Assembly (NCBI RefSeq): GCF_947648125.1
Contig: NZ_CANSMR010000013.1
Span: 1-64,000 of the forward strand
Direction of reading: 5' to 3'
Origin: an uncultured Bradyrhizobium sp.
GTDB taxonomy: Bacteria; Pseudomonadota; Alphaproteobacteria; Rhizobiales; Xanthobacteraceae
DNA length: 64,000 nucleotides
Shown here: piece by piece, positions 1 to 64,000 of the stretch
How positions within the stretch are numbered: position 1 is the stretch's first letter
Layout: every line of letters begins with the position of its first letter
Position numbers and translations under genes: made by a program
Notes under the pieces: generated by a model
What the model saw: only the letters and a program-made list of their open reading frames with translations
Databases searched by the model: none
Told to the model about the DNA's origin: nothing

Positions 1-518
1 GCGTCGAGCGGGCCGAACGGCTCGTCCATCAGCAGGATCTTCGGATCGCGGATCAAGACCTGCGCCAGCGCGACGCGCTTGCGCTGGCCGCCCGACAGCA
101 TATGCGGATAGCGGCCCGCGAAGGCGCCGAGCCCGACCGAGGTCAGCCATTGCTGCGCGCGCGCGAGCGCATCTGCGCGCGGCGTACCCCGGATCTCGAG
201 CCCGATCGCGACATTGTCGATCGCGGTCTTCCACGGGAATAGCGCATCGGCCTGGAACAGGTAACCCGCGTCGCGGTTGAGGCCGGCGAGCGGCTTGTCG
301 AAAATCCGCGCCGATCCGGCCGCCGGTTTCAACAGCCCCGCGGTGACGTTGAGCAGCGTCGACTTTCCGCATCCGGTCGGGCCGACAATGGCGACGAACT
401 CGCCATGATCAACCGAAAGATTGGCCTGCTCGACCGCGGTATAGACGCGTCCATCCGCCAACCGAAACGCCACCGTCGCACCGTCAAGCGCGACCGCCGT
501 CGGCTCCGTCATCCCCAC
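1..518 (-). CDS. ABC transporter ATP-binding protein, nitrate/sulfonate/taurine type (3' part cut by window edge)
   Basis: The N-terminal part of an ABC ATPase of the SsuB/TauB/NrtD class, which powers uptake of small anions or sulfonates with a periplasmic binding protein and a permease. Visible are the Walker A motif GPTGCGKST, the Q-loop segment LFQADALFPW, the signature LSGGQRKRVALAQ and the Walker B segment ILLMDEPFGPLDA, after which the window ends. I prefer the GTG start at 518 because GGGAGG lies five bases upstream; an in-frame ATG at 512 is the alternative. The permease and binding-protein genes are presumably outside the window, so the substrate cannot be given. Confidence 0.9.
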   Translation of the reverse strand, partial: MGMTEPTAVALDGATVAFRLADGRVYTAVEQANLSVDHGEFVAIVGPTGCGKSTLLNVTAGLLKPAAGSARIFDKPLAGLNRDAGYLFQADALFPWKTAIDNVAIGLEIRGTPRADALARAQQWLTSVGLGAFAGRYPHMLSGGQRKRVALAQVLIRDPKILLMDEPFGPLD

Positions 519-621
519 GCATTCCTCCCGAACATCAGGCAAATGGCTTAGCGGTTCGCTCGGGCAAGTTCAACGTAGGAAGATGGCGCATGCTGCGGTC
601 ACGCCGTTTTCAGACAGGCCG

Positions 622-658
622 GGTTGCGCATTGCGCAACCGGGGTTGCGCATTGCGCC
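622..658. promoter_or_regulatory. Tandem palindromic operator-like repeat upstream of the ketopantoate reductase-like gene
   Basis: A perfect inverted repeat with nine-base arms, GGTTGCGCA-T-TGCGCAACC, is followed 21 bases later by a second copy GGTTGCGCATTGCGC whose right arm is imperfect. The pair lies about 45 to 80 bases before the ATG at 703, on about the same face of the helix. This looks like a double binding site for a dimeric regulator, but no regulator is identified. Confidence 0.45.
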
Positions 659-702
659 GACATCGTCGAGGCTGCGGGCCAACGCGCTGGAAGGAGACAA
701 TC

Positions 703-1626
703 ATGCGGATCGCAGTGGTGGGCGCCGGAGGCGTCGGCGGCGGTTTTGGAGCGGCGCTGGCGCATGCCGGCGCGGACGTCACCTTTATCGCGCGCGGCAC
801 GCACCTCGCCGCCATGCGCCGCGAAGGTTTGAAGGTTCAGGGCGGCCGCGGCGAAACCCACCTCGTCCCGACCCAGGCGACCGACGACCCCGCAAGCGTC
901 GGTCCGGTCGATATCGTGCTGTTCTGCGTCAAGCTGTGGGACGTCGAGAGTGCCGGCGAGCACATCAAGCCGATGGTCGGTCCCGACACCGCGGTGATCC
1001 CGCTGCAGAACGGCATCGATGCACCCGACCGGCTGATCCCGATCCTGGGCCGCAACGCCGTGATGGGCGGCGTGGCGCAGATCTCTGCCTCGATCATCAA
1101 GCCCGGCGTGATCAACCAGGTCGGCACCTTCATGCGCATGATCTTCGGCGAACTCGACGGCCGCATCACGCCGCGCGGCAGGGCGCTGCTCGAGCTCTGC
1201 CTGAAAGCCGGCTTCGACGCCACGCTGAGCGATCAGATCAACACCGAGCTCTGGATGAAATTCGTCGGCCTCGCCACCAATGCCGGCATGACCGCCGTCA
1301 CGCGCCAGCCGATCGGCAGGCTGCGCGACGATCCCGACCTGCGCCCGTACTTCGTGTCAGCCTGCGAGGAGATCATCGCCATCGCGCACGCCAGCAGCAT
1401 CAAGCTGCCACCGGACCCGCTGACGAAGGTGCTCGACTTCATCGGCCATGCGCCGCCGGCGATGAAAGCGTCGATGGCGCTCGATCTCGAGCGCGGCAAC
1501 CGGCTCGAACTGCCCTGGCTGAACGGCAAGGTGGTCGAGCTCGGCCGCAAGCTCGGCGTGCCGACCCCGACGCACGACTTCCTCTATGCAGTGCTGAAAC
1601 CCTATGCGATGGGCGCCCCGATATAA
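703..1626 (+). CDS. Ketopantoate reductase-like protein (ApbA/PanE family)
   Basis: A 307-residue NAD(P)H-dependent reductase-type protein. The N-terminus carries the Rossmann motif VGAGGVGGGFGAALA (about residues 5-19), and the C-terminal half has the helical ketopantoate-reductase domain, with NTELWMKFVGLATNAGMTAVTRQPIG matching the usual conserved Lys/Asn region in two adjoining blocks. Length is typical of the family. The start at ATG 703 is set by AAGGAG seven bases upstream; a longer reading frame extends 5' but lacks such a site. Real PanE reduces 2-dehydropantoate to pantoate in CoA synthesis, but many bradyrhizobial paralogues act on other 2-oxoacids, so no gene symbol is assigned. 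It stands alone, preceded by a tandem palindrome. Confidence 0.85.
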   Translation: MRIAVVGAGGVGGGFGAALAHAGADVTFIARGTHLAAMRREGLKVQGGRGETHLVPTQATDDPASVGPVDIVLFCVKLWDVESAGEHIKPMVGPDTAVIPLQNGIDAPDRLIPILGRNAVMGGVAQISASIIKPGVINQVGTFMRMIFGELDGRITPRGRALLELCLKAGFDATLSDQINTELWMKFVGLATNAGMTAVTRQPIGRLRDDPDLRPYFVSACEEIIAIAHASSIKLPPDPLTKVLDFIGHAPPAMKASMALDLERGNRLELPWLNGKVVELGRKLGVPTPTHDFLYAVLKPYAMGAPI

Positions 1627-1884
1627 GTCACCTGGATTTCATCTTTGGCCAGCGAAACAGCCGTATGTCCTGATCCGACAACGGTGTAGGCTCCCCGCGC
1701 GGTCAAGCGTTTGGCTTGCCGAGAGCTGCAGATAAAGCGGAGGCATGCCGAACTCTCCGCTTGCGACAGTTGGCAGCCTATTCCATCGGCAACCATTGTT
1801 TTCGACTCCGAAATGACAGCGGCATTGAACGCGCGCACAGCTGCGACGCTATTCACGTAAACATTGATCATTGGGAGAATTATC

Positions 1885-2265
1885 GTGAAAACAGGATACA
1901 CAGTTGCCTTGTCCATGCTGGCCGGCATCGCGGTCGGCGCCATCGCGATCCAAGGACTTCACGCGCAATCCACACCAAAGGCCTACGTCGTCACGGAGGT
2001 GGAGGTGCTCGATCAAGACGCACAGAATGCCTATCTCCCGAAAGTCACGGAGGTCATCAAGTCGTCCGGCGGAACGTTCTTGGCGCGAGGCGGAACCACT
2101 GTCGCGTTCGAGGGCGAGGCGCCCAAGCGTGTGACGATCGCCGTCTATGACAGCCTCGCCAAGGCGCAAGCTTCGCGCAGCTCGCCGGCTTGGTCAGCAC
2201 TGCGCGCAGAGCGAAACAAAGCGATCAAAGCCCGATCCTACGTCACCGAGGGCCTGCCCAACTGA
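1885..2265 (+). CDS. DUF1330 domain protein with N-terminal signal sequence
   Basis: A 126-residue protein. A hydrophobic N-terminal segment (TVALSMLAGIAVGAIAIQGLHAQS) looks like a signal peptide cleaved after an A-x-A-like site, and the rest (KAYVVTEVEVLDQDAQNAYLPKV onward) is a DUF1330 ferredoxin-like fold domain of unknown function. The GTG start at 1885 is chosen because GGGAG is placed correctly before it; a TTG 21 bases upstream is possible. It is monocistronic. The 258 bases before it contain nothing I can identify. Confidence 0.8.
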   Translation: MKTGYTVALSMLAGIAVGAIAIQGLHAQSTPKAYVVTEVEVLDQDAQNAYLPKVTEVIKSSGGTFLARGGTTVAFEGEAPKRVTIAVYDSLAKAQASRSSPAWSALRAERNKAIKARSYVTEGLPN

Positions 2266-2345
2266 CTTCCAACGGCGAAACGCCTCTCGGGAGGCTGCTC
2301 ACCTCGGCAGCCTCCCTGGCCGGCCCGGCCTAGCGGCGCCGGCGT

Positions 2346-2515
2346 CAACCGGAACGCGCGTGCATCGTTGCGGGCGGCGCGCCGTCCTGAAAGCCCGGCA
2401 AGACCGATATCTGCCGGTCGACCTCGCGCGCCACCCCGGAGTATTCCAGGAGCTTCTGTTCGTGAGTTAGGTGCATCTGGACCGTAGAGGCAGCCCAAGT
2501 CCCATCAGGACAACG
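2346..2515 (-). pseudogene. Remnant of the 3' end of an IclR-family regulator gene
   Basis: In one frame this reads HEQKLLEYSGVAREVDRQISVLPGFQDG and ends at a stop codon at 2345, closely matching the last 30-odd residues of the intact IclR protein encoded at 6666-7475 (DEQKLLEYSRLVREAGRQISVLLGFQG). Upstream the match continues only after a frame change (GCLYGP versus GLYGPG), and then it is lost. By eye about 80 percent of bases agree over the best 78. It has no start and no helix-turn-helix part, so it is a decayed fragment of a paralogue. It directly follows the stop codon of the calpain-like gene. Confidence 0.65.
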
Positions 2516-2522
2516 GCCCAGC

Positions 2523-5500
2523 TCAGGCATGTTGCGGCGGGGCAAGCGTGGCGACCTGATCGGGATGCACCGTGATGGCCGTGCCGCCATGTCCATCGCT
2601 CGCGGCGACGAAGGTGGAAGCCATGTAGTTTCCGAGCAAGGCGATGCTGGCGGCGTGGACGCCGTCCGAGACGGAGAGCGATCCGCCCGCGGCGTTGCCG
2701 GCAAAGCCCACGGTTTGCCCAGCCGCAAAATCGATATTGGCGAAATCGATCGCGTCGGCTCCCGTCATGCCGGCGACGGTGCCGGAGAAGCCGGCGGGGT
2801 CATCGAGCTTCAATGTCCCGGAGCTTGAGGCAAAGGAGATTTGCGCCGAGCTCGCCGACGCAAGCTCGAGGGTCTGTCCGGCTGGAATGATCGAGGGATC
2901 GCTGATCGTGAAGGCGCTGGACCAAGCGCCCCAGACGGTCCCGTCATTGGCTTTGATCCAGAGCGTGTCGGTCCCCGACCCAACGTGATACGCAAGCTGG
3001 GAGAGCTGCGAGGCCGCGACGACGTTGTCCTGATTTGCTCCGAGCGCAACACCGTTCAGCGTGAAGTAGCCGTTGCCGCCTCCGCTGTTCCAGACATCAT
3101 ACGATGTCGCGGAACTGCTGAACGGATCCGAATAGGTGAAGAGCGAAGACACCGAGAACGTCTGGCCTTGAACGGACAGCGTGCTTGAATTGGTCGGGGT
3201 CACCACCGGACCCGTGTCCACCGGCGCAGTCACGGTGAAAGCACTTGACCATGATCCCCAGACGGTGCCGTCGTTCGCGCGGACCCACAGCGTGTCCGCG
3301 CCCGAGCCGGATTGATAGCTCAGCGACGCCAGCTGGGCTGCCGTGACGTAGTTGTGCTGGTTCGGTGCAAGTGCCACCCCGCTCAAGACAAAGTGGCCGC
3401 CACCTGTGCCCGTGTCCCAAACGTCATATTGGGTCGCAGCACTGTTGAACGGATCACTGTAGGTGAACAGCGACGAAGCCGCATAGCTCTGGCCGTGGGG
3501 CGCAACGATGTTCGACACCGTCTCAACGGGTCCGCTGTCGAGGGGAGCATTGACGGTGAAGGCGTTCGACCAGGCCCCCCACACCGTGCCGTCATTGGCG
3601 CGGATCCAGAGCGTGTCGATACCGGAGCCCGATTGATAGCTCAGCGACGCCAGCTGGGCGGCCGTGATGTAATTGTCCTGATTGGCCGGCAGCGCCACGC
3701 CGTTCAGGAGGAAGCTCCCGCCAACAGTGCCGCTATCCCAGACATCGTACTCGGTCGCGGCGCTGTTGAACGGATCGCTATAGGTGAACAGCGACGAAGC
3801 CGTATAGCTCTGGCCGTGGGGCGCAACGATGTTCGACACCGTCTCAACGGGTCCGCTGTCGAGGGGAGCATTGACGGTGAAGGCGTTCGACCAGGCCCCC
3901 CACACCGTGCCGTCATTGGCGCGGATCCAGAGCGTGTCGATACCGGAGCCCGATTGATAGCTCAGCGACGCCAGCTGGGCGGCCGTGATGTAATTGTCCT
4001 GATTGGCCGGCAGCGCCACGCCGTTCAGGAGGAAGCTCCCGCCAACAGTGCCGCTATCCCAGACATCGTACTCGGTCGCGGCGCTGTTGAACGGATCGCT
4101 ATAGGTGAACAGCGACGAGGCCGCATAGCTCTGGCCGTGGGGCGCGACGATGTTCGACACCGTCTCGACGGGTCCGCTGTCGAGGGGAGCATTGACGGTG
4201 AAGGGGCTCGACCACGCTCCCCACACGGTGCCGTCATTGGCGCGGATCCAGAGCGTGTCGATGCCGGAGCCCGATTGATAGCTCAACGAGGCCAGCTGGG
4301 CGGGCGTGATGTAGTTGTCCTGGTTGGCGGGAAGTGCCACCCCGTTCAGAACGAAGTGTCCGCCACCTGTTCCCTTGTCCCAGACGTCATACAGCGTTGC
4401 AGGACTGTTGAACGGGTCGCTGTAGGTGAACAGCGACGAGGCCGCATAACTCTGGCCATGAGCGGCGACAATGTTCGACACCGCCTCGACGGGACCGCTG
4501 TCGACCGGCGCGGTGACGGTGAAAGCGTTCGACCACTGGCCCCAAACCGTGCTGTCGTTGGCCCGGATCCAGAGTGTGTCCGCGCCGGAGCCGGATTGAT
4601 AGGTCAATGACGACAGCTGCGCGGCCGTGATGTAGTTGTGCTGGTTGGCGGCAAGCACCACCCCGTTCAGAACGAAGTGGCCGCCACCGGTGCCGCTGTC
4701 CCAGACATCGTATTCGGTGGCTGCGAGGCCGAACGGGTCGTAATAGGTGAACAGCGACGACACAGCAAAGCTCTGGCCATGCGTTGCCGTCACGTTTGCG
4801 GCCGTCACCACGGGCCCTTCCGGGGTTGCCGTAAATTCGCTCCAGGCGCTCCAGAATACGCCGTTGAACGCTTCCACCCACAGCTGGTCGCTCGCGGGGC
4901 CGAACTGATAGGCAATGCTGGACCACTGTGAAGCAGCGACGTCGATCTCGACCCCGTTCGCCTGCGCCACCCCGCCCACGGTGAAGTGCCCGTTACCCGT
5001 GGAGTCCCAAAGCGCATATTCGATGATGGGCAGAGTACCGCCCGTCGTATAGAACATGGACGACGCTGCAACCGAGGTTTGCACGCGGCCGGTTACATTG
5101 GATGCGACGACCGTCGGCGCGACGTCGACGGCGCCGGAATTGTCGATGACGAAGTCGCCGCCCTCACTGGCGATCTGTGTCAGCGAGACTTCAAACTGCA
5201 CATCCCAGTTTTGGCCGGGATAGCTGTTTCCCCATGGATTGCGAACGATGAAATTGCCCGTCGCGCTGTCATAGCCAACGACGCCGAACGCGTGATCCGG
5301 GACCAGCTGGATGTTTCCGGCACTGTCATACGTGTACGGAGACGTTGAAGGAATCTCGAGGATGACGTCGTCGTGGCTGGAGAGTGCCGCGATATAGACG
5401 GACTTGTTGCTGTACCAATTGGACGCGCTGCTCAGATAATAGTTGACGCTCGTCGCGTCGGTCAGATTCTCGAAGACATTCGTCGGGGGATCAGCGGAGA

Positions 5501-6296
5501 TATTGTTGTAGCTGTTGACGGCCGGGTGCCCGATCTGCCCCGTTGCACTGAGCTGCGCGTAGGCCTTTTCCACCAAGGCAACCCACATCGCAGTGGGTTG
5601 CTCATTGTAGTTGTGGCCATAGTCAAGTTCGGTGCCACTGACGACCGGAAACTCGTCATTGACGGTTTCCCATGTCTCCTGACCATTGACATAGAAGCGC
5701 ACGCCATAGGTGCCGTTTCCATTGTCCACGATCATGGAACTCATGACCTGAGGATGAAAGACGACGACGTCGATCAATCCCGACATCAACTCGCAATCGC
5801 CGTCTGCTCCCTGACAGATGTCGCTGACGGTGGCTGCGCCCGCCGAAGAATACAACGGCCCGACAACCGCGCTGTAGCCCTGCAATGTCCAGCCGCTCCC
5901 GCCTGCATCGGGCGGCAAAGTCGGATCCGGAAGATCGGTCCCCTGAAACCACTTTCCGATCAGTTCAGACATCTGCGTCGACGTCGTGCCAACCTGCAGA
6001 TTGCCGAGCGTGATCTGAGCAGTGCCACCCCCTGTCCAGGTGGCGTTCGCCGGATTCCCATCAACGAGCTGGTTGAAAAGATGGGAGACATAGTCCGATG
6101 TGGAAAGACCGCTGTTCAGATTGGCCGCAATCAGCTGCAGCGAGTTCAGCTCATTCGCGGTGACGCTTCCGCGATTGGCGACATCCGCCAGCAACTGGAT
6201 GGCTTCAGCGTCGGTGAAGACGCCGTCCGCAGCAAAGTTGAGCATGTCGGACTTGATGCCACTGTCGACCAGGGAATTGACCCAGCTTGCCGTCAT
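2523..6296 (-). CDS. Calpain-family (C2) cysteine protease with six 107-residue C-terminal repeats
   Basis: A 1257-residue protein. Residues 1-130 resemble the N-terminal helical region found on other rhizobial C2 proteases. Residues about 155-375 form a calpain-like catalytic domain: QGADGDC places the nucleophile at Cys168, DHAFGVVGYD the histidine at His335 and RNPWGN the asparagine at Asn353, and MWVALVEKAYAQL matches the conserved calpain helix. Residues 391-494 are a diverged repeat-like unit, 495-1135 are six 107-residue repeats, and the last 122 residues resemble C-termini of rhizobial secreted surface proteins. There is no Sec signal; secretion by a type I system is an inference. The start is ATG 6296 because GAAGGAA precedes it; the frame extends further upstream without support. 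The substrate is unknown. Confidence 0.85.
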   Translation of the reverse strand: MTASWVNSLVDSGIKSDMLNFAADGVFTDAEAIQLLADVANRGSVTANELNSLQLIAANLNSGLSTSDYVSHLFNQLVDGNPANATWTGGGTAQITLGNLQVGTTSTQMSELIGKWFQGTDLPDPTLPPDAGGSGWTLQGYSAVVGPLYSSAGAATVSDICQGADGDCELMSGLIDVVVFHPQVMSSMIVDNGNGTYGVRFYVNGQETWETVNDEFPVVSGTELDYGHNYNEQPTAMWVALVEKAYAQLSATGQIGHPAVNSYNNISADPPTNVFENLTDATSVNYYLSSASNWYSNKSVYIAALSSHDDVILEIPSTSPYTYDSAGNIQLVPDHAFGVVGYDSATGNFIVRNPWGNSYPGQNWDVQFEVSLTQIASEGGDFVIDNSGAVDVAPTVVASNVTGRVQTSVAASSMFYTTGGTLPIIEYALWDSTGNGHFTVGGVAQANGVEIDVAASQWSSIAYQFGPASDQLWVEAFNGVFWSAWSEFTATPEGPVVTAANVTATHGQSFAVSSLFTYYDPFGLAATEYDVWDSGTGGGHFVLNGVVLAANQHNYITAAQLSSLTYQSGSGADTLWIRANDSTVWGQWSNAFTVTAPVDSGPVEAVSNIVAAHGQSYAASSLFTYSDPFNSPATLYDVWDKGTGGGHFVLNGVALPANQDNYITPAQLASLSYQSGSGIDTLWIRANDGTVWGAWSSPFTVNAPLDSGPVETVSNIVAPHGQSYAASSLFTYSDPFNSAATEYDVWDSGTVGGSFLLNGVALPANQDNYITAAQLASLSYQSGSGIDTLWIRANDGTVWGAWSNAFTVNAPLDSGPVETVSNIVAPHGQSYTASSLFTYSDPFNSAATEYDVWDSGTVGGSFLLNGVALPANQDNYITAAQLASLSYQSGSGIDTLWIRANDGTVWGAWSNAFTVNAPLDSGPVETVSNIVAPHGQSYAASSLFTYSDPFNSAATQYDVWDTGTGGGHFVLSGVALAPNQHNYVTAAQLASLSYQSGSGADTLWVRANDGTVWGSWSSAFTVTAPVDTGPVVTPTNSSTLSVQGQTFSVSSLFTYSDPFSSSATSYDVWNSGGGNGYFTLNGVALGANQDNVVAASQLSQLAYHVGSGTDTLWIKANDGTVWGAWSSAFTISDPSIIPAGQTLELASASSAQISFASSSGTLKLDDPAGFSGTVAGMTGADAIDFANIDFAAGQTVGFAGNAAGGSLSVSDGVHAASIALLGNYMASTFVAASDGHGGTAITVHPDQVATLAPPQHA
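2892..4814 (-). repeat. Six tandem 321-bp repeats inside the calpain-like protease gene
   Basis: Six units of 321 bp (107 codons) run through the 3' half of the protease gene. Each unit contains the pattern GQSYAASSLFTYSDPF, then YDVWD, HFVLNGVAL, QDNYITAAQLASLSYQSGSG and DTLWIRANDGTVWGAWS in order. Units three and four (3531-3851 and 3852-4172) are nearly identical at the DNA level over their whole length, while the outer units have diverged. This points to recent unequal exchange or slippage. The fold is probably a beta-rich surface domain; no named family is certain. Confidence 0.9.
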
Positions 6297-6665
6297 GGAA
6301 TTCCTTCGCAAATCTTGACACGATACGATTGCTGTCGGCCAGGCCTGTCCTGGCGAGGTTGCGCGCGTCCCGTCGCGACGAATCCAGCAATAGATTGCGT
6401 AACTATCGCCATAGTTGTGAACGAATTCGGGACGCGTGTCGATCTTGCCGACCGCGGCCAAAAGCCAAGCAGCTCGCATGATCGTGAAGATTCGTTAACG
6501 TCTGCCTGATGCGCCGCCCACCACCCGGGATCGCGGCAGGGTTTGGCCCCTGACCGCCGCGCCGGGTTCCCCAGGGAAACCGGACCTGGTCCGGGTTCCC
6601 CGTCGCTTCGATGCCCTGGCGCGCGCAGCATGAAGGCATGGCCGGGCGCCGCCGGCCCGATCGCA
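6297..6665. other. Intergenic region between the IclR gene and the calpain-like gene
   Basis: A gap of 369 bases between two genes read in the same direction. It must hold the promoter of the calpain-like gene, whose Shine-Dalgarno GAAGGAA lies beside its ATG. Frames can be read through here, but they have no ribosome site or recognisable homology. I see no RNA gene or long palindrome. Confidence 0.5.
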
Positions 6666-7475
6666 TCACGAGCGTTCGGAAGCAGCCGGCTCGGCCCCCT
6701 GAAATCCCAGCAGAACTGAAATCTGCCGGCCGGCCTCGCGCACCAGCCTAGAATATTCCAGCAGCTTCTGTTCGTCGATGCGCGCGCCTGGTCCGTAGAG
6801 GCCGACCGAACCGACAACATCGCCGCGGTGATCGAAGCACGGCGCGGAGACCGCGACCGTACCGGCGAAGATCTCGCTGTGGCTGGTCGCGTAGCCGTTG
6901 CGCCGAGCAAATGCCAGGGCTTCCTCCAGCCGCGCACGGTCGGCGCTGTTCGGTATGGTGGCGAGGAGCTCGGCCTGCCGCGCCGGGTCCATGAAGGCCA
7001 GCATCGCCTTGCCGGTCGAGCCCCGGGTCAGGCTCAAACTGTCGCCAACGCCGCGGCTGATCGAGAGCACGTGACGGCTCTGGCATTCGAGGATGCAGAT
7101 GCCGCGATCCTCCTGCACGCGGAACAGCGCGGCGGTCTCGCCGGTCGCCTCGCGCAGGCCTTCGACGACCGGGCGCGCGATCGCGACGACCTCGAGCCCC
7201 GTCAGCCAGACATGGGACAGCTTCATCACGCCGTGGGACAGCCGGAAGCGCTGCGGGTCGCCTTCGGCCTGGATCAGGTCGCGCTGCGCCAGCGTCTGCA
7301 GCAGACGATAGAGCGTCGGCCGGCTCAGCCCGACGCGCTTCTGGATCTCGATCACGCTCATCGCCGGCTGATCGGGTGTGAAACATTGCAGGATCGCGAT
7401 CGCACGGTCGACCGCGCGCACGCCCGACCCCCCCTGCTCCGCGTCGTGAGCTTCCGCCTTCGGTTTCTTCGCCAT
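6666..7475 (-). CDS. IclR-family transcriptional regulator
   Basis: A 269-residue regulator. The N-terminal winged helix-turn-helix is visible in VDRAIAILQCFTPDQPAMSVIEIQKRVGLSRPTLYRLLQTL (written in two family blocks), and the C-terminal effector domain includes GSTGKAMLAF, GYATSHSEIFAGTVAVSAPCFD and the closing helix EQKLLEYSRLVREAGRQI. IclR proteins bind small aromatic or organic acids and control the neighbouring catabolic operon. It is divergent from the Rieske oxygenase operon, with a perfect palindrome between them, so control of that operon is the natural inference. A TTG-to-ATG choice is not needed: ATG 7475 opens the conserved domain at the usual distance. Confidence 0.9.
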   Translation of the reverse strand: MAKKPKAEAHDAEQGGSGVRAVDRAIAILQCFTPDQPAMSVIEIQKRVGLSRPTLYRLLQTLAQRDLIQAEGDPQRFRLSHGVMKLSHVWLTGLEVVAIARPVVEGLREATGETAALFRVQEDRGICILECQSRHVLSISRGVGDSLSLTRGSTGKAMLAFMDPARQAELLATIPNSADRARLEEALAFARRNGYATSHSEIFAGTVAVSAPCFDHRGDVVGSVGLYGPGARIDEQKLLEYSRLVREAGRQISVLLGFQGAEPAASERS

Positions 7476-7565
7476 CCGTCCACATCCGCAAATTCGGCAG
7501 GGCGCGCTGCATCCAGCGCGCTTGACCAATCGGCCCGCATGGATAGTATCACATATTATGAGAAT

Positions 7566-7586
7566 GATGTCCACTAGATGGACATC
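7566..7586. promoter_or_regulatory. Palindromic operator between the IclR gene and the oxygenase operon
   Basis: A perfect inverted repeat, GATGTCCA-CTAGA-TGGACATC, with eight-base arms and a five-base spacer. It sits 24 bases before the TTG start of the binding-protein gene and 90 bases from the IclR start. Size and position fit an IclR-dimer site that could control both genes; binding is inferred, not shown. Confidence 0.6.
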
Positions 7587-7610
7587 GCAAAATGACAGGA
7601 GGATTGGAAA

Positions 7611-8834
7611 TTGGTTCAGACTGACGCCACGCGCAGATGGTCCGCGATCGCCGCGCTGATGCTCCCGACGTCGCTGGCGTATGCCGCGCCGGATGGTTCG
7701 GGCATCTCCGACGGCGTGGTGCGGATTGCGGTCCTGGGCGATTACGGTAGCGGCCGCGATCTCGGCGGGCCGGGCTCGGTAACCGCCGCCAGGCTTGCCG
7801 CCGCGGATTTTCACAACAAGGTGCTGGACAAGCCGATCGAGATCATCTCGGCCGACCACCAGAACAAGCCCGACGTCGCGGTCGGGATCGCGCGGCAATG
7901 GTTCGACGTCGAGCATGTCGACGCAGTGACCGACCTTGCAGTGAGCTCGGTCGGCCTCGCCGTCGCCGGGCTCGCGACGCAGAGCAACCGGACCGCGCTG
8001 GTCTCGGGCGCCGCGACCTCCGATTTGACCGGCGACAAATGCTCGCCCGTCATCACGCATTGGGCCGATGACACCTACGCGCTGTCGGCCGGACTGGTCG
8101 GCGAGCTGAGCCGCCGCGTCGGCAAGGAGTGGTTCTTTGTCGCGGTCGATTATTCGTTCGGCACCGCCATGGTAAAGGATGCCTCGCGCGCGGTGACCGA
8201 TGCCGGCGGCAAGGTCGTCGGCGCGGTGCGCTATCCCTTCAACACCACCGACTTCTCGTCCTTCCTGCTGGCGGCGCAGAATTCCGGCGCCAAGGTGGTG
8301 GCACTGGCCGGCACCGGCGCCGACACCGTCAACGCGGTCAAGCAGACCCATGAATTCGGCCTGCAACAGGGCGGGCAGACCATCGTCGGCATGTTGACCT
8401 TCATCTCCGACGTCCATTCGATCGGCTTGCGCGATGCGCAGGACATGTACATCGCGTCCCAATATTATTGGGATGACGACGACGGCACCCGCGCCTTCGC
8501 CAAGCGCTTCATCGAGATCGAGAAGCGCGAGCCGACCAAGCTGCAGGCCGCGACCTACGCCGCCGTGCGGCATTATCTGAAAGCGATCGAGGCCGGCGGC
8601 AGCGACGAGGCCAAGGCGGTGAATGCCGAGATGCGCAAGCTGCCGGTCGATTTCTTCGGCCGCCCCGCGCACATCCGCAAGGACGGCCGCGTCGTCTACG
8701 ACCTCTCGCTCTACCGCGTGAAGAAGCCGGAGGAGAGCAAATATCCCTGGGACTACTACCAGAAGATCGCGGTCATTCCCGGCGACAAGGCATTCCGCCC
8801 CGAGGGAACGGGCGGCTGCAAGCTCGACAAATAG
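7611..8834 (+). CDS. Branched-chain-amino-acid-type (LivK-like) ABC substrate-binding protein
   Basis: A 407-residue periplasmic binding protein of the Peripla_BP_6 family. A signal sequence (about residues 10-26, ending SLAYA) precedes VVRIAVLGDYGSGRDLGGPG and the core segments KPIEIISADHQNKPDVAVGIARQW. In bradyrhizobia this family often carries aromatic acids rather than amino acids. The TTG start at 7611 has AGGAGG eight bases upstream. It is the first gene of an operon for ring oxidation, so it probably delivers that substrate to the periplasmic face of an importer; the ATPase and permease are not encoded nearby. Confidence 0.9.
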   Translation: MVQTDATRRWSAIAALMLPTSLAYAAPDGSGISDGVVRIAVLGDYGSGRDLGGPGSVTAARLAAADFHNKVLDKPIEIISADHQNKPDVAVGIARQWFDVEHVDAVTDLAVSSVGLAVAGLATQSNRTALVSGAATSDLTGDKCSPVITHWADDTYALSAGLVGELSRRVGKEWFFVAVDYSFGTAMVKDASRAVTDAGGKVVGAVRYPFNTTDFSSFLLAAQNSGAKVVALAGTGADTVNAVKQTHEFGLQQGGQTIVGMLTFISDVHSIGLRDAQDMYIASQYYWDDDDGTRAFAKRFIEIEKREPTKLQAATYAAVRHYLKAIEAGGSDEAKAVNAEMRKLPVDFFGRPAHIRKDGRVVYDLSLYRVKKPEESKYPWDYYQKIAVIPGDKAFRPEGTGGCKLDK

Positions 8835-8892
8835 GACGCACCACCATTCGCCGCGACGCGCGGTCGCGCATGCATGAAACAAGGAGGAGCCG

Positions 8893-10242
8893 ATGCCGCT
8901 TCGCAACGATTTCGATCAGCTTGTTGACATCAAGGGTGGCTTCATCAGCCGCGAGATCTTCGTAGACGCCGATATTTACCGGCAGGAACTCGACAAGGTC
9001 TTCACGCGCGCCTGGCTGCTGGTCGGCCACGAAAGCCTCGTGCCCAATCCCGGCGACTTCTACACCTCGCGGATGGGCGAGGAATCCGTCATCCTCTGCC
9101 GCGACAAGAAGGGCGAGATCCACGTCTTCCTGAATTCGTGCCGGCACCGCGGCATGAAAGTGTGCCGCTACGAGCAGGGCAACACCTCGCTGTTCACCTG
9201 CCCGTATCACAGCTGGACCTACACCACCGACGGCAAGCTGCAGGGCGTTCCGCTGCACCGGACGCTCTATGACGGCGTGCTCGACCGCGAGGCCAACTCG
9301 CTGGTCTCGGTGGCGAAGCTCTGCAACTACAAGGGCTCGATCTGGGCGACCTGGGACAAGGATGCGCCCGACTTCATCACCTATCTCGGCGATGCCAGGA
9401 TCCATCTCGACCAGGCGCTCGACTGCCGCGACGGCCGCGAGGGCGGCTCCGAGGTGATCGGCGTCCACAAATGGGTATTCCCCGCCAATTGGAAATTCGC
9501 CGCCGAGAATTTCCTCGGCGACACCTATCACAATCCGAGCCACCGCTCGGTCGATCTGATCGGCATCGGGCCGAGCGCTGCGGCCGGCAAGAAGGGCCGC
9601 CGCGACGACGAACTGGAGAAGGCACAGCACGTCTGGATCAGCTTTCCGGGAGGCCACGGCGTGCACAGCGCGATCCAGCCGGAAGCCAACGAATACACCG
9701 AGTCCTTTCTCGACAATCCGATCCTCGAACAATACTTCCGGCACTGTTTCGAGGAGCGCAAGCGGCGGCTCGGCGAAGGGGCGCGGCTACTGCCCTTCGT
9801 CGGCACGATCTTCCCCAACACCTCCTATCACGGTCGCCAGCCGCGCGGACTTTGCGCCTGGCATCCGCACAGCCCCACCTCGACCGAGGGCTGGCGCTTC
9901 TTCCTGGTCGACAAGGACGCGCCACAAGAAGCCAAGGATTATCTGCGCCACTACTACATGCGCTACTCCGGCCCGGCCGGCATGACCGAGCAGGACGACA
10001 TGGAGAACTGGCTCTATGCGACCGCGGCGAGCACCGGCATGGTCGCGCGGCGCTATCCCTTCAACTATCAGCAGTCGATGGGCGCCTACGTGACCGATCA
10101 TCCGCTCGGCGGCGATGTCTCCACGCAAGTCACCGAGCAGATCGCGCGCGGGTTCTACCGCCGCTGGTCCACCTACATGCAGGGCGGCGGCTGGCACGAG
10201 CTGCTGGGATCCCCCGCAGGCAGCCGGGAGGCCGCAGAATGA
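8893..10242 (+). CDS. Rieske aromatic-ring-hydroxylating oxygenase, large (alpha) subunit
   Basis: A 449-residue alpha subunit, which dihydroxylates or hydroxylates an aromatic ring using O2. The N-terminal Rieske [2Fe-2S] ligands are Cys83, His85, Cys103 and His106 (SCRHRG and CPYHSW). The catalytic domain has ENFLGDTYHNPSHRS, supplying two iron-binding histidines, and EQDDMENW near residues 366-373, supplying the acidic ligand. The two histidines are separated by three residues rather than the usual four. GGAGG lies in front of the ATG. It overlaps the next gene by ATGA. The substrate is unknown; benzoate, salicylate and related acids are candidates. Confidence 0.92.
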   Translation: MPLRNDFDQLVDIKGGFISREIFVDADIYRQELDKVFTRAWLLVGHESLVPNPGDFYTSRMGEESVILCRDKKGEIHVFLNSCRHRGMKVCRYEQGNTSLFTCPYHSWTYTTDGKLQGVPLHRTLYDGVLDREANSLVSVAKLCNYKGSIWATWDKDAPDFITYLGDARIHLDQALDCRDGREGGSEVIGVHKWVFPANWKFAAENFLGDTYHNPSHRSVDLIGIGPSAAAGKKGRRDDELEKAQHVWISFPGGHGVHSAIQPEANEYTESFLDNPILEQYFRHCFEERKRRLGEGARLLPFVGTIFPNTSYHGRQPRGLCAWHPHSPTSTEGWRFFLVDKDAPQEAKDYLRHYYMRYSGPAGMTEQDDMENWLYATAASTGMVARRYPFNYQQSMGAYVTDHPLGGDVSTQVTEQIARGFYRRWSTYMQGGGWHELLGSPAGSREAAE

Positions 10243-11045
10243 CCGCGCCCCGAAAAACCATCCTCGTCAGCGGAGGCACCTTCGGCATCGGCCGCGCGAT
10301 CACACTCGGCCTCGCCCGCCGCGGCCATGCGGTGGTGGCGTTCGGCCTCGAGGCGCCACAGGTCTCGAGCATCGCGCAGAACGCCATTCCGGCGCTGCGC
10401 CAGGAGCTCGATCGCGAAGGCCTCTCCGCCGAATTGATGGAGGCCGATGTGTCGCAAGCGGGCGATGTCGGCAGAGTGATCGCGCAGGCCATGGCGCGGT
10501 TCGGCCGCATCGACGGCGTCGTCAACAACGCCGCGATCGGTCCGCTCGGCACCGTGCTCGACACCGACGAGGCGCTGTTCGATCGCATTATCGCCGTAAA
10601 CCTGAAGGGACCGTATCTCACCAGTCGCGCGGCGATCCCGCACATGATCGCGCAGGGCGGCGGCTCGATCGTCAACATCGGATCCGGCGCCGGCTGGGGC
10701 AAGCCGAACATGGCGGTCTACAGCGCGAGCAAGGGCGGCGTTGTCGCGTTGAGCGCCGCGATGGCCTACGACTTTTTCCACCAGCGCATCCGCGTCAACA
10801 CCGTAATCCCAGGTGGTGGCGGCATCGTCAGCGGCATGAGCCTCGGCCGGGTCGGCGGCGATGCGGCCCGCTTCGGCAAGGGCGCGCCGGGCACCGCCGC
10901 GGGCCGGGTCGCCGCTGGCGACGACATCGCCAACGTCGTGGCCTTCCTGCTGTCGCCGGAAGCGGAAACGCTGTCCGGCACCGTGATCGATGTCGGCTGC
11001 TTCGCCCAGCAGGGCGGACCAGTCCCACCGAAGCCGGCGACCTGA
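10239..11045 (+). CDS. Short-chain dehydrogenase/reductase
   Basis: A 268-residue classical SDR. It shows the cofactor motif SGGTFGIG (T-G-x3-G-x-G variant with a serine first), the NNAAIG segment and the catalytic YSASK with the upstream serine in VNIGSGAG. It starts inside the stop codon of the oxygenase alpha gene, so translation is probably coupled. In comparable operons the SDR oxidises the cis-dihydrodiol made by the Rieske oxygenase back to an aromatic catechol; that role is inferred from position. Confidence 0.9.
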   Translation: MTAPRKTILVSGGTFGIGRAITLGLARRGHAVVAFGLEAPQVSSIAQNAIPALRQELDREGLSAELMEADVSQAGDVGRVIAQAMARFGRIDGVVNNAAIGPLGTVLDTDEALFDRIIAVNLKGPYLTSRAAIPHMIAQGGGSIVNIGSGAGWGKPNMAVYSASKGGVVALSAAMAYDFFHQRIRVNTVIPGGGGIVSGMSLGRVGGDAARFGKGAPGTAAGRVAAGDDIANVVAFLLSPEAETLSGTVIDVGCFAQQGGPVPPKPAT

Positions 11046-11076
11046 CAACCCCGCGATCCCTGATGAGGAGATACCG

Positions 11077-11670
11077 ATGACGACGACGGTTCAGGATCAC
11101 GACAAGCAAGCCCACCTTGCCGGCGCCACGATCGAACGATCGGCGGCCTATTACCGGCTGAAGGCCGATGTCGAGGATTTCTATTACCACGAGGCCGATC
11201 TGCTCGATGACCGGCGCTTCCGCGACTGGCTCGCGCTGCTCGCCGAGGATGTCAGTTACTTCATGCCGATCCGGCGCAATGTGAAATTCGGCCAGCAGGC
11301 CGCACGCGAGAACACCAAACGCGGTGAAGGCATCAGCTGGTTCGACGAGGACAAGTGGACGTTGACCAAACGGGTCGACCAGATCCTGACCGGCGTGCAT
11401 TACGCCGAGGAGCCGTTGTCGCGGATCACGCACATGGTCAGCAACGTGCAGGTCAAGGGCGCGCGGCCGGATATCGGCGCGGCGCGCGAGCTCGATGTCA
11501 CCAGCCGATTTCTCGTCTATCAGAACCGCGTCGAGTACGAGACCTACATCTTCGTCGGCCGCCGCAACGACACGCTGCGCCTGACCGACAACGGCTGGAA
11601 GATCGGGAGGCGCGAGATATTGCTTGAACAGAATATCCTGCTGGCCAAGAATCTCACCACGTTCTTCTGA
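11077..11670 (+). CDS. Aromatic-ring-hydroxylating oxygenase, small (beta) subunit
   Basis: A 197-residue beta subunit with the SnoaL/NTF2-like cone fold. Recognisable segments are VEDFYYHEADLLDDRRFRDWLALLAEDVSYFMPI near the N-terminus and TDNGWKIGRREILLEQNIL at the C-terminus. It has a structural role in the alpha3beta3 hexamer. ATG 11077 is preceded by GAGGAG; the frame opens earlier without support. It lies 31 bases after the SDR gene, so alpha and beta are separated by the SDR, which is unusual but seen in other clusters. Confidence 0.9.
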   Translation: MTTTVQDHDKQAHLAGATIERSAAYYRLKADVEDFYYHEADLLDDRRFRDWLALLAEDVSYFMPIRRNVKFGQQAARENTKRGEGISWFDEDKWTLTKRVDQILTGVHYAEEPLSRITHMVSNVQVKGARPDIGAARELDVTSRFLVYQNRVEYETYIFVGRRNDTLRLTDNGWKIGRREILLEQNILLAKNLTTFF

Positions 11671-11685
11671 GCAAGGTGTGGTGCG

Positions 11686-11880
11686 ATGATTGACGTGACG
11701 GCGATCAAGGTCGGGACGCGGCTGAAACTCGAGGCCGGCGTCGTCGCCGAGGTGGTGGAAAACATGGACGACGGCCAATGGCTGCAGGTGCGTTACCTGG
11801 AGTCCCCTGCCCGTCCGGGCGATGTCGGCATGGTGGAGCTTTGCCATGCCCAGGACGTCGTCAAGGTGCTCAGCGACTAG
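11686..11880 (+). CDS. Unknown 64-residue protein in the oxygenase operon
   Basis: A small acidic protein with a beta-rich look: KVGTRLKLEAGVVAEVVENMDDGQ followed by VRYLESPARPGDVGMVELCHAQDV. The first block resembles the short barrel domains that bind a partner or nucleic acid, but I do not recognise a family. It starts 15 bases after the beta-subunit gene, with GGTG-rich sequence as a weak ribosome site, and is followed closely by the next gene. Tight packing inside the operon suggests a role in the same pathway. Confidence 0.7.
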   Translation: MIDVTAIKVGTRLKLEAGVVAEVVENMDDGQWLQVRYLESPARPGDVGMVELCHAQDVVKVLSD

Positions 11881-11903
11881 ATCCAGCCAACGGACCATCG
11901 ATC

Positions 11904-12299
11904 ATGCTGCGATTTGAATACATGCCGAGCGATTTCCATCCGCTGTTCCTGTTCCTCGGCGAGGCCGCCGATCTTGCCGCGCTGGCAAGGCTGTTGCGGC
12001 GCTTTGCCGAAAACCCGCAGGCCGTTGCCGTGGCGGAGCGGATTCCCGGCGCCGTCTCGCGCAACGAGCTGGTGCTGGCGCCCGCCGATGGGGAATTCGG
12101 CATGCGCGATCTCGGCGGCCGGTTTGCCTGGAAGCTGACGGGTTGGCAGGCCGAACGGATCGCCGAGCGCATCGAGCTCCTGACGCCCGAGCATAACAAG
12201 TCCGGCTCGGAGCTCGTCGAGATCGGCAGCGAGGGCGAGATCCCGGTCAAGGTATCGCGCGGCGAGTTCACCGATGACTTCCTTGTCACGCGCAGATAG
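11904..12299 (+). CDS. Unknown 131-residue protein in the oxygenase operon
   Basis: A soluble protein with no signal or membrane segment. It opens MLRFEYMPSDFHPLFLFLGE, has a leucine/arginine-rich helix (ADLAALARLLRRFAEN), and ends in ELVEIGSEGEIPVKVSRGEF. I do not recognise a family. It lies 23 bases after the 64-residue gene and 6 bases before the flavin monooxygenase gene. A ferredoxin role, which the operon lacks, can be excluded because it contains no cysteine. Confidence 0.75.
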   Translation: MLRFEYMPSDFHPLFLFLGEAADLAALARLLRRFAENPQAVAVAERIPGAVSRNELVLAPADGEFGMRDLGGRFAWKLTGWQAERIAERIELLTPEHNKSGSELVEIGSEGEIPVKVSRGEFTDDFLVTRR

Positions 12300-12305
12300 C
12301 GGCGG

Positions 12306-13514
12306 ATGTCTCGCGTGAGCGCAAACCGCAAGCCAAAAGTCCTGATTGCCGGCGCCGGGATCGGCGGCCTCGTCGCGGGGCTGTCGCTGCTGCAGCGGGG
12401 GATCGAGGTTGAGATCTTCGAACAGGCATCGGAGCTGCGCGAGCTCGGCGCCGGCGTCCAGCTCAGCGCCAACGGCACAGGCGTCCTCATTGCGCTCGGC
12501 CTCGAGCAGCAAATGCAGGCGATCGCCTGCGAGCCCTCGGGCAAGGAGATTCGGCTGTTCAGCACCGGGCGGACCTGGAAGCTGTTCGACCTCGGCGCCT
12601 CCTCGCGGGCGATCTATGGCGCGCCCTACTGGATGGTACATCGTGGCGACTTTCACCGCGTGCTGGTCGACGCATTCAGCGCACGGGCACCGGGACGCCT
12701 GCATCTCAACAGCCGCTGCGCCGGTTTTGACGAGCACGGTGACGGCATCTGGCTGCGTCTCGCCAATGGCGAGCGGCGCCGCGGCGACGTCGTGATCGGC
12801 GCCGACGGCGTGCACTCCGAAATTCGCCGGCAGATCGGCGGCGACACACAACCATTCTTCTCGGGTGTGGCCGCCTGGCGCGGCCTGATCCCGATGCAAC
12901 AGCTGCCGGCGAGCCTCAGGCGCGACGTCGGCACCAACTGGGTCGGCCCTGGCGGCCATGTCATCACCTATCCGGTTCGCCGCGGCGAGCTGTTGAACTT
13001 CGTCGGTATTTTCGAGGGCGCGAATTGGTCGATCGAGTCATGGACCGAACGCGGCACGCGCGAGGCCTGCGGCGCTGCCTTTGCCGGCTGGAATCCGGAC
13101 ATCCACACCATCATCGGCAACCTCGATATTCCCTACAAATGGGCATTGCTTGGCCGCGACCCGCTCGATCGCTTCGCCGTGGGGCGGGCCTGCGTACTCG
13201 GCGACGCCGCGCATCCGACGCTGCCGTTCCTGGCCCAGGGTGCCAACATGGCGATCGAGGACGGCATGGTGCTGGCACGCTGCCTCGAATGCTTCCCGCC
13301 CGAGGAGGCGCTGCAGCGCTATCAGGCCGCGCGGCTGACGCGGACGAATATGATCGTGATGAAGTCCGCCGAGAATGCCAGGCGCTTCCATAATCCGGCA
13401 CTCGCCGACGCCGAAGGCGCCGACGCCTACGTCTCGCGCGAATGGCAACCGGACCGGGTGCGCGAGCGCTATGACTGGCTGTTCACCTACGATGCCTTGA
13501 GCGTGCCGGTCTGA
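12306..13514 (+). CDS. FAD-dependent aromatic hydroxylase (salicylate / 3-hydroxybenzoate hydroxylase-like)
   Basis: A 402-residue group A flavin monooxygenase. It has the dinucleotide motif [17 protein letters not shown] (residues about 16-32), the second FAD/NADPH motif [16 protein letters not shown], and the C-terminal [22 protein letters not shown] segment in two adjoining blocks. Such enzymes hydroxylate, sometimes with decarboxylation, a phenolic acid using NAD(P)H and O2. As last gene of the operon it probably acts on the product of, or a parallel substrate to, the Rieske enzyme. Confidence 0.9.
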
Positions 13515-13547
13515 CGGCAGGCGTTCGAGCTGTCTGGTATTCCCGCA

Positions 13548-13817
13548 TCAGTGGGTACGATGCCGTCCGCGGTGCACCCGGCGCTTCGAAGGCGACGGCG
13601 GCGCGAAGAAGGGATTCTCCGAGCACATCGCACCCCGGCCCGACGCCGACGCCTGGCACTGCGGGATCGAGGTGAAGCTGCAATCGATGTAGCTTCCGCC
13701 GAATTTGCCCTGAAAGACGTGCATGCACACCGGATAGTTCGGATCATAGGCCTGCCCGGCGGCAGGCCCGGCCAGGGCGACCGCAAATGCGGCGATCACG
13801 AACAGTTTCAGGCGCAT
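13548..13817 (-). CDS. Small secreted DUF3551 protein
   Basis: An 89-residue protein with a signal peptide (MRLKLFVIAAFAVALAGPAAGQA) followed by the DUF3551 hallmark YDPNYPVCMHVF and paired cysteines (YIDCSF, PQCQASASGRGAMC). These small rhizobial exported proteins have no known function. The start at 13817 follows AAGGAGAGA. A second member lies just upstream on the same strand (13932-14204). The arginine/histidine-rich tail is not conserved. Confidence 0.85.
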   Translation of the reverse strand: MRLKLFVIAAFAVALAGPAAGQAYDPNYPVCMHVFQGKFGGSYIDCSFTSIPQCQASASGRGAMCSENPFFAPPSPSKRRVHRGRHRTH

Positions 13818-13931
13818 CGGTCTCTCCTTGTCGCTCGGAAGGTTTCCCCACAACAGCCGGAGTTAGTCAACTGCGCCAGTAAGGCGACGACTATGCAGAC
13901 CACCGCAGTCAGCCGACAATAAATGAGCGCG

Positions 13932-14204
13932 CTAGTCGGCGGGCCGACGCTGTCGTTGACCCCGCTCCCTGGTCGGCTTTTTAGGACCTTTGTAGAACGG
14001 ATTGACCGAGCATGTCGCCGATCGTCCCGACGCCGTTGCCTGGCATTGCGGAAGCGACGTGAAGCTGCAATCGATGTACTCAGGCGTCAGCCTGCCGCCA
14101 TAGACTTCCAGGCAAACCGGATAATTCGGATCGTACATTTGCGCGGCGGCGGGCCCCGCGATGCCAACGCCGATGGCGGCGATGATGGTGAATTTCACGC
14201 GCAT
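13932..14204 (-). CDS. Small secreted DUF3551 protein, paralogue of its neighbour
   Basis: A 90-residue protein with a signal peptide (MRVKFTIIAAIGVGIAGPAAAQ), then YDPNYPVCLEVYGG and the same cysteine pattern as the neighbouring DUF3551 gene. The two have clearly arisen by tandem duplication. The start at 14204 is preceded by AAGGAGAATTCG; a longer frame begins nine codons upstream. The C-terminal tail is basic (KGPKKPTRERGQRQRRPAD). Function is unknown. Confidence 0.85.
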   Translation of the reverse strand: MRVKFTIIAAIGVGIAGPAAAQMYDPNYPVCLEVYGGRLTPEYIDCSFTSLPQCQATASGRSATCSVNPFYKGPKKPTRERGQRQRRPAD

Positions 14205-14245
14205 CGAATTCTCCTTGAGCTTGCTCCGCAACGCCGGGCGCGCGG

Positions 14246-14917
14246 CTATCGCTGTTCACCGGCCGGCTTGCCGTCGTCCTCACCGAGACAACGGATCATG
14301 AAGGCCGTCGTGTCCCGCGGCAGGACCTGCGCGGCTCGCGCCTTGAGGCGGCATTCCAGCTGCGCGATCTGGCGTGCCCGTTGCCGTTCCGACGGTAGCG
14401 TCGATTGCCGCAGCCGTCGCAAGGTCATCGGCGAGCCGTCCGACTCGAAGCTCAGCTCGTACCTCTTGCCGCTCTGGTCGGTCGCAGCGCAGGTGATGGT
14501 CGAGACCTGCCGCGTGATGAAGCTTCCGACCTGACGGCAGGAGCCTGTCGACATCTCGACCAGCGGCACCGGCAGGCCATCGACACGCGGACGGTCGCTC
14601 GACTTCAGCAACATGCGGTCGACCGCGAGCTCGAACAGATTGTCCTGGGTGCGCTCGGTGCTCTCGCCGGAGAACGAGACGATGTGGCTCTTGTCGGCGG
14701 GATCGTCGAGCACCACGGTGAACTCGGAACGGCCGCGCAGGGTGTGGAAATAGGCCACCGCCTTGCAGGTATAGCTGCGGCCGGCGACCGTGACATTGCG
14801 GCAGGTACCCGACATCAACGCATACAGGTCCACGTCGTAGACCGGGCCGGCGGCAACGGCGAGTGCAGGCCAGCACACGATAGCAATCGCAATCAATTGA
14901 GCGAAACGGAAGATCAT
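14246..14917 (-). CDS. Secreted protein of unknown function with three cysteine-containing segments
   Basis: A 223-residue protein that I do not recognise. MIFRFAQLIAIAIVCWPALAVAAGP is a clear signal sequence, given here in two parts: a hydrophobic core and an AVAAG cleavage region. Mature segments include GTCRNVTVAGRSYTCKAVAYF, STGSCRQVGSF and TITCAATDQSGK, so several disulfides are likely. ATG 14917 is chosen because it puts the signal peptide at the N-terminus; an ATG 13 codons earlier is possible. It is read with the DUF3551 genes and may share a transcript with them. Confidence 0.65.
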   Translation of the reverse strand: MIFRFAQLIAIAIVCWPALAVAAGPVYDVDLYALMSGTCRNVTVAGRSYTCKAVAYFHTLRGRSEFTVVLDDPADKSHIVSFSGESTERTQDNLFELAVDRMLLKSSDRPRVDGLPVPLVEMSTGSCRQVGSFITRQVSTITCAATDQSGKRYELSFESDGSPMTLRRLRQSTLPSERQRARQIAQLECRLKARAAQVLPRDTTAFMIRCLGEDDGKPAGEQR

Positions 14918-15070
14918 GCTGAAACGGTCGAGAACACGGTCGATGGAGAGGTCCATGGCGCAAGGTCGCCGATTTCCACGGACTGTGCAACGATGAAGCA
15001 GGCCGAAATGTGGACGTCCCGCAAACGACCGGAGAATGCAGGCGAGCCGGACTGACGGCCGCGCCTTGCG

Positions 15071-15907
15071 TCAGATTTGCGGGCCGGACAGGGTGACTTC
15101 GCGCTCGGCGCGGAAGACGTTGCTGTAGAGGTTCGCGATCCACTGACGGCCGCTTGCCGTCATGTTCAGGCAGTTGATGGCGCCCTGGATGTGCGGTGCG
15201 ACCATATTCCAATAGAATTGCGGATAACGGTCGACGATATCCGCCGGCGATTCATAGCCGAGCTGGCGGTTGATGCCGACCTCTTCGAACTCGTGATAGA
15301 GCGCGTTGGCTTTCCTGATGTAGTTGGGATCGCCGAGCTGTCCGATGAAATCGGCGGCCCGGACGATCGCCGCCTCGTCGTCATATTGCTGGCCTTCGGG
15401 TGCCGGAAACCGCGTGCCTTCGATGTTGCGCGCGACGCGCTCGCGATCGAGCGGAAGGACGGCCTCGAGCCTGTCGAGCACATAGAGCTTCGAGCGATCG
15501 ACATGATACGGCATCAGGCCGGCATCCGATGAGCCGCGCGGCAGCACGACCTTGTTGCCGGAGGCATCGATGACATAGCCATCCGGTCCATCGCCCTTCA
15601 GCAGGCCGCGCACATAGCCGATGTCGTGCGTCAGGCAGGCGATCATCGTGTGGGTGTAATCTTCCGCGGTGACATGGGTGTGCAGCGCGCGACCGCGGAT
15701 GATGTCATGCCCGGCGAGCGTGACCAGCATCGTGTGCTCGACATTGTGGTAGAGCGCATCGCTGTTGCCGATGCATTCCAGCGCGATGCGCGCGGCGGCG
15801 GGCAGCAGTTCCCCAAATCGCGCCTGCGAAGCCCCAAAGGTGCGGCTGACCCATGTGGCGAGAAACTTCTCCAAAGCACCTGCCGCCAACTCAGGTAACG
15901 TCATCAT
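15071..15907 (-). CDS. HD-domain metal-dependent phosphohydrolase
   Basis: A 278-residue cytosolic protein. Metal ligands of the HD fold are visible in ALYHNVEHTMLV (first histidine), ACLTHDIGYVRG (the His-Asp pair) and a later aspartate-rich segment (YDDEAAIVRAADFIGQLGD). HD proteins cleave phosphate esters or nucleotides; the substrate here is not known. I place the start at the ATGATG at 15907, since the 22 residues before it in the open frame look non-conserved. It is a single gene read towards the small secreted-protein genes. Confidence 0.8.
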   Translation of the reverse strand: MMTLPELAAGALEKFLATWVSRTFGASQARFGELLPAAARIALECIGNSDALYHNVEHTMLVTLAGHDIIRGRALHTHVTAEDYTHTMIACLTHDIGYVRGLLKGDGPDGYVIDASGNKVVLPRGSSDAGLMPYHVDRSKLYVLDRLEAVLPLDRERVARNIEGTRFPAPEGQQYDDEAAIVRAADFIGQLGDPNYIRKANALYHEFEEVGINRQLGYESPADIVDRYPQFYWNMVAPHIQGAINCLNMTASGRQWIANLYSNVFRAEREVTLSGPQI

Positions 15908-16135
15908 CGATGCAGCCCCCGACCGCGCAACGTTCCTCGCTCGCCCCGATCTCACGTCGTAGTTGGGGAGCAACTATAGCGCATCTGCGGGCGTGCGGCT
16001 ACGCGCCGGCGAGCGCGTGATTCGTTCCGCCGTACTTTTCCGGTCTTGCCGGCTGTGACACCAAGGCCGCTGATAATGGCATGAACCGTGCATGATTCGG
16101 TTCAGACCGGGTTAATCCTACGGATAAAGACCATC

Positions 16136-16351
16136 ATGCTCGTCACGCTCGTCGCCATCCTTTGCAATGCTCAGCTCTGCATGGAAAAGGTCGTCACCAA
16201 CAGCGACCAATCCGGCATCACCATGGGCGCCTGCGCTGTGAACGCCCAAATCGGCATCGCCGACTGGCTCGCCAAGGGGCCGTATCACGATTGGCGCTTG
16301 CAGAGCTATAAGTGCATCATGGGCAAATACGTACCCAAGAACGAAGTGTGA
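16136..16351 (+). CDS. Small hypothetical exported protein, 71 residues
   Basis: The peptide begins MLVTLVAILCNAQLCMEKVV, a short signal-like stretch, and continues with four more residues of note: CAVNAQ, ADWLAKGPYHDW, YKCIMGKYVP. It resembles small cysteine-containing exported proteins common in Bradyrhizobium, which have no known role. A frame starting at a GTG at 16088 would add 16 residues. Coding status rests on codon use and the sensible signal sequence only. Confidence 0.55.
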   Translation: MLVTLVAILCNAQLCMEKVVTNSDQSGITMGACAVNAQIGIADWLAKGPYHDWRLQSYKCIMGKYVPKNEV

Positions 16352-16513
16352 TGTGTGCTCACAGCCCCCGAAGGGGCTGACCCGCTGCGCGCGCCCAACT
16401 GGAACAGCCTGCGAAGCCACGTGACGCAGGCGCGTGCGCCTCAAGTCAAAGTCCATTTTATGGGCTATCACTGTCGTTCACGATAGTGAGAGTCGCCCAG
16501 GAATGGCCAGAGA

Positions 16514-17298
<785 letters not shown>

Positions 17299-17302
<4 letters not shown>

Positions 17303-18849
17303 GCGATCCACGCTGGAGCGAGGCGCTTGCGCATCTGCCCGACTATCTCGGCAATCATGTCCGGGTCAGCGTCGCCGCGCTGGCGCTCGGACTTCTGATC
17401 AGCCTGCCGCTTGCGATCATCGCGCGCAACCGGCCAGTGTTGCGCGGCACGCTGCTCGGGCTTGCCAGCATCGTCCAGACGGTACCTGGCCTCGCGCTGC
17501 TCGCGCTGTTTTATCCGTTGTTGCTGGCGCTCACGGCTCTGACCGTGGCGTGGCTCGGCTTCAGCTTCTCCGCCTTCGGCTTCCTGCCGGCGGTGCTGGC
17601 GCTCGCGCTCTATTCGATGCTGCCGGTACTGCGCAACACCATCACCGGCCTGTCGGGCGTCGATCCGGCGGTGCTGGAGGCTGCACAGGGCGTCGGCATG
17701 ACGCCGCGGCAATCACTCACCATGGTCGAGCTGCCGCTGGCGCTGCCGGTGATGATGGCGGGGATCCGCACCGCCGCGGTGTGGGTGATCGGCACCGCGA
17801 CGCTGTCGACGCCGATCGGGCAGACCAGCCTCGGCAACTATATCTTCGCGGGGCTGCAGACCCAGAACTGGGTGTTCGTGCTGTTCGGCTGCTTCGCCGC
17901 CGCCGTGCTCGCGCTTGTCGTCGACCAATTGCTGGCGCTGATCGAGAATGGCCTGCGCAATCGCAGCCGCGTCCGGACCGCACTCGGCGGGCTCGGCATA
18001 GCCGCCCTGATCGCGGCAACGCTGGTGCCCGCGATCGCGCGGCCGCAGGCGCGCTACGTCGTCGGCGCCAAGACGTTCACCGAGCAATATGTGCTGTCCG
18101 CGCTGATGGCACAGCGGCTGCAGGCGGCCGGACTGCCGACGACGACCCGCGCTGGCCTCGGCTCCAACGTGATCTTCGATGCGCTCGCCGCCGGCGACAT
18201 CGACGTCTATGTCGACTATTCCGGCACGCTGTGGGCGAACCAGTTCCACCACACCGATATCAGGCCGCGTGCCGAGCTGCTGGGCGAACTGGGGACGACG
18301 CTGGCGAAGCAGGCCATCACGCTGCTCGGCGAGCTCGGCTTCGAGAACGCCTATGCGCTGGTGATGCCGAAGAGCCGCGCCGACCAGCTCGGCATCCATT
18401 CGATCGCCGACCTGGCATCTCACGCCGCGACGATGTCGATCGCCGGCGACTATGAAATCTTCTCGCGGCCGGAATGGGCCGGCATCCAGAAGGCCTACGG
18501 GCTGACGTTCCGCGCCCAGCGCCAGATGCAGCCGGATTTCATGTATGCTGCGGTCGCCTCGGGCGAGGTCGACGTCATCGCGGGCTACACCAGCGACGGG
18601 CTGATCGCGAAATACGACCTGGTTACGCTCGCCGACGACAGGCACGCGATCCCGCCCTATGACGCGATCGTGCTGCTGTCGCCAAAGCGGCGCGACGACG
18701 AGGTTCTCAAGGCCGCGTTGCGGCCACTGCTCGGCAAGATCGGCATCGCCGAGATGCGCGAGGCGAACCTGCGCGCGTCGGGCAACGACGCATCATCATC
18801 GCCCGACGCCGTGGCGCGCTGGCTGTGGGGGAAGGTCGGACCAAGATAA
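17299..18849 (+). CDS. Glycine betaine/choline ABC transporter: permease fused to substrate-binding domain
   Basis: A 516-residue fusion. Residues 1-230 are an OpuCB/ProW-like permease with several membrane helices and the inner-face loop GVGMTPRQSLTMVELPLALP. From about residue 253 an OpuCC/OsmX-like binding domain follows: GAKTFTEQYVLSALMAQRL, LGSNVIFDALAAGDIDVYVDYSG and SIAGDYEIFSRPEWAGI. Fusion tethers the binding domain to the membrane at the periplasmic face. This arrangement is known in the family. The start is ATG 17299, overlapping the ATPase stop. Confidence 0.92.
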
Positions 18850-18855
18850 CCCCAT

Positions 18856-18972
18856 CGTCATTGCGAGGAGCTCGCGACAAAATTGCAAAGCAATTTTGCG
18901 CTGAAGCGACGAAGCAATCCATCGTCCTGCGCATACGGATGGGCGGATTGCTTCGCTCCGCTCGCAATGACG
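18856..18972. repeat. Dispersed palindromic repeat (CGTCATTGCGAG type)
   Basis: The ends are inverted, CGTCATTGCGAG and CTCGCAATGACG, and the inside holds a second pair (CGAAGCAATCC and GGATTGCTTCG) plus AAAATTG-CAAAG-CAATTTT. Elements of this kind occur many times in bradyrhizobial genomes in gaps between genes. Here it lies between the convergent ends of the betaine permease and the sulfatase-like gene. Confidence 0.8.
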
Positions 18973-18993
18973 GCGGGGGACGCATGTTGCGTC

Positions 18994-20706
18994 TCACAAT
19001 CCCTTGATGATCCCCGCATCGATCAACAGGCGGTTGAAGCGGCGCGCTTCGGCGCCGTCCTTGCAGGAATAGAACGCGCCGTTGCAGCGGAGCATGATCG
19101 CCTTCTGCTCCTCGAACGACGGATCGAGCGGAATGCCCGCCGCTTCCTGGATCACCAGCGGCAGATAGGCGGCGTCGATCGTGTCCATCACCGTCGGGCT
19201 CTTCACCGGTTCGAAGTTGATGGCGTCGATCGCGTAGTAGGTCGCGTAGTAGCGCGGATCGTAGTCCATCAGCTTCTTGCCGATGCCGGCCTCGTCGAGC
19301 CCGGGATCGAGCAGCTGCGGCGAGAACTCCGGCTGATGATCGCCATAGCGCACGATCAGGAACGGCTGCGCTGGAAATTTCCTCTTCAGCGCGGCAACAA
19401 AGCCGGCATAGTCGCCAGCGCTCATCGCCTGCCGCCGCAGATATTCGTCGACCGACGGCACGTTGCCCGGCCGCTTCCATGCCGGCAGCAGCTCGGGACG
19501 GAATTTCGTCTCCCACGGGAAATGATTGGCGGCGAGATAGACGAAGGTGAACAGCGGCGTGCTGACCGTCTTCTGCTCGGCCATCAGCTTCAGCGCCTTG
19601 TCGTAGAAGAAGCTGTCGGGTTCGACGTCCTTCGCGTGCAGATCATGCGCGTCGTAGAATTGCTGGATGCCGGTTGTGGTCTGGAAGCTGCGCGCACTCA
19701 TGAAGGCGCCGAATGCCGGATAGAGCGACAGCGTGTCGTAGCCGCAACGGCGCAGCGCCAGCGGAAGGCCGCGCTCGACGCGGCCCGATGCGATACGAGT
19801 GACGAAATAGGCGAACCGGCCGAACGAGCGCGAGGACAATCCCGCCAGCACGTTGTACTCGGTGAACCAGCTCGGCCCGCCATTGCTCTCGGCGAGGAAT
19901 TTGCGCTCGACGCCGTCGTAGGACTTGAACTGGCTGCCATAGCCCGGCGGAACCTTGACGCCGGAAGCCGCGCGGATGTCGAAGCTCGATTCATCATGGA
20001 TCATGATGATGTTCGGCCGCCGCCCGGCGGGGTGGCAGGCATCGACCAGCGGCATCTTGAGCTGGTCGCTCGCGCTCGGATCCGACTCCATGAAGCCATA
20101 GGCGACGAAGTCTGACACCGCAGTCACGCCGGAGCGCGCGAATTTCGACAGATAGCCGTCGTCGTAATAGCCGCGCCAGGCCTCGTCCGGCCAGGCGAAG
20201 GCATAGCCCGAGAGCGCGGCGGTGCAGGCTAGGCAGGCGGCCGCGGCCGGCAGGCGGCGGATGCGAAACGGATCGAGCCACCACAGCGCGTACATCAGGG
20301 GCAGCGTGACCAGGCCGGCGCCGATGATCGACCAGCGCAGGTTCGGAAAGATCGTGAGCAGGAACGACGCAGTGTCGCGATCGATCACCATCAGGTCGAC
20401 GAAGTTCGCGGTCATCTGCACCACGTCGTGCTTGAACCGCGACAGCAGCACCAGCACCACGACCAGCGTCAGCGACAGCGCGCCCGACAGCGCCGGACGG
20501 CGCAGCAGCGCGATGAACAGGAAGTTCAGAATTCCCCAAGAGAGCAGGAAGCAGAGCCGCGAGCCGAAATCGGTCTCGGTCCGCAGCATCAGGATCAGCG
20601 CGCCGAGATGCGGTGCGGCGACCGCCATCAACCGCCAGATGCCGATCGCAGCGAGACCGCCGGCCAGCGCGGCAACGGAAGAGTTTTGCTGAGGCGCGGG
20701 CGCCAT
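18994..20706 (-). CDS. Membrane sulfatase-family protein (phosphoglycerol transferase / LtaS-like)
   Basis: A 570-residue protein. The first 200 residues contain about five membrane helices (for example FLLSWGILNFLFIALL and LSLTLVVVLVLLSRF). The rest is a periplasmic alkaline-phosphatase-superfamily domain opening PNIIMIHDESSFDIR and later IVRYGDHQPEF, which supplies late metal ligands. The usual nucleophile threonine region reads SNGGPSWFTEYNVLAGL. Such enzymes transfer phosphoglycerol or phosphoethanolamine to glycans or lipids; the acceptor is unknown. ATG 20706 follows no strong ribosome site; an upstream ATG would add 31 residues of poor quality. Confidence 0.8.
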   Translation of the reverse strand: MAPAPQQNSSVAALAGGLAAIGIWRLMAVAAPHLGALILMLRTETDFGSRLCFLLSWGILNFLFIALLRRPALSGALSLTLVVVLVLLSRFKHDVVQMTANFVDLMVIDRDTASFLLTIFPNLRWSIIGAGLVTLPLMYALWWLDPFRIRRLPAAAACLACTAALSGYAFAWPDEAWRGYYDDGYLSKFARSGVTAVSDFVAYGFMESDPSASDQLKMPLVDACHPAGRRPNIIMIHDESSFDIRAASGVKVPPGYGSQFKSYDGVERKFLAESNGGPSWFTEYNVLAGLSSRSFGRFAYFVTRIASGRVERGLPLALRRCGYDTLSLYPAFGAFMSARSFQTTTGIQQFYDAHDLHAKDVEPDSFFYDKALKLMAEQKTVSTPLFTFVYLAANHFPWETKFRPELLPAWKRPGNVPSVDEYLRRQAMSAGDYAGFVAALKRKFPAQPFLIVRYGDHQPEFSPQLLDPGLDEAGIGKKLMDYDPRYYATYYAIDAINFEPVKSPTVMDTIDAAYLPLVIQEAAGIPLDPSFEEQKAIMLRCNGAFYSCKDGAEARRFNRLLIDAGIIKGL

Positions 20707-20874
20707 GGGCGGGACGCAATACAACCCGGCGCAATGGCACGGCCTTGACTGGCAAAGGCCAGGAGGCACACCGCACAGCCGGAGTCTGCGCCGTGTCATA
20801 AAAACGTAATTGAATCGTCATGAACGCGCAATGAATTTGCCTGCCCGGAGCACCGCCGGCCAGCGTGGCGCGCC

Positions 20875-21573
20875 TCAGACCTTCGCCGCAGGCCTTGCAA
20901 TGCCGGCGATGAAGAGGTCGACGATGTCAGCGGCCATCTGCTCAATCTCGGCTTCGGCGACACCCCAGCGCGGCAAGTGGCCGTCGATATGCATCCGCGC
21001 AAAACCATAGACCAGCGCGCGGCCGGCGATCTGGACCTGCTTTAGGTCGCGCGCCGCAAGCCGACCGGCTGAAAAAGCCTCCGCCAGCGTGCGCTCGGTC
21101 AGGCCGATCAACTCCGCATTGTCGCTGGAGATCCCGGCCGAGCGGTCGTGGTCGAAGAAGCGGCGACTGGAGATGATCTCGAAATGGGTCGGGTTCTTCA
21201 TCGCCCAGCGCAGATAGGCGATCCCAAGGCAGCGGAAGCGGCCCAGTGGATCGCCGGCTGGCGCATCGGCCAGCGCCGCCTCGATCTCGGCGCGGAAGCC
21301 GCGCTGCGCCTCCTCGGCCACCGCATTCATCAGGGCATCCCGGCTCGGGAAATGCCGGAACGGCGCGCCCGGCGAAACCCCGGCGCGGCGGGCGGCTTCG
21401 CGCACACTGACCGCCTCCGGCCCGCCCTCACCGACCAGTTGCATGGCGGCATCGATCAGGACCCGCCGGAGGTCACCGTGGTGATACGGCTTGGCCGCCG
21501 GTGCCCGCGCCGCGGGTGGACGCGGTTTGGCGGACCGGCGTCCGATCGGCGGGTTCTTGGCGGGGCGGCGCAT
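20875..21573 (-). CDS. TetR-family transcriptional regulator
   Basis: A 232-residue repressor with a basic N-terminal extension rich in Arg, Pro and Ala. The helix-turn-helix lies in VLIDAAMQLVGEGGPEAVSVREAARRAGVSPGAPFRHFPSRDALM (two blocks), and the C-terminal half matches the TetR_C_33-type ligand domain with NPTHFEIISSRRFFD. It is divergent from a membrane protein gene. Two copies of TGTAA-N7-TTACA lie between them, so it probably represses that gene and itself. The inducer is unknown. Confidence 0.9.
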   Translation of the reverse strand: MRRPAKNPPIGRRSAKPRPPAARAPAAKPYHHGDLRRVLIDAAMQLVGEGGPEAVSVREAARRAGVSPGAPFRHFPSRDALMNAVAEEAQRGFRAEIEAALADAPAGDPLGRFRCLGIAYLRWAMKNPTHFEIISSRRFFDHDRSAGISSDNAELIGLTERTLAEAFSAGRLAARDLKQVQIAGRALVYGFARMHIDGHLPRWGVAEAEIEQMAADIVDLFIAGIARPAAKV

Positions 21574-21603
21574 GGCGCACCTCTAGCATCACCCGCTTGT
21601 GAA

Positions 21604-21620
21604 TGTAAGCGGTGATTACA
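21604..21620. promoter_or_regulatory. TetR operator, site 1
   Basis: TGTAAGCGGTGATTACA, a 17-base palindrome of the form TGTAA-N7-TTACA, 31 bases upstream of the TetR start codon. It matches site 2 in 14 of 17 positions. The sequence is of the kind known as operators of this TetR class. Confidence 0.65.
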
Positions 21621-21646
21621 CGGATTGACCGCACTCCATCGCGAAA

Positions 21647-21663
21647 TGTAACTGGCGATTACA
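21647..21663. promoter_or_regulatory. TetR operator, site 2
   Basis: TGTAACTGGCGATTACA, the second 17-base palindrome, centred 43 bases (about four helical turns) from site 1 and 20 bases before the membrane-protein ATG. Bound repressor here would block initiation at the membrane-protein promoter. Confidence 0.65.
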
Positions 21664-21682
21664 TCAACACGGGAGGCAAGAT

Positions 21683-22303
21683 ATGACGGCGCGTCGAAAC
21701 TGGTTCGAGGGCTGGCGGCTGTTCGGCCTGCTCACACTGACCCTGATCGGGCTTTCGATCTGGATCGCCGCGATGCGGCAGTTCGAGGTCGAAGGCGTGC
21801 GGATGGTGATCCGCTTCACGGCGCGGACCTCGCTGCTGTTGTTCTGCCTTGCCTTCTCCGCCGCCGCGCTGGCGCGGCTCTGGCCGAACGCCTGGACGCA
21901 CTGGCAGCGCCGCAACCGCCGCTATCTCGGCGTCACCTTCGCGGCCTCGCACGCCATCCACGCGGTCGCAATCAACGCGTTCGCAATGCTCGATCCGGCC
22001 GGCTTCGCCGCCGCAACCTCTATCGTCTCCTACGTCTTCGGCGGCATCGGCTATCTCGTCATCATCGCGCTGACAGCGACCTCGTTCGATCGCACGGCTG
22101 CGCTGCTCGGCTCGCGCGCCTGGCGCAGGCTGCATCTGATCGGCGGCTATTATCTGCTGCTGCAGTTCACGGTCTCGTTCGGCAAGCGGATTCCCGAGAT
22201 GCCGCTCTACGCCCTGTTCCTGGTGCCGCTCGCCGTTGTGTTCGCGCTCAGGATGATCAGCATGGCCGCGCGGCCTGCGTCACGTCAGGCACAGGCGAGC
22301 TGA
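21683..22303 (+). CDS. Ferric-reductase-like transmembrane protein
   Basis: A 206-residue integral membrane protein with about six hydrophobic helices. Histidines placed as in the b-heme-binding ferric-reductase/MsrQ family are seen in ASHAIHAVAIN and RRLHLIGGYYLLLQF. It lacks the flavin and NAD domains of full ferric reductases, so it needs a redox partner. GGGAGG lies 12 bases before the ATG. It is divergent from the TetR gene and is probably its target. Function is inferred: heme-mediated electron transfer across the membrane. Confidence 0.75.
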   Translation: MTARRNWFEGWRLFGLLTLTLIGLSIWIAAMRQFEVEGVRMVIRFTARTSLLLFCLAFSAAALARLWPNAWTHWQRRNRRYLGVTFAASHAIHAVAINAFAMLDPAGFAAATSIVSYVFGGIGYLVIIALTATSFDRTAALLGSRAWRRLHLIGGYYLLLQFTVSFGKRIPEMPLYALFLVPLAVVFALRMISMAARPASRQAQAS

Positions 22304-22315
22304 AACCGGGGCGCC

Positions 22316-22549
22316 TCACATCAGGTGAAACTTGCGGCCGAGCCGGCGATGCACCGACAGCACCGCGCGATCGACGTCGCTGATCAGGCTGTCGCCGAGC
22401 ACGACGTTCGGGATCTCCCAGTTGCGCCCGACCTGCCCATCGGGCAGCGCGGCGACCGCCGGCACGCGGGCGGTCTCGCAGCCGGGTTGGGCGCGCAGCG
22501 CCTCCTCGGCAAGCTGGGTCAATTCGTCCTGGCTCTTTCCGTCAGTCAT
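22316..22549 (-). CDS. Small hypothetical protein, 77 residues
   Basis: It begins MTDGKSQDELTQLAEEALRA and contains PDGQVGRNWEIPNVVLGDSL before a basic C-terminus HRRLGRKFHLM. There is no signal or membrane segment. I do not recognise a family, though the composition and codon use look genuine. It is followed convergently by the ferric-reductase-like gene and preceded by the LprI-like gene on the same strand, with which it may be co-transcribed. Confidence 0.6.
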   Translation of the reverse strand: MTDGKSQDELTQLAEEALRAQPGCETARVPAVAALPDGQVGRNWEIPNVVLGDSLISDVDRAVLSVHRRLGRKFHLM

Positions 22550-22577
22550 GACCCCGGTCCTGACTCCGGAAGATGGC

Positions 22578-22976
22578 TCACTGATGGCCGAGGTTTTCCA
22601 GTTCCTTGGCACGGACTTCCGTCGTGCTGCGCATGCATTCGCCGGCATCGAGCCGGGCGATGGTGCCCTCGCCGAGGTCGTAATACAGGCAGTTGGCGTC
22701 ACGGTACTGGATCCATAACCGTTGTGCGGTGCGCAGCTGTTCGCGCTGCTTGTCGCCGGCGGCATCCTTCAGCGCCTGCTGATAGGCGACGTTCATCCGT
22801 TTGTCCCATTGCGCGGTCTTGGCCTTGAGGCACTCGACCATCTGGTAGGTGCTGCCGTCGCAGGATTGCTCTCCATCGCCCTGGTCGCCCGCCCGGGCCG
22901 ACGAGACGGCGATGATGAGAACGGCCGCAACCAGGGGCCCGAGCCTGCACGCGCCTGTCGCGAGAGCCGATTTCAT
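22578..22976 (-). CDS. LprI/DUF1311 family secreted protein
   Basis: A 132-residue protein with a signal peptide (residues about 12-29, ending SSARA). The mature part shows the DUF1311 pattern: CDGSTYQMVECLKAKTAQWDKRMN, then QREQLRTAQRLWIQYRDANC and GECMRSTTEVRAKEL in adjoining blocks. The related mycobacterial LprI inhibits lysozyme; most members are uncharacterised. ATG 22976 is preceded by GGGAAGACGGC. Four cysteines fit two disulfides in the periplasm. Confidence 0.85.
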   Translation of the reverse strand: MKSALATGACRLGPLVAAVLIIAVSSARAGDQGDGEQSCDGSTYQMVECLKAKTAQWDKRMNVAYQQALKDAAGDKQREQLRTAQRLWIQYRDANCLYYDLGEGTIARLDAGECMRSTTEVRAKELENLGHQ

Positions 22977-23110
22977 GCCGTCTTCCCTTTCCGATGGATG
23001 CCTTAGCTGAGCCATACGTTAGTGCGGCCGTAGCACATCCCGTTCATATCAATCGCACCGCGGCTGGCCTTCCCGATCCGTGCAGGATATTTCATGGGCA
23101 TGGAGGAACC

Positions 23111-24130
23111 ATGCGGCGCGCCTTGACGCCTGTGATCGTTCTGGCCGTGTTCGGCCTGCTCGTCGGCGGGCTGTTTCGCTATGCCTTCGACGAATCCAAC
23201 GAAGCCTCCGTCGCGAACTATGTGCGCAGCGCCCTCGACGGCGCCGCCCTCACCCTGATCGTCTGGGCCACGCATCTCTATCTGGCCGCGCGTGGCGGTT
23301 GGCTGCGGCGGCGACCGCTGATCGTCGAGCTGATTGCCCGCTCCGTGATCCTCGCCGTCATCGTTGCGGTCGCTGCGATTGTGCTCGAGATCCTGCTGTA
23401 CGGGCATGGGCTCGAGGCGAAGTGGATTCGCGAGACCTTCTTCAAGATCATCGGGGTCGGCCTGCTGCTGTCGATCCCGATCACGACGATCTACGAACTG
23501 GTCCGGATGATCGGCGGTCATACGCTGCTCAACATCGTGCTTGGACGCTACCGCCAGCCGGTGCGCGAGCAACGCGTGCTGCTGTTCCTCGACCTGGTCG
23601 GCTCGACGACGCTGGCGGAGGCGATGGGCGAGCTGCGTGTGCAGGAGCTCCTGACACGCTTCTTTTTCGACATCGACGAGCCGATCGTGGCACATGGCGG
23701 CGAGGTTCATGCCTATGTCGGCGACGAGGTCATCGTGACCTGGCCGGCCGACACGGGCCAGCCGTCGCGGCGCTACCTCGACTGCGTGTTCGCGATCGAA
23801 GACCGCCTCGCCAAGCGGGCCGACCATTATCGCAAGGAGTTCGGCGTGGTACCGGCATTCCGTGCCGGGATGCATGCCGGCCCGGTCGTCATCGGCGAAT
23901 GCGGCGACTCGCGGCGGCAGATCGCCTATTTCGGCGATACGGTGAACGTCACGGCGCGGCTGCAGACGCATTGCAAGGAGGCCGGCCGGCCGCTGCTGAT
24001 CTCGGGCGAGCTGCGTCGCCTGTTGCCCCTGGACCCGGATTTTGTCATCGAGCCGCTCGGCTCGACGCAGCTGCGCGGGCGCGCCGCTTCGATCGACCTG
24101 TTCGCCGTCGCGCGGCGCGTATCGTCCTAA
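23111..24130 (+). CDS. Membrane-bound class III adenylate/guanylate cyclase
   Basis: A 339-residue protein. The N-terminal 145 residues hold about four membrane helices (TPVIVLAVFGLLVGGLF, AALTLIVWATHLYL, SVILAVIVAVAAIVLEILLY, IIGVGLLLSIPITTIY). The cytoplasmic catalytic domain shows LLFLDLVGSTTLAE with the first metal aspartate, HAYVGDEVIVTWP with the second, and AYFGDTVNVTARLQ for the purine/transition-state residues. It makes cAMP or possibly cGMP. ATG 23111 is preceded by TGGAGGA. It is a single gene; the signal sensed is unknown. Confidence 0.88.
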   Translation: MRRALTPVIVLAVFGLLVGGLFRYAFDESNEASVANYVRSALDGAALTLIVWATHLYLAARGGWLRRRPLIVELIARSVILAVIVAVAAIVLEILLYGHGLEAKWIRETFFKIIGVGLLLSIPITTIYELVRMIGGHTLLNIVLGRYRQPVREQRVLLFLDLVGSTTLAEAMGELRVQELLTRFFFDIDEPIVAHGGEVHAYVGDEVIVTWPADTGQPSRRYLDCVFAIEDRLAKRADHYRKEFGVVPAFRAGMHAGPVVIGECGDSRRQIAYFGDTVNVTARLQTHCKEAGRPLLISGELRRLLPLDPDFVIEPLGSTQLRGRAASIDLFAVARRVSS

Positions 24131-24312
24131 ACAATCTCTTAAGGCTCACCGCCATCGTGGCGAAAGCACCAATTGCGTCCTGTCCGGTCGTGCCCCGTTA
24201 AGGATGCGATGCACCCGTATTTGCACCGGGTTCCACCTTAACGCAGGTGTAAGACGACGCCATGCATGGTGCACGGACAGGTGTCATTCAACAAAAACAG
24301 GGTTGCCCATCG

Positions 24313-25419
24313 ATGGCGCAACAGGCGTCACAATCGATTATTGCCGAACTCGAGGATGCGGTCCGGGACGGGACGTCAGCCAAGCGCGTGCAGACGCTGC
24401 GGCAGGTCACCGATCTGTTCCTGAACGACGGCGACCGCCTCAACGATGAACAGGTCAAGGTGTTCGACGACGTGCTCTGCCTGCTTGTCGCGCGCGTCGA
24501 GACGCGTGCACGGGCCGAGCTCAGCAAGCGGCTCGCGCCGCTCGACTATGCGCCGTTTGAGGTGATTCAGCACCTCGCCTGGGACGACGATATCAGCGTC
24601 GCCGGCGACGTGCTGACCCACTCCAGCCGCCTCTCGAACGACGCACTGCGCGAGATCGCCGCCAGCAAGGGCCAGGACCATCTGTTCGCGATCTCGGCGC
24701 GGGAGAACCTGCCGGCTTCCGTCACCGACGTGATCATCGATCGCGGCGAGGACAAGGTGATCCGGCGCCTCGCCAAGAACGCCGGCGCGCAGTTCTCCGA
24801 CAACGGCTATTCCACGATAGTCGCCCGCGCCGAAGGCGACGACGAGCTGGTCGAGATCCTCGGGCTGCGCATCGATATTCCGGCCAAGCTGCTGCGCGAC
24901 CTGCTGCAGCGCGCCAAGGAAACGGTGCGGGCCCGCCTGCTCGCGCTCGCATCGCCCAGGGCACGCGAGGAGATCAGCCAGGTGCTGAACGACATCGCGC
25001 AGGAAGAGGCCGCCGCCCCGCGCCGCAACTACGGCATCGCCGAAGAGCTGGTCAAGCTGATGAAGCAGCTGAACGAGCTCGACGATGCGGCGGTCTACAA
25101 ATTCGCCGAGGACGGCAAGTTCGACGAGGTCACGGTCGCTCTCGCCGTGCTCAACGACATGCCGATCGCGATGATCGAGCGCCTGATGCTTGGCCTGCGC
25201 TCCGACCTGCTGCTGATCCCGTGCCGCTCGGCGCGGCTCAACTGGCCGACGGTCGAAACCATCCTGCGCAAGCGGCCGCTGCCGCATCAGATCGACCATG
25301 CGACGCTCGAGATCGCGCACCGCGATTACCGGCGGCTGTCGCTGGAGACCGCACAGCGCACCGTGCGGTTCTGGCAGCTGCACAACAGGATCGAGAAGCA
25401 GCCGATGGCGGCCGGTTAG
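24313..25419 (+). CDS. DUF2336 family protein
   Basis: A 368-residue all-helical protein of the alphaproteobacterial DUF2336 family. Repeating helical pairs are visible, for example FEVIQHLAWDDDISVAGDVL and LRDLLQRAKETVRARLLAL, suggesting a HEAT-like scaffold. No enzyme motif is present. Functions in the family are largely unknown. ATG 24313 is chosen to open the conserved N-terminus; an ATG 17 codons upstream is possible. A strong intrinsic terminator follows at 25448. Confidence 0.82.
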   Translation: MAQQASQSIIAELEDAVRDGTSAKRVQTLRQVTDLFLNDGDRLNDEQVKVFDDVLCLLVARVETRARAELSKRLAPLDYAPFEVIQHLAWDDDISVAGDVLTHSSRLSNDALREIAASKGQDHLFAISARENLPASVTDVIIDRGEDKVIRRLAKNAGAQFSDNGYSTIVARAEGDDELVEILGLRIDIPAKLLRDLLQRAKETVRARLLALASPRAREEISQVLNDIAQEEAAAPRRNYGIAEELVKLMKQLNELDDAAVYKFAEDGKFDEVTVALAVLNDMPIAMIERLMLGLRSDLLLIPCRSARLNWPTVETILRKRPLPHQIDHATLEIAHRDYRRLSLETAQRTVRFWQLHNRIEKQPMAAG

Positions 25420-25447
25420 CTGCCGCTGCCTTGTCGTGACAAAGAAT

Positions 25448-25475
25448 AAAGGGTGGGCAACGCGCCCACCCTTTT
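25448..25475 (+). terminator. Intrinsic terminator after the DUF2336 gene
   Basis: AAAGGGTGGGC and GCCCACCCTTT form an 11-base stem around a short loop, followed by further T residues. It lies 28 bases after the stop codon. The A-run on the opposite side would let it serve the convergent ilvC transcript too. Confidence 0.8.
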
Positions 25476-25487
25476 TGATTCCTATGC

Positions 25488-25606
25488 GTAGGGTGGGTTA
25501 GCGAAGCGTAACCCACCGCGTCTTCGCGGAACGAATTGGTGGGTTACGTCGGAGCCTGTCATCGGGCCGCGCTTTTGCGCGGACCCGTTGGGCTAACCCG
25601 CCCTAC
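25488..25606. repeat. Dispersed palindromic repeat (GTAGGGTGGGTTAGCG type)
   Basis: GTAGGGTGGGTTAGCG opens and CTAACCCGCCCTAC closes the element; internal copies GTAACCCACC and GGTGGGTTAC pair as well. It fills the gap between the convergent DUF2336 and ilvC genes. This sequence is a very common intergenic repeat in many proteobacteria. Confidence 0.8.
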
Positions 25607-25616
25607 ACACCCGAGC

Positions 25617-26732
<1,116 letters not shown>

Positions 26733-26787
26733 CTAGAGCATTTTTCCCCTCAGGGGAAACCCCCATCTCGCATGGCGCGGTGCGGCA

Positions 26788-27396
26788 TCATGCGTCCATG
26801 AAGACCGGGTAGAGCGAGGCCAGTAGCAGGATGGCCATCACCACATTGAAGACGCGGATCGCCCGGGGCGAGGTCAGGACCGGCCGCAGGGCGGTGCCGA
26901 ACAGCGCCCAGACGATGCAGGACACCGTTCCCAGGATCAGGCTCAGGCCGACCTGGATCGCGATGTTCCAGGGGAAGGCGGCAATCGCCGCATAGGCCGT
27001 GATGGTGCCGATCACCATCACCCAGCCCTTGGCATTGATCCACTGGAACATGGCCGCGCCCCAGAAGGTCATCGGGCCGCGGCCGGGCCCGTCGTCCTTG
27101 TCCGCCGAGGGCGGCTCGGCCATGGCGATGACGGTCGCGAGATAGACCAGATAGGCGACGCCGCCGTATTTCAGGATCGTCTGCAGCACCGGATAGGCGA
27201 TGAAGACCGCCCCCAGCCCGACGCCGACCGCACCGACCATGAAGGCGAAGCCGACCGTGATGCCGGCGATGTGGGGCACGGTGCGGCGGAAGCCGTAGGT
27301 CAACCCCGAGGACAGCAGCATGATGTTGTTGGGGCCCGGCGTAAAGAACATCACGACGGCAAACACGACAAAGGCGAACAGCAGCGAACTCGACAT
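26788..27396 (-). CDS. LysE/RhtB family amino-acid exporter
   Basis: A 202-residue membrane protein with six hydrophobic segments and the family signature FFTPGPNNIMLLSSGLTYG at residues about 17-35. Members export homoserine, threonine, lysine or other amino acids. Its place beside genes for isoleucine and valine synthesis suggests it could vent intermediates or end products, but that is inferred. It lies 7 bases downstream of the DMT transporter gene, so the two are probably co-transcribed. Confidence 0.88.
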   Translation of the reverse strand: MSSSLLFAFVVFAVVMFFTPGPNNIMLLSSGLTYGFRRTVPHIAGITVGFAFMVGAVGVGLGAVFIAYPVLQTILKYGGVAYLVYLATVIAMAEPPSADKDDGPGRGPMTFWGAAMFQWINAKGWVMVIGTITAYAAIAAFPWNIAIQVGLSLILGTVSCIVWALFGTALRPVLTSPRAIRVFNVVMAILLLASLYPVFMDA

Positions 27397-27403
27397 GGTG
27401 CCC

Positions 27404-28282
27404 TCACGCGACTTTCGGCAGAGCTTTTGGCCGCTTCGACAGCAGCATCACGGCGATGCCGGCGATGACCGTGAGCATGCCGGCGAGCCGCAGTGGCCCG
27501 AACCTCTCGCCGAATACGATGCTGGAGGCGGCGGAGCCGACGAACGGCACCAGCAGCGCGAACGGCACCACCTGTGCCGCCGGATAATCCCTGAGCAGCC
27601 GGCCCCACAGCCAATAGGCGATACTGGTGGAAACGGTGCCGACAAACAGCGTCGAGACAACGCCGGCCGGCGACAGATGCGACAGCGCCTGCCACATCGG
27701 CTTCGCGCCCAGCGTCAGCAGCGACAGGCCGAACAACGGGACCGCCGCACACAGGCACAGCCATGCGAACAGGTCGAACATGCGTGCGCCCTGTGCCGGC
27801 CGCAGCAGCAGGTTTCCGATTGCGAACGAGACCGGCGAGATCATCAGGATGGCAAAGGCGGTGACGCTGAAATCGTAGCCGACGGTGCCGCAGATCATCA
27901 ACAGGCCGACCGCGGCGATCGCGATGCCGACGGTCTGCAACCTCGACGGCAATTCGCCGAACAGCAGCGCGGCAAAGCCGATGGTGAACAGCGCCTGGCT
28001 CTGCACGATCACGCTGGTGAGCCCGACCGGCATGCCATGGGCGATGGCGACGGACTGCGCCAGGAACTGGCCGAGAAACAAGGTCAGGCTGATTCCGATC
28101 AGCAGCAGCCACGACACCTGACGCGGCTTGCGCAGGAACAGGCACGGCACGGCCGCGATGCCGAAGCGCAGCGCCGTCATCAATTCGGGCGGCAACTCAT
28201 TGAGCGCGAACCGGGTTGCGACGAACGCAAGTCCCCAGATCACCGCGACCATGACGGCGATGCCAACATCGGCCGGCTTCAT
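27404..28282 (-). CDS. DMT-superfamily (EamA) transporter
   Basis: A 292-residue protein with ten hydrophobic segments in two EamA repeats (ADVGIAVMVAVIWGLAFVATRFALNELPPE at the start of the first and STLFVGTVSTSIAYWLWGRLL in the second, each shown in part). Such proteins are usually metabolite exporters; some export amino acids. The next gene encodes a second exporter. The methyltransferase gene is 37 bases upstream. Confidence 0.88.
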   Translation of the reverse strand: MKPADVGIAVMVAVIWGLAFVATRFALNELPPELMTALRFGIAAVPCLFLRKPRQVSWLLLIGISLTLFLGQFLAQSVAIAHGMPVGLTSVIVQSQALFTIGFAALLFGELPSRLQTVGIAIAAVGLLMICGTVGYDFSVTAFAILMISPVSFAIGNLLLRPAQGARMFDLFAWLCLCAAVPLFGLSLLTLGAKPMWQALSHLSPAGVVSTLFVGTVSTSIAYWLWGRLLRDYPAAQVVPFALLVPFVGSAASSIVFGERFGPLRLAGMLTVIAGIAVMLLSKRPKALPKVA

Positions 28283-28319
28283 TGTTCTTCTTCTTTGGTT
28301 CGGTTTGGCTTTGTCGATG

Positions 28320-29015
28320 CTAGATTTGTTCGTCCGGCTTCGGTTTGCGCAGCAGATAGGTGCCGTGCAGCGGCGCGTGGTAGTCGGCGGCGACCAGGGT
28401 GAAACCGGTCTCGGTCAGCATGCGCTCCATCACCCAGCCGAAGGTCGAGTACTCGTCGCGCATATGGGTCATCACGCTTTCGCGCTCGAAATCGTGGTTC
28501 TTGATCGAGAAATCGGCCCAGCCCTCGACATCGCGATCGACGCCGTCGGGCATGCTGACGAACACCATGTCACGCAGATAGAAATTCGCGCCGGGCTTCA
28601 GCGCGTTGAAGATCCGTGACAGCGCCACCGCCTTCCAGAAGTCGGGCAGATGATGCAGCGTGAACTCGCTGACGATGAGGTCGTAGGAATTCGGCTGATA
28701 GGCAAAGGACAATAGCCCGGCCGGCTGGGTCCGGATCCTCGCCTTGCGGTCGCGCGCATAGATTTCGGCAAGCCCGATCATCGCCGGCGAGATGTCGATG
28801 GCGTCGACCTCGGCACTCATCAGCGCCGCCTCGGTCGCCAGCACGCCGTTGCCGCAGCCGATGTCGGCGATCCGCCAGCCCGGCTTGACGCCGAGCTTGG
28901 TCAGCGCCTGACGGGCTCGGACATCGCTGTCCTCGCTGACGTCATAGATCGAGGCAACCGCGGTATCGAGACCGACCTGCCGCCGTTGCGTGTAGTACCA
29001 GTCGCGCGCCAACAT
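28320..29015 (-). CDS. Class I SAM-dependent methyltransferase
   Basis: A 231-residue enzyme. SAM-binding motif I is ADIGCGNGVLATEAALMSA, motif II is VDAIDISPAMIGLA, and SFAYQPNSYDLIVSEFTLHHLPDF (two blocks) covers motif IV. The acceptor is unknown; the family covers small molecules, lipids and quinones. It starts 3 bases after the ilvN stop, so it belongs to the ilv transcript, though no role in that pathway is known. Confidence 0.85.
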   Translation of the reverse strand: MLARDWYYTQRRQVGLDTAVASIYDVSEDSDVRARQALTKLGVKPGWRIADIGCGNGVLATEAALMSAEVDAIDISPAMIGLAEIYARDRKARIRTQPAGLLSFAYQPNSYDLIVSEFTLHHLPDFWKAVALSRIFNALKPGANFYLRDMVFVSMPDGVDRDVEGWADFSIKNHDFERESVMTHMRDEYSTFGWVMERMLTETGFTLVAADYHAPLHGTYLLRKPKPDEQI

Positions 29016-29018
29016 GAT

Positions 29019-29561
29019 TCACATCCCTTCCGGCCCACGCGTGATCGCGGCCACCCCGGTTCGTGACACCTCGACCAGGCCCAGCGGGCGCATCAGGTCG
29101 ATGAACTGATTGATCTTGGACGAATTGCCCGTGATCTCGAACACGAAGCTCTCGGTCGTGGCATCGATCACCCGGGCGCGGAATGCATCCGCCAGCCGCA
29201 GCGCCTCGACGCGGTGATCGCCACCGCCCCTCACCTTGACCATCGCAAGCTCGCGCTCGATCGAGCTGCCGGTCAGCGTCATGTCGACGACGCGGTAGAC
29301 CGGGATCATGCGGTCGAGCTGATGCTTGATCTGCTGGATCACCATCGGCGTGCCCGTGGTGACGATGGTGATCCGCGAGAGATGTTTCTGACTCTCGGTT
29401 TCCGAAACCGTGAGACTCTCGATGTTGTAGCCGCGGCCGGAGAACAGCCCGATCACGCGCGCGAGCACGCCGGGCTCGTTCTGCACGAGAACGGACAGCG
29501 TGTGCGTCTCGTTCGGATCGTGACGCTCTTCGAGGAAGTAGGCGGATGCGGGCTGGTTCAT
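29019..29561 (-). CDS. ilvN: Acetolactate synthase, small regulatory subunit
   Basis: A 180-residue regulatory subunit (IlvN/IlvH). An N-terminal ACT domain reads THTLSVLVQNEPGVLARVIGLFSGRGYNIESLTV (two blocks), followed by the second half that activates the catalytic subunit. It confers valine feedback inhibition. Its length is typical of the longer IlvH type. It is separated from ilvB by a dehydratase gene, which is an unusual arrangement. The symbol ilvH would be equally acceptable. Confidence 0.95.
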   Translation of the reverse strand: MNQPASAYFLEERHDPNETHTLSVLVQNEPGVLARVIGLFSGRGYNIESLTVSETESQKHLSRITIVTTGTPMVIQQIKHQLDRMIPVYRVVDMTLTGSSIERELAMVKVRGGGDHRVEALRLADAFRARVIDATTESFVFEITGNSSKINQFIDLMRPLGLVEVSRTGVAAITRGPEGM

Positions 29562-29582
29562 GGTCGTCCCCTTACATTCTTT

Positions 29583-30569
29583 TCACGCCACCGCCCGCTG
29601 GGCGGCAGGCGCAGCATCCGTCCCGATCCAGGTTCGGAACAGATCGAAATCGATATTGCCGCCGCTCAGGATCAGGCCGACCCGCTTGCCGGCGAGCTTG
29701 CTCTTTTCCTGCAGCGCGGCTGCGAGCGCCGCGGCGCCTGCGCCCTCGGCGAGATTGTGAGTGTCGGTCCAGTAGGCGCGGATCGCCTGCCCGACCTCGT
29801 CGTCGGTGACCTGCGCGATGCGCGAGGCGCCCTTGCGGATCAGGGCGAATGCATCCGCGTCCGGAATCCGCGTCGCCATGCCGTCGGCCAGCGTGTTGCT
29901 GGTCTCGGTGGTCACGATCTTGCCGGCCGCGAACGAGAGCGCATAGGACGGCGCCTCGGTCGACTGCACGCCGACGATCTCGGTCTTCAGGCCGAGCAGG
30001 TCGCGCGCCATGATGCAGCCGGAGATGCCGGAGCCCTGCCCGATCGGCACATAGAGAATGTCGAGGTCGGGCGCTGATCGAAACAATTCCAGCGCGTAGG
30101 TCGCGACACCCAGCACCAGGTCCGGGTGGAACGACGGCACCATGTGTAGGCCGGCGAACTGGGCGCGGCGCTCTGCCTCTTCGCGCGCGGCCTGAAAGTC
30201 CTCGCCGTGCTCGACGAGTTCGGCACCGAACGCGTGCATGGCGCGGTTCTTCTCGACCGAATTGCCGCGCGGCACGTAGATCACCGCCGGCACGCCGTGG
30301 CGGCTGGCGGCAAACGCCAGACTCTGGCCATGATTGCCGCGCGTCGCCGAGATGATGCCGGGCACATCGGGCCGCTCGCGCTTCAGCCGCTCGAGATAGA
30401 CCAGACCGCCGCGCACCTTGAAGGCGCCGATCGGCGTGTGGTTCTCATGCTTGACCACGACCTCGGTGCCGAGCCGCTCGGCCAGCAACGGCCAGGCATA
30501 CGCCGGCGTCGCCGGCACCGCGGTGCCGACGATCCTGTGCGCGCGCTCGAGCTCGCTGAGATCAAACAT
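29583..30569 (-). CDS. Threonine/serine dehydratase-type PLP enzyme
   Basis: A 328-residue fold-type II PLP enzyme. The cofactor lysine is Lys51 in HTPIGAFKVRGG, the asparagine loop is ATRGNHGQSLAFAAS and the phosphate-binding glycine loop is GQGSGISG. It lacks the C-terminal ACT domain of biosynthetic IlvA, so it would not be isoleucine-inhibited in the usual way. Deamination of threonine gives 2-oxobutyrate, the isoleucine precursor used by the enzyme encoded on either side. Hydroxyectoine-type and other dehydratases share this fold, so substrate is not certain. ATG 30569 is 14 bases after ilvB. Confidence 0.85.
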   Translation of the reverse strand: MFDLSELERAHRIVGTAVPATPAYAWPLLAERLGTEVVVKHENHTPIGAFKVRGGLVYLERLKRERPDVPGIISATRGNHGQSLAFAASRHGVPAVIYVPRGNSVEKNRAMHAFGAELVEHGEDFQAAREEAERRAQFAGLHMVPSFHPDLVLGVATYALELFRSAPDLDILYVPIGQGSGISGCIMARDLLGLKTEIVGVQSTEAPSYALSFAAGKIVTTETSNTLADGMATRIPDADAFALIRKGASRIAQVTDDEVGQAIRAYWTDTHNLAEGAGAAALAAALQEKSKLAGKRVGLILSGGNIDFDLFRTWIGTDAAPAAQRAVA

Positions 30570-30582
30570 GGCCCCCCTCACC

Positions 30583-32358
30583 TCACACCAGCGCCTTGCC
30601 GCCGGCGAAGGCCTTCGCGGTGGCCTCGTCGGTCGCTTCTTCCGGCAGCAGCATCTCGTTGTGCGCCTTGCCCGACGGGATCATCGGGAAGCAGTTCTCG
30701 AGCGCCGCAACACGGCAGTCGAACAGCACCGGGCGCCTGATCGAGATCATCTCCTTGATCGCGCCGTCGAGGTCGGACGGCTTGGTCGCCTGCAGGCCGA
30801 CGCAGCCATAGGCATCGGCGAGCTTGACGAAGTCCGGCAGCGCCTCGGAGTACGAATGCGACAGGCGGTTGCCGTGCAGCAGTTGCTGCCACTGCCGCAC
30901 CATGCCCATGTACTGGTTGTTCAGGATGAAGATCTTGATCGGCAGCTCGAACTGGACCGCGGTCGACATCTCCTGGATCGTCATCTGCACCGAGGCGTCG
31001 CCGGCAATGTCGATCACCAGGCTGTCCGGATGCGCCACCTGCACGCCGACTGCGGCCGGCAGGCCGTAGCCCATGGTGCCGAGACCACCTGAGGTCATCC
31101 AGCGATGCGGCTCCTCGAAGCCGAAGAACTGCGCGGCCCACATCTGGTGCTGACCGACTTCGGTCGTGATGTAGGTATCCTTGCCGCGGGTCAGCTCGAA
31201 CAGGCGCTGGATCGCGTATTGCGGCAGGATGATATCGTTGTTCTTGCGGTAGGACAGCGAGTTGCGCGCGCGCCATTGCGCGATCTGCTGCCACCATGCC
31301 TTGATGTCGGGCTTCTTGGCTTCCGCCTTGAACACCTGCAGCAGGTCGCCGAGCACATTGCCGGCGTCGCCGATGATCGGCACGTCGACGCGGATGTTCT
31401 TGTTGATCGAGGACGGGTCGATATCGATGTGGATCTTCTTCGAGCCCGGCGAGAAGGCATCGACGCGGCCGGTGATGCGGTCGTCGAAGCGCGCGCCGAC
31501 GCACAGCATGACGTCGCAATCATGCATCGTCATGTTGGCTTCGTAGGTGCCGTGCATGCCGAGCATGCCGAGCCAGTTCGGCCCCGACGCCGGATAGGCG
31601 CCCAGTCCCATCAGGGTCGAGGTGATGGGGAAACCGGTCGTCTCCACCAGCTGACGCAGCAGCTTTGAGGCCTCCGGACCCGAATTGATCACGCCGCCGC
31701 CGGAATAGATGACGGGACGTTTGGCATTGGCGAGCAGCGCCACCGCCTTGCGGATCTGGGTCGCATCGCCCTTCACGCGCGGTGTGTAGGAGATGTGAAC
31801 GTCCGACTTGCGCGGCGGATGATAGGTGCCGGTGGCGAACTGCACGTCCTTCGGCACGTCGACCAGCACCGGACCCGGGCGGCCGGTGGTGGCGACATAG
31901 AAGGCTTCGTGCAGCACCTTGGCGAGGTCGTTGATGTCGCGCACCAGCCAGTTGTGCTTGGTGGAGGGCCGGGTGATGCCGACGGTGTCGCACTCCTGGA
32001 AGGCGTCGTTGCCGATCAGGTGGGTCGGCACCTGGCCGGTGATGCAGACCAGCGGGATCGAATCCATCAGCGCATCGGTCAGCGGCGTCACCATGTTGGT
32101 GGCGCCGGGCCCCGACGTCACCAGCACCACGCCGGGCTTGCCGGTCGAGCGGGCATAGCCTTCGGCGGCATGGCCGGCGCCCTGCTCGTGGCGAACCAGG
32201 ATGTGCTCGACCTCGCTCTGCTGGAAAATCTCGTCGTAGATCGGAAGCACCGCGCCGCCGGGATAGCCGAAGACATGCTGCACGCCGTGATCGATGAGCG
32301 CGCGCACGATCATCGCGGCGCCGGTCATCTGATTGGGATCGTGGCTCTTGTCGGTCAT
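30583..32358 (-). CDS. ilvB: Acetolactate synthase, large catalytic subunit
   Basis: A 591-residue ThDP enzyme joining two pyruvates, or pyruvate and 2-oxobutyrate. Evidence: VFGYPGGAVLPIYDEI, the catalytic glutamate in VRHEQGAGHAAEGYARSTGK, the FAD-binding middle domain, and the ThDP motif beginning GDASVQMTIQEMSTAVQF and ending ILNNQYMGMVRQW. GGAGCG precedes the ATG. It is the first structural gene of the ilv cluster. A leader peptide rich in Ile, Leu and Val and a terminator hairpin lie 75 to 185 bases upstream, so attenuation is probable. Confidence 0.97.
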   Translation of the reverse strand: MTDKSHDPNQMTGAAMIVRALIDHGVQHVFGYPGGAVLPIYDEIFQQSEVEHILVRHEQGAGHAAEGYARSTGKPGVVLVTSGPGATNMVTPLTDALMDSIPLVCITGQVPTHLIGNDAFQECDTVGITRPSTKHNWLVRDINDLAKVLHEAFYVATTGRPGPVLVDVPKDVQFATGTYHPPRKSDVHISYTPRVKGDATQIRKAVALLANAKRPVIYSGGGVINSGPEASKLLRQLVETTGFPITSTLMGLGAYPASGPNWLGMLGMHGTYEANMTMHDCDVMLCVGARFDDRITGRVDAFSPGSKKIHIDIDPSSINKNIRVDVPIIGDAGNVLGDLLQVFKAEAKKPDIKAWWQQIAQWRARNSLSYRKNNDIILPQYAIQRLFELTRGKDTYITTEVGQHQMWAAQFFGFEEPHRWMTSGGLGTMGYGLPAAVGVQVAHPDSLVIDIAGDASVQMTIQEMSTAVQFELPIKIFILNNQYMGMVRQWQQLLHGNRLSHSYSEALPDFVKLADAYGCVGLQATKPSDLDGAIKEMISIRRPVLFDCRVAALENCFPMIPSGKAHNEMLLPEEATDEATAKAFAGGKALV

Positions 32359-32431
32359 GGTTCGCTCCGGATGCGCTTGTTTTTGCGCGGCTTTTGTCAG
32401 TTCTCGTCAGTTCTGTTTCGGGCAATAAAAA

Positions 32432-32448
32432 GGGGCCCTCGAGGCCCC
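32432..32448 (-). terminator. Leader terminator (attenuator) upstream of ilvB
   Basis: On the minus strand GGGGCC-TCGAG-GGCCCC forms a GC-rich stem followed by TTTTTATT, a standard intrinsic terminator. It stands between the leader peptide and the ilvB start, so readthrough must be regulated. Just upstream an inverted repeat GCACACCGCC/GGCGGTGTGC (32489-32498 and 32451-32460) encloses GGATGGC/GCCATCC, giving a nested hairpin around the leader stop codon. Which of these is the antiterminator is not resolved. Confidence 0.75.
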
Positions 32449-32476
32449 ATGCACACCGCCCGAATTTGGATGGCCG

Positions 32477-32542
32477 CTAGCCATCCCCGGCGGTGTGCCT
32501 GGGTACGACGGCGATAAGGAGTTTGGTAATAATGTTGCGCAC
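32477..32542 (-). CDS. ilvB leader peptide (attenuator), 21 residues
   Basis: A short frame from GTG at 32542 to TAG at 32477. Residues 4-13 read IITKLLIAVV, so seven of ten are isoleucine, leucine or valine, the products controlled by the downstream genes. The stop codon falls in the loop of a nested hairpin and a terminator follows 30 bases later. These are the parts of an amino-acid attenuator as known in proteobacterial ilv operons. A weak GGAAGA lies 12 bases before the GTG; the exact start is uncertain. This frame is far too short for ordinary gene calling. Confidence 0.8.
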   Translation of the reverse strand: MRNIITKLLIAVVPRHTAGDG

Positions 32543-32715
32543 GAGACGACCCAGTCTTCCCAAAGGTTGCGCGAACATAGCGGCCAAAGCCCGAATGTCA
32601 AGGCAAGGCAAGCAGTTTCGCGATTTTTGAACTGTAACGGGGTTCCAGCCGTTCGGCGAGTGTTTTTGCGCGGCGCAACGCGCATGGCAGACGGGCGCGC
32701 GGTGGCGCCGGCCCG

Positions 32716-32801
32716 GTAGCCCGGATGGGGCGCAGCGAAATCCGGGACGGTCTACCCGCGGGGAATAGACCCCGGATTGCGCTGCGCTCCATCCGGGCTA
32801 C
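32716..32801. repeat. Dispersed palindromic repeat (GTAGCCCGGATG type)
   Basis: GTAGCCCGGATGGGGCGCAG opens and GCTCCATCCGGGCTAC closes an 86-base element that can fold on itself, with CCGGG/CCCGG pairs inside. The sequence is common between genes in many proteobacteria. It lies between the ilv leader and the end of miaA; the remaining 170 bases of this gap show nothing else. Confidence 0.8.
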
Positions 32802-32806
32802 GGGGG

Positions 32807-33736
32807 CTATGAGATCCGGCCTTCCAGCCACTCCCTCGCAGCCTCAGGCACCACCCATTCGAATTCCGGCAGCTGGTGGCGAAACCAGGTGAACTGGCGC
32901 TTGGCGTAGTGGCGGGTGTCGGCCCGGCCGATCTCGGCGGCGGCCTGCCGGCTGATCTCCCCCTTGAGGTGACGGATCAGCGCCGGTATGCCATGGGCCT
33001 TCATGGCCGGCAGCAACGGATCAAGCCCGCGCGCGGCCAGCGCCGCGATCTCGTCGAGCGCGCCTTCATCGAGCATCACACCGAACCGGGCGTCGATCCG
33101 CGCGTAGAGCCGCTCGCGCTCCGGCGCCAGAAACAGCGCGTGGAATTGGCCCGGTGGCAGCAGCGGCGGCAGGCCATCGCGATGCCAGTCCGGCAGCGGG
33201 CGGCCGGTGGCCTCGACGACCTCGAGCGCCCGCGCGATGCGGGTGCGGTCGCGCGGCTTCAGCCGTTCGGCCGATAACGGATCGCGCGCCGCAAGCTCGG
33301 CATGCAGCACCTCGACGCCGCGCTGCTCCAGCCTTGCGCGCACGCTGTCGCGCACATCAGGGGGGATCGGCGGCACCGCCGACAGCCCGCGTGTCAGCGC
33401 CTTGAAGTAGAGGCCCGAGCCGCCGATGAAGATCGGCAGGCGTTTGTCGGCACGCGCCTCGCCGAGCACCTTGGCCGCGTCGGTCACCCAGGCGCCCGCG
33501 GAGAAATTCACGCCGGCGTCGACATGGCCGTAGAGCCTGTGCGGAACCTGTGCCTCCTCGCCAGCGGTCGGCCGCGCGGTGATGATCCGGAGGTCGCGAT
33601 AGACCTGCATGGAGTCTGTGTTGATCACGACCCCGCCGGTCCGCTGCGCAAGCTCGAGCGCCAGGGCCGACTTGCCGCTGGCGGTCGGCCCTGCGATAAG
33701 CACTGCCTTGTCCAACAATCCTGAATGCGCCTGCAT
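32807..33736 (-). CDS. miaA: tRNA dimethylallyltransferase
   Basis: A 309-residue enzyme that prenylates adenosine 37 of tRNAs reading UNN codons. The P-loop [15 protein letters not shown] (from residue 16), the [18 protein letters not shown] segment and the C-terminal tRNA-binding region ([17 protein letters not shown]) are all present. ATG 33736 is preceded on its strand by GAGGGAC. It shares the four bases CATG with the start codon of the divergent serB gene, leaving no intergenic space. GTG or TTG codons a few residues inside could be the real start instead. Confidence 0.95.
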
Positions 33737-34640
33737 GTCCCTCGTTGCCACGCTGATCTGCAATCCTGCAAGCCCCGCGCTCGACGCCACCATCGTCGAC
33801 GGTGCGCGGGCCGTGCTGCCCTCACCGGGCCCGGCGCAGTGGCTGTTCAACGAAGTCGCCGTCGACATTCCGTTCGAGAGCCAAGATTCTAGCGGAGACG
33901 CCATCAAGACCATCGAAGAGCGCCTGCGCCAGGCCCGCGGCGACCTGCCGATCGACATTGTCGTGCAGCCTCGGATCGGCCGGCGCAAGAAGCTTTTTCT
34001 GGCCGACATGGATTCGACCATGATCGGCCAGGAGTGCATCGACGAGCTCGCCGATTTCGCCGGGCTGAAAGCCCATGTCGCTGATATCACCGAACGCGCG
34101 ATGCGCGGCGAGATCGAGTTCGAGTCGGCGCTGCGCGAGCGCGTCGCCCTGCTCAAGGGCCTGCCGGTCAGCGTCGTCGACGAGGTGCTGGAGAAGCGCA
34201 TCACGCCGACGCCGGGCGGCCGCGCGCTGGTCATGACCATGCGCGCGCACGGCGCCTATACCTGCCTGATCTCCGGCGGCTTCACGTTGTTCACCAAGGT
34301 GGTCGCGGAGAAGATCGGCTTCCAGGAGAACCGCGCCAACCAGTTGCAGGTCGCGGACGGCAAGCTGACCGGCGAAGTGGTCGAGCCGATCCTCGGCCGC
34401 GCCACCAAGCTCGCCACCCTGGTCGAGCTGACCGAATCCTTCGACCTCGACGACATCGACACGCTGGTCACCGGCGACGGCGCCAACGATCTCGGCATGA
34501 TCCAGGCCGCAGGTCTCGGCGTCGCCTATCACGCCAAGCCCGCGGTCGCAGCCGCCGCGGCGGCGCGGATCGATCACGGCGACCTCACCGCGCTGTTGTA
34601 CGCGCAGGGCTATCGCCGGGATGAGTTCGTCGAGGGGTAG
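33735..34640 (+). CDS. serB: Phosphoserine phosphatase
   Basis: A 301-residue HAD-family enzyme removing phosphate from phosphoserine, the last step of serine synthesis. The nucleophile is Asp91 in [13 protein letters not shown], the motif II serine is in LISGGFTLF and motif III/IV is [11 protein letters not shown]. The first 80 residues form the regulatory N-terminal domain usual in SerB. Length is typical. The ATG at 33735 overlaps the miaA ATG on the other strand. No clear Shine-Dalgarno is visible, as its position falls within miaA codons. Confidence 0.95.
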
Positions 34641-34650
34641 GCTGCGGGTG

Positions 34651-34770
34651 TCGTCCCGGCGCAGGCCGGGACCCATAACCACCGACGCGCGCTGTCTGGC
34701 AAAAGCCGTCGACCGCTTCCTTAATCACTACGGCCACGGCGTATCGGTCCCGGCCTTCGCCGGGACGACG
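34651..34770. repeat. Dispersed palindromic repeat (CGTCCCGGC...GCCGGGACG type)
   Basis: TCGTCCCGGCGCAGGCCGGG opens and CCCGGCCTTCGCCGGGACGA closes the 120-base element, so both ends are themselves hairpins and also pair with each other. This is among the commonest intergenic repeats of bradyrhizobia. It fills the gap between the convergent serB and degP genes and ends two bases before the degP stop codon. Confidence 0.85.
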
Positions 34771-34772
34771 GG

Positions 34773-36269
34773 TCACTGCACGCCGAGCGCGACGAAGCGC
34801 AATTCGCCGTCGCCGTTGGAGACCAGCAGCAGCACGGACTTCTTGCCGTCCTTCTTCAGCTGGTCGACGCGCTTCTTGATGTCGGCGGCGCTGGACACCG
34901 CCTCCTGCGCCACCTCGACGATGACGTCGCCCGCCGATAGCCGCTTCTCGGCGGCATCGGAGGCATTGTCGACGCCGGTGACGACGACGCCCTTCACGCT
35001 GTCCTTGATCTTGTACTTGGTGCGCAGATCCTTGCTCAGCGCCGCCAGGTCGAGACCGAGCGCCTTCTGGGTCACCGGCTTCTCGGCGGCGTCGTCCTTA
35101 GGCTTGGCGTTGGCCTGCTGAGCCTTGTCGTTGTCCTCGAGCCGGCCGAGCGTGACCTTGCGGGTCTCCTCATTGCCCTTGCGGATGACGACGACGTCGA
35201 CTTCCTTGCCGACCGCGGTGTCGGCGACGATGCGCGACAGGTCCTTGGGGTCCTTGACGTCCTTGCCGTCGAACTTGACGACGACGTCGCCCGGCTCGAT
35301 GCCGGCCGGCTTGGCCGGGCCCTTGTCGTCGACGCCGGCAACCAGCGCGCCGCGTGCCGGCTTGATGTTGAGGCTGTCGGCGATCTCGTCGGTGACCTGC
35401 TGGATGCGAACGCCGAGCCAGCCGCGGCGCAGCTCGCCGAACTTCTGGAGCTGGTCGACGACGCCGGCCACGGTCTTCGACGGCACGGCGAAACCGAGAC
35501 CGATCGAGCCGCCGGTCGGGGAGATGATCAGCGTGTTGACGCCGATCACCTCGCCATCGAGGTTGAACAGCGGACCGCCGGAATTGCCGCGGTTGATGGC
35601 GGCGTCGGTCTGGATGTAGCTGTCATACGGCCCCTGGCTGATGTCGCGGTTCTTGGCCGAGACGATGCCCGCGGTCACCGTGCCGCCGAGGCTGAACGGG
35701 TTGCCGATCGCGACCACCCAGTCGCCGAGGCGGATCTTGTCGCTGTCGCCGAACTTGACGGCGGTGAGCGGCTTCGGCGGCTTGAACTTCAGGACCGCGA
35801 GGTCGGTCTTCTTGTCGACGCCGACCACTTCGGCCTTGATCTTGGTTCCGTCGTTGAGGATGACGTTGATCTCGTCGGCGTCGGCGATGACGTGGTTGTT
35901 GGTGACGACGATGCCCGCGGTGTCGACGATGAAGCCGGAGCCGAGCGAGTTGGTCTTGCGCGGCTGGAACTCGCCGCTCTTGTCGCCGCCCTTGCCGGGC
36001 GGGCCGCGGCGGTTCTTGAAGAAGTCGTCGAAGAATTCCTCGAACGGCGAGCCGGGCGGCAGCTGCGGCATCGTCCGGTCCTTGGCCTCGATCGTCTGCG
36101 ACGTCGAGATGTTGACGACGGCGTCGATCACCTTCTCGGCGATGTCGGCGATGCCCTCGGGGCCGCGTGCAAACGCCGGCACGGAGCTCAGCATGCTCGC
36201 AGCACCGATCGAGATCGCAGCTCCCATCATGCGGAGGCGACGGCTCAGGGCTGGTCTGGCAGCGATCAT
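34773..36269 (-). CDS. Do-family periplasmic serine endoprotease (DegP/MucD type)
   Basis: A 498-residue trypsin-like protease with two PDZ domains. A signal sequence lies at residues about 10-35 (ending SVPAFA). The triad is seen as His in VTNNHVIADADE, Asp in VDKKTDLAVLK and Ser in INRGNSGGPLFNLDGEV. PDZ1 spans about residues 265-360 and PDZ2 the last 90. It degrades or refolds damaged envelope proteins. ATG 36269 has GGAGAA upstream; a TTG 10 codons earlier is less likely. It follows hflK, hflC and a DUF2065 gene on the same strand, the usual alphaproteobacterial quality-control cluster. Confidence 0.95.
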   Translation of the reverse strand: MIAARPALSRRLRMMGAAISIGAASMLSSVPAFARGPEGIADIAEKVIDAVVNISTSQTIEAKDRTMPQLPPGSPFEEFFDDFFKNRRGPPGKGGDKSGEFQPRKTNSLGSGFIVDTAGIVVTNNHVIADADEINVILNDGTKIKAEVVGVDKKTDLAVLKFKPPKPLTAVKFGDSDKIRLGDWVVAIGNPFSLGGTVTAGIVSAKNRDISQGPYDSYIQTDAAINRGNSGGPLFNLDGEVIGVNTLIISPTGGSIGLGFAVPSKTVAGVVDQLQKFGELRRGWLGVRIQQVTDEIADSLNIKPARGALVAGVDDKGPAKPAGIEPGDVVVKFDGKDVKDPKDLSRIVADTAVGKEVDVVVIRKGNEETRKVTLGRLEDNDKAQQANAKPKDDAAEKPVTQKALGLDLAALSKDLRTKYKIKDSVKGVVVTGVDNASDAAEKRLSAGDVIVEVAQEAVSSAADIKKRVDQLKKDGKKSVLLLVSNGDGELRFVALGVQ

Positions 36270-36410
36270 GTCGGAGTTTCTCCAGGCAAACGGGTTCAAA
36301 TTAGCTGATTGTAGAGTGCGCCCGAACGGGCATATGGCGCAAGCATCTCAGCCGGGCATTTCGGCGAAAAACCGGCTGCAAGAGGCTCACGATTATGTTC
36401 AGTCTTGCTT

Positions 36411-36532
36411 GTCATTCCGGGACGGTCCGAAGGACCAGACCTCAGGGGCGCAATTGCGCCCAGGGGAATCTCGAGGTTCCCCGGTGCGTAATTGCGCACC
36501 TGAGGTTCATGCTTCGCATGCTCCGGAACGAC
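36411..36532. repeat. Dispersed palindromic repeat with GCGCAATTGCGC cores
   Basis: The element runs from GTCATTCCGG to CCGGAACGAC and contains two palindromic cores, GGGCGCAATTGCGCCC and GGTGCGTAATTGCGCACC, flanking GGGGAATCTCGAGGTTCCCC. It sits between the DUF2065 gene and degP, so it is transcribed if these form one operon. Copies of this pattern are frequent in Bradyrhizobium. Confidence 0.8.
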
Positions 36533-36540
36533 AGCTAAAT

Positions 36541-36741
36541 CTAGCGCCGCACCACCCAGATCAGGATCAGTCCCGCGACCGCCGAGCCGATGCCGACGAT
36601 GCGCAGGATGTTGTCGGGTGTGGCCAGCGCGCTCTTCATCGCCCGGCGCATCCAGGCGGGGCTTGCCGCAAACAGGATGCCTTCGAGCACGAACAGGATT
36701 CCCAATCCGATGAGGAAGTCGCCGAACGCTATGGACTTCAT
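36541..36741 (-). CDS. DUF2065 small membrane protein
   Basis: A 66-residue protein with two membrane helices (FGDFLIGLGILFVLEGILFA and LRIVGIGSAVAGLILIWVV) and a short basic loop between them. It matches DUF2065, a family found next to hflC in many proteobacteria. No function is established. It lies between hflC and degP on the same strand, consistent with a role with the FtsH-modulating HflKC complex. Confidence 0.88.
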   Translation of the reverse strand: MKSIAFGDFLIGLGILFVLEGILFAASPAWMRRAMKSALATPDNILRIVGIGSAVAGLILIWVVRR

Positions 36742-36834
36742 CGGATGGCAGCCTCCCGCTCGATGCTTGTTGTTGTTGAGTGGCGGCGACGCGGTGTCCG
36801 CATCGCCGCCAAGTCTTGATGTTTAGTCGTGACG

Positions 36835-37734
36835 TTACTGTTTCGGCGCGGCGGCCGCCTCAGGCCCCTTGCCGTTCGCATTGCCGAAGTATCTGAAGAA
36901 TTCCGAGTCCGGCCGCAACAGGAAACGTGTGTCGCCGGAACGCAGACTGTTCTCATAAGCCGTCATCGAGCGATAGAACGCGAAGAAGTCCTTGTCCTTG
37001 CCATAGGCCTCGGCGAACAGGCGGTTGCGCTCGGCATCGCCAGCACCGCGGGTTTGTTCCGCGGCCGAGTTCGCCTCGGCGACGATCACGGTTGCTTCGC
37101 GGTCGGCCTTCGAGCGGATCTCCTGCGCCTTCTGGTCGCCCTGGGCCCGGAACTCGGCCGCTTCGCGCTGACGCTCGGACTTCATCCGGTCGTACACCGC
37201 CTGGCTGTTCTGCTCCGGCAGATCGGCGCGGCGGATCCGGACGTCGACGACCTCGATGCCGTAGCCGTCGGCCTCCTTGTCGAGCTGCTCGCGAATCCGT
37301 GCCATCAGCTTCTCGCGCTCGTCACGCACCACCGTGATGAAATTGACCTCGCCGAGCACGCGGCGCAGCGCCGCGTTGAGCAGCGTGGTCAGCTGCAGAT
37401 TGGCGGCCTGGATCGAGCCGACGCTGGTGTAGTAGCGCAGCGCATTCTTGATGCGATAGCGCGCGAAGGCGTCGACCACGAGCCGCTTCTGGTCGGAGGC
37501 GATCACTTCCTGCGACGGGTTTTCGAGATCGAGGATGCGCTTGTCGACGTTGATCACCGAATTCCACGGCGCCTTGAAGTGCAGGCCGGGATCGGTGACG
37601 ACCTCAACCGGCTCGCCGAACCGCAGCACGATGGTCTGCTCGGTCTGCGCCACGGTGAACATCGAGCTGTAGCCGACGGCGAGCACGATGAAGAGGATGA
37701 TGAGGGACACAATGCCGGTGACAGGGGACCTCAT
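36835..37734 (-). CDS. hflC: HflC, SPFH-domain membrane protease modulator
   Basis: A 299-residue protein with one N-terminal membrane helix (VTGIVSLIILFIVLAVGYSSMF) and a periplasmic SPFH/band-7 domain, followed by a long coiled region rich in Ala, Glu, Arg and Gln. HflC and HflK form a large cage around FtsH and tune its proteolysis. The start overlaps the hflK stop by four bases. The C-terminus FFRYFGNANGKGPEAAA is usual for the family in rhizobia. Confidence 0.95.
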   Translation of the reverse strand: MRSPVTGIVSLIILFIVLAVGYSSMFTVAQTEQTIVLRFGEPVEVVTDPGLHFKAPWNSVINVDKRILDLENPSQEVIASDQKRLVVDAFARYRIKNALRYYTSVGSIQAANLQLTTLLNAALRRVLGEVNFITVVRDEREKLMARIREQLDKEADGYGIEVVDVRIRRADLPEQNSQAVYDRMKSERQREAAEFRAQGDQKAQEIRSKADREATVIVAEANSAAEQTRGAGDAERNRLFAEAYGKDKDFFAFYRSMTAYENSLRSGDTRFLLRPDSEFFRYFGNANGKGPEAAAAPKQ

Positions 37735-38873
37735 CGGGTGGCTCCCTGCTGCTGGCCGGTCGTGGCCGGCGCAGCTGCCGGACGCCGCGGCGTCAGTTCG
37801 CCGAGCGGAAGATAGGGCACGATGTTCTGGCCCTGGCCGCCGTCATAGACCAGCTTCTCGGAGCTACCGAGCACGCGTTCCATGGTCTCCAGATAGATGC
37901 GCTCGCGCGTCACTTCGGGTGCCTTCTTGTATTCATCATAGACTTTCAGGAAGCGTGCGCTCTGGCCCTTGGCCTCGGCGACCGCCTGCTCCTTGTAGCC
38001 CTCGGCGGCCTGCAGAATCTGCGCGGACCGACCACGCGCTTCCGGCACGATCCGGTTGGCGTAGGTCTGCGCCTCGTTCTGCTTGCGCTCGAGGTCGGAC
38101 CGCGCCGCCTGCACGTCGCGGAACGCGTCGATCACCTGCGCCGGTGGATCGACCTTCTGCATCTGCACCTGGGTGATCTGGATGCCCGCGCTGTAGTTGT
38201 CGAGCGTCTTCTGCATCAACTCCTGGACGTTCTGCTCGGTCACGTTGCGCGCCCCGGTCAGGATCGGCTGGATCTGCGAGCGGCCGATCACCTCGCGCAT
38301 CGCGCTTTCGGCAACCGCCTTCACGGTGCCTTCGGGATTCTGGATGTTGAACAAATAGGCACCGGCCCCGCCGGGCTTGATCCGCCACAACACGGTGAAG
38401 TCGACGTCGACGATGTTCTCGTCGCCGGTCAGCATCAGGCTTTCTTCCGGCACGTCGCGCATGGTGCGGCCGCGCCGTGCAGGATCGTCGATCAGGGTCA
38501 TGCCGATCGAGATCGTGTTGACGCGCAGCGCCTTCGGCAGCAGCACCGTCTCGATCGGATACGGCAGGTGATAGCGCAGGCCCGGCTGCGCGTCGCGGAC
38601 GTATTTGCCGAAGCGCAGCACGACGCCGAGCTCTTCGGACTGGACGCGGAAGATCCCGGTGGCGAACCAGATCGCCAGCGCGGCGACCAGCACCAGCGCG
38701 ATGCCCATGCCGCTGAAATGACCGCCGGGCAACCACTGCTGCAGCCGGTCCTGGCCGCGCCGCAGCAGATCCTCAAGATCCGGCGGCCTTGGCCCGGCTG
38801 ACTGCGGACCTGTGCCCCATGGCCCTTTCGGACCCGAGCCCCATGGCCCCCCGCCTTGATTTTTCCACGGCAT
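37731..38873 (-). CDS. hflK: HflK, SPFH-domain membrane protease modulator
   Basis: A 380-residue partner of HflC. It has a glycine/proline-rich cytoplasmic N-terminus (WGSGPKGPWGTGPQSAGPRP), a membrane helix (GMGIALVLVAALAIWFATGIF), then the SPFH domain (VQSEELGVVLRFGKYVRD) and a coiled region with EVIGRSQIQPILTGARN. ATG 38873 is preceded by GAGGAG seven bases away. It is the first gene of hflK-hflC-DUF2065-degP. Confidence 0.95.
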   Translation of the reverse strand: MPWKNQGGGPWGSGPKGPWGTGPQSAGPRPPDLEDLLRRGQDRLQQWLPGGHFSGMGIALVLVAALAIWFATGIFRVQSEELGVVLRFGKYVRDAQPGLRYHLPYPIETVLLPKALRVNTISIGMTLIDDPARRGRTMRDVPEESLMLTGDENIVDVDFTVLWRIKPGGAGAYLFNIQNPEGTVKAVAESAMREVIGRSQIQPILTGARNVTEQNVQELMQKTLDNYSAGIQITQVQMQKVDPPAQVIDAFRDVQAARSDLERKQNEAQTYANRIVPEARGRSAQILQAAEGYKEQAVAEAKGQSARFLKVYDEYKKAPEVTRERIYLETMERVLGSSEKLVYDGGQGQNIVPYLPLGELTPRRPAAAPATTGQQQGATR

Positions 38874-39017
38874 CAAACATCTCCTCGGCAAGTCCGGACG
38901 GGACGCCCGGCCTCGAATGTCCGGCCCGGTTATAGGGGACGGCTCAGGCCCTTACAACGCAAGCTTCCTTGCCGGACGAGCTATGCGCCGGGGCATAATT
39001 GTCAATGCAAACATTGG

Positions 39018-39530
39018 TTAACCCCGGCAGCGCCGACGATATGTCACATAGGAGAAGTCGGCGCTGTCGTCCGGACCAGCCGGATTTCGCACGCGCGCGA
39101 CCTCGTCCCACTCTTTCGCGTCGATTGTGTCGAACCGTGTATCGCCGTCGGGCCGGGCGTGAACCTCGGTGATCTCCAGCCGATCGGCCATGCGCATTGA
39201 TTGCGCATAGATCTCCGCGCCACCGATGACGGCAATTTCAGTGGCGAAACGCCGCAGCGCGTCACCAAGCGCAATGGCACGGGCATTTTCGAACGACGTG
39301 GTGACGATGGCGCCGCGCGCGCGATAGTTCGCATCGCGCGTCACCACGATGTTGGTGCGCCCCGGCAGCGGCCGGCGCAGGGATTCGAACGTCTTGCGTC
39401 CCATCACGATGGGCTTATTCAAGGTGATCGCCTTGAAGCGCTGCTGGTCGGATTTCAGCCGCCACGGGATTGCGTTGGCATTTCCGATCACGCCGTTCTC
39501 GGCGACCGCGACGACGAGCACGATCTCCAT
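39018..39530 (-). CDS. folA: Dihydrofolate reductase
   Basis: A 170-residue enzyme that reduces dihydrofolate with NADPH. Key parts are VVAVAENGVIGNANAIPWRL (substrate loop), the catalytic-region acid shifted to SDQQRFKAIT, IVMGRKTFESL, and AVIGGAEIYAQSM for NADPH. In the first helix the usual Asp position is filled in the form DQQRFK. It overlaps the acetyltransferase stop codon and stands in a thyA-GNAT-folA operon, so dihydrofolate made by ThyA is recycled at once. Confidence 0.95.
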   Translation of the reverse strand: MEIVLVVAVAENGVIGNANAIPWRLKSDQQRFKAITLNKPIVMGRKTFESLRRPLPGRTNIVVTRDANYRARGAIVTTSFENARAIALGDALRRFATEIAVIGGAEIYAQSMRMADRLEITEVHARPDGDTRFDTIDAKEWDEVARVRNPAGPDDSADFSYVTYRRRCRG

Positions 39531-40015
39531 CAGCGCGCTCCTTGCGCGAGCGCCGACAGCGCCTCGCCGGAGACGCGGCAAATCGTCCATTCGTCCATCA
39601 TCTCGGCGCCGAGCGACTTGTAGAACGCGATCGACGGCGCGTTCCAGTCGAGCACCGCCCATTGCAGCCGCGACCAGCCATTGGCGAGGCATTGCTTGGC
39701 CAGATGCACCAGCAGCGCCTTGCCGATACCCTTGCCGCGCAGCGCCGGACGCACGAACAGGTCCTCGAGATAGATGCCGTGGCGGCCGGCGAAGGTCGAG
39801 AAGTTGACGAACCAGACCGCGAAGCCGGCCGGCTCGCCGTTCCATTCGGCGATGTCGCAATAGAGCCGCGGGTTCGCGCCGAACAGCGCCTCGGCGATAT
39901 CGGCCTCGCTGGCCTGAACCTCGTGCAAAAGCTTCTCGTAGTCGGCGAGCTCGCGGACCAGCGAGAACACCAGTCCGGCCTCATCGGGCCGCGCGCGGCG
40001 GATGGTGAGCGACAT
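39530..40015 (-). CDS. GNAT-family N-acetyltransferase
   Basis: A 161-residue acetyltransferase resembling diamine acetyltransferases. The acetyl-CoA loop is LRGKGIGKALLVHLAKQCLA, preceded by the beta strand GIYLEDLFVRPA, and later SRLQWAVLDWNAPSIAFYKSLGAE. Its stop codon overlaps the folA start, and its own start overlaps the thyA stop, so all three are translationally linked. The substrate is unknown; spermidine/spermine-type amines are the best guess from the sequence. Confidence 0.88.
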   Translation of the reverse strand: MSLTIRRARPDEAGLVFSLVRELADYEKLLHEVQASEADIAEALFGANPRLYCDIAEWNGEPAGFAVWFVNFSTFAGRHGIYLEDLFVRPALRGKGIGKALLVHLAKQCLANGWSRLQWAVLDWNAPSIAFYKSLGAEMMDEWTICRVSGEALSALAQGAR

Positions 40016-40809
40016 CAGACCGCGACTTCAGCCTTGATGTGCGGATGCGGGTCGTAACCCTCGAGCTTGAAGTCCTCGTAGCGGAACGCGAAGATATCCT
40101 TCACGTCGGGATTGATCGCCATCGTCGGCAACGGCCGCGTCGGCCGCGTCAATTGCAGGCGCGCCTGCTCGAGATGGTTCGAGTAGAGATGCGCATCGCC
40201 CAGCGAGTGCACGAAATCGCCGGGCTTGAGGCCGGTCACCTGCGCGACCATCATGGTCAGCAGCGCGTAGGAGGCGATGTTGAAGGGCACGCCGAGGAAG
40301 ACGTCGCCGGAGCGCTGATAGAGCTGGCAGGACAATTTGCCGTTCGCGACATAGAACTGGAACAGGCAGTGGCACGGCGGCAGCGCCATCTTGTCGACCT
40401 CGGCCGGATTCCAGGCGCTGACGATCAGCCGCCGCGAGTCCGGATTCCGCTTGATCATCTCGATCACGTTGGCGATCTGGTCGATGCTGCGGCCATCGGG
40501 CGCGGGCCAGGAACGCCATTGCGAGCCGTAGACCGGACCGAGATCGCCATTGGCGTCGGCCCATTCGTCCCAGATCGTGACGCCGTTGTCGTTGAGATAT
40601 TTGATGTTGGTGTCGCCGGCGAGGAACCAGAGCAGCTCGTGCACGATCGCCTTCAGCGGCAACCGCTTGGTGGTCAGCATCGGGAAGCCGGCCGACAGGT
40701 TGAAGCGCATCTGGTGGCCGAAGATCGACAGCGTGCCGGTGCCGGTGCGGTCGTGTTTCTCCGCGCCATCGGCGAGGATGCGTTCAAGCAGGTCGTGATA
40801 CTGGTTCAT
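40015..40809 (-). CDS. thyA: Thymidylate synthase
   Basis: A 264-residue enzyme, the exact length of E. coli ThyA, converting dUMP to dTMP with methylene-tetrahydrofolate. The N-terminus [15 protein letters not shown], the catalytic cysteine in [12 protein letters not shown], and [19 protein letters not shown] with [20 protein letters not shown] complete the signature. It is the first gene of the thyA-GNAT-folA operon. The 175 bases upstream hold only a terminator of the neighbouring tct genes. Confidence 0.97.
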
Positions 40810-40934
40810 GGCGTTGGTTTCGGACCCTTCGGGGAAGCGACGAACTTAACGGTCGAGGCCGCCGGCCGACACGCTGATTCGGCTGAATGCACCGATTATA
40901 CCCCGAAAAGTGAGCACTCCGCGCGAAACGACAA

Positions 40935-40958
40935 GGGGCGGAACTCACGTTCCGCCCC
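40935..40958 (-). terminator. Hairpin terminator after tctC
   Basis: A perfect ten-base stem GGGGCGGAAC/GTTCCGCCCC with a four-base loop, 27 bases past the tctC stop on its strand. The T-run is poor (TTGTCGTTT), so termination may be partial or factor-assisted. Confidence 0.6.
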
Positions 40959-40984
40959 TGCCCTATCCAGTTGATCGCGCTGGC

Positions 40985-41965
40985 TTAAGTGGCCGGCTTG
41001 AGCACCGGGGTCCACTTCGCGATCTCGTTCTTAACGAGGGTCGCGAGCGCCTCGGGCGTGCGGTTGGCGGGCGCCGGGATCACGCTGCCGAGCTCGAGCA
41101 GGCGCTTGCGCACGTTCTCGTCGTCGAGCGCCTTGTTGGCCGCGGCATTCAGCGTGGCGATGATCGCCGGCGAAGTTCCCTTCGGCGCGAAGATCGCGTT
41201 CCAGGCCTGGGCCTGGAACGCCGGCAGGCCGGCCTCCGCCGTGGTCGGGACATTGGGCAGCGACGGATTGCGCTCGGGGGTGGCGACCGCATAGGCCTTG
41301 ATGGTGCCGGCGTTGATCTGCGGCACCGCGTTGACGATCTGGTCGCACATGTAATCGACCTGGCCGGCGACCAGTGCGTTCATGGCGGGGCCGGTGCCGT
41401 TGAAGGGCACACCCACCGGCTTGACGTCGAGGATCGAGTTCAACAGCTCGCAGGAGGCGTGTGAGACCGAACCGATACCGGCATGCGCGGCGTTGACCTT
41501 GTCGGCATTGGCCTTCACGTAGGCGACGAATTCCTTCAGATCCTTCGGCGGGAAATCCTTGCGGGCAAGGATCAGGATCGGCGTGCCCGCGAGCAGCGCG
41601 ACGGGTTCGAAATCTTTTTCCGGGTGATAGGCGAGCTTCGGATAGAGCGGCACGGAGGCCGCATGCGTGCCCATATGTCCGGTGACGAGCGTGTAGCCAT
41701 CATTGGCGGCGCGTGCGGCGCGCGTCGTTGCCGTGGTGCCGCCGGCGCCGACCACGTTCTCGATGACGATGCTTTGTCCGAGCGTCTGCGCCATGTGCGC
41801 GGTGACGATGCGCGAGATGACATCGGTCGGACCGCCGGCTGCGAACGGCACGATCATGGTGATGGTGCGCGTCGGATAGTTTTGCGCGGAGGCCGGTACG
41901 GCGAATGCGCCGAGCGCGGCAAATGCCGAAAGGCATGCGCCCGCAAGCGAGCGAACGGACATCAT
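40985..41965 (-). CDS. Tripartite tricarboxylate transporter, periplasmic binding protein (TctC/Bug family)
   Basis: A 326-residue Bug-type binding protein. The signal peptide (SLAGACLSAFAALGAFAVPASAQ) is followed by the standard YPTRTITMIVPFAAGGPTDVI and the ligand loops AGGTTATTRAARAANDGYTL and NAAHAGIGSVSHASCELLN. It delivers a carboxylate to the TctA-TctB pump encoded upstream. GGGAGG lies before the ATGATG start. The ligand is not predictable from sequence. A strong hairpin separates it from tctA. Confidence 0.92.
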   Translation of the reverse strand: MMSVRSLAGACLSAFAALGAFAVPASAQNYPTRTITMIVPFAAGGPTDVISRIVTAHMAQTLGQSIVIENVVGAGGTTATTRAARAANDGYTLVTGHMGTHAASVPLYPKLAYHPEKDFEPVALLAGTPILILARKDFPPKDLKEFVAYVKANADKVNAAHAGIGSVSHASCELLNSILDVKPVGVPFNGTGPAMNALVAGQVDYMCDQIVNAVPQINAGTIKAYAVATPERNPSLPNVPTTAEAGLPAFQAQAWNAIFAPKGTSPAIIATLNAAANKALDDENVRKRLLELGSVIPAPANRTPEALATLVKNEIAKWTPVLKPAT

Positions 41966-41992
41966 CTCAATTCCTCCCGGGAACGTTTGACC

Positions 41993-42029
41993 AATGAAAA
42001 TGCCGGCCAAATCGGCCGGCATTTTCATT
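41993..42029 (-). promoter_or_regulatory. Long stem-loop between tctA and tctC
   Basis: Perfect 16-base arms, AATGAAAATGCCGGCC and GGCCGGCATTTTCATT, with a five-base loop. It ends 28 bases before the tctC ATG. It could be a partial terminator for tctA or a stem that protects tctC mRNA, either of which would make the binding protein level differ from the membrane subunits. Confidence 0.7.
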
Positions 42030-42100
42030 TCATGAGACGACATCGAGTGTCGATTCGACTTCCGCCTGCGGCGCGCCGACGCAGGGCCGGCGCTCCCTAC

Positions 42101-42181
42101 TTGAGCATGATCTCCGCGCAAACGCGTTCCGCGTTTGTCGCGAGGGAAAACCGCTTCACACTTTTCCGGATCATGCTCTAG
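42101..42181. repeat. Dispersed palindromic repeat (GAGCATGATC type)
   Basis: TTGAGCATGATC opens and GATCATGCTCTAG closes the element, with CGCAAACGCG/CGCGTTTG inside. It is one of the most frequent repeats in rhizobial genomes. Its right end contains the stop codon of tctA. Confidence 0.88.
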
Positions 42182-43692
42182 CCCTCGGACTCCACGAACA
42201 CCTCGTCGCGCTTGGCACGCAAGGTCGGCAGCACGGCGAGCACCAGGAGACCTGCCGCGATCGCCAGCAGCACTGCCGACAGCGGCCGCGAGAGGAACAC
42301 GCTCCAGTCGCCGCGCGAGATCAGGAGTGCACGACGCAGGTTCTCTTCCATCAGCGGGCCGAGCACCATGCCGAGCAGCAGTGGTGCCGGCTCGAAATCG
42401 TGCTTGATCAGCCAGTAGCCGACCAAACCGAACGCGCCTGCGAGCACGACGTCGACCGGCGCGTTGTTCACCGAGTAGATGCCGATCGCGCAGAAGATCA
42501 CGATCGAGGGGAACATCAGCCGGTACGGCACGCGCAGCAGACGGACCCAGATGCCGACCAGCGGCAGGTTGATGATGATCAGCATCAGGTTGCCGATCCA
42601 CATCGAGGCGATCATGCCCCAGACCAGGTCTGGCTGCTTCACCATCACCTGCGGACCCGGCACGATGCCATGAATGGTCATCGCGCCGACCATCAGCGCC
42701 ATCACCGCATTCGGCGGGATGCCGAGCGTGAGCAGCGGGATGAACGAGGTCTGCGCCGCGGCGTTGTTGGCGCTTTCCGGCGACGCTACGCCCTCGATCG
42801 CGCCGCGGCCGAACCGCGACGGATCCTTGGCAATCTTCTTCTCCAACGTATACGCGGCAAACGACGCGATCACGGCGCCGCCGCCCGGCAGGATGCCAAG
42901 GATCGAGCCCAGGATGGTGCCGCGCACGATTGCCGGCGCGGAATCCGTCAGGTCCTTCCTGGTCGGCATCAGGCCGGTGATCTTCTGCTGCACCAGATCG
43001 CGGCTCATCTCGGCACCGGCGTCGAGATTGCGGATGATCTCCGCGAAGCCGAACACACCCATCGCCACGGTGGCAAAGCCGAGACCGTCGGCAAGCTCGG
43101 GGATGTTGAAGGCCATGCGCGAGGCGCCGGTCTCGATGTCGGAGCCGACCATCGACAGCAGCAGGCCGAACACGATCATCGCGATCGCCTTCAGCACCGA
43201 GCCCTTGGCGAGCACCACCGCGAAGATCAGGCCGAGCACCATCAGCGAGAAATATTCGGCCGGGCCGAACGCCAGCGCGAGCTTGGTCAGCGGCGCGCCG
43301 AGCACGGCGATCAGGACGGTTGCGACGCAACCGGCGAAGAACGAGCCGATCGCGGCGATCGCGAGCGCCGGGCCAGCGCGGCCCTGTCGTGCCATCTGGT
43401 GGCCGTCGAGCGCGGTGACCACGGAGGTCGCCTCGCCCGGAATATTGACCAGGATCGAGGTGGTCGAGCCACCATACTGGGCGCCGTAATAGATGCCGGC
43501 GAGCATGATCAGCGCGCCGACCGGCGGCAGGCCGAAGGTGATCGGCAGCAGCATGGCGACGGTGGCGATGGTGCCGATGCCCGGCAGCACGCCAACCAGC
43601 GTACCGACCAGTGCGCCGATCAGGCACATCAGAAGATTAATCGGCGAAAGCGCCACGGCAAAACCGTGGGCTAGATTGGCGAACAGTTCCAT
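42178..43692 (-). CDS. tctA: Tripartite tricarboxylate transporter, large membrane subunit (TctA)
   Basis: A 504-residue membrane protein with about twelve helices. The family signatures GVLPGIGTIATVAMLLPITFGLPP and ILGILPGGGAVIASFAAYTLEKK (each in two blocks) are present, as is GAIEGVASPESANNAAAQTSFIPLLTLGIPPNA. It forms the sodium- or proton-driven pore. The stop codon lies inside a dispersed repeat. tctB is seven bases upstream. The order tctB-tctA-tctC differs from the more common tctC-tctB-tctA. Confidence 0.95.
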   Translation of the reverse strand: MELFANLAHGFAVALSPINLLMCLIGALVGTLVGVLPGIGTIATVAMLLPITFGLPPVGALIMLAGIYYGAQYGGSTTSILVNIPGEATSVVTALDGHQMARQGRAGPALAIAAIGSFFAGCVATVLIAVLGAPLTKLALAFGPAEYFSLMVLGLIFAVVLAKGSVLKAIAMIVFGLLLSMVGSDIETGASRMAFNIPELADGLGFATVAMGVFGFAEIIRNLDAGAEMSRDLVQQKITGLMPTRKDLTDSAPAIVRGTILGSILGILPGGGAVIASFAAYTLEKKIAKDPSRFGRGAIEGVASPESANNAAAQTSFIPLLTLGIPPNAVMALMVGAMTIHGIVPGPQVMVKQPDLVWGMIASMWIGNLMLIIINLPLVGIWVRLLRVPYRLMFPSIVIFCAIGIYSVNNAPVDVVLAGAFGLVGYWLIKHDFEPAPLLLGMVLGPLMEENLRRALLISRGDWSVFLSRPLSAVLLAIAAGLLVLAVLPTLRAKRDEVFVESEG

Positions 43693-43699
43693 TGCGCCC

Positions 43700-44200
43700 T
43701 CACTGAATCAGGAAACGAGGGAACATCGGCATCGGAAGTCCCAGCACGTAGGGGAAAAGCAGCGCGCAACCGAGCGTCAGGCAGCCGCCGACGATGATGG
43801 CCTCGATCCATTTCGTCTCATGCGAGCCCATCGCCGCGATCAGGAAGGCGGCAAAGGCGGAGACCACGAGCCCGAGCGGGCGGATCGCCACTGCGAAGAA
43901 CACGATGGCCGCCGACACGAACAGCGGCCCGCGCCAGGAATAGGCCGCGATCTGCGGACCATCCCGCATAACTCCCACCAGCGCCACAGCGCCGCCGAGC
44001 AACAGCAGCAGCACGGCGAACATGCGCGGCGCGGTTCCGGCGCCGAACGAGAATCCGTGCATGCCCTGCAGATCGCTGGAGGCCCACAAGGCAAACACCG
44101 CAACCGCCATCATGGCGAGCCCGCCGACAAAGTCCTGCGGGCCGCGCACCCATGTCGGCAAGATCGATTTGACCGGCGCCTCGCTCGGCATATCGCTCAT
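43700..44200 (-). CDS. tctB: Tripartite tricarboxylate transporter, small membrane subunit (TctB)
   Basis: A 166-residue protein with four membrane helices. Typical features are FVGGLAMMAVAVFALWASSDL, GTAPRMFAVLLLLLGGAVALVGV and the closing LFPYVLGLPMPMFPRFL. It is required with TctA for carboxylate uptake. It is the first gene of the operon, preceded by the 94-base gap after the second chromate-transporter gene. Confidence 0.9.
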   Translation of the reverse strand: MSDMPSEAPVKSILPTWVRGPQDFVGGLAMMAVAVFALWASSDLQGMHGFSFGAGTAPRMFAVLLLLLGGAVALVGVMRDGPQIAAYSWRGPLFVSAAIVFFAVAIRPLGLVVSAFAAFLIAAMGSHETKWIEAIIVGGCLTLGCALLFPYVLGLPMPMFPRFLIQ

Positions 44201-44294
44201 GAGTTCGCTCCCCCCGTCAGGGCTGTCCCGCCCGTTGTGATTGAATGGATTGGCTTGTGGTGCGTTGACCGAAGAACCTTGCTAGCGATTTTCG

Positions 44295-44828
44295 TCAGAC
44301 AACGCCAGCAAAACCCAAGAGACCTCCGGCAAGCAACATCCATAAGGGATTGATCCGTGTCGCAAAAGCAAGCGCCGCTGCGACAATGGTGATCAGGATC
44401 GCGATCCAACTTTGGTCTGATGTCTGCGCCACGATCAGGCCGGAGGCAGCCATCAGTCCGATCGACAGCGGAACCAATGCGGCCTGAATGATCGCCGGCC
44501 AACGCGCGTCGCGCGAGCGATCGAGGAAGCGGCTCACATAATAGGCAAGCAACGCGGTCGGTCCGCACATCGCGACCGTTGCGGCCAACGCCCCGGCGAC
44601 GCCTGCGACAGAATAGCCTATCAGCGTCACGATCAGCACGTTCGGTCCAGGCGAGAGCTGCGAGATCGCGAACACGTCGGCGAACTGCTTGTCGGTCAGC
44701 CAGTGATGCAGGTCGACGGCGGCGCGGTGCATTTCGGGGATCGCCGAATTGGCCCCGCCGACCGCAAACAGCGACATCAGGCCAAAGGTCCAGACCAGTG
44801 CTGCGATCGGGCTGGACTCCGAACTCAT
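44295..44828 (-). CDS. Chromate transporter, second half-size subunit (CHR domain)
   Basis: A 177-residue protein equal to one CHR domain. The motifs are SLFAVGGANSAIPEMHRAAV and FADVFAISQLSPGPNVLIVTLIGY in two blocks, followed by about five helices. Half-size CHR proteins work as pairs with opposite membrane topology. Its ATG overlaps the stop of the partner gene by four bases. Chromate efflux is the known role of the family, but sulfate or other anions are possible. Confidence 0.88.
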   Translation of the reverse strand: MSSESSPIAALVWTFGLMSLFAVGGANSAIPEMHRAAVDLHHWLTDKQFADVFAISQLSPGPNVLIVTLIGYSVAGVAGALAATVAMCGPTALLAYYVSRFLDRSRDARWPAIIQAALVPLSIGLMAASGLIVAQTSDQSWIAILITIVAAALAFATRINPLWMLLAGGLLGFAGVV

Positions 44829-45436
44829 GCCGTCACCATGCGTCGCGCCAAAACTGTCGTCGCGATGCTGAGCGGGATCGCTACCAACAGCACGATCTGG
44901 AGCGGCCATCGGATCAGTCCGATCGCGACGAAAACCGTAGCCAGTATGACGAGGCCTGTGACATCGCGTCGCTTCAACAGCGGCATCACCATCTTGAAGA
45001 CGACGGCGAACAGCAGCCCGACCGCGGCACAGGCGACGCCGGCGAGTGTCCGGCGCAGGACGTCGATATCGCCGTAGCGGGCATAGAGCGCGGCAAGGAT
45101 TGTCGCGATCACCATCGGCGGCCCCACCAGTCCGGCAAAGGCCGCAAGGCCGCCGGCTATGCCGCGAAAGCGCGAGCCGAATACGACCGACAGGTTGACG
45201 ATGTTCGGACCTGGCAGGAAATGGCACAGCGCGAAGGTCTCGTTGAACTCCTCGGCCGTCATCCACCGGTGCTGCTCGACGATCGACCGCCGCGCCCAGA
45301 CCAGGACCCCGCCAAAGCCGGCCAGCGACATCTTGGCAAAGGCCAGGAACAGCTCGAGCAGGCCGGGCTGGAGGGGCGCAGGCAGTGCAGAGGCATCCGG
45401 CGCCGGGGCGGCAACCGGCGGGGATTCCGGGGGCAT
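44825..45436 (-). CDS. Chromate transporter, first half-size subunit (CHR domain)
   Basis: A 203-residue protein with a proline/alanine-rich cytoplasmic start (MPPESPPVAAPAPDASALPA), then the CHR motifs SLAGFGGVLVWARRSIVEQHRW and FALCHFLPGPNIVNLSVVFGSRFRG in adjoining parts. It is the partner of the next gene, and the two together equal a full-length ChrA. They are translationally coupled. Confidence 0.88.
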   Translation of the reverse strand: MPPESPPVAAPAPDASALPAPLQPGLLELFLAFAKMSLAGFGGVLVWARRSIVEQHRWMTAEEFNETFALCHFLPGPNIVNLSVVFGSRFRGIAGGLAAFAGLVGPPMVIATILAALYARYGDIDVLRRTLAGVACAAVGLLFAVVFKMVMPLLKRRDVTGLVILATVFVAIGLIRWPLQIVLLVAIPLSIATTVLARRMVTA

Positions 45437-45546
45437 AGACAGAATCTAGAACGGCGTCGGGACGCGGGCCAACCCAAATCGGCGTGTTTTCACACCTGAA
45501 CAAGCCTGAATCGGCTCTATTTTTCTTCGTTCGTGCCGCCTATATT

Positions 45547-45880
45547 GGGGGTGCCGGTTCGCCGGCTATGGAAATAAATGGCCGTCGCAATAAACCATTC
45601 GGACCCGGGGGCGGTACCCGGCGCCTCCACCAAAACCCATCCCGAGCCCCTTGCTTCGGTGGCTTTTGGCGGGGGCGAAATAGGATCGACGAGGGCGTAA
45701 AGGGCGTGTTTTTTCTCGGTATGGTTCCGCCGTTATCGGGCTAATGCAATAGTTGCCAACGACAACTTTGCTCCGGTTGCTCAGGCTGCGTAACGCAGTT
45801 TGAAAGACCATCTTAAAGTCCTAACGGGTTAAGCTCCGTTAGGCGGGGTTCGGAGGCACCTGGCAACAGAAGCCTCCACT
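45547..45880 (+). ncRNA. ssrA: Transfer-messenger RNA, circularly permuted two-piece form
   Basis: The acceptor piece comes first and ends GCGCCTCCACCA at 45632, with a T-stem-like CCGGG/CCCGG just before. After a 38-base linker the coding piece begins GGGGGCGAAATAGGATCGAC at 45671; GGGGGCG pairs with CGCCTCC of the acceptor, one pair being G-U. The resume frame at 45755-45793 reads ANDNFAPVAQAA and stops at TAA. Two hairpins follow (CTAACGG/CCGTTAG and GGAGGC/GCCTCC). This acceptor-before-coding order is the known alphaproteobacterial permutation. tmRNA frees stalled ribosomes and tags their products. Outer ends are approximate; a TATATT at 45541 may be the -10 box. Confidence 0.93.
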
Positions 45881-46024
45881 TTATTTCCGATCGGGCGTCC
45901 GCCCGTATTTTCCGCTGCCAGCCCTGCTGATTTCCGGGTCCCGGCGGGGTAGCATATGGCCAAAAGGGCGAGTCGGCCGGTCCGGCGGCGCCACACCGGC
46001 CATTTTCGAAGCGACAGGATCACC

Positions 46025-46543
46025 ATGGCGACCGATCACATCCGATATGACGTGCTGGCGCGCGACGCGCTGCGCGGGGTGCTGCGCCGGGTGTTGTCCG
46101 ACGCCGCCGAACATGGCCTGCCCGGTGAGCACCATTTCTACATCACCTTCCTCTCGCACGGCGATGGCGTGAAGCTGTCGCCGCGGCTGCTCGCGCAGTA
46201 TCCGGAGGAGATGACCATCATCCTGCAACACCAGTTCTGGGATCTGGTGGTGACCGAGGACCGGTTCGAGGTCGGCCTGTCGTTCGGCGGGATTCCCGAG
46301 CGGCTGAACGTGCCGTTCGCCGCGGTGACCCGCTTCCTCGATCCGTCCGCTCCGTTCGATCTGCGGTTCGACGTCTCGGACGCGCTGTCCGAGGAAGCCC
46401 CGCCCGCGACCGCACCGGCCTCTCCCCTTCCCGCACCGGCCGCCCGGGCGGTCGAGCCGGAGACGGCCGAGACCGAGCAGGAGCCGGCGAAGCCCAGCGA
46501 GGGCGCCGAGGTCGTGCGGCTGGACCGCTTCCGCAAGAAATAA
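46025..46543 (+). CDS. sspB: SspB, ClpXP adaptor for ssrA-tagged proteins (alpha type)
   Basis: A 172-residue adaptor. The N-terminal substrate-binding domain reads IRYDVLARDALRGVLRRVL and HHFYITFLSHGDGVKLSPRL, then a flexible Ala/Pro/Glu-rich linker, and the C-terminal ClpX-binding motif EVVRLDRFRKK. It tethers tagged proteins to ClpXP. ATG 46025 is chosen at the conserved start; the frame extends 23 codons upstream. It lies 145 bases after ssrA, which encodes the tag it recognises, and a terminator follows. Confidence 0.93.
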   Translation: MATDHIRYDVLARDALRGVLRRVLSDAAEHGLPGEHHFYITFLSHGDGVKLSPRLLAQYPEEMTIILQHQFWDLVVTEDRFEVGLSFGGIPERLNVPFAAVTRFLDPSAPFDLRFDVSDALSEEAPPATAPASPLPAPAARAVEPETAETEQEPAKPSEGAEVVRLDRFRKK

Positions 46544-46588
46544 TCTAAACGCAGATCGATCCTCGACCTTGTAGGATGCTCTTGAGGG

Positions 46589-46613
46589 CCGGGATGACAG
46601 ATCGTCATCCCGG
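46589..46613 (+). terminator. Hairpin after sspB
   Basis: CCGGGATGAC and GTCATCCCGG form a perfect ten-base stem with a five-base loop, 45 bases past the stop. The following T content is low, so it is a probable but weak terminator, or part of a dispersed CCGGGATGAC repeat. Confidence 0.55.
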
Positions 46614-46700
46614 ACTATCTTCTGCATGAACGTGCCTTCGCGCGAACGCTGCCGCGTGGCTACGCCGGACCACGTTCTGACGACGCAACGGAGAGCATGC

Positions 46701-48116
46701 ATGGCTCAATCGACGACACCATCCAACGCCGCCACCCGCAGCGAGACCGACAGCTTCGGTCCGATCGACGTCGCCGCCGATCGCTACTGGGGCGCGCAGA
46801 CCGAGCGCTCGCGACAGAATTTCAAGATCGGCCACGACCGGATGCCGATCGCGATCATTCATGCACTCGCCATCGTCAAGCTCGCCGCAGCCGAGACCAA
46901 TCGCGAACTCGGTCAGCTCGATGCGCGCCGCGCCGACGCCATCATCGGCGCCGCCAGGGAAGTGATCGAGGGCAAGCTCGACGATCATTTTCCGCTGGTC
47001 GTCTGGCAGACCGGCTCGGGCACGCAAACCAACATGAACGTGAACGAGGTGATCGCCAACCGCGCCAACCAGATGCTCGGCGGCGAGCTCGGCGCCAAGC
47101 AGCCGATCCATCCGAACGATCACGTCAACATGAGTCAGTCGTCGAACGACTCCTTCCCGACCGCGATGCATATCGCAGCGGCCGGCCGCATCATCGCCGA
47201 CCTGATCCCTGCCCTCACCGAGCTGCATCAGGCGTTGCACCAGAAGCAGGACGCGTTTGCCAAGATCGTGAAGATCGGCCGCACGCATACCCAGGACGCG
47301 ACACCGCTGACGCTCGGCCAGGAATTCTCCGGCTACGCCGCGCAGGTCGAGAGCGGCATCGCGCGGCTGCGCACCGCGGTGAAGGACCTGTTTCCGCTGG
47401 CGCAGGGCGGCACCGCTGTCGGCACCGGCCTCAATTCGAAGCCGGAATTCGCCAACGCCTTCGCCAGGCATGTCGCCGAGATCACCAAGCTGCCGTTCAC
47501 CAGCGCGGCAAACAAGTTCGAGGCGCTGGCTTCCAACGACGCCTATGTGCTGGTGCACGGCGCGATCAATTCGGTGGCGACCGGCCTGTTCAAGATCGCC
47601 AACGATATCCGCTTCCTCGGCTCGGGTCCGCGCTCGGGCCTCGGCGAGTTGATCCTGCCCGAGAACGAGCCGGGCTCGTCGATCATGCCGGGCAAGGTCA
47701 ACCCGACGCAGTGCGAGGCCATGACCATGGTCTGCTGCCAGGTGTTCGGCAATCAGACCACGATCACCGTCGCCGGCAGCCAGGGCCATTTCGAGCTCAA
47801 CGTGTACAAGCCCGTGTTGGCATATTGTATGATAAATTCCATTCAGTTGCTGTCTGACGTTGTCCGCTCATTTACTGAGCATTGCGTTGTCGGAATACGC
47901 GCCGACGAAAAGCGCATCAACGAGCTGATGCAGCGCTCGCTGATGCTGGTGACGGCGCTCGCGCCGAAGATCGGTTACGACAACGCAGCCAAGGTCGCGA
48001 AGTCGGCGCACGCGCACGGAACGACGTTGAAGGAAGAGGCTTTGCGGCTCGGATTCGTAACTGCCGACGAATTTGATCGCCTCGTGCAGCCGGACAAAAT
48101 GACACACCCCGGCTGA
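46701..48116 (+). CDS. fumC: Fumarate hydratase, class II
   Basis: A 471-residue TCA-cycle enzyme converting fumarate and malate. Family signature [19 protein letters not shown] is intact, with [14 protein letters not shown] and [20 protein letters not shown] for the other active-site regions (split here). ATG 46701 follows GGAGAG. Length is typical. It is a single gene. The 275 bases after it hold no gene; one small hairpin, GATGCTATCACAAGCATC, is visible. Confidence 0.96.
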
Positions 48117-48391
48117 AGTGAAGCGCGCAATGTCCGGATAATTACGGTCAGCGCGCGTGATATAATTATGGATCATAACGCCTAAAGGCTAAGGCTGTTT
48201 GCCTATCAGCTCTGCGCTGGCGCATGGTACAGACGTCTAGTTTTCGCAGAGCGAAACGGATTCTTTGATGCTATCACAAGCATCAAATGGGGATTCGGGA
48301 TGGATATCGAGCCGGGCGCTTAGCGCGATCGCTCTTGCTTTCATCACGATGCATCACCAATTCCGCTCTGGGGACGATAAGGACGACGAGC

Positions 48392-48580
48392 ATGGGCGAC
48401 GTGGTCAACCTGAAACGATTCAAGAAGCGCGGTGAGCGCGAACAAGCAGCAAAGCAGGCCGAAGCCAATCGTGCGCTATTCGGTCGCACCAAATCCGAAC
48501 GAGCGCGTGACGAATTTCTCGGCGAGCGCAGTGAGCGTGTGCTCGATCAGCACCGCATCGAAAGTGGTGACGCATCATGA
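48392..48580 (+). CDS. DUF4169 small protein
   Basis: A 62-residue, highly charged, probably helical protein opening MGDVVNLKRFKKRGEREQAA and matching DUF4169. No function is known. It overlaps the next gene by ATGA. The same pair, DUF4169 plus ribbon-helix-helix, is found together after fumC in relatives as far as I recall. ATG 48392 is preceded by AAGGACGACGAG. Confidence 0.85.
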   Translation: MGDVVNLKRFKKRGEREQAAKQAEANRALFGRTKSERARDEFLGERSERVLDQHRIESGDAS

Positions 48581-48852
48581 AGTCTCCTGTCGTCAAGCGT
48601 TCGATCGTCGTCGCCGGTCACAAGACCAGCGTCAGCCTCGAAGAAGCCTTCTGGAACGGCATGAAGGAGATTTCCGGTCTGCGGAACATGACGCTGTCGG
48701 AATTGGTCGGCGAGATCGACAGCAATCGTCAGCAGGGCAATCTGTCCTCGGCGATCCGGCTTTTCGTGCTCGACTATTTCCGCTCGCGCGCCACCCCGGC
48801 CGTGCCGACGGACGTCAGGCCGCAACAGGTCGACACGCGCCAGCAGGCCTGA
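48577..48852 (+). CDS. Ribbon-helix-helix domain protein
   Basis: A 91-residue protein with an RHH-type core: VVKRSIVVAGHKTSVSLEEAF (beta strand and first helix) and MTLSELVGEIDSNRQQGNLSSAIRLFVLDYF in two blocks. RHH proteins usually bind DNA as dimers; this aryl-sulfate-related subgroup also includes proteins without proven DNA binding. It is translationally coupled to the DUF4169 gene. Targets unknown. Confidence 0.85.
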   Translation: MKSPVVKRSIVVAGHKTSVSLEEAFWNGMKEISGLRNMTLSELVGEIDSNRQQGNLSSAIRLFVLDYFRSRATPAVPTDVRPQQVDTRQQA

Positions 48853-48907
48853 TGGTCTTGCCGACCGTCGCTTCGGCAGACGGTCGTTCCGCCGCGCGGA
48901 CTTCAGC

Positions 48908-49261
48908 ATGAAGGTCAATCGCATCGTCGCGAACGTTGCCGCATCAGATGTCGCGGCAGCGAAGTCGTTCTATCGCGACATCCTCGGCCTCGAAGTGCTG
49001 ATGGATTTCGGTTGGGTTGCGACTTACGGTTCATCCGAAACGATGCAGGTCCAAATCAGCTTCGCTTCGGAAGGCGGCTCCGGCACGCCGGTGCCCGATC
49101 TCTCGATCGAGGTCGACGACCTCGACGAAGCGCTGCATCGGATGAGGACCGCCGGCATCGCGATCGAATACGGACCGGCGGAGGAGCCATGGGGCGTGCG
49201 GCGCTTCTACGTCCGCGATCCCTTCGGCCGGCTGATCAATATTCTCCAGCACCGCTCGTAA
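48908..49261 (+). CDS. Glyoxalase/VOC superfamily protein
   Basis: A 117-residue protein with the paired beta-alpha-beta units of the vicinal-oxygen-chelate fold: AAAKSFYRDILGLEVLMDFG in the first half and GVRRFYVRDPFGRLINILQH in the second. It may be a dioxygenase, an isomerase or an antibiotic-binding protein; family members differ too widely to say. Metal ligands are incomplete, hinting at a binding role. It lies 55 bases after the RHH gene. Confidence 0.85.
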   Translation: MKVNRIVANVAASDVAAAKSFYRDILGLEVLMDFGWVATYGSSETMQVQISFASEGGSGTPVPDLSIEVDDLDEALHRMRTAGIAIEYGPAEEPWGVRRFYVRDPFGRLINILQHRS

Positions 49262-49308
49262 GCGTTTTCATCACGCGAACCTGACCCCACTTCGCCCGGA
49301 GGCGCTTG

Positions 49309-52300
49309 CTAGTTCTGCATCGCCGGCCGCGGCGGCGGATTGGCGACCTGCGGCGTCAGCGAGAGCGGCGGCCGCAGCGGCCTCGATCTGGCCGCGCCGG
49401 GCACCGGCTTGACCTCGATCGGCGGCGGCAGCGGCGCCAGCTGCGGCTGGCTCGCAACCGGCGCAGGCGGCACAGCGGCAGGCGCTGTGGCGGCCGGCGG
49501 GATGATCGGCGGCCGCGGCGCAACGATCTTCGGCTTCGCCGGCACGCGGCGCGGGTCAGGGCCCGGCACCGGCAAGTTGGCCGAAGGCACTGCCGCCGAA
49601 TTCGCGCCGGGCGCATCGGGCGCTGGAGCTGCGGGCGGCGGAAGGGCCGCCGGGGTCGGCGGCGGCGCCGGTTCGCCACGCTCGATCGCATCGAGGCGCT
49701 TGGTCTCCCGGTCGATCGCGCGCACCGCCAGCCACGACGACAACCCCGCAATGTCGACGCTGCGCGACAATCCGTCGGGTGTGCCCACCGCAAGCAGCTG
49801 GATTTCCGGACGGCTGCTCGCGGTGCCGACCTGCGTCGATGCCAGCGCGGCGCGGATGTCGGCCTGGTCGGCCGGAATGTCGTAGCCGCCGGACACGATG
49901 ACATTGGCACCGCTCGCCGCGAGCGTGGTGGTGCCGAACCGGACGCGGCCGTCACGGATGTTGAAGGGGATTTGCGCCGAAGCGACCGCCAGCCCGCCGG
50001 TTGCCAGCGCCGGTTCGACGATCTGCTTCAGCCGCGTGTCGTCGGTCGCCTGCCCGGAATCGCTGGCGCGGATCGCAACGTCGAACGCGCGCGGATCGAG
50101 CCCCGGAAGGTTCAGCCCCTCCAGCGTCACGGCGCCGCTGCCGGACAGCGCACCGATCAGCGCCGAGGCGCTACGGCCCTGCGTCAACAACGTCATCTGC
50201 ATCGAAGCGCGTCCCTTGGGCATCGCGAGACTGCGGTAGCGCAAGGCCGAGCCGTCGACACCCGAAAGCTGCACATTTGCATTTAGGGCGAGGCCGTTGA
50301 CGCCCTGTCGCGCATCGATGGAGGCGGTCGCCTCGCCCCCGCCGATCTTGCCCTTGACGCCGTCGAAGGTCAGCGACTGCCCATCCGACCTGATGATGCC
50401 GCTGACCGGCTGCAGCTCGGCACCGCCCGGCAGCAGACCGTGCAACGCTTCGAACGTGACCTTGCCGCGCCAGGCGCTCGTCAGCCCTTGGCCGAGCGGC
50501 TCCGTCGCATCGTGACCGACCGCACCGATCGCCGCCGCGAAAATCGGCGCCAGCGTGATCTGATCGAGGCCGACTTCGCCATCGAGGCTCTTCTGATCGG
50601 CGAGCGTCAGCGCCAGCCGACCGCGCAGCCGCGAACCGGCGACGATGCTGTCGAGATCGTCGAAGGTCAGCCTGTCACCCGCAAGCGTGACCCGCGACGA
50701 TAGGCGGATGTTTGCCGCCGGATCGGATGATTTCAGATTGAGCAGCGGACTGATGTCGGCGCTGCGGACACGGAGGCTGACGCTCGATTTGCTCTCGCCG
50801 GCCCCGTTCTTGGACCACGGCTCCGCGGTCCCTTCCGCATCGACGTCGAGCCCGGCGCCCCAGAGCCGCGCCTTCAGCCGCAGCGGCGCATGCCACGCGC
50901 CGCTCGCGGTGCCCTCGAACTGCGTCGGGCCCGCACCGGCTGCGACCGCGCGGTCAAGCCCAAGCAGCGCCAGCAGCGTACTGCCCTCGCTCGCAGAGAA
51001 TTTCGCCTCGGCGGTCACGTCGCTGTTGCGAAGTGCGTCGACATCCAGCGCACGGATCGCAGCCACCGGCGGCGTCGCCGAAATCACTGTATTGCCCTTG
51101 AGCTGCGGCGTGTCGAGGTCGACCGTCGCGCGCGCGCTGACGTGATCGGCGGCCTTGCCTTTGCCGAGGTCGAGCGCAAGCCTGGCGCGAACCGGACCAG
51201 CATCCGCGCGCAGCACGCCGAGCCGCGCGGCAAGCGCCGGCGCGAACGGCTGGACCACAGCCGTCAGCCGGCCAAGCGACGCGGCGGTCGCATCGACTGC
51301 GAGCTTGCCGGTCGAATTGGCGCGATCGAAATTGCCGCTGCCATCGAGCGTGACATTGTCGGGCTGACCGATTTTCAAGCGCTCGAGCACGATGTTCTTT
51401 GGGCTGTAGGCGATCTTCGCGAGCAGCGGCCGCAATTCCTGCCCCGAAGAGATCGCGCGACCGACGTCGAGCGACAATTGCGCCTCGTCCGGCCATTCCG
51501 CTTGCGGGCCCGCCAGCGAGCGGATGAAGGCCGCGGTCGCATCGAGATCGAGCCGCTCCGCCTTCAACTGCGCCTCGACCTTGGAGTCGCTCGTCGCCTC
51601 GCGATGCGAGACCGCGACGCGGCCCTCGACCGAGCCGCTCTCGATTTCCGCCTTCATCGCGTCGATCGAAAAGCCGGTCGGCGACACCGTGACGTCGCCG
51701 CGCAACCGCAGCGGCTTCTGGCTGCGGTAGGCGATATCGCTCCGCCCTTGCAGCCAGCTCATCAGCGTATCGGGATCGGACGATTCGATGTTGAGCGCGG
51801 TCTTGAAACTGTTCGAGGCGCCGGGCTGCGCGCTGGCGCCGCTCATCGAGACCCGCGTCGATCCCGGCGCGCGAAACTCCAGCCGGCGCACGGTCCATGA
51901 TTTCGCATCCGATTGCAGCTCGGCCGAGATGTCCTGCAACGGACGGCCGCCGAGCATGATCTGCTCGGACGTCAGCTCCAGCTGCGCCGGGATCGGGCTT
52001 TGCGGAAGACCCGACAACACCGCGCGCATCGCCGGCAGCACGCGCACCGGCTCGACATTGCCGTTGTTGCCGTCCTTGGCGCTATCCTTGGCGGCGAACT
52101 TGTCGCCATCGAGCTGTCGTGCCGAAAGCGAGGCGCGCAGAAGCGGCGACGCGCCGAACCGGAGATCGCCATTTCCCGCGAGCTTCAGCGCACGGTCCTC
52201 GCCGCCATAGCTCACCTCGACCTGGTCGAGACGTGCCGCCGAATAATCCGATTTGATCTTGGCCGCGATCCGCCAGGGCGGCATGTCGCTGCCGGCGCGC

Positions 52301-53031
52301 TGGCCAGGTGTGCCCGCCAGAGTCACGCTCCCCTCGAACCGCGGCGCGCGGGCCTCGAAGGTCAGGATGCCGTCGAGATCGGCCGACACCGGGCGCTGCC
52401 CGGGATCGATGTTGAAGTGCAGGCGAGTGCCGCTGCCGTCGGCGCTTTGCCCCGAGGAGATCCGAAACGGGTAGCGGTTGCCGTCGAACATGAAATTGCC
52501 GTCGCCGCGGACCGCGCCGGCAAGCGAGCGGACATCGCCGCTGAAGGCAATGTCGTTCAGCTCGAGCGTGCTGCGGCTCGCGGCATCATGCAGTGCGATG
52601 CGGCCGGTCAGATTGAGGCGGTCGATTGCCAGTGAGGCCAGGCTGAAGCTCCCGCTCGACGGCGACCAGTCGATCCGCCCTTTCGGATCGAGCCCGAGAT
52701 CGAGCGACATGCCGTTGATGGTGAGTTCGTTCGCGCGCCACTCGCCGCGCATCAGCGAGCTCAGGCTGAGCTCGACGTCGAGATTGGCGGCCCGGATCTT
52801 GCCGAGGTCGTGGGCGCCGCCGACGGTGACGGTTTTCAACCGCAGCGACGGCGCAGGCAGCAGACGCGCGTCGAGATTGCCGGCGACACGAACCGGCGTG
52901 CCGATGATCTTGGACGCCTCCGCCTCGAACTGCGGCCTGAACTGGTTCCAGTCAACGAAATACGGACCGACCAGCGCAGCGACCAGTGCAAGAATGAAGG
53001 CGATTGCCAGGCCGAGCAGCGTCGTCTGCAC
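49309..53031 (-). CDS. AsmA-family inner-membrane protein with long proline-rich C-terminus
   Basis: A 1240-residue protein. One N-terminal membrane helix (TLLGLAIAFILALVAALVG) is followed by the AsmA start YFVDWNQFRPQFEAEASKIIGTPVRVAGNL, given in parts, and a long periplasmic beta-groove region; the AsmA-2-like part covers roughly residues 750-1050. The last 110 residues are rich in Pro and Ala. AsmA/TamB/YhdP relatives move phospholipids to the outer membrane. The GTG start at 53031 has GGGAGA upstream and fits the helix position; an ATG 17 codons earlier is less likely. It is a single gene. Confidence 0.88.
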   Translation of the reverse strand: MQTTLLGLAIAFILALVAALVGPYFVDWNQFRPQFEAEASKIIGTPVRVAGNLDARLLPAPSLRLKTVTVGGAHDLGKIRAANLDVELSLSSLMRGEWRANELTINGMSLDLGLDPKGRIDWSPSSGSFSLASLAIDRLNLTGRIALHDAASRSTLELNDIAFSGDVRSLAGAVRGDGNFMFDGNRYPFRISSGQSADGSGTRLHFNIDPGQRPVSADLDGILTFEARAPRFEGSVTLAGTPGQRAGSDMPPWRIAAKIKSDYSAARLDQVEVSYGGEDRALKLAGNGDLRFGASPLLRASLSARQLDGDKFAAKDSAKDGNNGNVEPVRVLPAMRAVLSGLPQSPIPAQLELTSEQIMLGGRPLQDISAELQSDAKSWTVRRLEFRAPGSTRVSMSGASAQPGASNSFKTALNIESSDPDTLMSWLQGRSDIAYRSQKPLRLRGDVTVSPTGFSIDAMKAEIESGSVEGRVAVSHREATSDSKVEAQLKAERLDLDATAAFIRSLAGPQAEWPDEAQLSLDVGRAISSGQELRPLLAKIAYSPKNIVLERLKIGQPDNVTLDGSGNFDRANSTGKLAVDATAASLGRLTAVVQPFAPALAARLGVLRADAGPVRARLALDLGKGKAADHVSARATVDLDTPQLKGNTVISATPPVAAIRALDVDALRNSDVTAEAKFSASEGSTLLALLGLDRAVAAGAGPTQFEGTASGAWHAPLRLKARLWGAGLDVDAEGTAEPWSKNGAGESKSSVSLRVRSADISPLLNLKSSDPAANIRLSSRVTLAGDRLTFDDLDSIVAGSRLRGRLALTLADQKSLDGEVGLDQITLAPIFAAAIGAVGHDATEPLGQGLTSAWRGKVTFEALHGLLPGGAELQPVSGIIRSDGQSLTFDGVKGKIGGGEATASIDARQGVNGLALNANVQLSGVDGSALRYRSLAMPKGRASMQMTLLTQGRSASALIGALSGSGAVTLEGLNLPGLDPRAFDVAIRASDSGQATDDTRLKQIVEPALATGGLAVASAQIPFNIRDGRVRFGTTTLAASGANVIVSGGYDIPADQADIRAALASTQVGTASSRPEIQLLAVGTPDGLSRSVDIAGLSSWLAVRAIDRETKRLDAIERGEPAPPPTPAALPPPAAPAPDAPGANSAAVPSANLPVPGPDPRRVPAKPKIVAPRPPIIPPAATAPAAVPPAPVASQPQLAPLPPPIEVKPVPGAARSRPLRPPLSLTPQVANPPPRPAMQN

Positions 53032-53237
53032 GGTGTCTCCCTTTGAGCCCGCTCCGCGGAGCTGAACCCTCGGCCGGAGCAACCCAAATATAGAGACAAG
53101 TATGGCGAAGTCACAGCGGCATTACCGCTGCGACGTCAGGCGGATGACGGTTTTCCGCTCAAGCGTGCGTGCACACCGGCCGCCGCGACAGGGTTAATGC
53201 CCTGCCGCACGTCCCGGATGTCACCACATCCGGGATG

Positions 53238-54470
53238 TCACCAGCTCGCAGGGAGCCGCTTCAGCCCGCGCAGCACGAAGGTCGGCCGCCACTCCGGATT
53301 TTCCGCGTCATCGAGCCGCAGGTCGGGGATCCGGCGCAGCAGCGTCGAGATCGCGATCTCGGCCTCGATCCGCGCCAACTGGGCACCGAGGCAGAAATGG
53401 ATGCCGCCGCCGAACGACAGCGGCTTCACGTTCGGCCGCTGGATGTCGAGCTTCTCCGGATGGTCGGGATAGACCGCCTCGTCGTGGTTGGCCGAGCCCA
53501 GCAGGCACAGCACGCTCTCCCCCTTCGGGATGCGCTTGCCGCCGAGATCCTCGATGTCTTCCAGCGCGACGCGGCCGGTCAGCTGCACCGAGGAATCGTA
53601 GCGCAGGAACTCCTCGATCGCATTGGTGATCAGGCCGGGATTGGCCTTCAGCAGCGCGAGCTGGTCCGGGTTGCGGAACAGCGCGAGCAGGCCGTTGCCG
53701 ATCAGGTTCACGGTCGTCTCGTGGCCGGCGCCGAACAGCAGGATGATGTTCGCGGTTAGCTCCTCGTTGGTCAGCTTCTGGCCGTCCTCCTCGGCCTGCA
53801 CCAGCTGCGTGGTGAGGTCGTCGCCCGGCTGCCTGCGGCGCAGCTCGAACAGCTGGTGGAAATACATCGCGGCCATCACGTTGCCGGCGTTGCCCTTCTT
53901 GATCTCCTCCGCCGACAGCGGCACCGGATCGAGCAGACGGCCGCCATCACGGGAGCCGGTATAGAAGGCCTCGCGTTGCTCCTCGGGAATGCCGAGCATG
54001 TCGCAGATGATCGTCACCGGCAGGCGGAATGCGAAATCCTCGATCAGGTCCATCTTTCCTTGCGGAATGATGCGGTCGAGCGTCTCGTCGACGATCTGCT
54101 GGATGCGCGGCCGCATGTCCTCGACCCGGCGTGCGGTGAAGGCCTTGACGACAAGGCCGCGCAGACGGGTGTGGTCGGGCGGATCCTGCTGCAGCATCCA
54201 GTGGCTCATGCTGCGGAAGACCGGCTCCTCCATGATCTTGGGGCCGTAGCGGCGGATCGAGCGCTCGACGTAATCCTTGCCGAACCGCTTGTCGCGCAGC
54301 ACGAGGCTTGCCTCGGCGTGTCGGCTGGCGACGAAGGCGCCGTGCGTGCTGACATGCATCGGATCGAGGCGGCGTAGCCGCTCATAGTACGGATAGGGAT
54401 TACGAATGAATTCGGGCGCCAGTGGATTGAAAAGCGGCTCGCCGCTGGCCGGCTGAACTTGCTCGTTCAT
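53238..54470 (-). CDS. Cytochrome P450
   Basis: A 410-residue bacterial soluble P450. The I-helix oxygen motif is AGHETT (248-253), ExxR is EEFLR (Glu287, Arg290), and the heme loop is FGGGIHFCLG with ligand Cys360. The typical acid-alcohol pair in the I-helix is Glu251-Thr252. The electron donor (ferredoxin and reductase) is not encoded nearby. It is divergent from a TetR gene, with a perfect 15-base palindrome between, and near an MFS gene, so it probably belongs to an inducible pathway for a small foreign compound. The ORF ends with GLKRLPASW. Confidence 0.95.
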   Translation of the reverse strand: MNEQVQPASGEPLFNPLAPEFIRNPYPYYERLRRLDPMHVSTHGAFVASRHAEASLVLRDKRFGKDYVERSIRRYGPKIMEEPVFRSMSHWMLQQDPPDHTRLRGLVVKAFTARRVEDMRPRIQQIVDETLDRIIPQGKMDLIEDFAFRLPVTIICDMLGIPEEQREAFYTGSRDGGRLLDPVPLSAEEIKKGNAGNVMAAMYFHQLFELRRRQPGDDLTTQLVQAEEDGQKLTNEELTANIILLFGAGHETTVNLIGNGLLALFRNPDQLALLKANPGLITNAIEEFLRYDSSVQLTGRVALEDIEDLGGKRIPKGESVLCLLGSANHDEAVYPDHPEKLDIQRPNVKPLSFGGGIHFCLGAQLARIEAEIAISTLLRRIPDLRLDDAENPEWRPTFVLRGLKRLPASW

Positions 54471-54588
54471 GGTGACCTCGTTCGTGCGCTACGCCGGTGC
54501 CTGCACTCTGGCGCGCCTTGGTGTCATCCTCAAGACCGCACCAACGCGGGTGTGGCCATTCTGGTTTTAGCAACTCTCGTTTTATCAA

Positions 54589-54622
54589 ATGCAACTCGAT
54601 ACACTCTTGTATCGAGTTGCAT
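54589..54622. promoter_or_regulatory. Palindromic operator between the P450 and TetR genes
   Basis: A perfect inverted repeat of 15-base arms, ATGCAACTCGATACA and TGTATCGAGTTGCAT, with a four-base spacer. It ends 19 bases before the TetR ATG. A partial extra copy of the half-site (GCAACTCTCG) lies upstream at about 54570. Regulation of both divergent genes by the TetR protein is inferred. Confidence 0.7.
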
Positions 54623-54641
54623 TCTGCCCTAAACTGCGCCG

Positions 54642-55253
54642 ATGTCAAGGGTTCGAACCAGACCGACACGGGACGACACCTGCGAGAAGCTGTTCGAGGC
54701 GGCGGCGCAGGTGTTCGAGGAACAGGGAATCGGCGGCGCCAGCATCGAGACGATTGCGGCCGCGGCGGGTTTCACCCGCGGCGCCTTCTATTCGAACTTC
54801 AAGAGCAAGGACGAGCTGATCTTCGCGATGCTCGAGGATCACGTCGAGCAATCGATCCGGCGCAATCTCGATTTGCTCGCCAAGCACAAGGACCTCGCCG
54901 ACTTCCTGGAGGCGTTGCGCACCGTGGACCGCAGCCGGCAGGATCCGCTCGGCCGCTCGCCTCTCCTGCATATGGAGATGATCCTGTTCGTGGCACGCGC
55001 CGAGAAGCGCAGGCCCGAACTCGCCAAGCGCTTGCGCGCACGGCGCAAGCTGATCGCCGACATCGTCGAGACCGCGCAGAAGAACAGCGGCAGGAACGCC
55101 AGACTCAATCCGGACTGGACCGGCGCGATCGTGCTGGCGCTGGAAGATGGTTTCCGCCTGCACCGCCTGATCGATCCGGAGACCACACCCGCCGACAGTT
55201 GTCTGCGCGCGATCACCGACCTGCAGCGGGCGATCGGCGTTTCATCCGCCTGA
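54642..55253 (+). CDS. TetR-family transcriptional regulator
   Basis: A 203-residue repressor. The helix-turn-helix spans IETIAAAAGFTRGAFYSNFKSKDELIF (two blocks), followed by the variable ligand domain. The C-terminal half resembles TetR_C_6-like domains. It is divergent from the P450 and convergent with the MFS gene, which ends four bases away, and a long palindrome overlaps its promoter. The inducer is probably the P450 substrate or product. Confidence 0.9.
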   Translation: MSRVRTRPTRDDTCEKLFEAAAQVFEEQGIGGASIETIAAAAGFTRGAFYSNFKSKDELIFAMLEDHVEQSIRRNLDLLAKHKDLADFLEALRTVDRSRQDPLGRSPLLHMEMILFVARAEKRRPELAKRLRARRKLIADIVETAQKNSGRNARLNPDWTGAIVLALEDGFRLHRLIDPETTPADSCLRAITDLQRAIGVSSA

Positions 55254-55257
55254 CGCG

Positions 55258-56550
55258 TCAGGCGGCGCTCGCGGCCTTGTGCATCTGTCCGGCGACGGCA
55301 CGGACCTTGCGGGGCGAAGCCTGCCAGATCGCGAATGCCGACAGCAGGCTGACGGTAATGCCGAGCAGGAACGCGCTGGTATAACTGCCCGAGAGATCGT
55401 AGAGCTGACCCGTGATCCACGGGCCCGCGGCTCCGCCGGCGAGCGCGGCCAGCATCACGGTGCCGAAAATGCTGCCGTAGTGCCTGCCCTGGAAGATCTC
55501 GAGCACCACCGGTCCCATCACGGATGTCAGGCCATAGCCGAGCGCGCCCTGGGTGAACACCATGAGATAGATCAGCGTCATGCTCGGCCAGTATTTCAAG
55601 GCGGCGAGCGCGGCAAAGCAGATCACGAAGCCCAAGCACGAGATCGCCCACACCCATTCCCGTCCGATTCGGTCGGAGAGATGCCCGAGCCATATCTGGC
55701 CGGGAATGCCGAGCAGGCTGACGACGCCAAGCGCCCAAACACCGACATTGGAGCTGAAACCGATGTCGAGCAGGAATTTGGTCTGGTGTACCTGCACGGC
55801 GTACCAGATGTACAGGCCGCAGAAATAGCCGATCGCGATCCACCAGAACCGCGCGGTGCGCAGCGCACGCGACAGCGTCCAGTCGGTGCCGGCCCACACA
55901 GGATCGACGATGTTCGATGCCGGCCTGGCCGACGTCGCCGTCGGCGCCGCATCGCCGTCCGGCTGCAGGCCGATGTCCTCCGGCTTCTTGTGCAGCAACA
56001 GGTTGATCGGCGCGAGCACGACCAGCACCACGATCCCCATCGCGGTACAAGCGGTGCGCCAGCCGGTGTGCTCGATCATGTGCTGCACCCATGGCAGCAA
56101 CGTCACCGAGCCGATGCCGACGCCGGCGAAGGCGAGCCCGATCGCCAGCCCGCGGCGGCGGAGAAACCAGTTCGGCACGAACAGCGATTGGCCGGAATAG
56201 CCGAGGCAGACGCTGCCGGCGCCGACCAGCACGCCGATGGTGAGATAGAGGTGCCAGGGCTGTGTGGTCAGCGGCGCCAGCAGCAGGCCGGAGCCCATCA
56301 AGAGCACACCAAGCTCCATCACCGCGCGCGGCCCGCCGCGGTCCATCAGCCGGCCGATCAGCGGGCTCGCGATCGCCGAGGCAACGAAGCCGAACGAGAA
56401 TGCGCCCGCGGTGACGCCGCGCTCCCAGCCGAATTCGGAGATGATCGGCGGATAGAACAGCGAGAATGCCGTCCGTGCGTTGACGCCGATCGCCATGGTG
56501 ACGAAGGTCACCGCGACGATGATCCAGCCGTAGAAGAAGGGAAGTCGCAT
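55258..56550 (-). CDS. Major facilitator superfamily transporter (oxalate/formate-antiporter-like)
   Basis: A 430-residue membrane protein with twelve helices. The start MRLPFFYGWIIVAVTFVTMA and the loop 2-3 motif GRLMDRGGPRAVMELGVLLM are typical of the OFA/monocarboxylate-like group. It carries a small carboxylate or related compound, direction unknown. Together with the P450 and TetR it makes a plausible degradative module. ATG 56550 is chosen at the conserved start. A broken copy of its N-terminus lies upstream at 56790-57002. Confidence 0.9.
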   Translation of the reverse strand: MRLPFFYGWIIVAVTFVTMAIGVNARTAFSLFYPPIISEFGWERGVTAGAFSFGFVASAIASPLIGRLMDRGGPRAVMELGVLLMGSGLLLAPLTTQPWHLYLTIGVLVGAGSVCLGYSGQSLFVPNWFLRRRGLAIGLAFAGVGIGSVTLLPWVQHMIEHTGWRTACTAMGIVVLVVLAPINLLLHKKPEDIGLQPDGDAAPTATSARPASNIVDPVWAGTDWTLSRALRTARFWWIAIGYFCGLYIWYAVQVHQTKFLLDIGFSSNVGVWALGVVSLLGIPGQIWLGHLSDRIGREWVWAISCLGFVICFAALAALKYWPSMTLIYLMVFTQGALGYGLTSVMGPVVLEIFQGRHYGSIFGTVMLAALAGGAAGPWITGQLYDLSGSYTSAFLLGITVSLLSAFAIWQASPRKVRAVAGQMHKAASAA

Positions 56551-56789
56551 GGGGGGCTTCGTTGCCAGGGTTGGAGGACGACTACCTGTTTCAGCCCGCG
56601 CCCGCTGACGGTCAAGTCCCACGGACCGACAAGGCGGCTTCAAGGGCCGGTATTCCACCAGCCCGCGTCAATTCGCTCAATCAACAGGCCAAATTGTGTG
56701 AAGCAATTCATAGACAATCAGGCCTGGCGCGGCAGACTTGCGCGCGATGTCAACCACCTCGGCCATGTCAGTGACCTTCTGTTATCTGC

Positions 56790-57002
56790 GGGACTTCCGA
56801 GTACGCTCCATCGGACGACTGGCAGCACCGGATCCGACGATGGTGGTCGCTCCAGCGGTAACGCCGCGCTCCCGGCTAATCTCGCCCCTGATCGGCGGGA
56901 AGAAAGGAGAACACCGCTCCCGCATTGACCCAGATCAATGGAGACAAGTTTCGCCGCGACGATGATCCAGCCATGAAGCCAAGGGACGCATTTGCGTTGC
57001 AT
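56790..57002 (-). pseudogene. Degraded 5' fragment of a second MFS transporter gene
   Basis: From an ATG at 57002 one frame reads HGWIIVAAKLVSIDLG, matching the first helix of the intact neighbour (YGWIIVAVTFVTMAIG). After a frame change it continues NAGAVFSF, and after another PPIRGEISRERGVTAGA, which matches PPIISEFGWERGVTAGA. At least two frameshifts and no later helices remain, so it is dead. The rest of the 700-base gap around it (56551-56789 and 57003-57251) shows no gene. Confidence 0.7.
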
Positions 57003-57251
57003 GTTCAAGGCGCGAATGCCTGCTTGGTCCGCACCGTATCCACTCGTCGGGCGGATCGCGATTGCGCGCCCACGGTCACCCCCTCAAAGGTTGCAAACAT
57101 CATACTGTACCAGCGCACTTGGTTGGCACAGCCCACCGGATGGACCCTTCCTTTATGATCTTGATGAAGATATCCTTTTCGCGTTGATGTCCTTTTCTTC
57201 GTGCCGGATTTTAGTCGCGTATCAGTAAAATTTTGCAGAAGTATCAATAAT

Positions 57252-59024
57252 ATGATGACCCCATCGGTCCCGGAAGTTCGCCGACGTCTCGCGGCAATCC
57301 TTGCGGCAGACGTGGTCGGGTATACGCGCCTGATGGAGGCGCACGAGGAAAACACCCATACCCGGCTGATGCGATTGCGCTCGGAAGTCCTCGACCCCGG
57401 CGTCACGGCGCAGAACGGCAGGATCGTCAAGAATACCGGCGACGGCTTCCTTGCGACATTCGATACCGCGCGCGATGCAACGCGGTGCGCTCTTTCGCTG
57501 CAAGAAGCCCTGGCCGTGAACACGGCCGCGATGCCCGCCGACGAGCGCATCAGCTTTCGCATCGGGCTGAATGCCGCGGACATCATCGTTGAAGAGGATG
57601 ACGTCTATGGCGAGGGCGTGAATATCGCCGCGCGCCTTCAGAACTATGCGCAAGCGGGCGGCGTCGTGGTGTCGGGAGCCGTTGCGGAGCAGATCGGCCA
57701 GGACCTGGACGTCAGCGTGATCGATCTTGGTGATCTGCATCTTCGCAACATGGGCCGGCCTGTCCGCGTGTATGCGCTCCACCGACCCATGCAGCCCGCG
57801 AAGCTGGTTGGCGAAGCCCCGGTGGGCTCGGAACCCCGCCCCTCGATTGCCGTGCTGCCGTTCCGCATGAACCTGGCCACGCCGGAAGAGGGCTATTTCG
57901 CCGATGGTGTCGTTGACGACATCATTCGCGGCCTGGCCGGGCTCAAGGAGCTTTTTGTCGTATCGCGCGGGTCCAGCCTTGGCTTCAGCGGCCGCAACGT
58001 CGACGTGCGCGAGATCGGACGTCGGCTCGGGGTTCGCTATGTCCTCTATGGCGGGATTCAGAGGACGGTGACCTCGGTCCGCATCGTGACCGAGCTCAGC
58101 GACGCCGAGTCGGGCGAAGTCATTCGTTCGGATTTGCACGAAGGCGACCTTGGCGAGCTGTTTGCGCTCCAAGATCGGATTGCCATCAATGTCGTAAGAC
58201 AAATCGCGCCGCAGGTTCGCGAGCGCGAACTGATGCGATCGATGCGCAAACATCCGGAGAACCTGACCGCCTACGACCTCGTGTTGCAGGCGCTCGATCT
58301 GCTGTACCGGATGGACTACGATTCCTTCTCCAAAGCGCGTGGCCTGCTCGAGCAAGCCATTTCATACGACCCTAATTTTTCGTTGGCCTATTCCTACGTC
58401 GCGCTGTGGTACGTGTTCCGGATCGGGGAAATCGGATCGCCGGATCCCGAGGGTGACGTCATCGCCGGCGCCAGATACGCCAAGGAGGCGATCGATCGAG
58501 GCGGTGACGATGCATTCGCGTTGGCGGTGTATGGTCACGTCCAATCATTCCTGCTGCACGACTTTCAAAGCGCAAGGATAGCCCTCGACCGCGCGATTGC
58601 CGCCGGCCCAAGTTCGGCCATGGCCTGGACCATGGCGAGCGCAACATCCGGCTTTCTCGGTGACGGCCCTGCCGCCCTGCACCAGGGTGAGCAGGGCGTC
58701 CGGCTCTCGCCGCTCGACGCGCGCTCGTTCTGGCACGAGGGATTGTTCGGCCAGGCTCACTACGTGAATGGCGATTATGAGCAGGCATTGGAGTGGGTGC
58801 GTGGCGCACTGAACCGCAACGGACTTATTCGCTTCAATCATCGCCTGCTGATCGTCACGCTCGGTGCCTTGGGCCGTCGTGAAGAAGCGGCGGAGGCGGC
58901 GCGCCGCTACCTGGAAATTCAACCTGGATTCCGCATTTCGTCCTACGCGCCACACTGCCCGTTTCGTGGCGATGCATTGGAAACCTGGCTCGGCCACCTG
59001 CGATCGGCGGGGCTTCCTGATTGA
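57252..59024 (+). CDS. Class III adenylate cyclase with TolB-like and TPR regions
   Basis: A 590-residue soluble protein. Residues about 10-175 are the cyclase domain: RRLAAILAADVVGYTRLME with the metal aspartate, GRIVKNTGDGFLATF with the second, and YGEGVNIAARLQ. Residues about 195-330 hold a TolB-like N-terminal domain (SIAVLPFRMN and GRRLGVRYVLYGGIQR). The last 240 residues are TPR-like repeats (DYDSFSKARGLLEQAISYDPN and others). This layout is greatly expanded in rhizobia and the input signals are unknown. It is followed by two genes on the same strand, 43 bases and then an overlap apart. Confidence 0.9.
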   Translation: MMTPSVPEVRRRLAAILAADVVGYTRLMEAHEENTHTRLMRLRSEVLDPGVTAQNGRIVKNTGDGFLATFDTARDATRCALSLQEALAVNTAAMPADERISFRIGLNAADIIVEEDDVYGEGVNIAARLQNYAQAGGVVVSGAVAEQIGQDLDVSVIDLGDLHLRNMGRPVRVYALHRPMQPAKLVGEAPVGSEPRPSIAVLPFRMNLATPEEGYFADGVVDDIIRGLAGLKELFVVSRGSSLGFSGRNVDVREIGRRLGVRYVLYGGIQRTVTSVRIVTELSDAESGEVIRSDLHEGDLGELFALQDRIAINVVRQIAPQVRERELMRSMRKHPENLTAYDLVLQALDLLYRMDYDSFSKARGLLEQAISYDPNFSLAYSYVALWYVFRIGEIGSPDPEGDVIAGARYAKEAIDRGGDDAFALAVYGHVQSFLLHDFQSARIALDRAIAAGPSSAMAWTMASATSGFLGDGPAALHQGEQGVRLSPLDARSFWHEGLFGQAHYVNGDYEQALEWVRGALNRNGLIRFNHRLLIVTLGALGRREEAAEAARRYLEIQPGFRISSYAPHCPFRGDALETWLGHLRSAGLPD

Positions 59025-59067
59025 CTGCTATTGCTGACGACAACTGCCGACAGAGGGAGAGACGTCA

Positions 59068-59949
59068 ATGACAGGCAACACGGGTAACACGGGCAATACC
59101 GGAAACACCGGCAATACGGGAAACACCGGCAACGTCGGAGGGGGTGGTTGGTTTATCTCAGACCGCGTCGACTTGCCGTTCGTCACGAGGCTCGACCCCT
59201 CGGGCACCAACGAGCTGAGCACCCTGCGGCGGACGCCGCCGGCGCATTTCGGCAGCCGGCAATGGTCTGCAGAATGGTATGCGTGGCGTGTCCTGCATCA
59301 GTTCGTCGCCAATGCCCCCGGCTGGGCAGCGACCGTCGACGCCGACGCTACCCTCACGCAGATTCGGGCCGACCTGGTCGCCGGCTATGCCGCCCAGATC
59401 GACAACCTCGTGCTCGCCGCGCGGGATGAGCGGCCGGATGCCATGGGCCTGATCCTCTCGCAGGACGTTGAATTCTTCACGGATTTTCTGGCCGTGCTGA
59501 CCGCCAGGCCCGGCTCGCATACGCAAACCTGGCGCCTGTTGAATATCGCGAGTTTGATTGGGTCCTTTGCGGCATTGTATTTCAAGGACAGATACGATTT
59601 GCCTCGGCCGTCGCAGATTTGCCCCGCATTGCTGCCGCCGATCCAGGTCCCCGGTCACTCATCCTGGCCAAGCGGGCATTCCACCCAGGCGCATTTCATG
59701 AAGAACTGTATGCTTCGGGTGTTCGCTGCGACGGCGATGTCCGCGGCCGACCAGGCCGTCTGGAAATCCGACCTGTCGATCCTGGCGGATTCGATCGCCC
59801 GAAACCGCGAGATTGCCGGCGTGCATTATCCGAAGGATTCGGAAGGCGGCGCCAGAATCGCGGATCTGCTGGACACCGTCATTCTGACACCAAACGTCGT
59901 GCCGATGTTTGACGCCGCAATCGCGGCTGCCGCAGGCGAATGGCAATGA
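59068..59949 (+). CDS. PAP2/vanadium-haloperoxidase-fold protein with TGN-repeat N-terminus
   Basis: A 293-residue protein. Seven TGN triplets (residues 2-22) and a GGGG linker precede a helical domain. The phosphatase/haloperoxidase motifs are all there: Lys173 and Arg180 in KDRYDLPRPS, His204 in PSGHS, and Arg247, His253 and Asp257 in RNREIAGVHYPKD. It may hydrolyse a phosphate ester or, with vanadate, oxidise halide; sequence alone cannot decide. There is no signal peptide or membrane segment. GGGAGA lies before the ATG. It overlaps the eqolisin gene. Confidence 0.88.
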   Translation: MTGNTGNTGNTGNTGNTGNTGNVGGGGWFISDRVDLPFVTRLDPSGTNELSTLRRTPPAHFGSRQWSAEWYAWRVLHQFVANAPGWAATVDADATLTQIRADLVAGYAAQIDNLVLAARDERPDAMGLILSQDVEFFTDFLAVLTARPGSHTQTWRLLNIASLIGSFAALYFKDRYDLPRPSQICPALLPPIQVPGHSSWPSGHSTQAHFMKNCMLRVFAATAMSAADQAVWKSDLSILADSIARNREIAGVHYPKDSEGGARIADLLDTVILTPNVVPMFDAAIAAAAGEWQ

Positions 59950-60983
59950 GCACCCGGGACGGGCGGAGCCCCACATACGACACCGAAGGCCTGAGGAAGG
60001 TCATCAGGGATTCGACAACCAGCGTGCTTCCTCCCACTGGATTCCGCACGATGGTCGCGTCGCAAGACGAGTTGAAGGCGCTCGGTTTTCCAAGACGACC
60101 GGACCCGGTGCTGCAGCCGGCCGAGTACGCATTCTGGCAGAAGATGTTTGGTCCGACGGTGGCGTTCGAGGCGTTCGATTTCCACGTGCTTTCCCCCGTC
60201 ACGGCGGGCCTGCGCCGATCGCTCGACCAATCGCCGCGGCGGGAAAGCAGCCTCAACTGGTCCGGCGCCTACATAATGCCGAGGGATGGCACCGTATTCT
60301 CGTCGATCTGGGGGAAGTTTCAGGTGCCGACGCCAACCCAGCCGGCGAGCGGCCGCGCCAGCGAGACATATCACAGTTCGACGTGGATCGGCTTTGATGG
60401 ACAACGTCGGTATTACAGATCGACGCTGCCGCAGATCGGCACCGCGCAGAACATCGACCCCGCCACGGGCGCGGGCAGCCCGACGACCTCGTTCTTCGCG
60501 TGGTGGCAATGGTGGGTAAGGGGCGATCCGGCCCAGGCGCATCCCATCACGCTCGTGTCGCCGAAGATTCATGCCGGCGATCTGATCATGTGCCTCATGC
60601 AGGTGGCGCCCGATCGCACCGGCGTGTCGTTCGTGATCACGAACCTCACGACCAGTCGCTCCGTGCAGTTCTTTCAAACCGCACCCATGACCCAGCTGGG
60701 GCAACCCTTCAAGATTCCCGGCGCGACGGCGGAATGGGTGATGGAGCGGTCGGCTCTCCCGGGAAATCCAACCCCGCTGCAGCTCCCGGACTACGGCACC
60801 GTGGTCTTCCACGACTGCGGCGCGTCGGCAATCAACATGGATACCGGAGCGATGGTCGAGCGCAATCTCTCCGGCGCGAAGCTCATCGACATGTACGTCG
60901 TGAAGGAGGGCCCGGAAAGGACCGAGAAGCCCTCGATTGCGAAACCGATCGATCCGACGGAGTTTCTCACCTACTTCCGCTAG
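59940..60983 (+). CDS. Peptidase G1 (eqolisin) family glutamic endopeptidase
   Basis: A 347-residue protein. The eqolisin domain begins at NWSGAYI (106-112), and contains SSTWIGFDG, then LPQIGTAQ giving the catalytic Gln165, FFAWWQWW, and AEWVMERS giving the catalytic Glu265. G1 proteases are acid endopeptidases, best known from fungi and found in some bacteria. The first 100 residues could be a propeptide; there is no signal peptide. The start is ATG 59940 or ATG 59946; both overlap the previous gene, so translation is coupled to the haloperoxidase-fold gene. Confidence 0.85.
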   Translation: MAMSTRDGRSPTYDTEGLRKVIRDSTTSVLPPTGFRTMVASQDELKALGFPRRPDPVLQPAEYAFWQKMFGPTVAFEAFDFHVLSPVTAGLRRSLDQSPRRESSLNWSGAYIMPRDGTVFSSIWGKFQVPTPTQPASGRASETYHSSTWIGFDGQRRYYRSTLPQIGTAQNIDPATGAGSPTTSFFAWWQWWVRGDPAQAHPITLVSPKIHAGDLIMCLMQVAPDRTGVSFVITNLTTSRSVQFFQTAPMTQLGQPFKIPGATAEWVMERSALPGNPTPLQLPDYGTVVFHDCGASAINMDTGAMVERNLSGAKLIDMYVVKEGPERTEKPSIAKPIDPTEFLTYFR

Positions 60984-61042
60984 CGCGCGTTCGACAGCAC
61001 TCTGGCTACGAGACTCGGCACTGACGAAATTGGAACGGCGCC

Positions 61043-61786
61043 CTACGCCAGGGCGTGGCTTTCATGGCCGAAATAGGCGCGCTCGAGCCGATGGGCGAGG
61101 TCGCTCTCGCCGGTCACGGCCTCCAGCGCGATCGTTCCCTGCACCAGCGCGTAGACGCGATCGGCGCAGGCCAGCGCCTTCTCGAGCAGCTGCTCGACCA
61201 GCAACACCGAGGTTCCCTGCTCGCGCAGCCGCCCGATGACGTTGAGGACGCGATCGACCAGCACCGGCGACAGTCCCGCGGATGGCTCGTCGAGCATCAA
61301 CAGCCGCGGCCGGCGGACCAGGCCCTGCGCCACCGTCAACATCTGCTGCTGCCCGCCCGAGAGTGCGCCGCCGCGCTCATGCCGCTTCTCGGCGATCTCG
61401 GGAAAGAATGACAATGCTTCCTCGATGCGCGCGGCGCGTTCGGCGCGCCGCAGATCATAGCCGGCGAGCAGCAGATTGTCGGTGACGGAGATCTGCGTGA
61501 ACACGCGATGACCCTCGATCACATGCACGAGCCCGGCGCGTGCGGCATCGCGCGGCGTGGCGTTGGTCATGTCGCGACCGCCGAACCGCACTTGCCCGGC
61601 ACTGACGGGCAACAGACCCGACATCGCGCGCAGCAGCGTGGTCTTGCCGGCGCCGTTCGGACCGAGCAATGCGACGACCTCGCCGGCGGCGATCGTCACG
61701 TCGATGCCGTGCAGCACGCGGATCTTGCCGTAGCCGGACTCCAGCCCGCTCACGTTGAGCAGAGGTTCAGCCGCCGAGGTAAGCAC
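61043..61786 (-). CDS. Branched-chain-type ABC transporter ATP-binding protein (LivF-like)
   Basis: A 247-residue ATPase. Walker A is GPNGAGKTTLLRAMSG, the signature LSGGQQQMLTVAQGL and Walker B LLMLDEPSAGLSPVLVDRV. It starts 20 bases inside the previous gene, so the two are tightly linked. It pairs with the ATPase domain of the LivM-LivG fusion. The periplasmic binding protein is not in the window. Confidence 0.93.
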   Translation of the reverse strand: MLTSAAEPLLNVSGLESGYGKIRVLHGIDVTIAAGEVVALLGPNGAGKTTLLRAMSGLLPVSAGQVRFGGRDMTNATPRDAARAGLVHVIEGHRVFTQISVTDNLLLAGYDLRRAERAARIEEALSFFPEIAEKRHERGGALSGGQQQMLTVAQGLVRRPRLLMLDEPSAGLSPVLVDRVLNVIGRLREQGTSVLLVEQLLEKALACADRVYALVQGTIALEAVTGESDLAHRLERAYFGHESHALA

Positions 61787-63569
61787 TGACGACCTCCTTG
61801 TGGACGCGGATCTCCGCCGGCGTTCCCGCCGCCAGCGTGCGGCCGAGATTGAGCACGGTGACCTGGTGGCAGATGTCGAAGATCAGGTCGGCATGATGCT
61901 CGACCAGCAGTACACCGGTGCCGCGGCCGCAGATCGCCTTGATCAGGCTCGCCAGCCGCTCGATCTCGTCGTTGGAGAGGCCAGCCGCGGGCTCATCGAG
62001 CAGCAGGAAATCCGGATCGAGCATCATGGCGCGTGCGATCTCGATGAAGCGCAGCTCGCTGTGCTGCAGGCGGTCGGCGCGCACATCGGCGAGCGCCTCC
62101 AACCCGACCACGCCGAGCAGCGCCCGCGCCTTGGCGGCAAGCAGACGTTCGTCCGCAGCGTTGCGCGGCAGTGCGAGCATCGCCTCGACGAAGTTCGCCC
62201 TGCCCTCGATCGAGCCGCCAATCATGACGTTCTCCAGCACCGAGGCTTCCCCGATCACGCGCGGCGTCTGGAAGGTGCGCGCGATGCCGCTGATCGCCCG
62301 CAGCACGGGCTGGCCGGCCGGCAACGCCGCATCGCCCAGCGTCATGGTGCCGGCCTTCGCGGCGTAGTACCCGGAGATCACGTTCAGCGTGGTGGTCTTG
62401 CCGCTGCCGTTCGGTCCGATCAGCCCATGGATCTGGCCAGGCGCAACATCGAGGTCGAGGCCGTCGATCGCCTTCACATTGCCGAAGCTCAGCGCGATGC
62501 CGCGCAACTGCAGCGTCTTGCCACCGTCGCGCCGGCGCACGATGTCGGCGAGCGCCGCCGGGCGCGGAACGATGGCGCGGTTGCTGGCGAGCGGACGGCG
62601 GTTGCGGAAATCGAGCAGCGCCGCGATGCCGCCGGGCATCACCAGCACGATCAGCAGCAGCAGCACCGCGTAGAGGAAGGTCGACCACGCCGCGAGCGGC
62701 GCCGCGATCTCCGGCAGGATGGTCAGGATGATGGTACCGAGCATCGGCCCGAGGATCGAGCCGCGGCCGCCGATCAGGATCGCGATGAAGAACAGCACCG
62801 AGAGATCGAAGGTGAAGGCGTCCGGCGTGATGTAGGTCTGTAGCGTCGCGAACAATCCGCCGGCGATCGCCGCCAGCGCCCCGGCGAACAGGAAGATCGC
62901 GATCAGCATCTTCGGCTTGGAGATGCCGCTGGCTTCGGCCGCGACCTCGGCGTCGCGCACCGCGATCAGCGCACGGCCGAAGCGGCTGCGCGCGACGTTG
63001 GCGCTCATCCATGTGGTGAACGCGGCAAACGCGATGCAGAGGCCGTAGAAACCCCACGGCGTGTTGAATGGCGCCGGGAATTCCGGACCGGCAATGCCGA
63101 TGCCGCCGCCGGTTACGCTCTGCCAGGCCAGCGCGATCTGGGTCACGATGGTCGCAAAGCCCAAGGTCGACATCGCGAAATAGAAGGTGCGCAGGCGCAA
63201 GGCCGGCAGGCCGACGATCACGCCGAAGATCGCGCCGATGAGGCCCGCGACCGGCAAGGCGGCGAATACCGGAATAGCCGGCATCACGTTGCCGGCGACC
63301 AGCACGCTGGTCGTGTAGGCGCCGAGCGTCAGCAGCGCGACATAACCGATCGCGAGATGCCCCGCGAAGCCGACGACGAGATTGAGGCCGGACACCAGCA
63401 CCCAGTAGATCGCGGCGCGGGTGCCGATCAACACCCAATAGTCGTTGCTGACGAAGGGCAGCAGCACCGCCGCGACCAAGATACCGATGAACGGCAGGAT
63501 GTGCGGCAGCGCCGCGCGCCATGCGCCGCCGTCGGTTCGGGGCGAAGTGGCTGCGACCGAGGTCATCAC
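61767..63569 (-). CDS. LivM permease fused to LivG ATP-binding domain
   Basis: A 600-residue fusion. Residues 1-310 are a LivM permease with about nine helices and the EAA-like loop SRFGRALIAVRDAEVAAEASGI. After a linker, residues about 350-600 are a LivG ATPase: GPNGSGKTTTLNVISGYY (Walker A), FLLLDEPAAGLSNDEIERL (Walker B). The signature reads LQHSELRFIEIARAM, lacking the glycines of LSGGQ. GCATC-rich start region: ATG 63569 overlaps the permease stop by four bases. Fusions of this kind are common in bradyrhizobial aromatic-acid importers. Confidence 0.92.
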   Translation of the reverse strand: MMTSVAATSPRTDGGAWRAALPHILPFIGILVAAVLLPFVSNDYWVLIGTRAAIYWVLVSGLNLVVGFAGHLAIGYVALLTLGAYTTSVLVAGNVMPAIPVFAALPVAGLIGAIFGVIVGLPALRLRTFYFAMSTLGFATIVTQIALAWQSVTGGGIGIAGPEFPAPFNTPWGFYGLCIAFAAFTTWMSANVARSRFGRALIAVRDAEVAAEASGISKPKMLIAIFLFAGALAAIAGGLFATLQTYITPDAFTFDLSVLFFIAILIGGRGSILGPMLGTIILTILPEIAAPLAAWSTFLYAVLLLLIVLVMPGGIAALLDFRNRRPLASNRAIVPRPAALADIVRRRDGGKTLQLRGIALSFGNVKAIDGLDLDVAPGQIHGLIGPNGSGKTTTLNVISGYYAAKAGTMTLGDAALPAGQPVLRAISGIARTFQTPRVIGEASVLENVMIGGSIEGRANFVEAMLALPRNAADERLLAAKARALLGVVGLEALADVRADRLQHSELRFIEIARAMMLDPDFLLLDEPAAGLSNDEIERLASLIKAICGRGTGVLLVEHHADLIFDICHQVTVLNLGRTLAAGTPAEIRVHKEVVSAYLGG

Positions 63570-64000
63570 ACCCTCCGCGCGGTCGAGGCGCCGAACAAGC
63601 CTTGCGGCGCCGCGAGCAGCACCACGATGAACAGCGTGAACACCGCGACCGAGGAGAAGATGCCGCCAACCAGGAAGTTCGCCGCCTGCTGGAACAGGCC
63701 GAGCGCCAGCCCGCCGATGATCGCGCCTCGGTTATTGCCGAGTCCGCCGAGCGCCACCGGCACGAAGCCGTAGAAGTTGAGCAGCGCGCCATTGGCGAAG
63801 AAGGCCAGCAGCAATTGCCCTCCGGAAAATCCGGCGATGCCGCCGACCACTCCGGCGAGCGCGTAGCTCGCGACGCGCAGATTGCGCTCGGGCAGGCCAA
63901 GCGCCCGCGCCGCGAAATTGTCCTCCGCGATGGCCAGGAACGCGCGGCCGACCAGCGTGCGGCGGTAGAGATACTCAAGGCCGACGATGGTGATCGCGCA
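63566..64000 (-). CDS. LivH-type branched-chain ABC permease (5' part cut by window edge)
   Basis: The C-terminal 144 residues of a LivH permease. The cytoplasmic loop GLEYLYRRTLVGRAFLAIAE followed by DNFAARALGL is the usual ATPase-contact region, and three more helices follow (ASYALAGVVGGIAGFSGG, GGLGNNRGAIIGGLALGLFQ, VAVFTLFIVVLLAAPQGLF). It ends inside the start of the LivM-LivG gene. The importer thus reads livH, livMG, livF on the minus strand; its substrate is unknown. Confidence 0.93.
   Translation of the reverse strand, partial: CAITIVGLEYLYRRTLVGRAFLAIAEDNFAARALGLPERNLRVASYALAGVVGGIAGFSGGQLLLAFFANGALLNFYGFVPVALGGLGNNRGAIIGGLALGLFQQAANFLVGGIFSSVAVFTLFIVVLLAAPQGLFGASTARRV

Follow-up and report, generated by a model that had tools for sequence, protein, structure and literature searches.

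A probable ribosome-mediated attenuator before ilvB in Bradyrhizobium, related to the RNA family RF02502

Directly upstream of ilvB in an uncultured Bradyrhizobium sp. lies a conserved leader in which a short frame rich in Ile, Leu and Val (ILV) codons is followed by a nested hairpin and an intrinsic terminator, and in which the outer stem of the hairpin extends into the terminator through a CCCA:UGGG pairing whose partners co-vary in the Bradyrhizobium family. We consider it very probable that this leader is an amino-acid attenuator, whatever its internal mechanism, and probable that it controls transcription of the ilvB operon by ribosome-mediated attenuation, with the CCCA:UGGG mechanism in full. 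If so, a leader peptide, attenuator and terminator can be described for a core biosynthetic operon of Bradyrhizobium, and the attenuator would allow read-on into the enzyme genes when Ile, Leu or Val is scarce, the role of Val being doubtful.

The leader and its conservation before ilvB

The window, by which we mean the whole 64,000-nt stretch that was analysed, carries on the minus strand of 32601-32427, in this order, a promoter-like site, the ILV-rich frame, the nested hairpin and the terminator, which ends 68 nt before ilvB. The features are as follows.

32574-32601, minus strand: putative sigma-70-like promoter, TTGACA, 16-nt spacer, TATGTT (consensus match at 10/12 positions)
32477-32542, minus strand: leader peptide frame, 21 codons plus TAG, VRNIITKLLIAVVPRHTAGDG (GTG start at 32542, TAG at 32479-32477)
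32504-32533, minus strand: putative regulatory codons 4-13, ATT ATT ... CTC CTT ATC ... GTC GTA (ATT, CTT and GTA near-fixed in the genus leaders)
32500-32503, minus strand: candidate antiterminator, 5' side, CCCA (codon 14 plus base 1 of codon 15; in the nascent fold, partner of TGGG)
32489-32498, minus strand: outer stem, 5' arm, GCACACCGCC (folding; 99.0% of cells paired)
32468-32486, minus strand: inner hairpin, GGATGGC / GCCATCC, its loop holding the stop codon (98.6% of cells paired)
32451-32460, minus strand: outer stem, 3' arm, GGCGGTGTGC (folding, alignment)
32446-32449, minus strand: candidate antiterminator, 3' side, TGGG, the last three bases of which open the 5' arm of the terminator (folding, co-variation)
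32427-32448, minus strand: intrinsic terminator, GGGGCCTCGAGGGCCCC TTTTT, with a 7-bp GC-rich hairpin (92.6% of cells paired)
30583-32358, minus strand: ilvB, acetolactate synthase large subunit, 591 aa (NF006581.0, 1197.1 bits, cut-off 974)
29583-30581, minus strand: threonine dehydratase-like gene (NF004771.0, 545.1 bits, cut-off 317)
29019-29561, minus strand: ilvN, acetolactate synthase small subunit (NF008864.0, 231.5 bits, cut-off 119)

We take ilvB, whose enzyme serves isoleucine, leucine and valine synthesis alike, to be the gene under attenuator control. The threonine dehydratase-like gene has the same orientation as ilvB and ilvN, which flank it, and is perhaps a member of the ilvB operon.

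Only one promoter-like site was found (0.1 expected from shuffles). Its two boxes are mostly retained in the leader alignment, and transcription would start near 32568. Around this likely start, CGCGCAACCTTTGGGAAG (32573-32556) is invariant at all but one position among 31 aligned leaders. Further upstream, the neighbouring ORF (32807-34240) reads, from its sequence, as miaA, and an imperfect inverted repeat (32712-32805; 35-nt arms, 91% complementary, 24 nt spacing) lies between this ORF and the putative ilvB promoter. A sub-threshold match of the repeat to a microRNA model is probably due to chance.

The original prediction described a minus-strand frame of 21 codons with IITKLLIAVV at residues 4-13, seven of the ten being Ile, Leu or Val, and this frame was found where it had been placed. 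ILV richness on its own is not rare, since 19/1602 start codons of 12-45-codon frames in the window reach 7/10 ILV, 5 of these 19 belonging to the leader frame itself. The frame is also marked by its conservation. Of 43 distinct leaders of the genus, 25 start with ATG and 18 with GTG, and the stop codon is TAG in 40, TGA in 2 and TAA in 1. For the 42 leaders with 22 codons, codon 5 is ATT and codon 13 is GTA in 42/42, codon 10 is fixed as ATC, codon 9 is CTT in 41/42 and codon 4 encodes Ile in 40. In the 31 long ORFs of the window ATT, CTT and GTA are uncommon (11.5%, 9.3% and 4.2% of their own amino acid's codons), yet they are almost fixed in the leader frame. The nonsynonymous/synonymous ratio of pair differences over codons 1-13 of the 42 leaders, a measure that counts related sequences many times, is 0.82 in frame versus 11.94 and 4.0 in the other frames. 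Judged from these alignments, the leader has the short frame rich in pathway-product codons of a classic ilv attenuator (7/10 ILV, with a coding signature in the 42 aligned leaders), and the frame is presumably translated.

The stop codon had been placed in a nested hairpin, and TAG indeed lies in the 5-nt loop of the inner 7-bp hairpin, which is nested inside the 10-bp outer stem. Likewise, the GC-rich stem and T-run expected before ilvB correspond to a 7-bp hairpin followed by TTTTT (32448-32427), so that an intrinsic terminator separates the frame from the first structural gene, as in a classic ilv attenuator. The fold of 32570-32422 beats 200/200 dinucleotide shuffles (z -3.52). When pairing was scored on 31 of the 43 distinct genus leaders, 97.0% of cells in the two stems and the terminator were paired (0/500 shuffles as high) and 12 cells carried both-sided changes, a number reached by 0/500 shuffles. 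These changes fall in 4/24 pairs (41/500 shuffles as high), namely one pair of the outer stem (2/31 rows), one of the inner hairpin (2/31 rows) and two of the terminator (6 and 2 of 31 rows). A stable conserved structure before a biosynthetic operon might also be a riboswitch, or a protein-binding leader, that senses a metabolite directly. We regard this as extremely improbable, given that the in-frame stop is kept though the stop codon changes, that in-frame differences are mostly synonymous and that no riboswitch family matched the region.

Using blastn with 241 bases around the leader, we obtained a match in 194/195 genomes of the genus; the sole exception, G097, is 75% complete. The 51 genus loci that were read (30 returned, the window's own included, 20 picked from the list, and the window's again as L001) comprise 43 distinct leaders. 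Peptide and stop are kept across all 43, and the stems were scored on 31. Leader peptides at four named Bradyrhizobium loci (L112-L115) nearly match those of the genus set. With a 141-base query, blastn matched 25/119 genomes of the family, 5 of them Bradyrhizobium (the window's own included), and gave no match in 94/119 wider-family genomes. This search yielded 25 loci besides the window's own (4 of this genus; one genome gave two), and ilvB lies downstream in 24/25, at 55-110 nt from the terminator; the exception, L111, is a 34-base match. Beyond these, an IlvB search of genome contigs returned 594 relatives, of which the best 80 named ilvB genes were kept. Within 300 nt upstream of these best 80, a short frame with at least 4/6 ILV followed by a terminator was present in 61/80 versus 2/400 shuffled regions, and the same test did not find this layout in 19/80.

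The reading of the region as a leader peptide and attenuator was thereby upheld: the genus leaders retain the frame with its start and stop, the stems and the terminator, and the same layout precedes ilvB in other genera and families. Loss of the ILV codons or of the stem in close relatives had been named as what would speak against it; both are retained within the genus, and in other genera of the family Lys frequently replaces the Ile of codon 4.

Antiterminator pairing and folding around a stalled ribosome

The original prediction had noted a 10-base stem that did not overlap the terminator stem. Folding contradicts this, as the outer stem runs on past one G-A mismatch via CCCA:UGGG into the terminator's 5' arm. 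All 43 genus leaders pair at least 3 of the 4 extension positions into the terminator side, and 37 pair all 4; this count uses a fixed offset, by which L048 scored 3 pairs (4 in the swap test described below). In further genera of the family (rows L091-L110) the extension pairs are compensating, for example as CCCU:AGGG, CCUU:AAGG, ACCCUG:CAGGGU, ACCCU:AGGGU and GUCCCC:GGGGGC. When the 3' partners of the 26 distinct pairs were swapped among leaders, 7/1000 swaps matched the stability of the real set and 29/1000 its number of pairs. The swap test covered 67 leaders, with one genome present twice (L034, L088), and included L098 and L104, both wrongly anchored; by eye, each of these two forms a single continuous stem reaching into the terminator.

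A second co-variation test, against the terminator's 5' arm, was run by arm swaps in the Bradyrhizobium family. The flank containing CCCA did well (3/200 swaps as good), and the codon region (93/200), the inner part (46/200) and the 3' arm of the outer stem (163/200) gave higher counts. A signal came from the outer stem's 5' arm as well (1/200); it overlaps with the flank score, as in leaders folded with the extension the 5' arm holds the flank. Because the CCCA flank is nearly invariant inside the genus, co-variation support comes from the wider family.

Other families of the order were assessed with 29 loci (30 order loci less L079, a short locus). The outer-stem extension was not found there (459/500 swaps as good), and no region was seen to co-vary with the terminator's 5' arm (of 200 swaps, as good were 200 for the codons, 191 for the flank, 141 for the 5' arm, 186 for the inner part and 198 for the 3' arm). 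By these tests, support for CCCA:UGGG as an antiterminator is limited to the Bradyrhizobium family, while the layout itself appears widespread. A different candidate, CUGGGU (leader bases 20-25) with ACCCAG, taken from the 32570-32422 fold, was rejected, as its 5' sequence is lost in relatives.

Leaders were also folded with a ribosome placed on successive codons, using a footprint of 13 nt. In the nascent fold of 66 leaders (L098 left out), pairing of the CCCA:UGGG type formed in 65/66 with the ribosome at codon 9, again in 65/66 at codon 10, and in 0/66 at codon 12 or 13. The original prediction had the attenuator sensing all three branched-chain amino acids. Val is the doubtful one, because stalls at Val12 and Val13 cover CCCA with this footprint and the fold terminates.

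Full-length equilibrium folding gave a different picture. With a ribosome on codon 4, 39/43 genus leaders gave the terminator P > 0.5; the count was 38/43 for codon 5 and 43/43 for each of codons 8, 9 and 10, the leader of the window being among them. In the wider set, codons 9 and 10 gave 65/66. At equilibrium the window's own leader prefers the antiterminator at codons 4-7 only and the terminator from codon 8. With no ribosome, the terminator had P > 0.5 in 34/43 leaders, and the window leader folds into terminator or antiterminator depending on its exact ends (32570-32422 gives the terminator). The order loci, folded without L061 and L068 (terminator misplaced) and L079, have a dominant terminator in nearly all cases at the ribosome positions tried.

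Since a stalled ribosome does not keep the terminator from prevailing at equilibrium in most leaders, a kinetic switch would be required: the terminator's 3' arm must still be leaving the polymerase when the pairing acts. These equilibrium folds at codons 8-10 weaken the proposed mechanism, as does the loss of Ile4 in other genera: the Ile4-Ile5 pair, which performs best in the folds, is not kept there because of the frequent Lys at codon 4. It had been suggested earlier that the mechanism may differ from a standard one. A different mechanism need not be assumed, because an overlapping antiterminator can be drawn and co-varies; but at equilibrium most leaders prefer the terminator to it, and the mechanism drawn here is a tentative one.

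Leader-peptide attenuation could also proceed by another route (another pairing, coupling, pausing or Rho), with no CCCA:UGGG competition and the extended stem incidental. The dominance of the terminator at equilibrium, in most leaders despite a stalled ribosome and in nearly all order loci tried, would fit such a route, as would the failure to find the overlapping pairing in other families of the order. It accounts poorly for the partner co-variation in the Bradyrhizobium family and for the nascent pairing seen in 65/66 leaders at codon 9 or 10, and we consider it unlikely.

Under the preferred CCCA:UGGG mechanism, RNA polymerase would start near 32568 with a ribosome trailing on the leader peptide. 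With ample charged tRNA-Ile and tRNA-Leu, the ribosome would translate as far as the TAG, which lies in the hairpin loop, open the nested hairpin and cover the 5' half of the antiterminator, leaving the terminator free to form and to release a transcript of about 140 nt. When Ile or Leu is short, the ribosome would stall on codons 4-10 and the long outer stem would form, extending via CCCA:UGGG into the terminator's 5' arm and holding that arm while the polymerase enters ilvB.

Comparison with described attenuators

Attenuation of ilv operons in proteobacteria, cited as known in the original prediction, is documented in the literature. An alphaproteobacterial ilvB leader peptide was described before 2005 (Corbino et al, 2005, PMC1273637, citing Vitreschak et al, 2004), and an S. 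meliloti ilvIH cis-regulatory element is listed with the same citation (PMC2573895); the window leader is likened to these by description. Attenuation of Caulobacter ilvBN is likewise cited (PMC4117421, citing Tarleton et al, 1994), and the legend of Figure 6 in the same paper mentions a leader CDS regulating ilvIH. As described there, the Caulobacter crescentus ilvBN attenuator resembles the window leader in belonging to an alphaproteobacterium, in having tandem Ile and Val codons in a leader before the acetolactate synthase genes and in ending in a rho-independent terminator. An ilvB motif of a different kind is described for Leptospira in PMC8632094. An Ile/Leu/Val attenuator of the window's kind was therefore already known, having been published for the same bacterial class at the same genes. 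The type of control is long known and ordinary, and the window element adds one more Ile/Leu/Val attenuator; the understanding of attenuation itself is unchanged. The gains are small: a named antiterminator that can be tested, the prediction that the Val codons do not switch and an identity for RF02502.

A second point of comparison is the Sinorhizobium trp leader, which carries Trp codons. According to papers on rnTrpL/peTrpL (PMC7143759, PMC10117765), it too is a rhizobial leader-peptide attenuator of an amino-acid operon that releases a short RNA; it differs from the window leader in its leaderless start, and the known trans functions belong to the trp system.

The main texts of two Bradyrhizobium papers on start sites and small ORFs (PMC4842269, PMC5082802) mention neither ilv nor a leader peptide, and a search of PMC2965389, PMC4833913, PMC3927594 and PMC3738593 gave no ilv passage. 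Within the literature searched, which covered few subscription journals, we found no paper that draws the CCCA:UGGG antiterminator or equates RF02502 with an attenuator.

Relation to the Rfam family RF02502

RF02502 (Atu_C8) is an Rfam family filed as a Rhizobiales sRNA. In a scan of 241 bases of the window its model matches 32534-32417 at E 6.1e-05, and the 32 bits scored fall short of the gathering score (50); the match spans the full model (positions 1-122 aligned) and occupies the same genomic place. Scores elsewhere range higher, with 40.3 bits for R. palustris L116, 114-124 for the Rhizobium loci and 121.2 for Agrobacterium L132. The window leader and RF02502 share an ILV frame, an outer and an inner stem, a terminator and the position before ilvB. 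They are unlike in that the window leader lies under the gathering score and that the 29 order loci showed no continuation of the outer stem into the terminator. As the alignment has it, the window leader is a divergent relative of RF02502.

Across the order, RF02502 matches at E <= 0.001 were present in 77/150 genomes, 22 of them over the cut-off; the genomes with no match include G021 and G063, two genomes of the genus that have the leader. We examined 30 of the 79 order matches listed, and ilvB was downstream in 29/30. A short ILV-rich frame (4-8 of 12 residues) was present at the match in each of the 30. Conversely, scanning upstream of 40 named ilvB loci (the first 20, with 19/20 matched, and 20 chosen from the rest, with 13/20 matched) gave an RF02502 match at E up to 0.1 in 32/40, 23 of them above the gathering score. 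In the loci examined RF02502 is mostly an ilvB attenuator, because the matches precede ilvB together with ILV frames and terminators; in these loci, then, a family that Rfam lists as an sRNA seems to act in cis as an attenuator. The sRNA itself is likely to be the terminated ilvB leader transcript.

RF02502 might, as filed, be an independent trans-acting small RNA in which the ILV-rich frame is incidental. The match at 32534-32417 would allow this, the terminator would free a short RNA, and the Sinorhizobium trp attenuator RNA is described as acting in trans (PMC7143759). Against an independent role stand the position of the matches directly before ilvB in 29/30 order loci and 32/40 scanned named loci, the ILV-rich short frame in all 30 order loci and the coding selection on the leader frame, and we hold this explanation to be very unlikely. 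A broader proposal keeps the attenuator and adds to it: RF02502 would be the ilvB/ilvI attenuator of the order, its antiterminator re-invented within the order (the outer-stem extension in the Bradyrhizobium family, another device elsewhere), and its leader RNA perhaps also trans-acting, like the trp leader. Taken as a whole we find this doubtful.

Several minor observations were made at these loci. In L056 (G319) an RF02502-type leader (match at 1501-1621) precedes not ilvB but a gene for a Bcr/CflA-family MFS transporter, and its short frame holds several Ile and Val; the transporter ORF is listed at 1567-2844, a start inside the leader, and the true start is probably further on. One genome (G217) has a second copy of RF02502 (L082, 1950-2070, 115.3 bits), which precedes another ORF, by its sequence an apparent ilvB homologue. 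Just 3' of ilvB, L114 (2602-2662) and L112 (2610-2670) have sub-threshold matches to the Rfam whalefall-1 family (29 and 24.6 bits; gathering score 37). Finally, ATTGCC(T) recurs after the T-run of the terminator in many order loci (e.g., L055), where it can pair with the GGCA before the outer stem.
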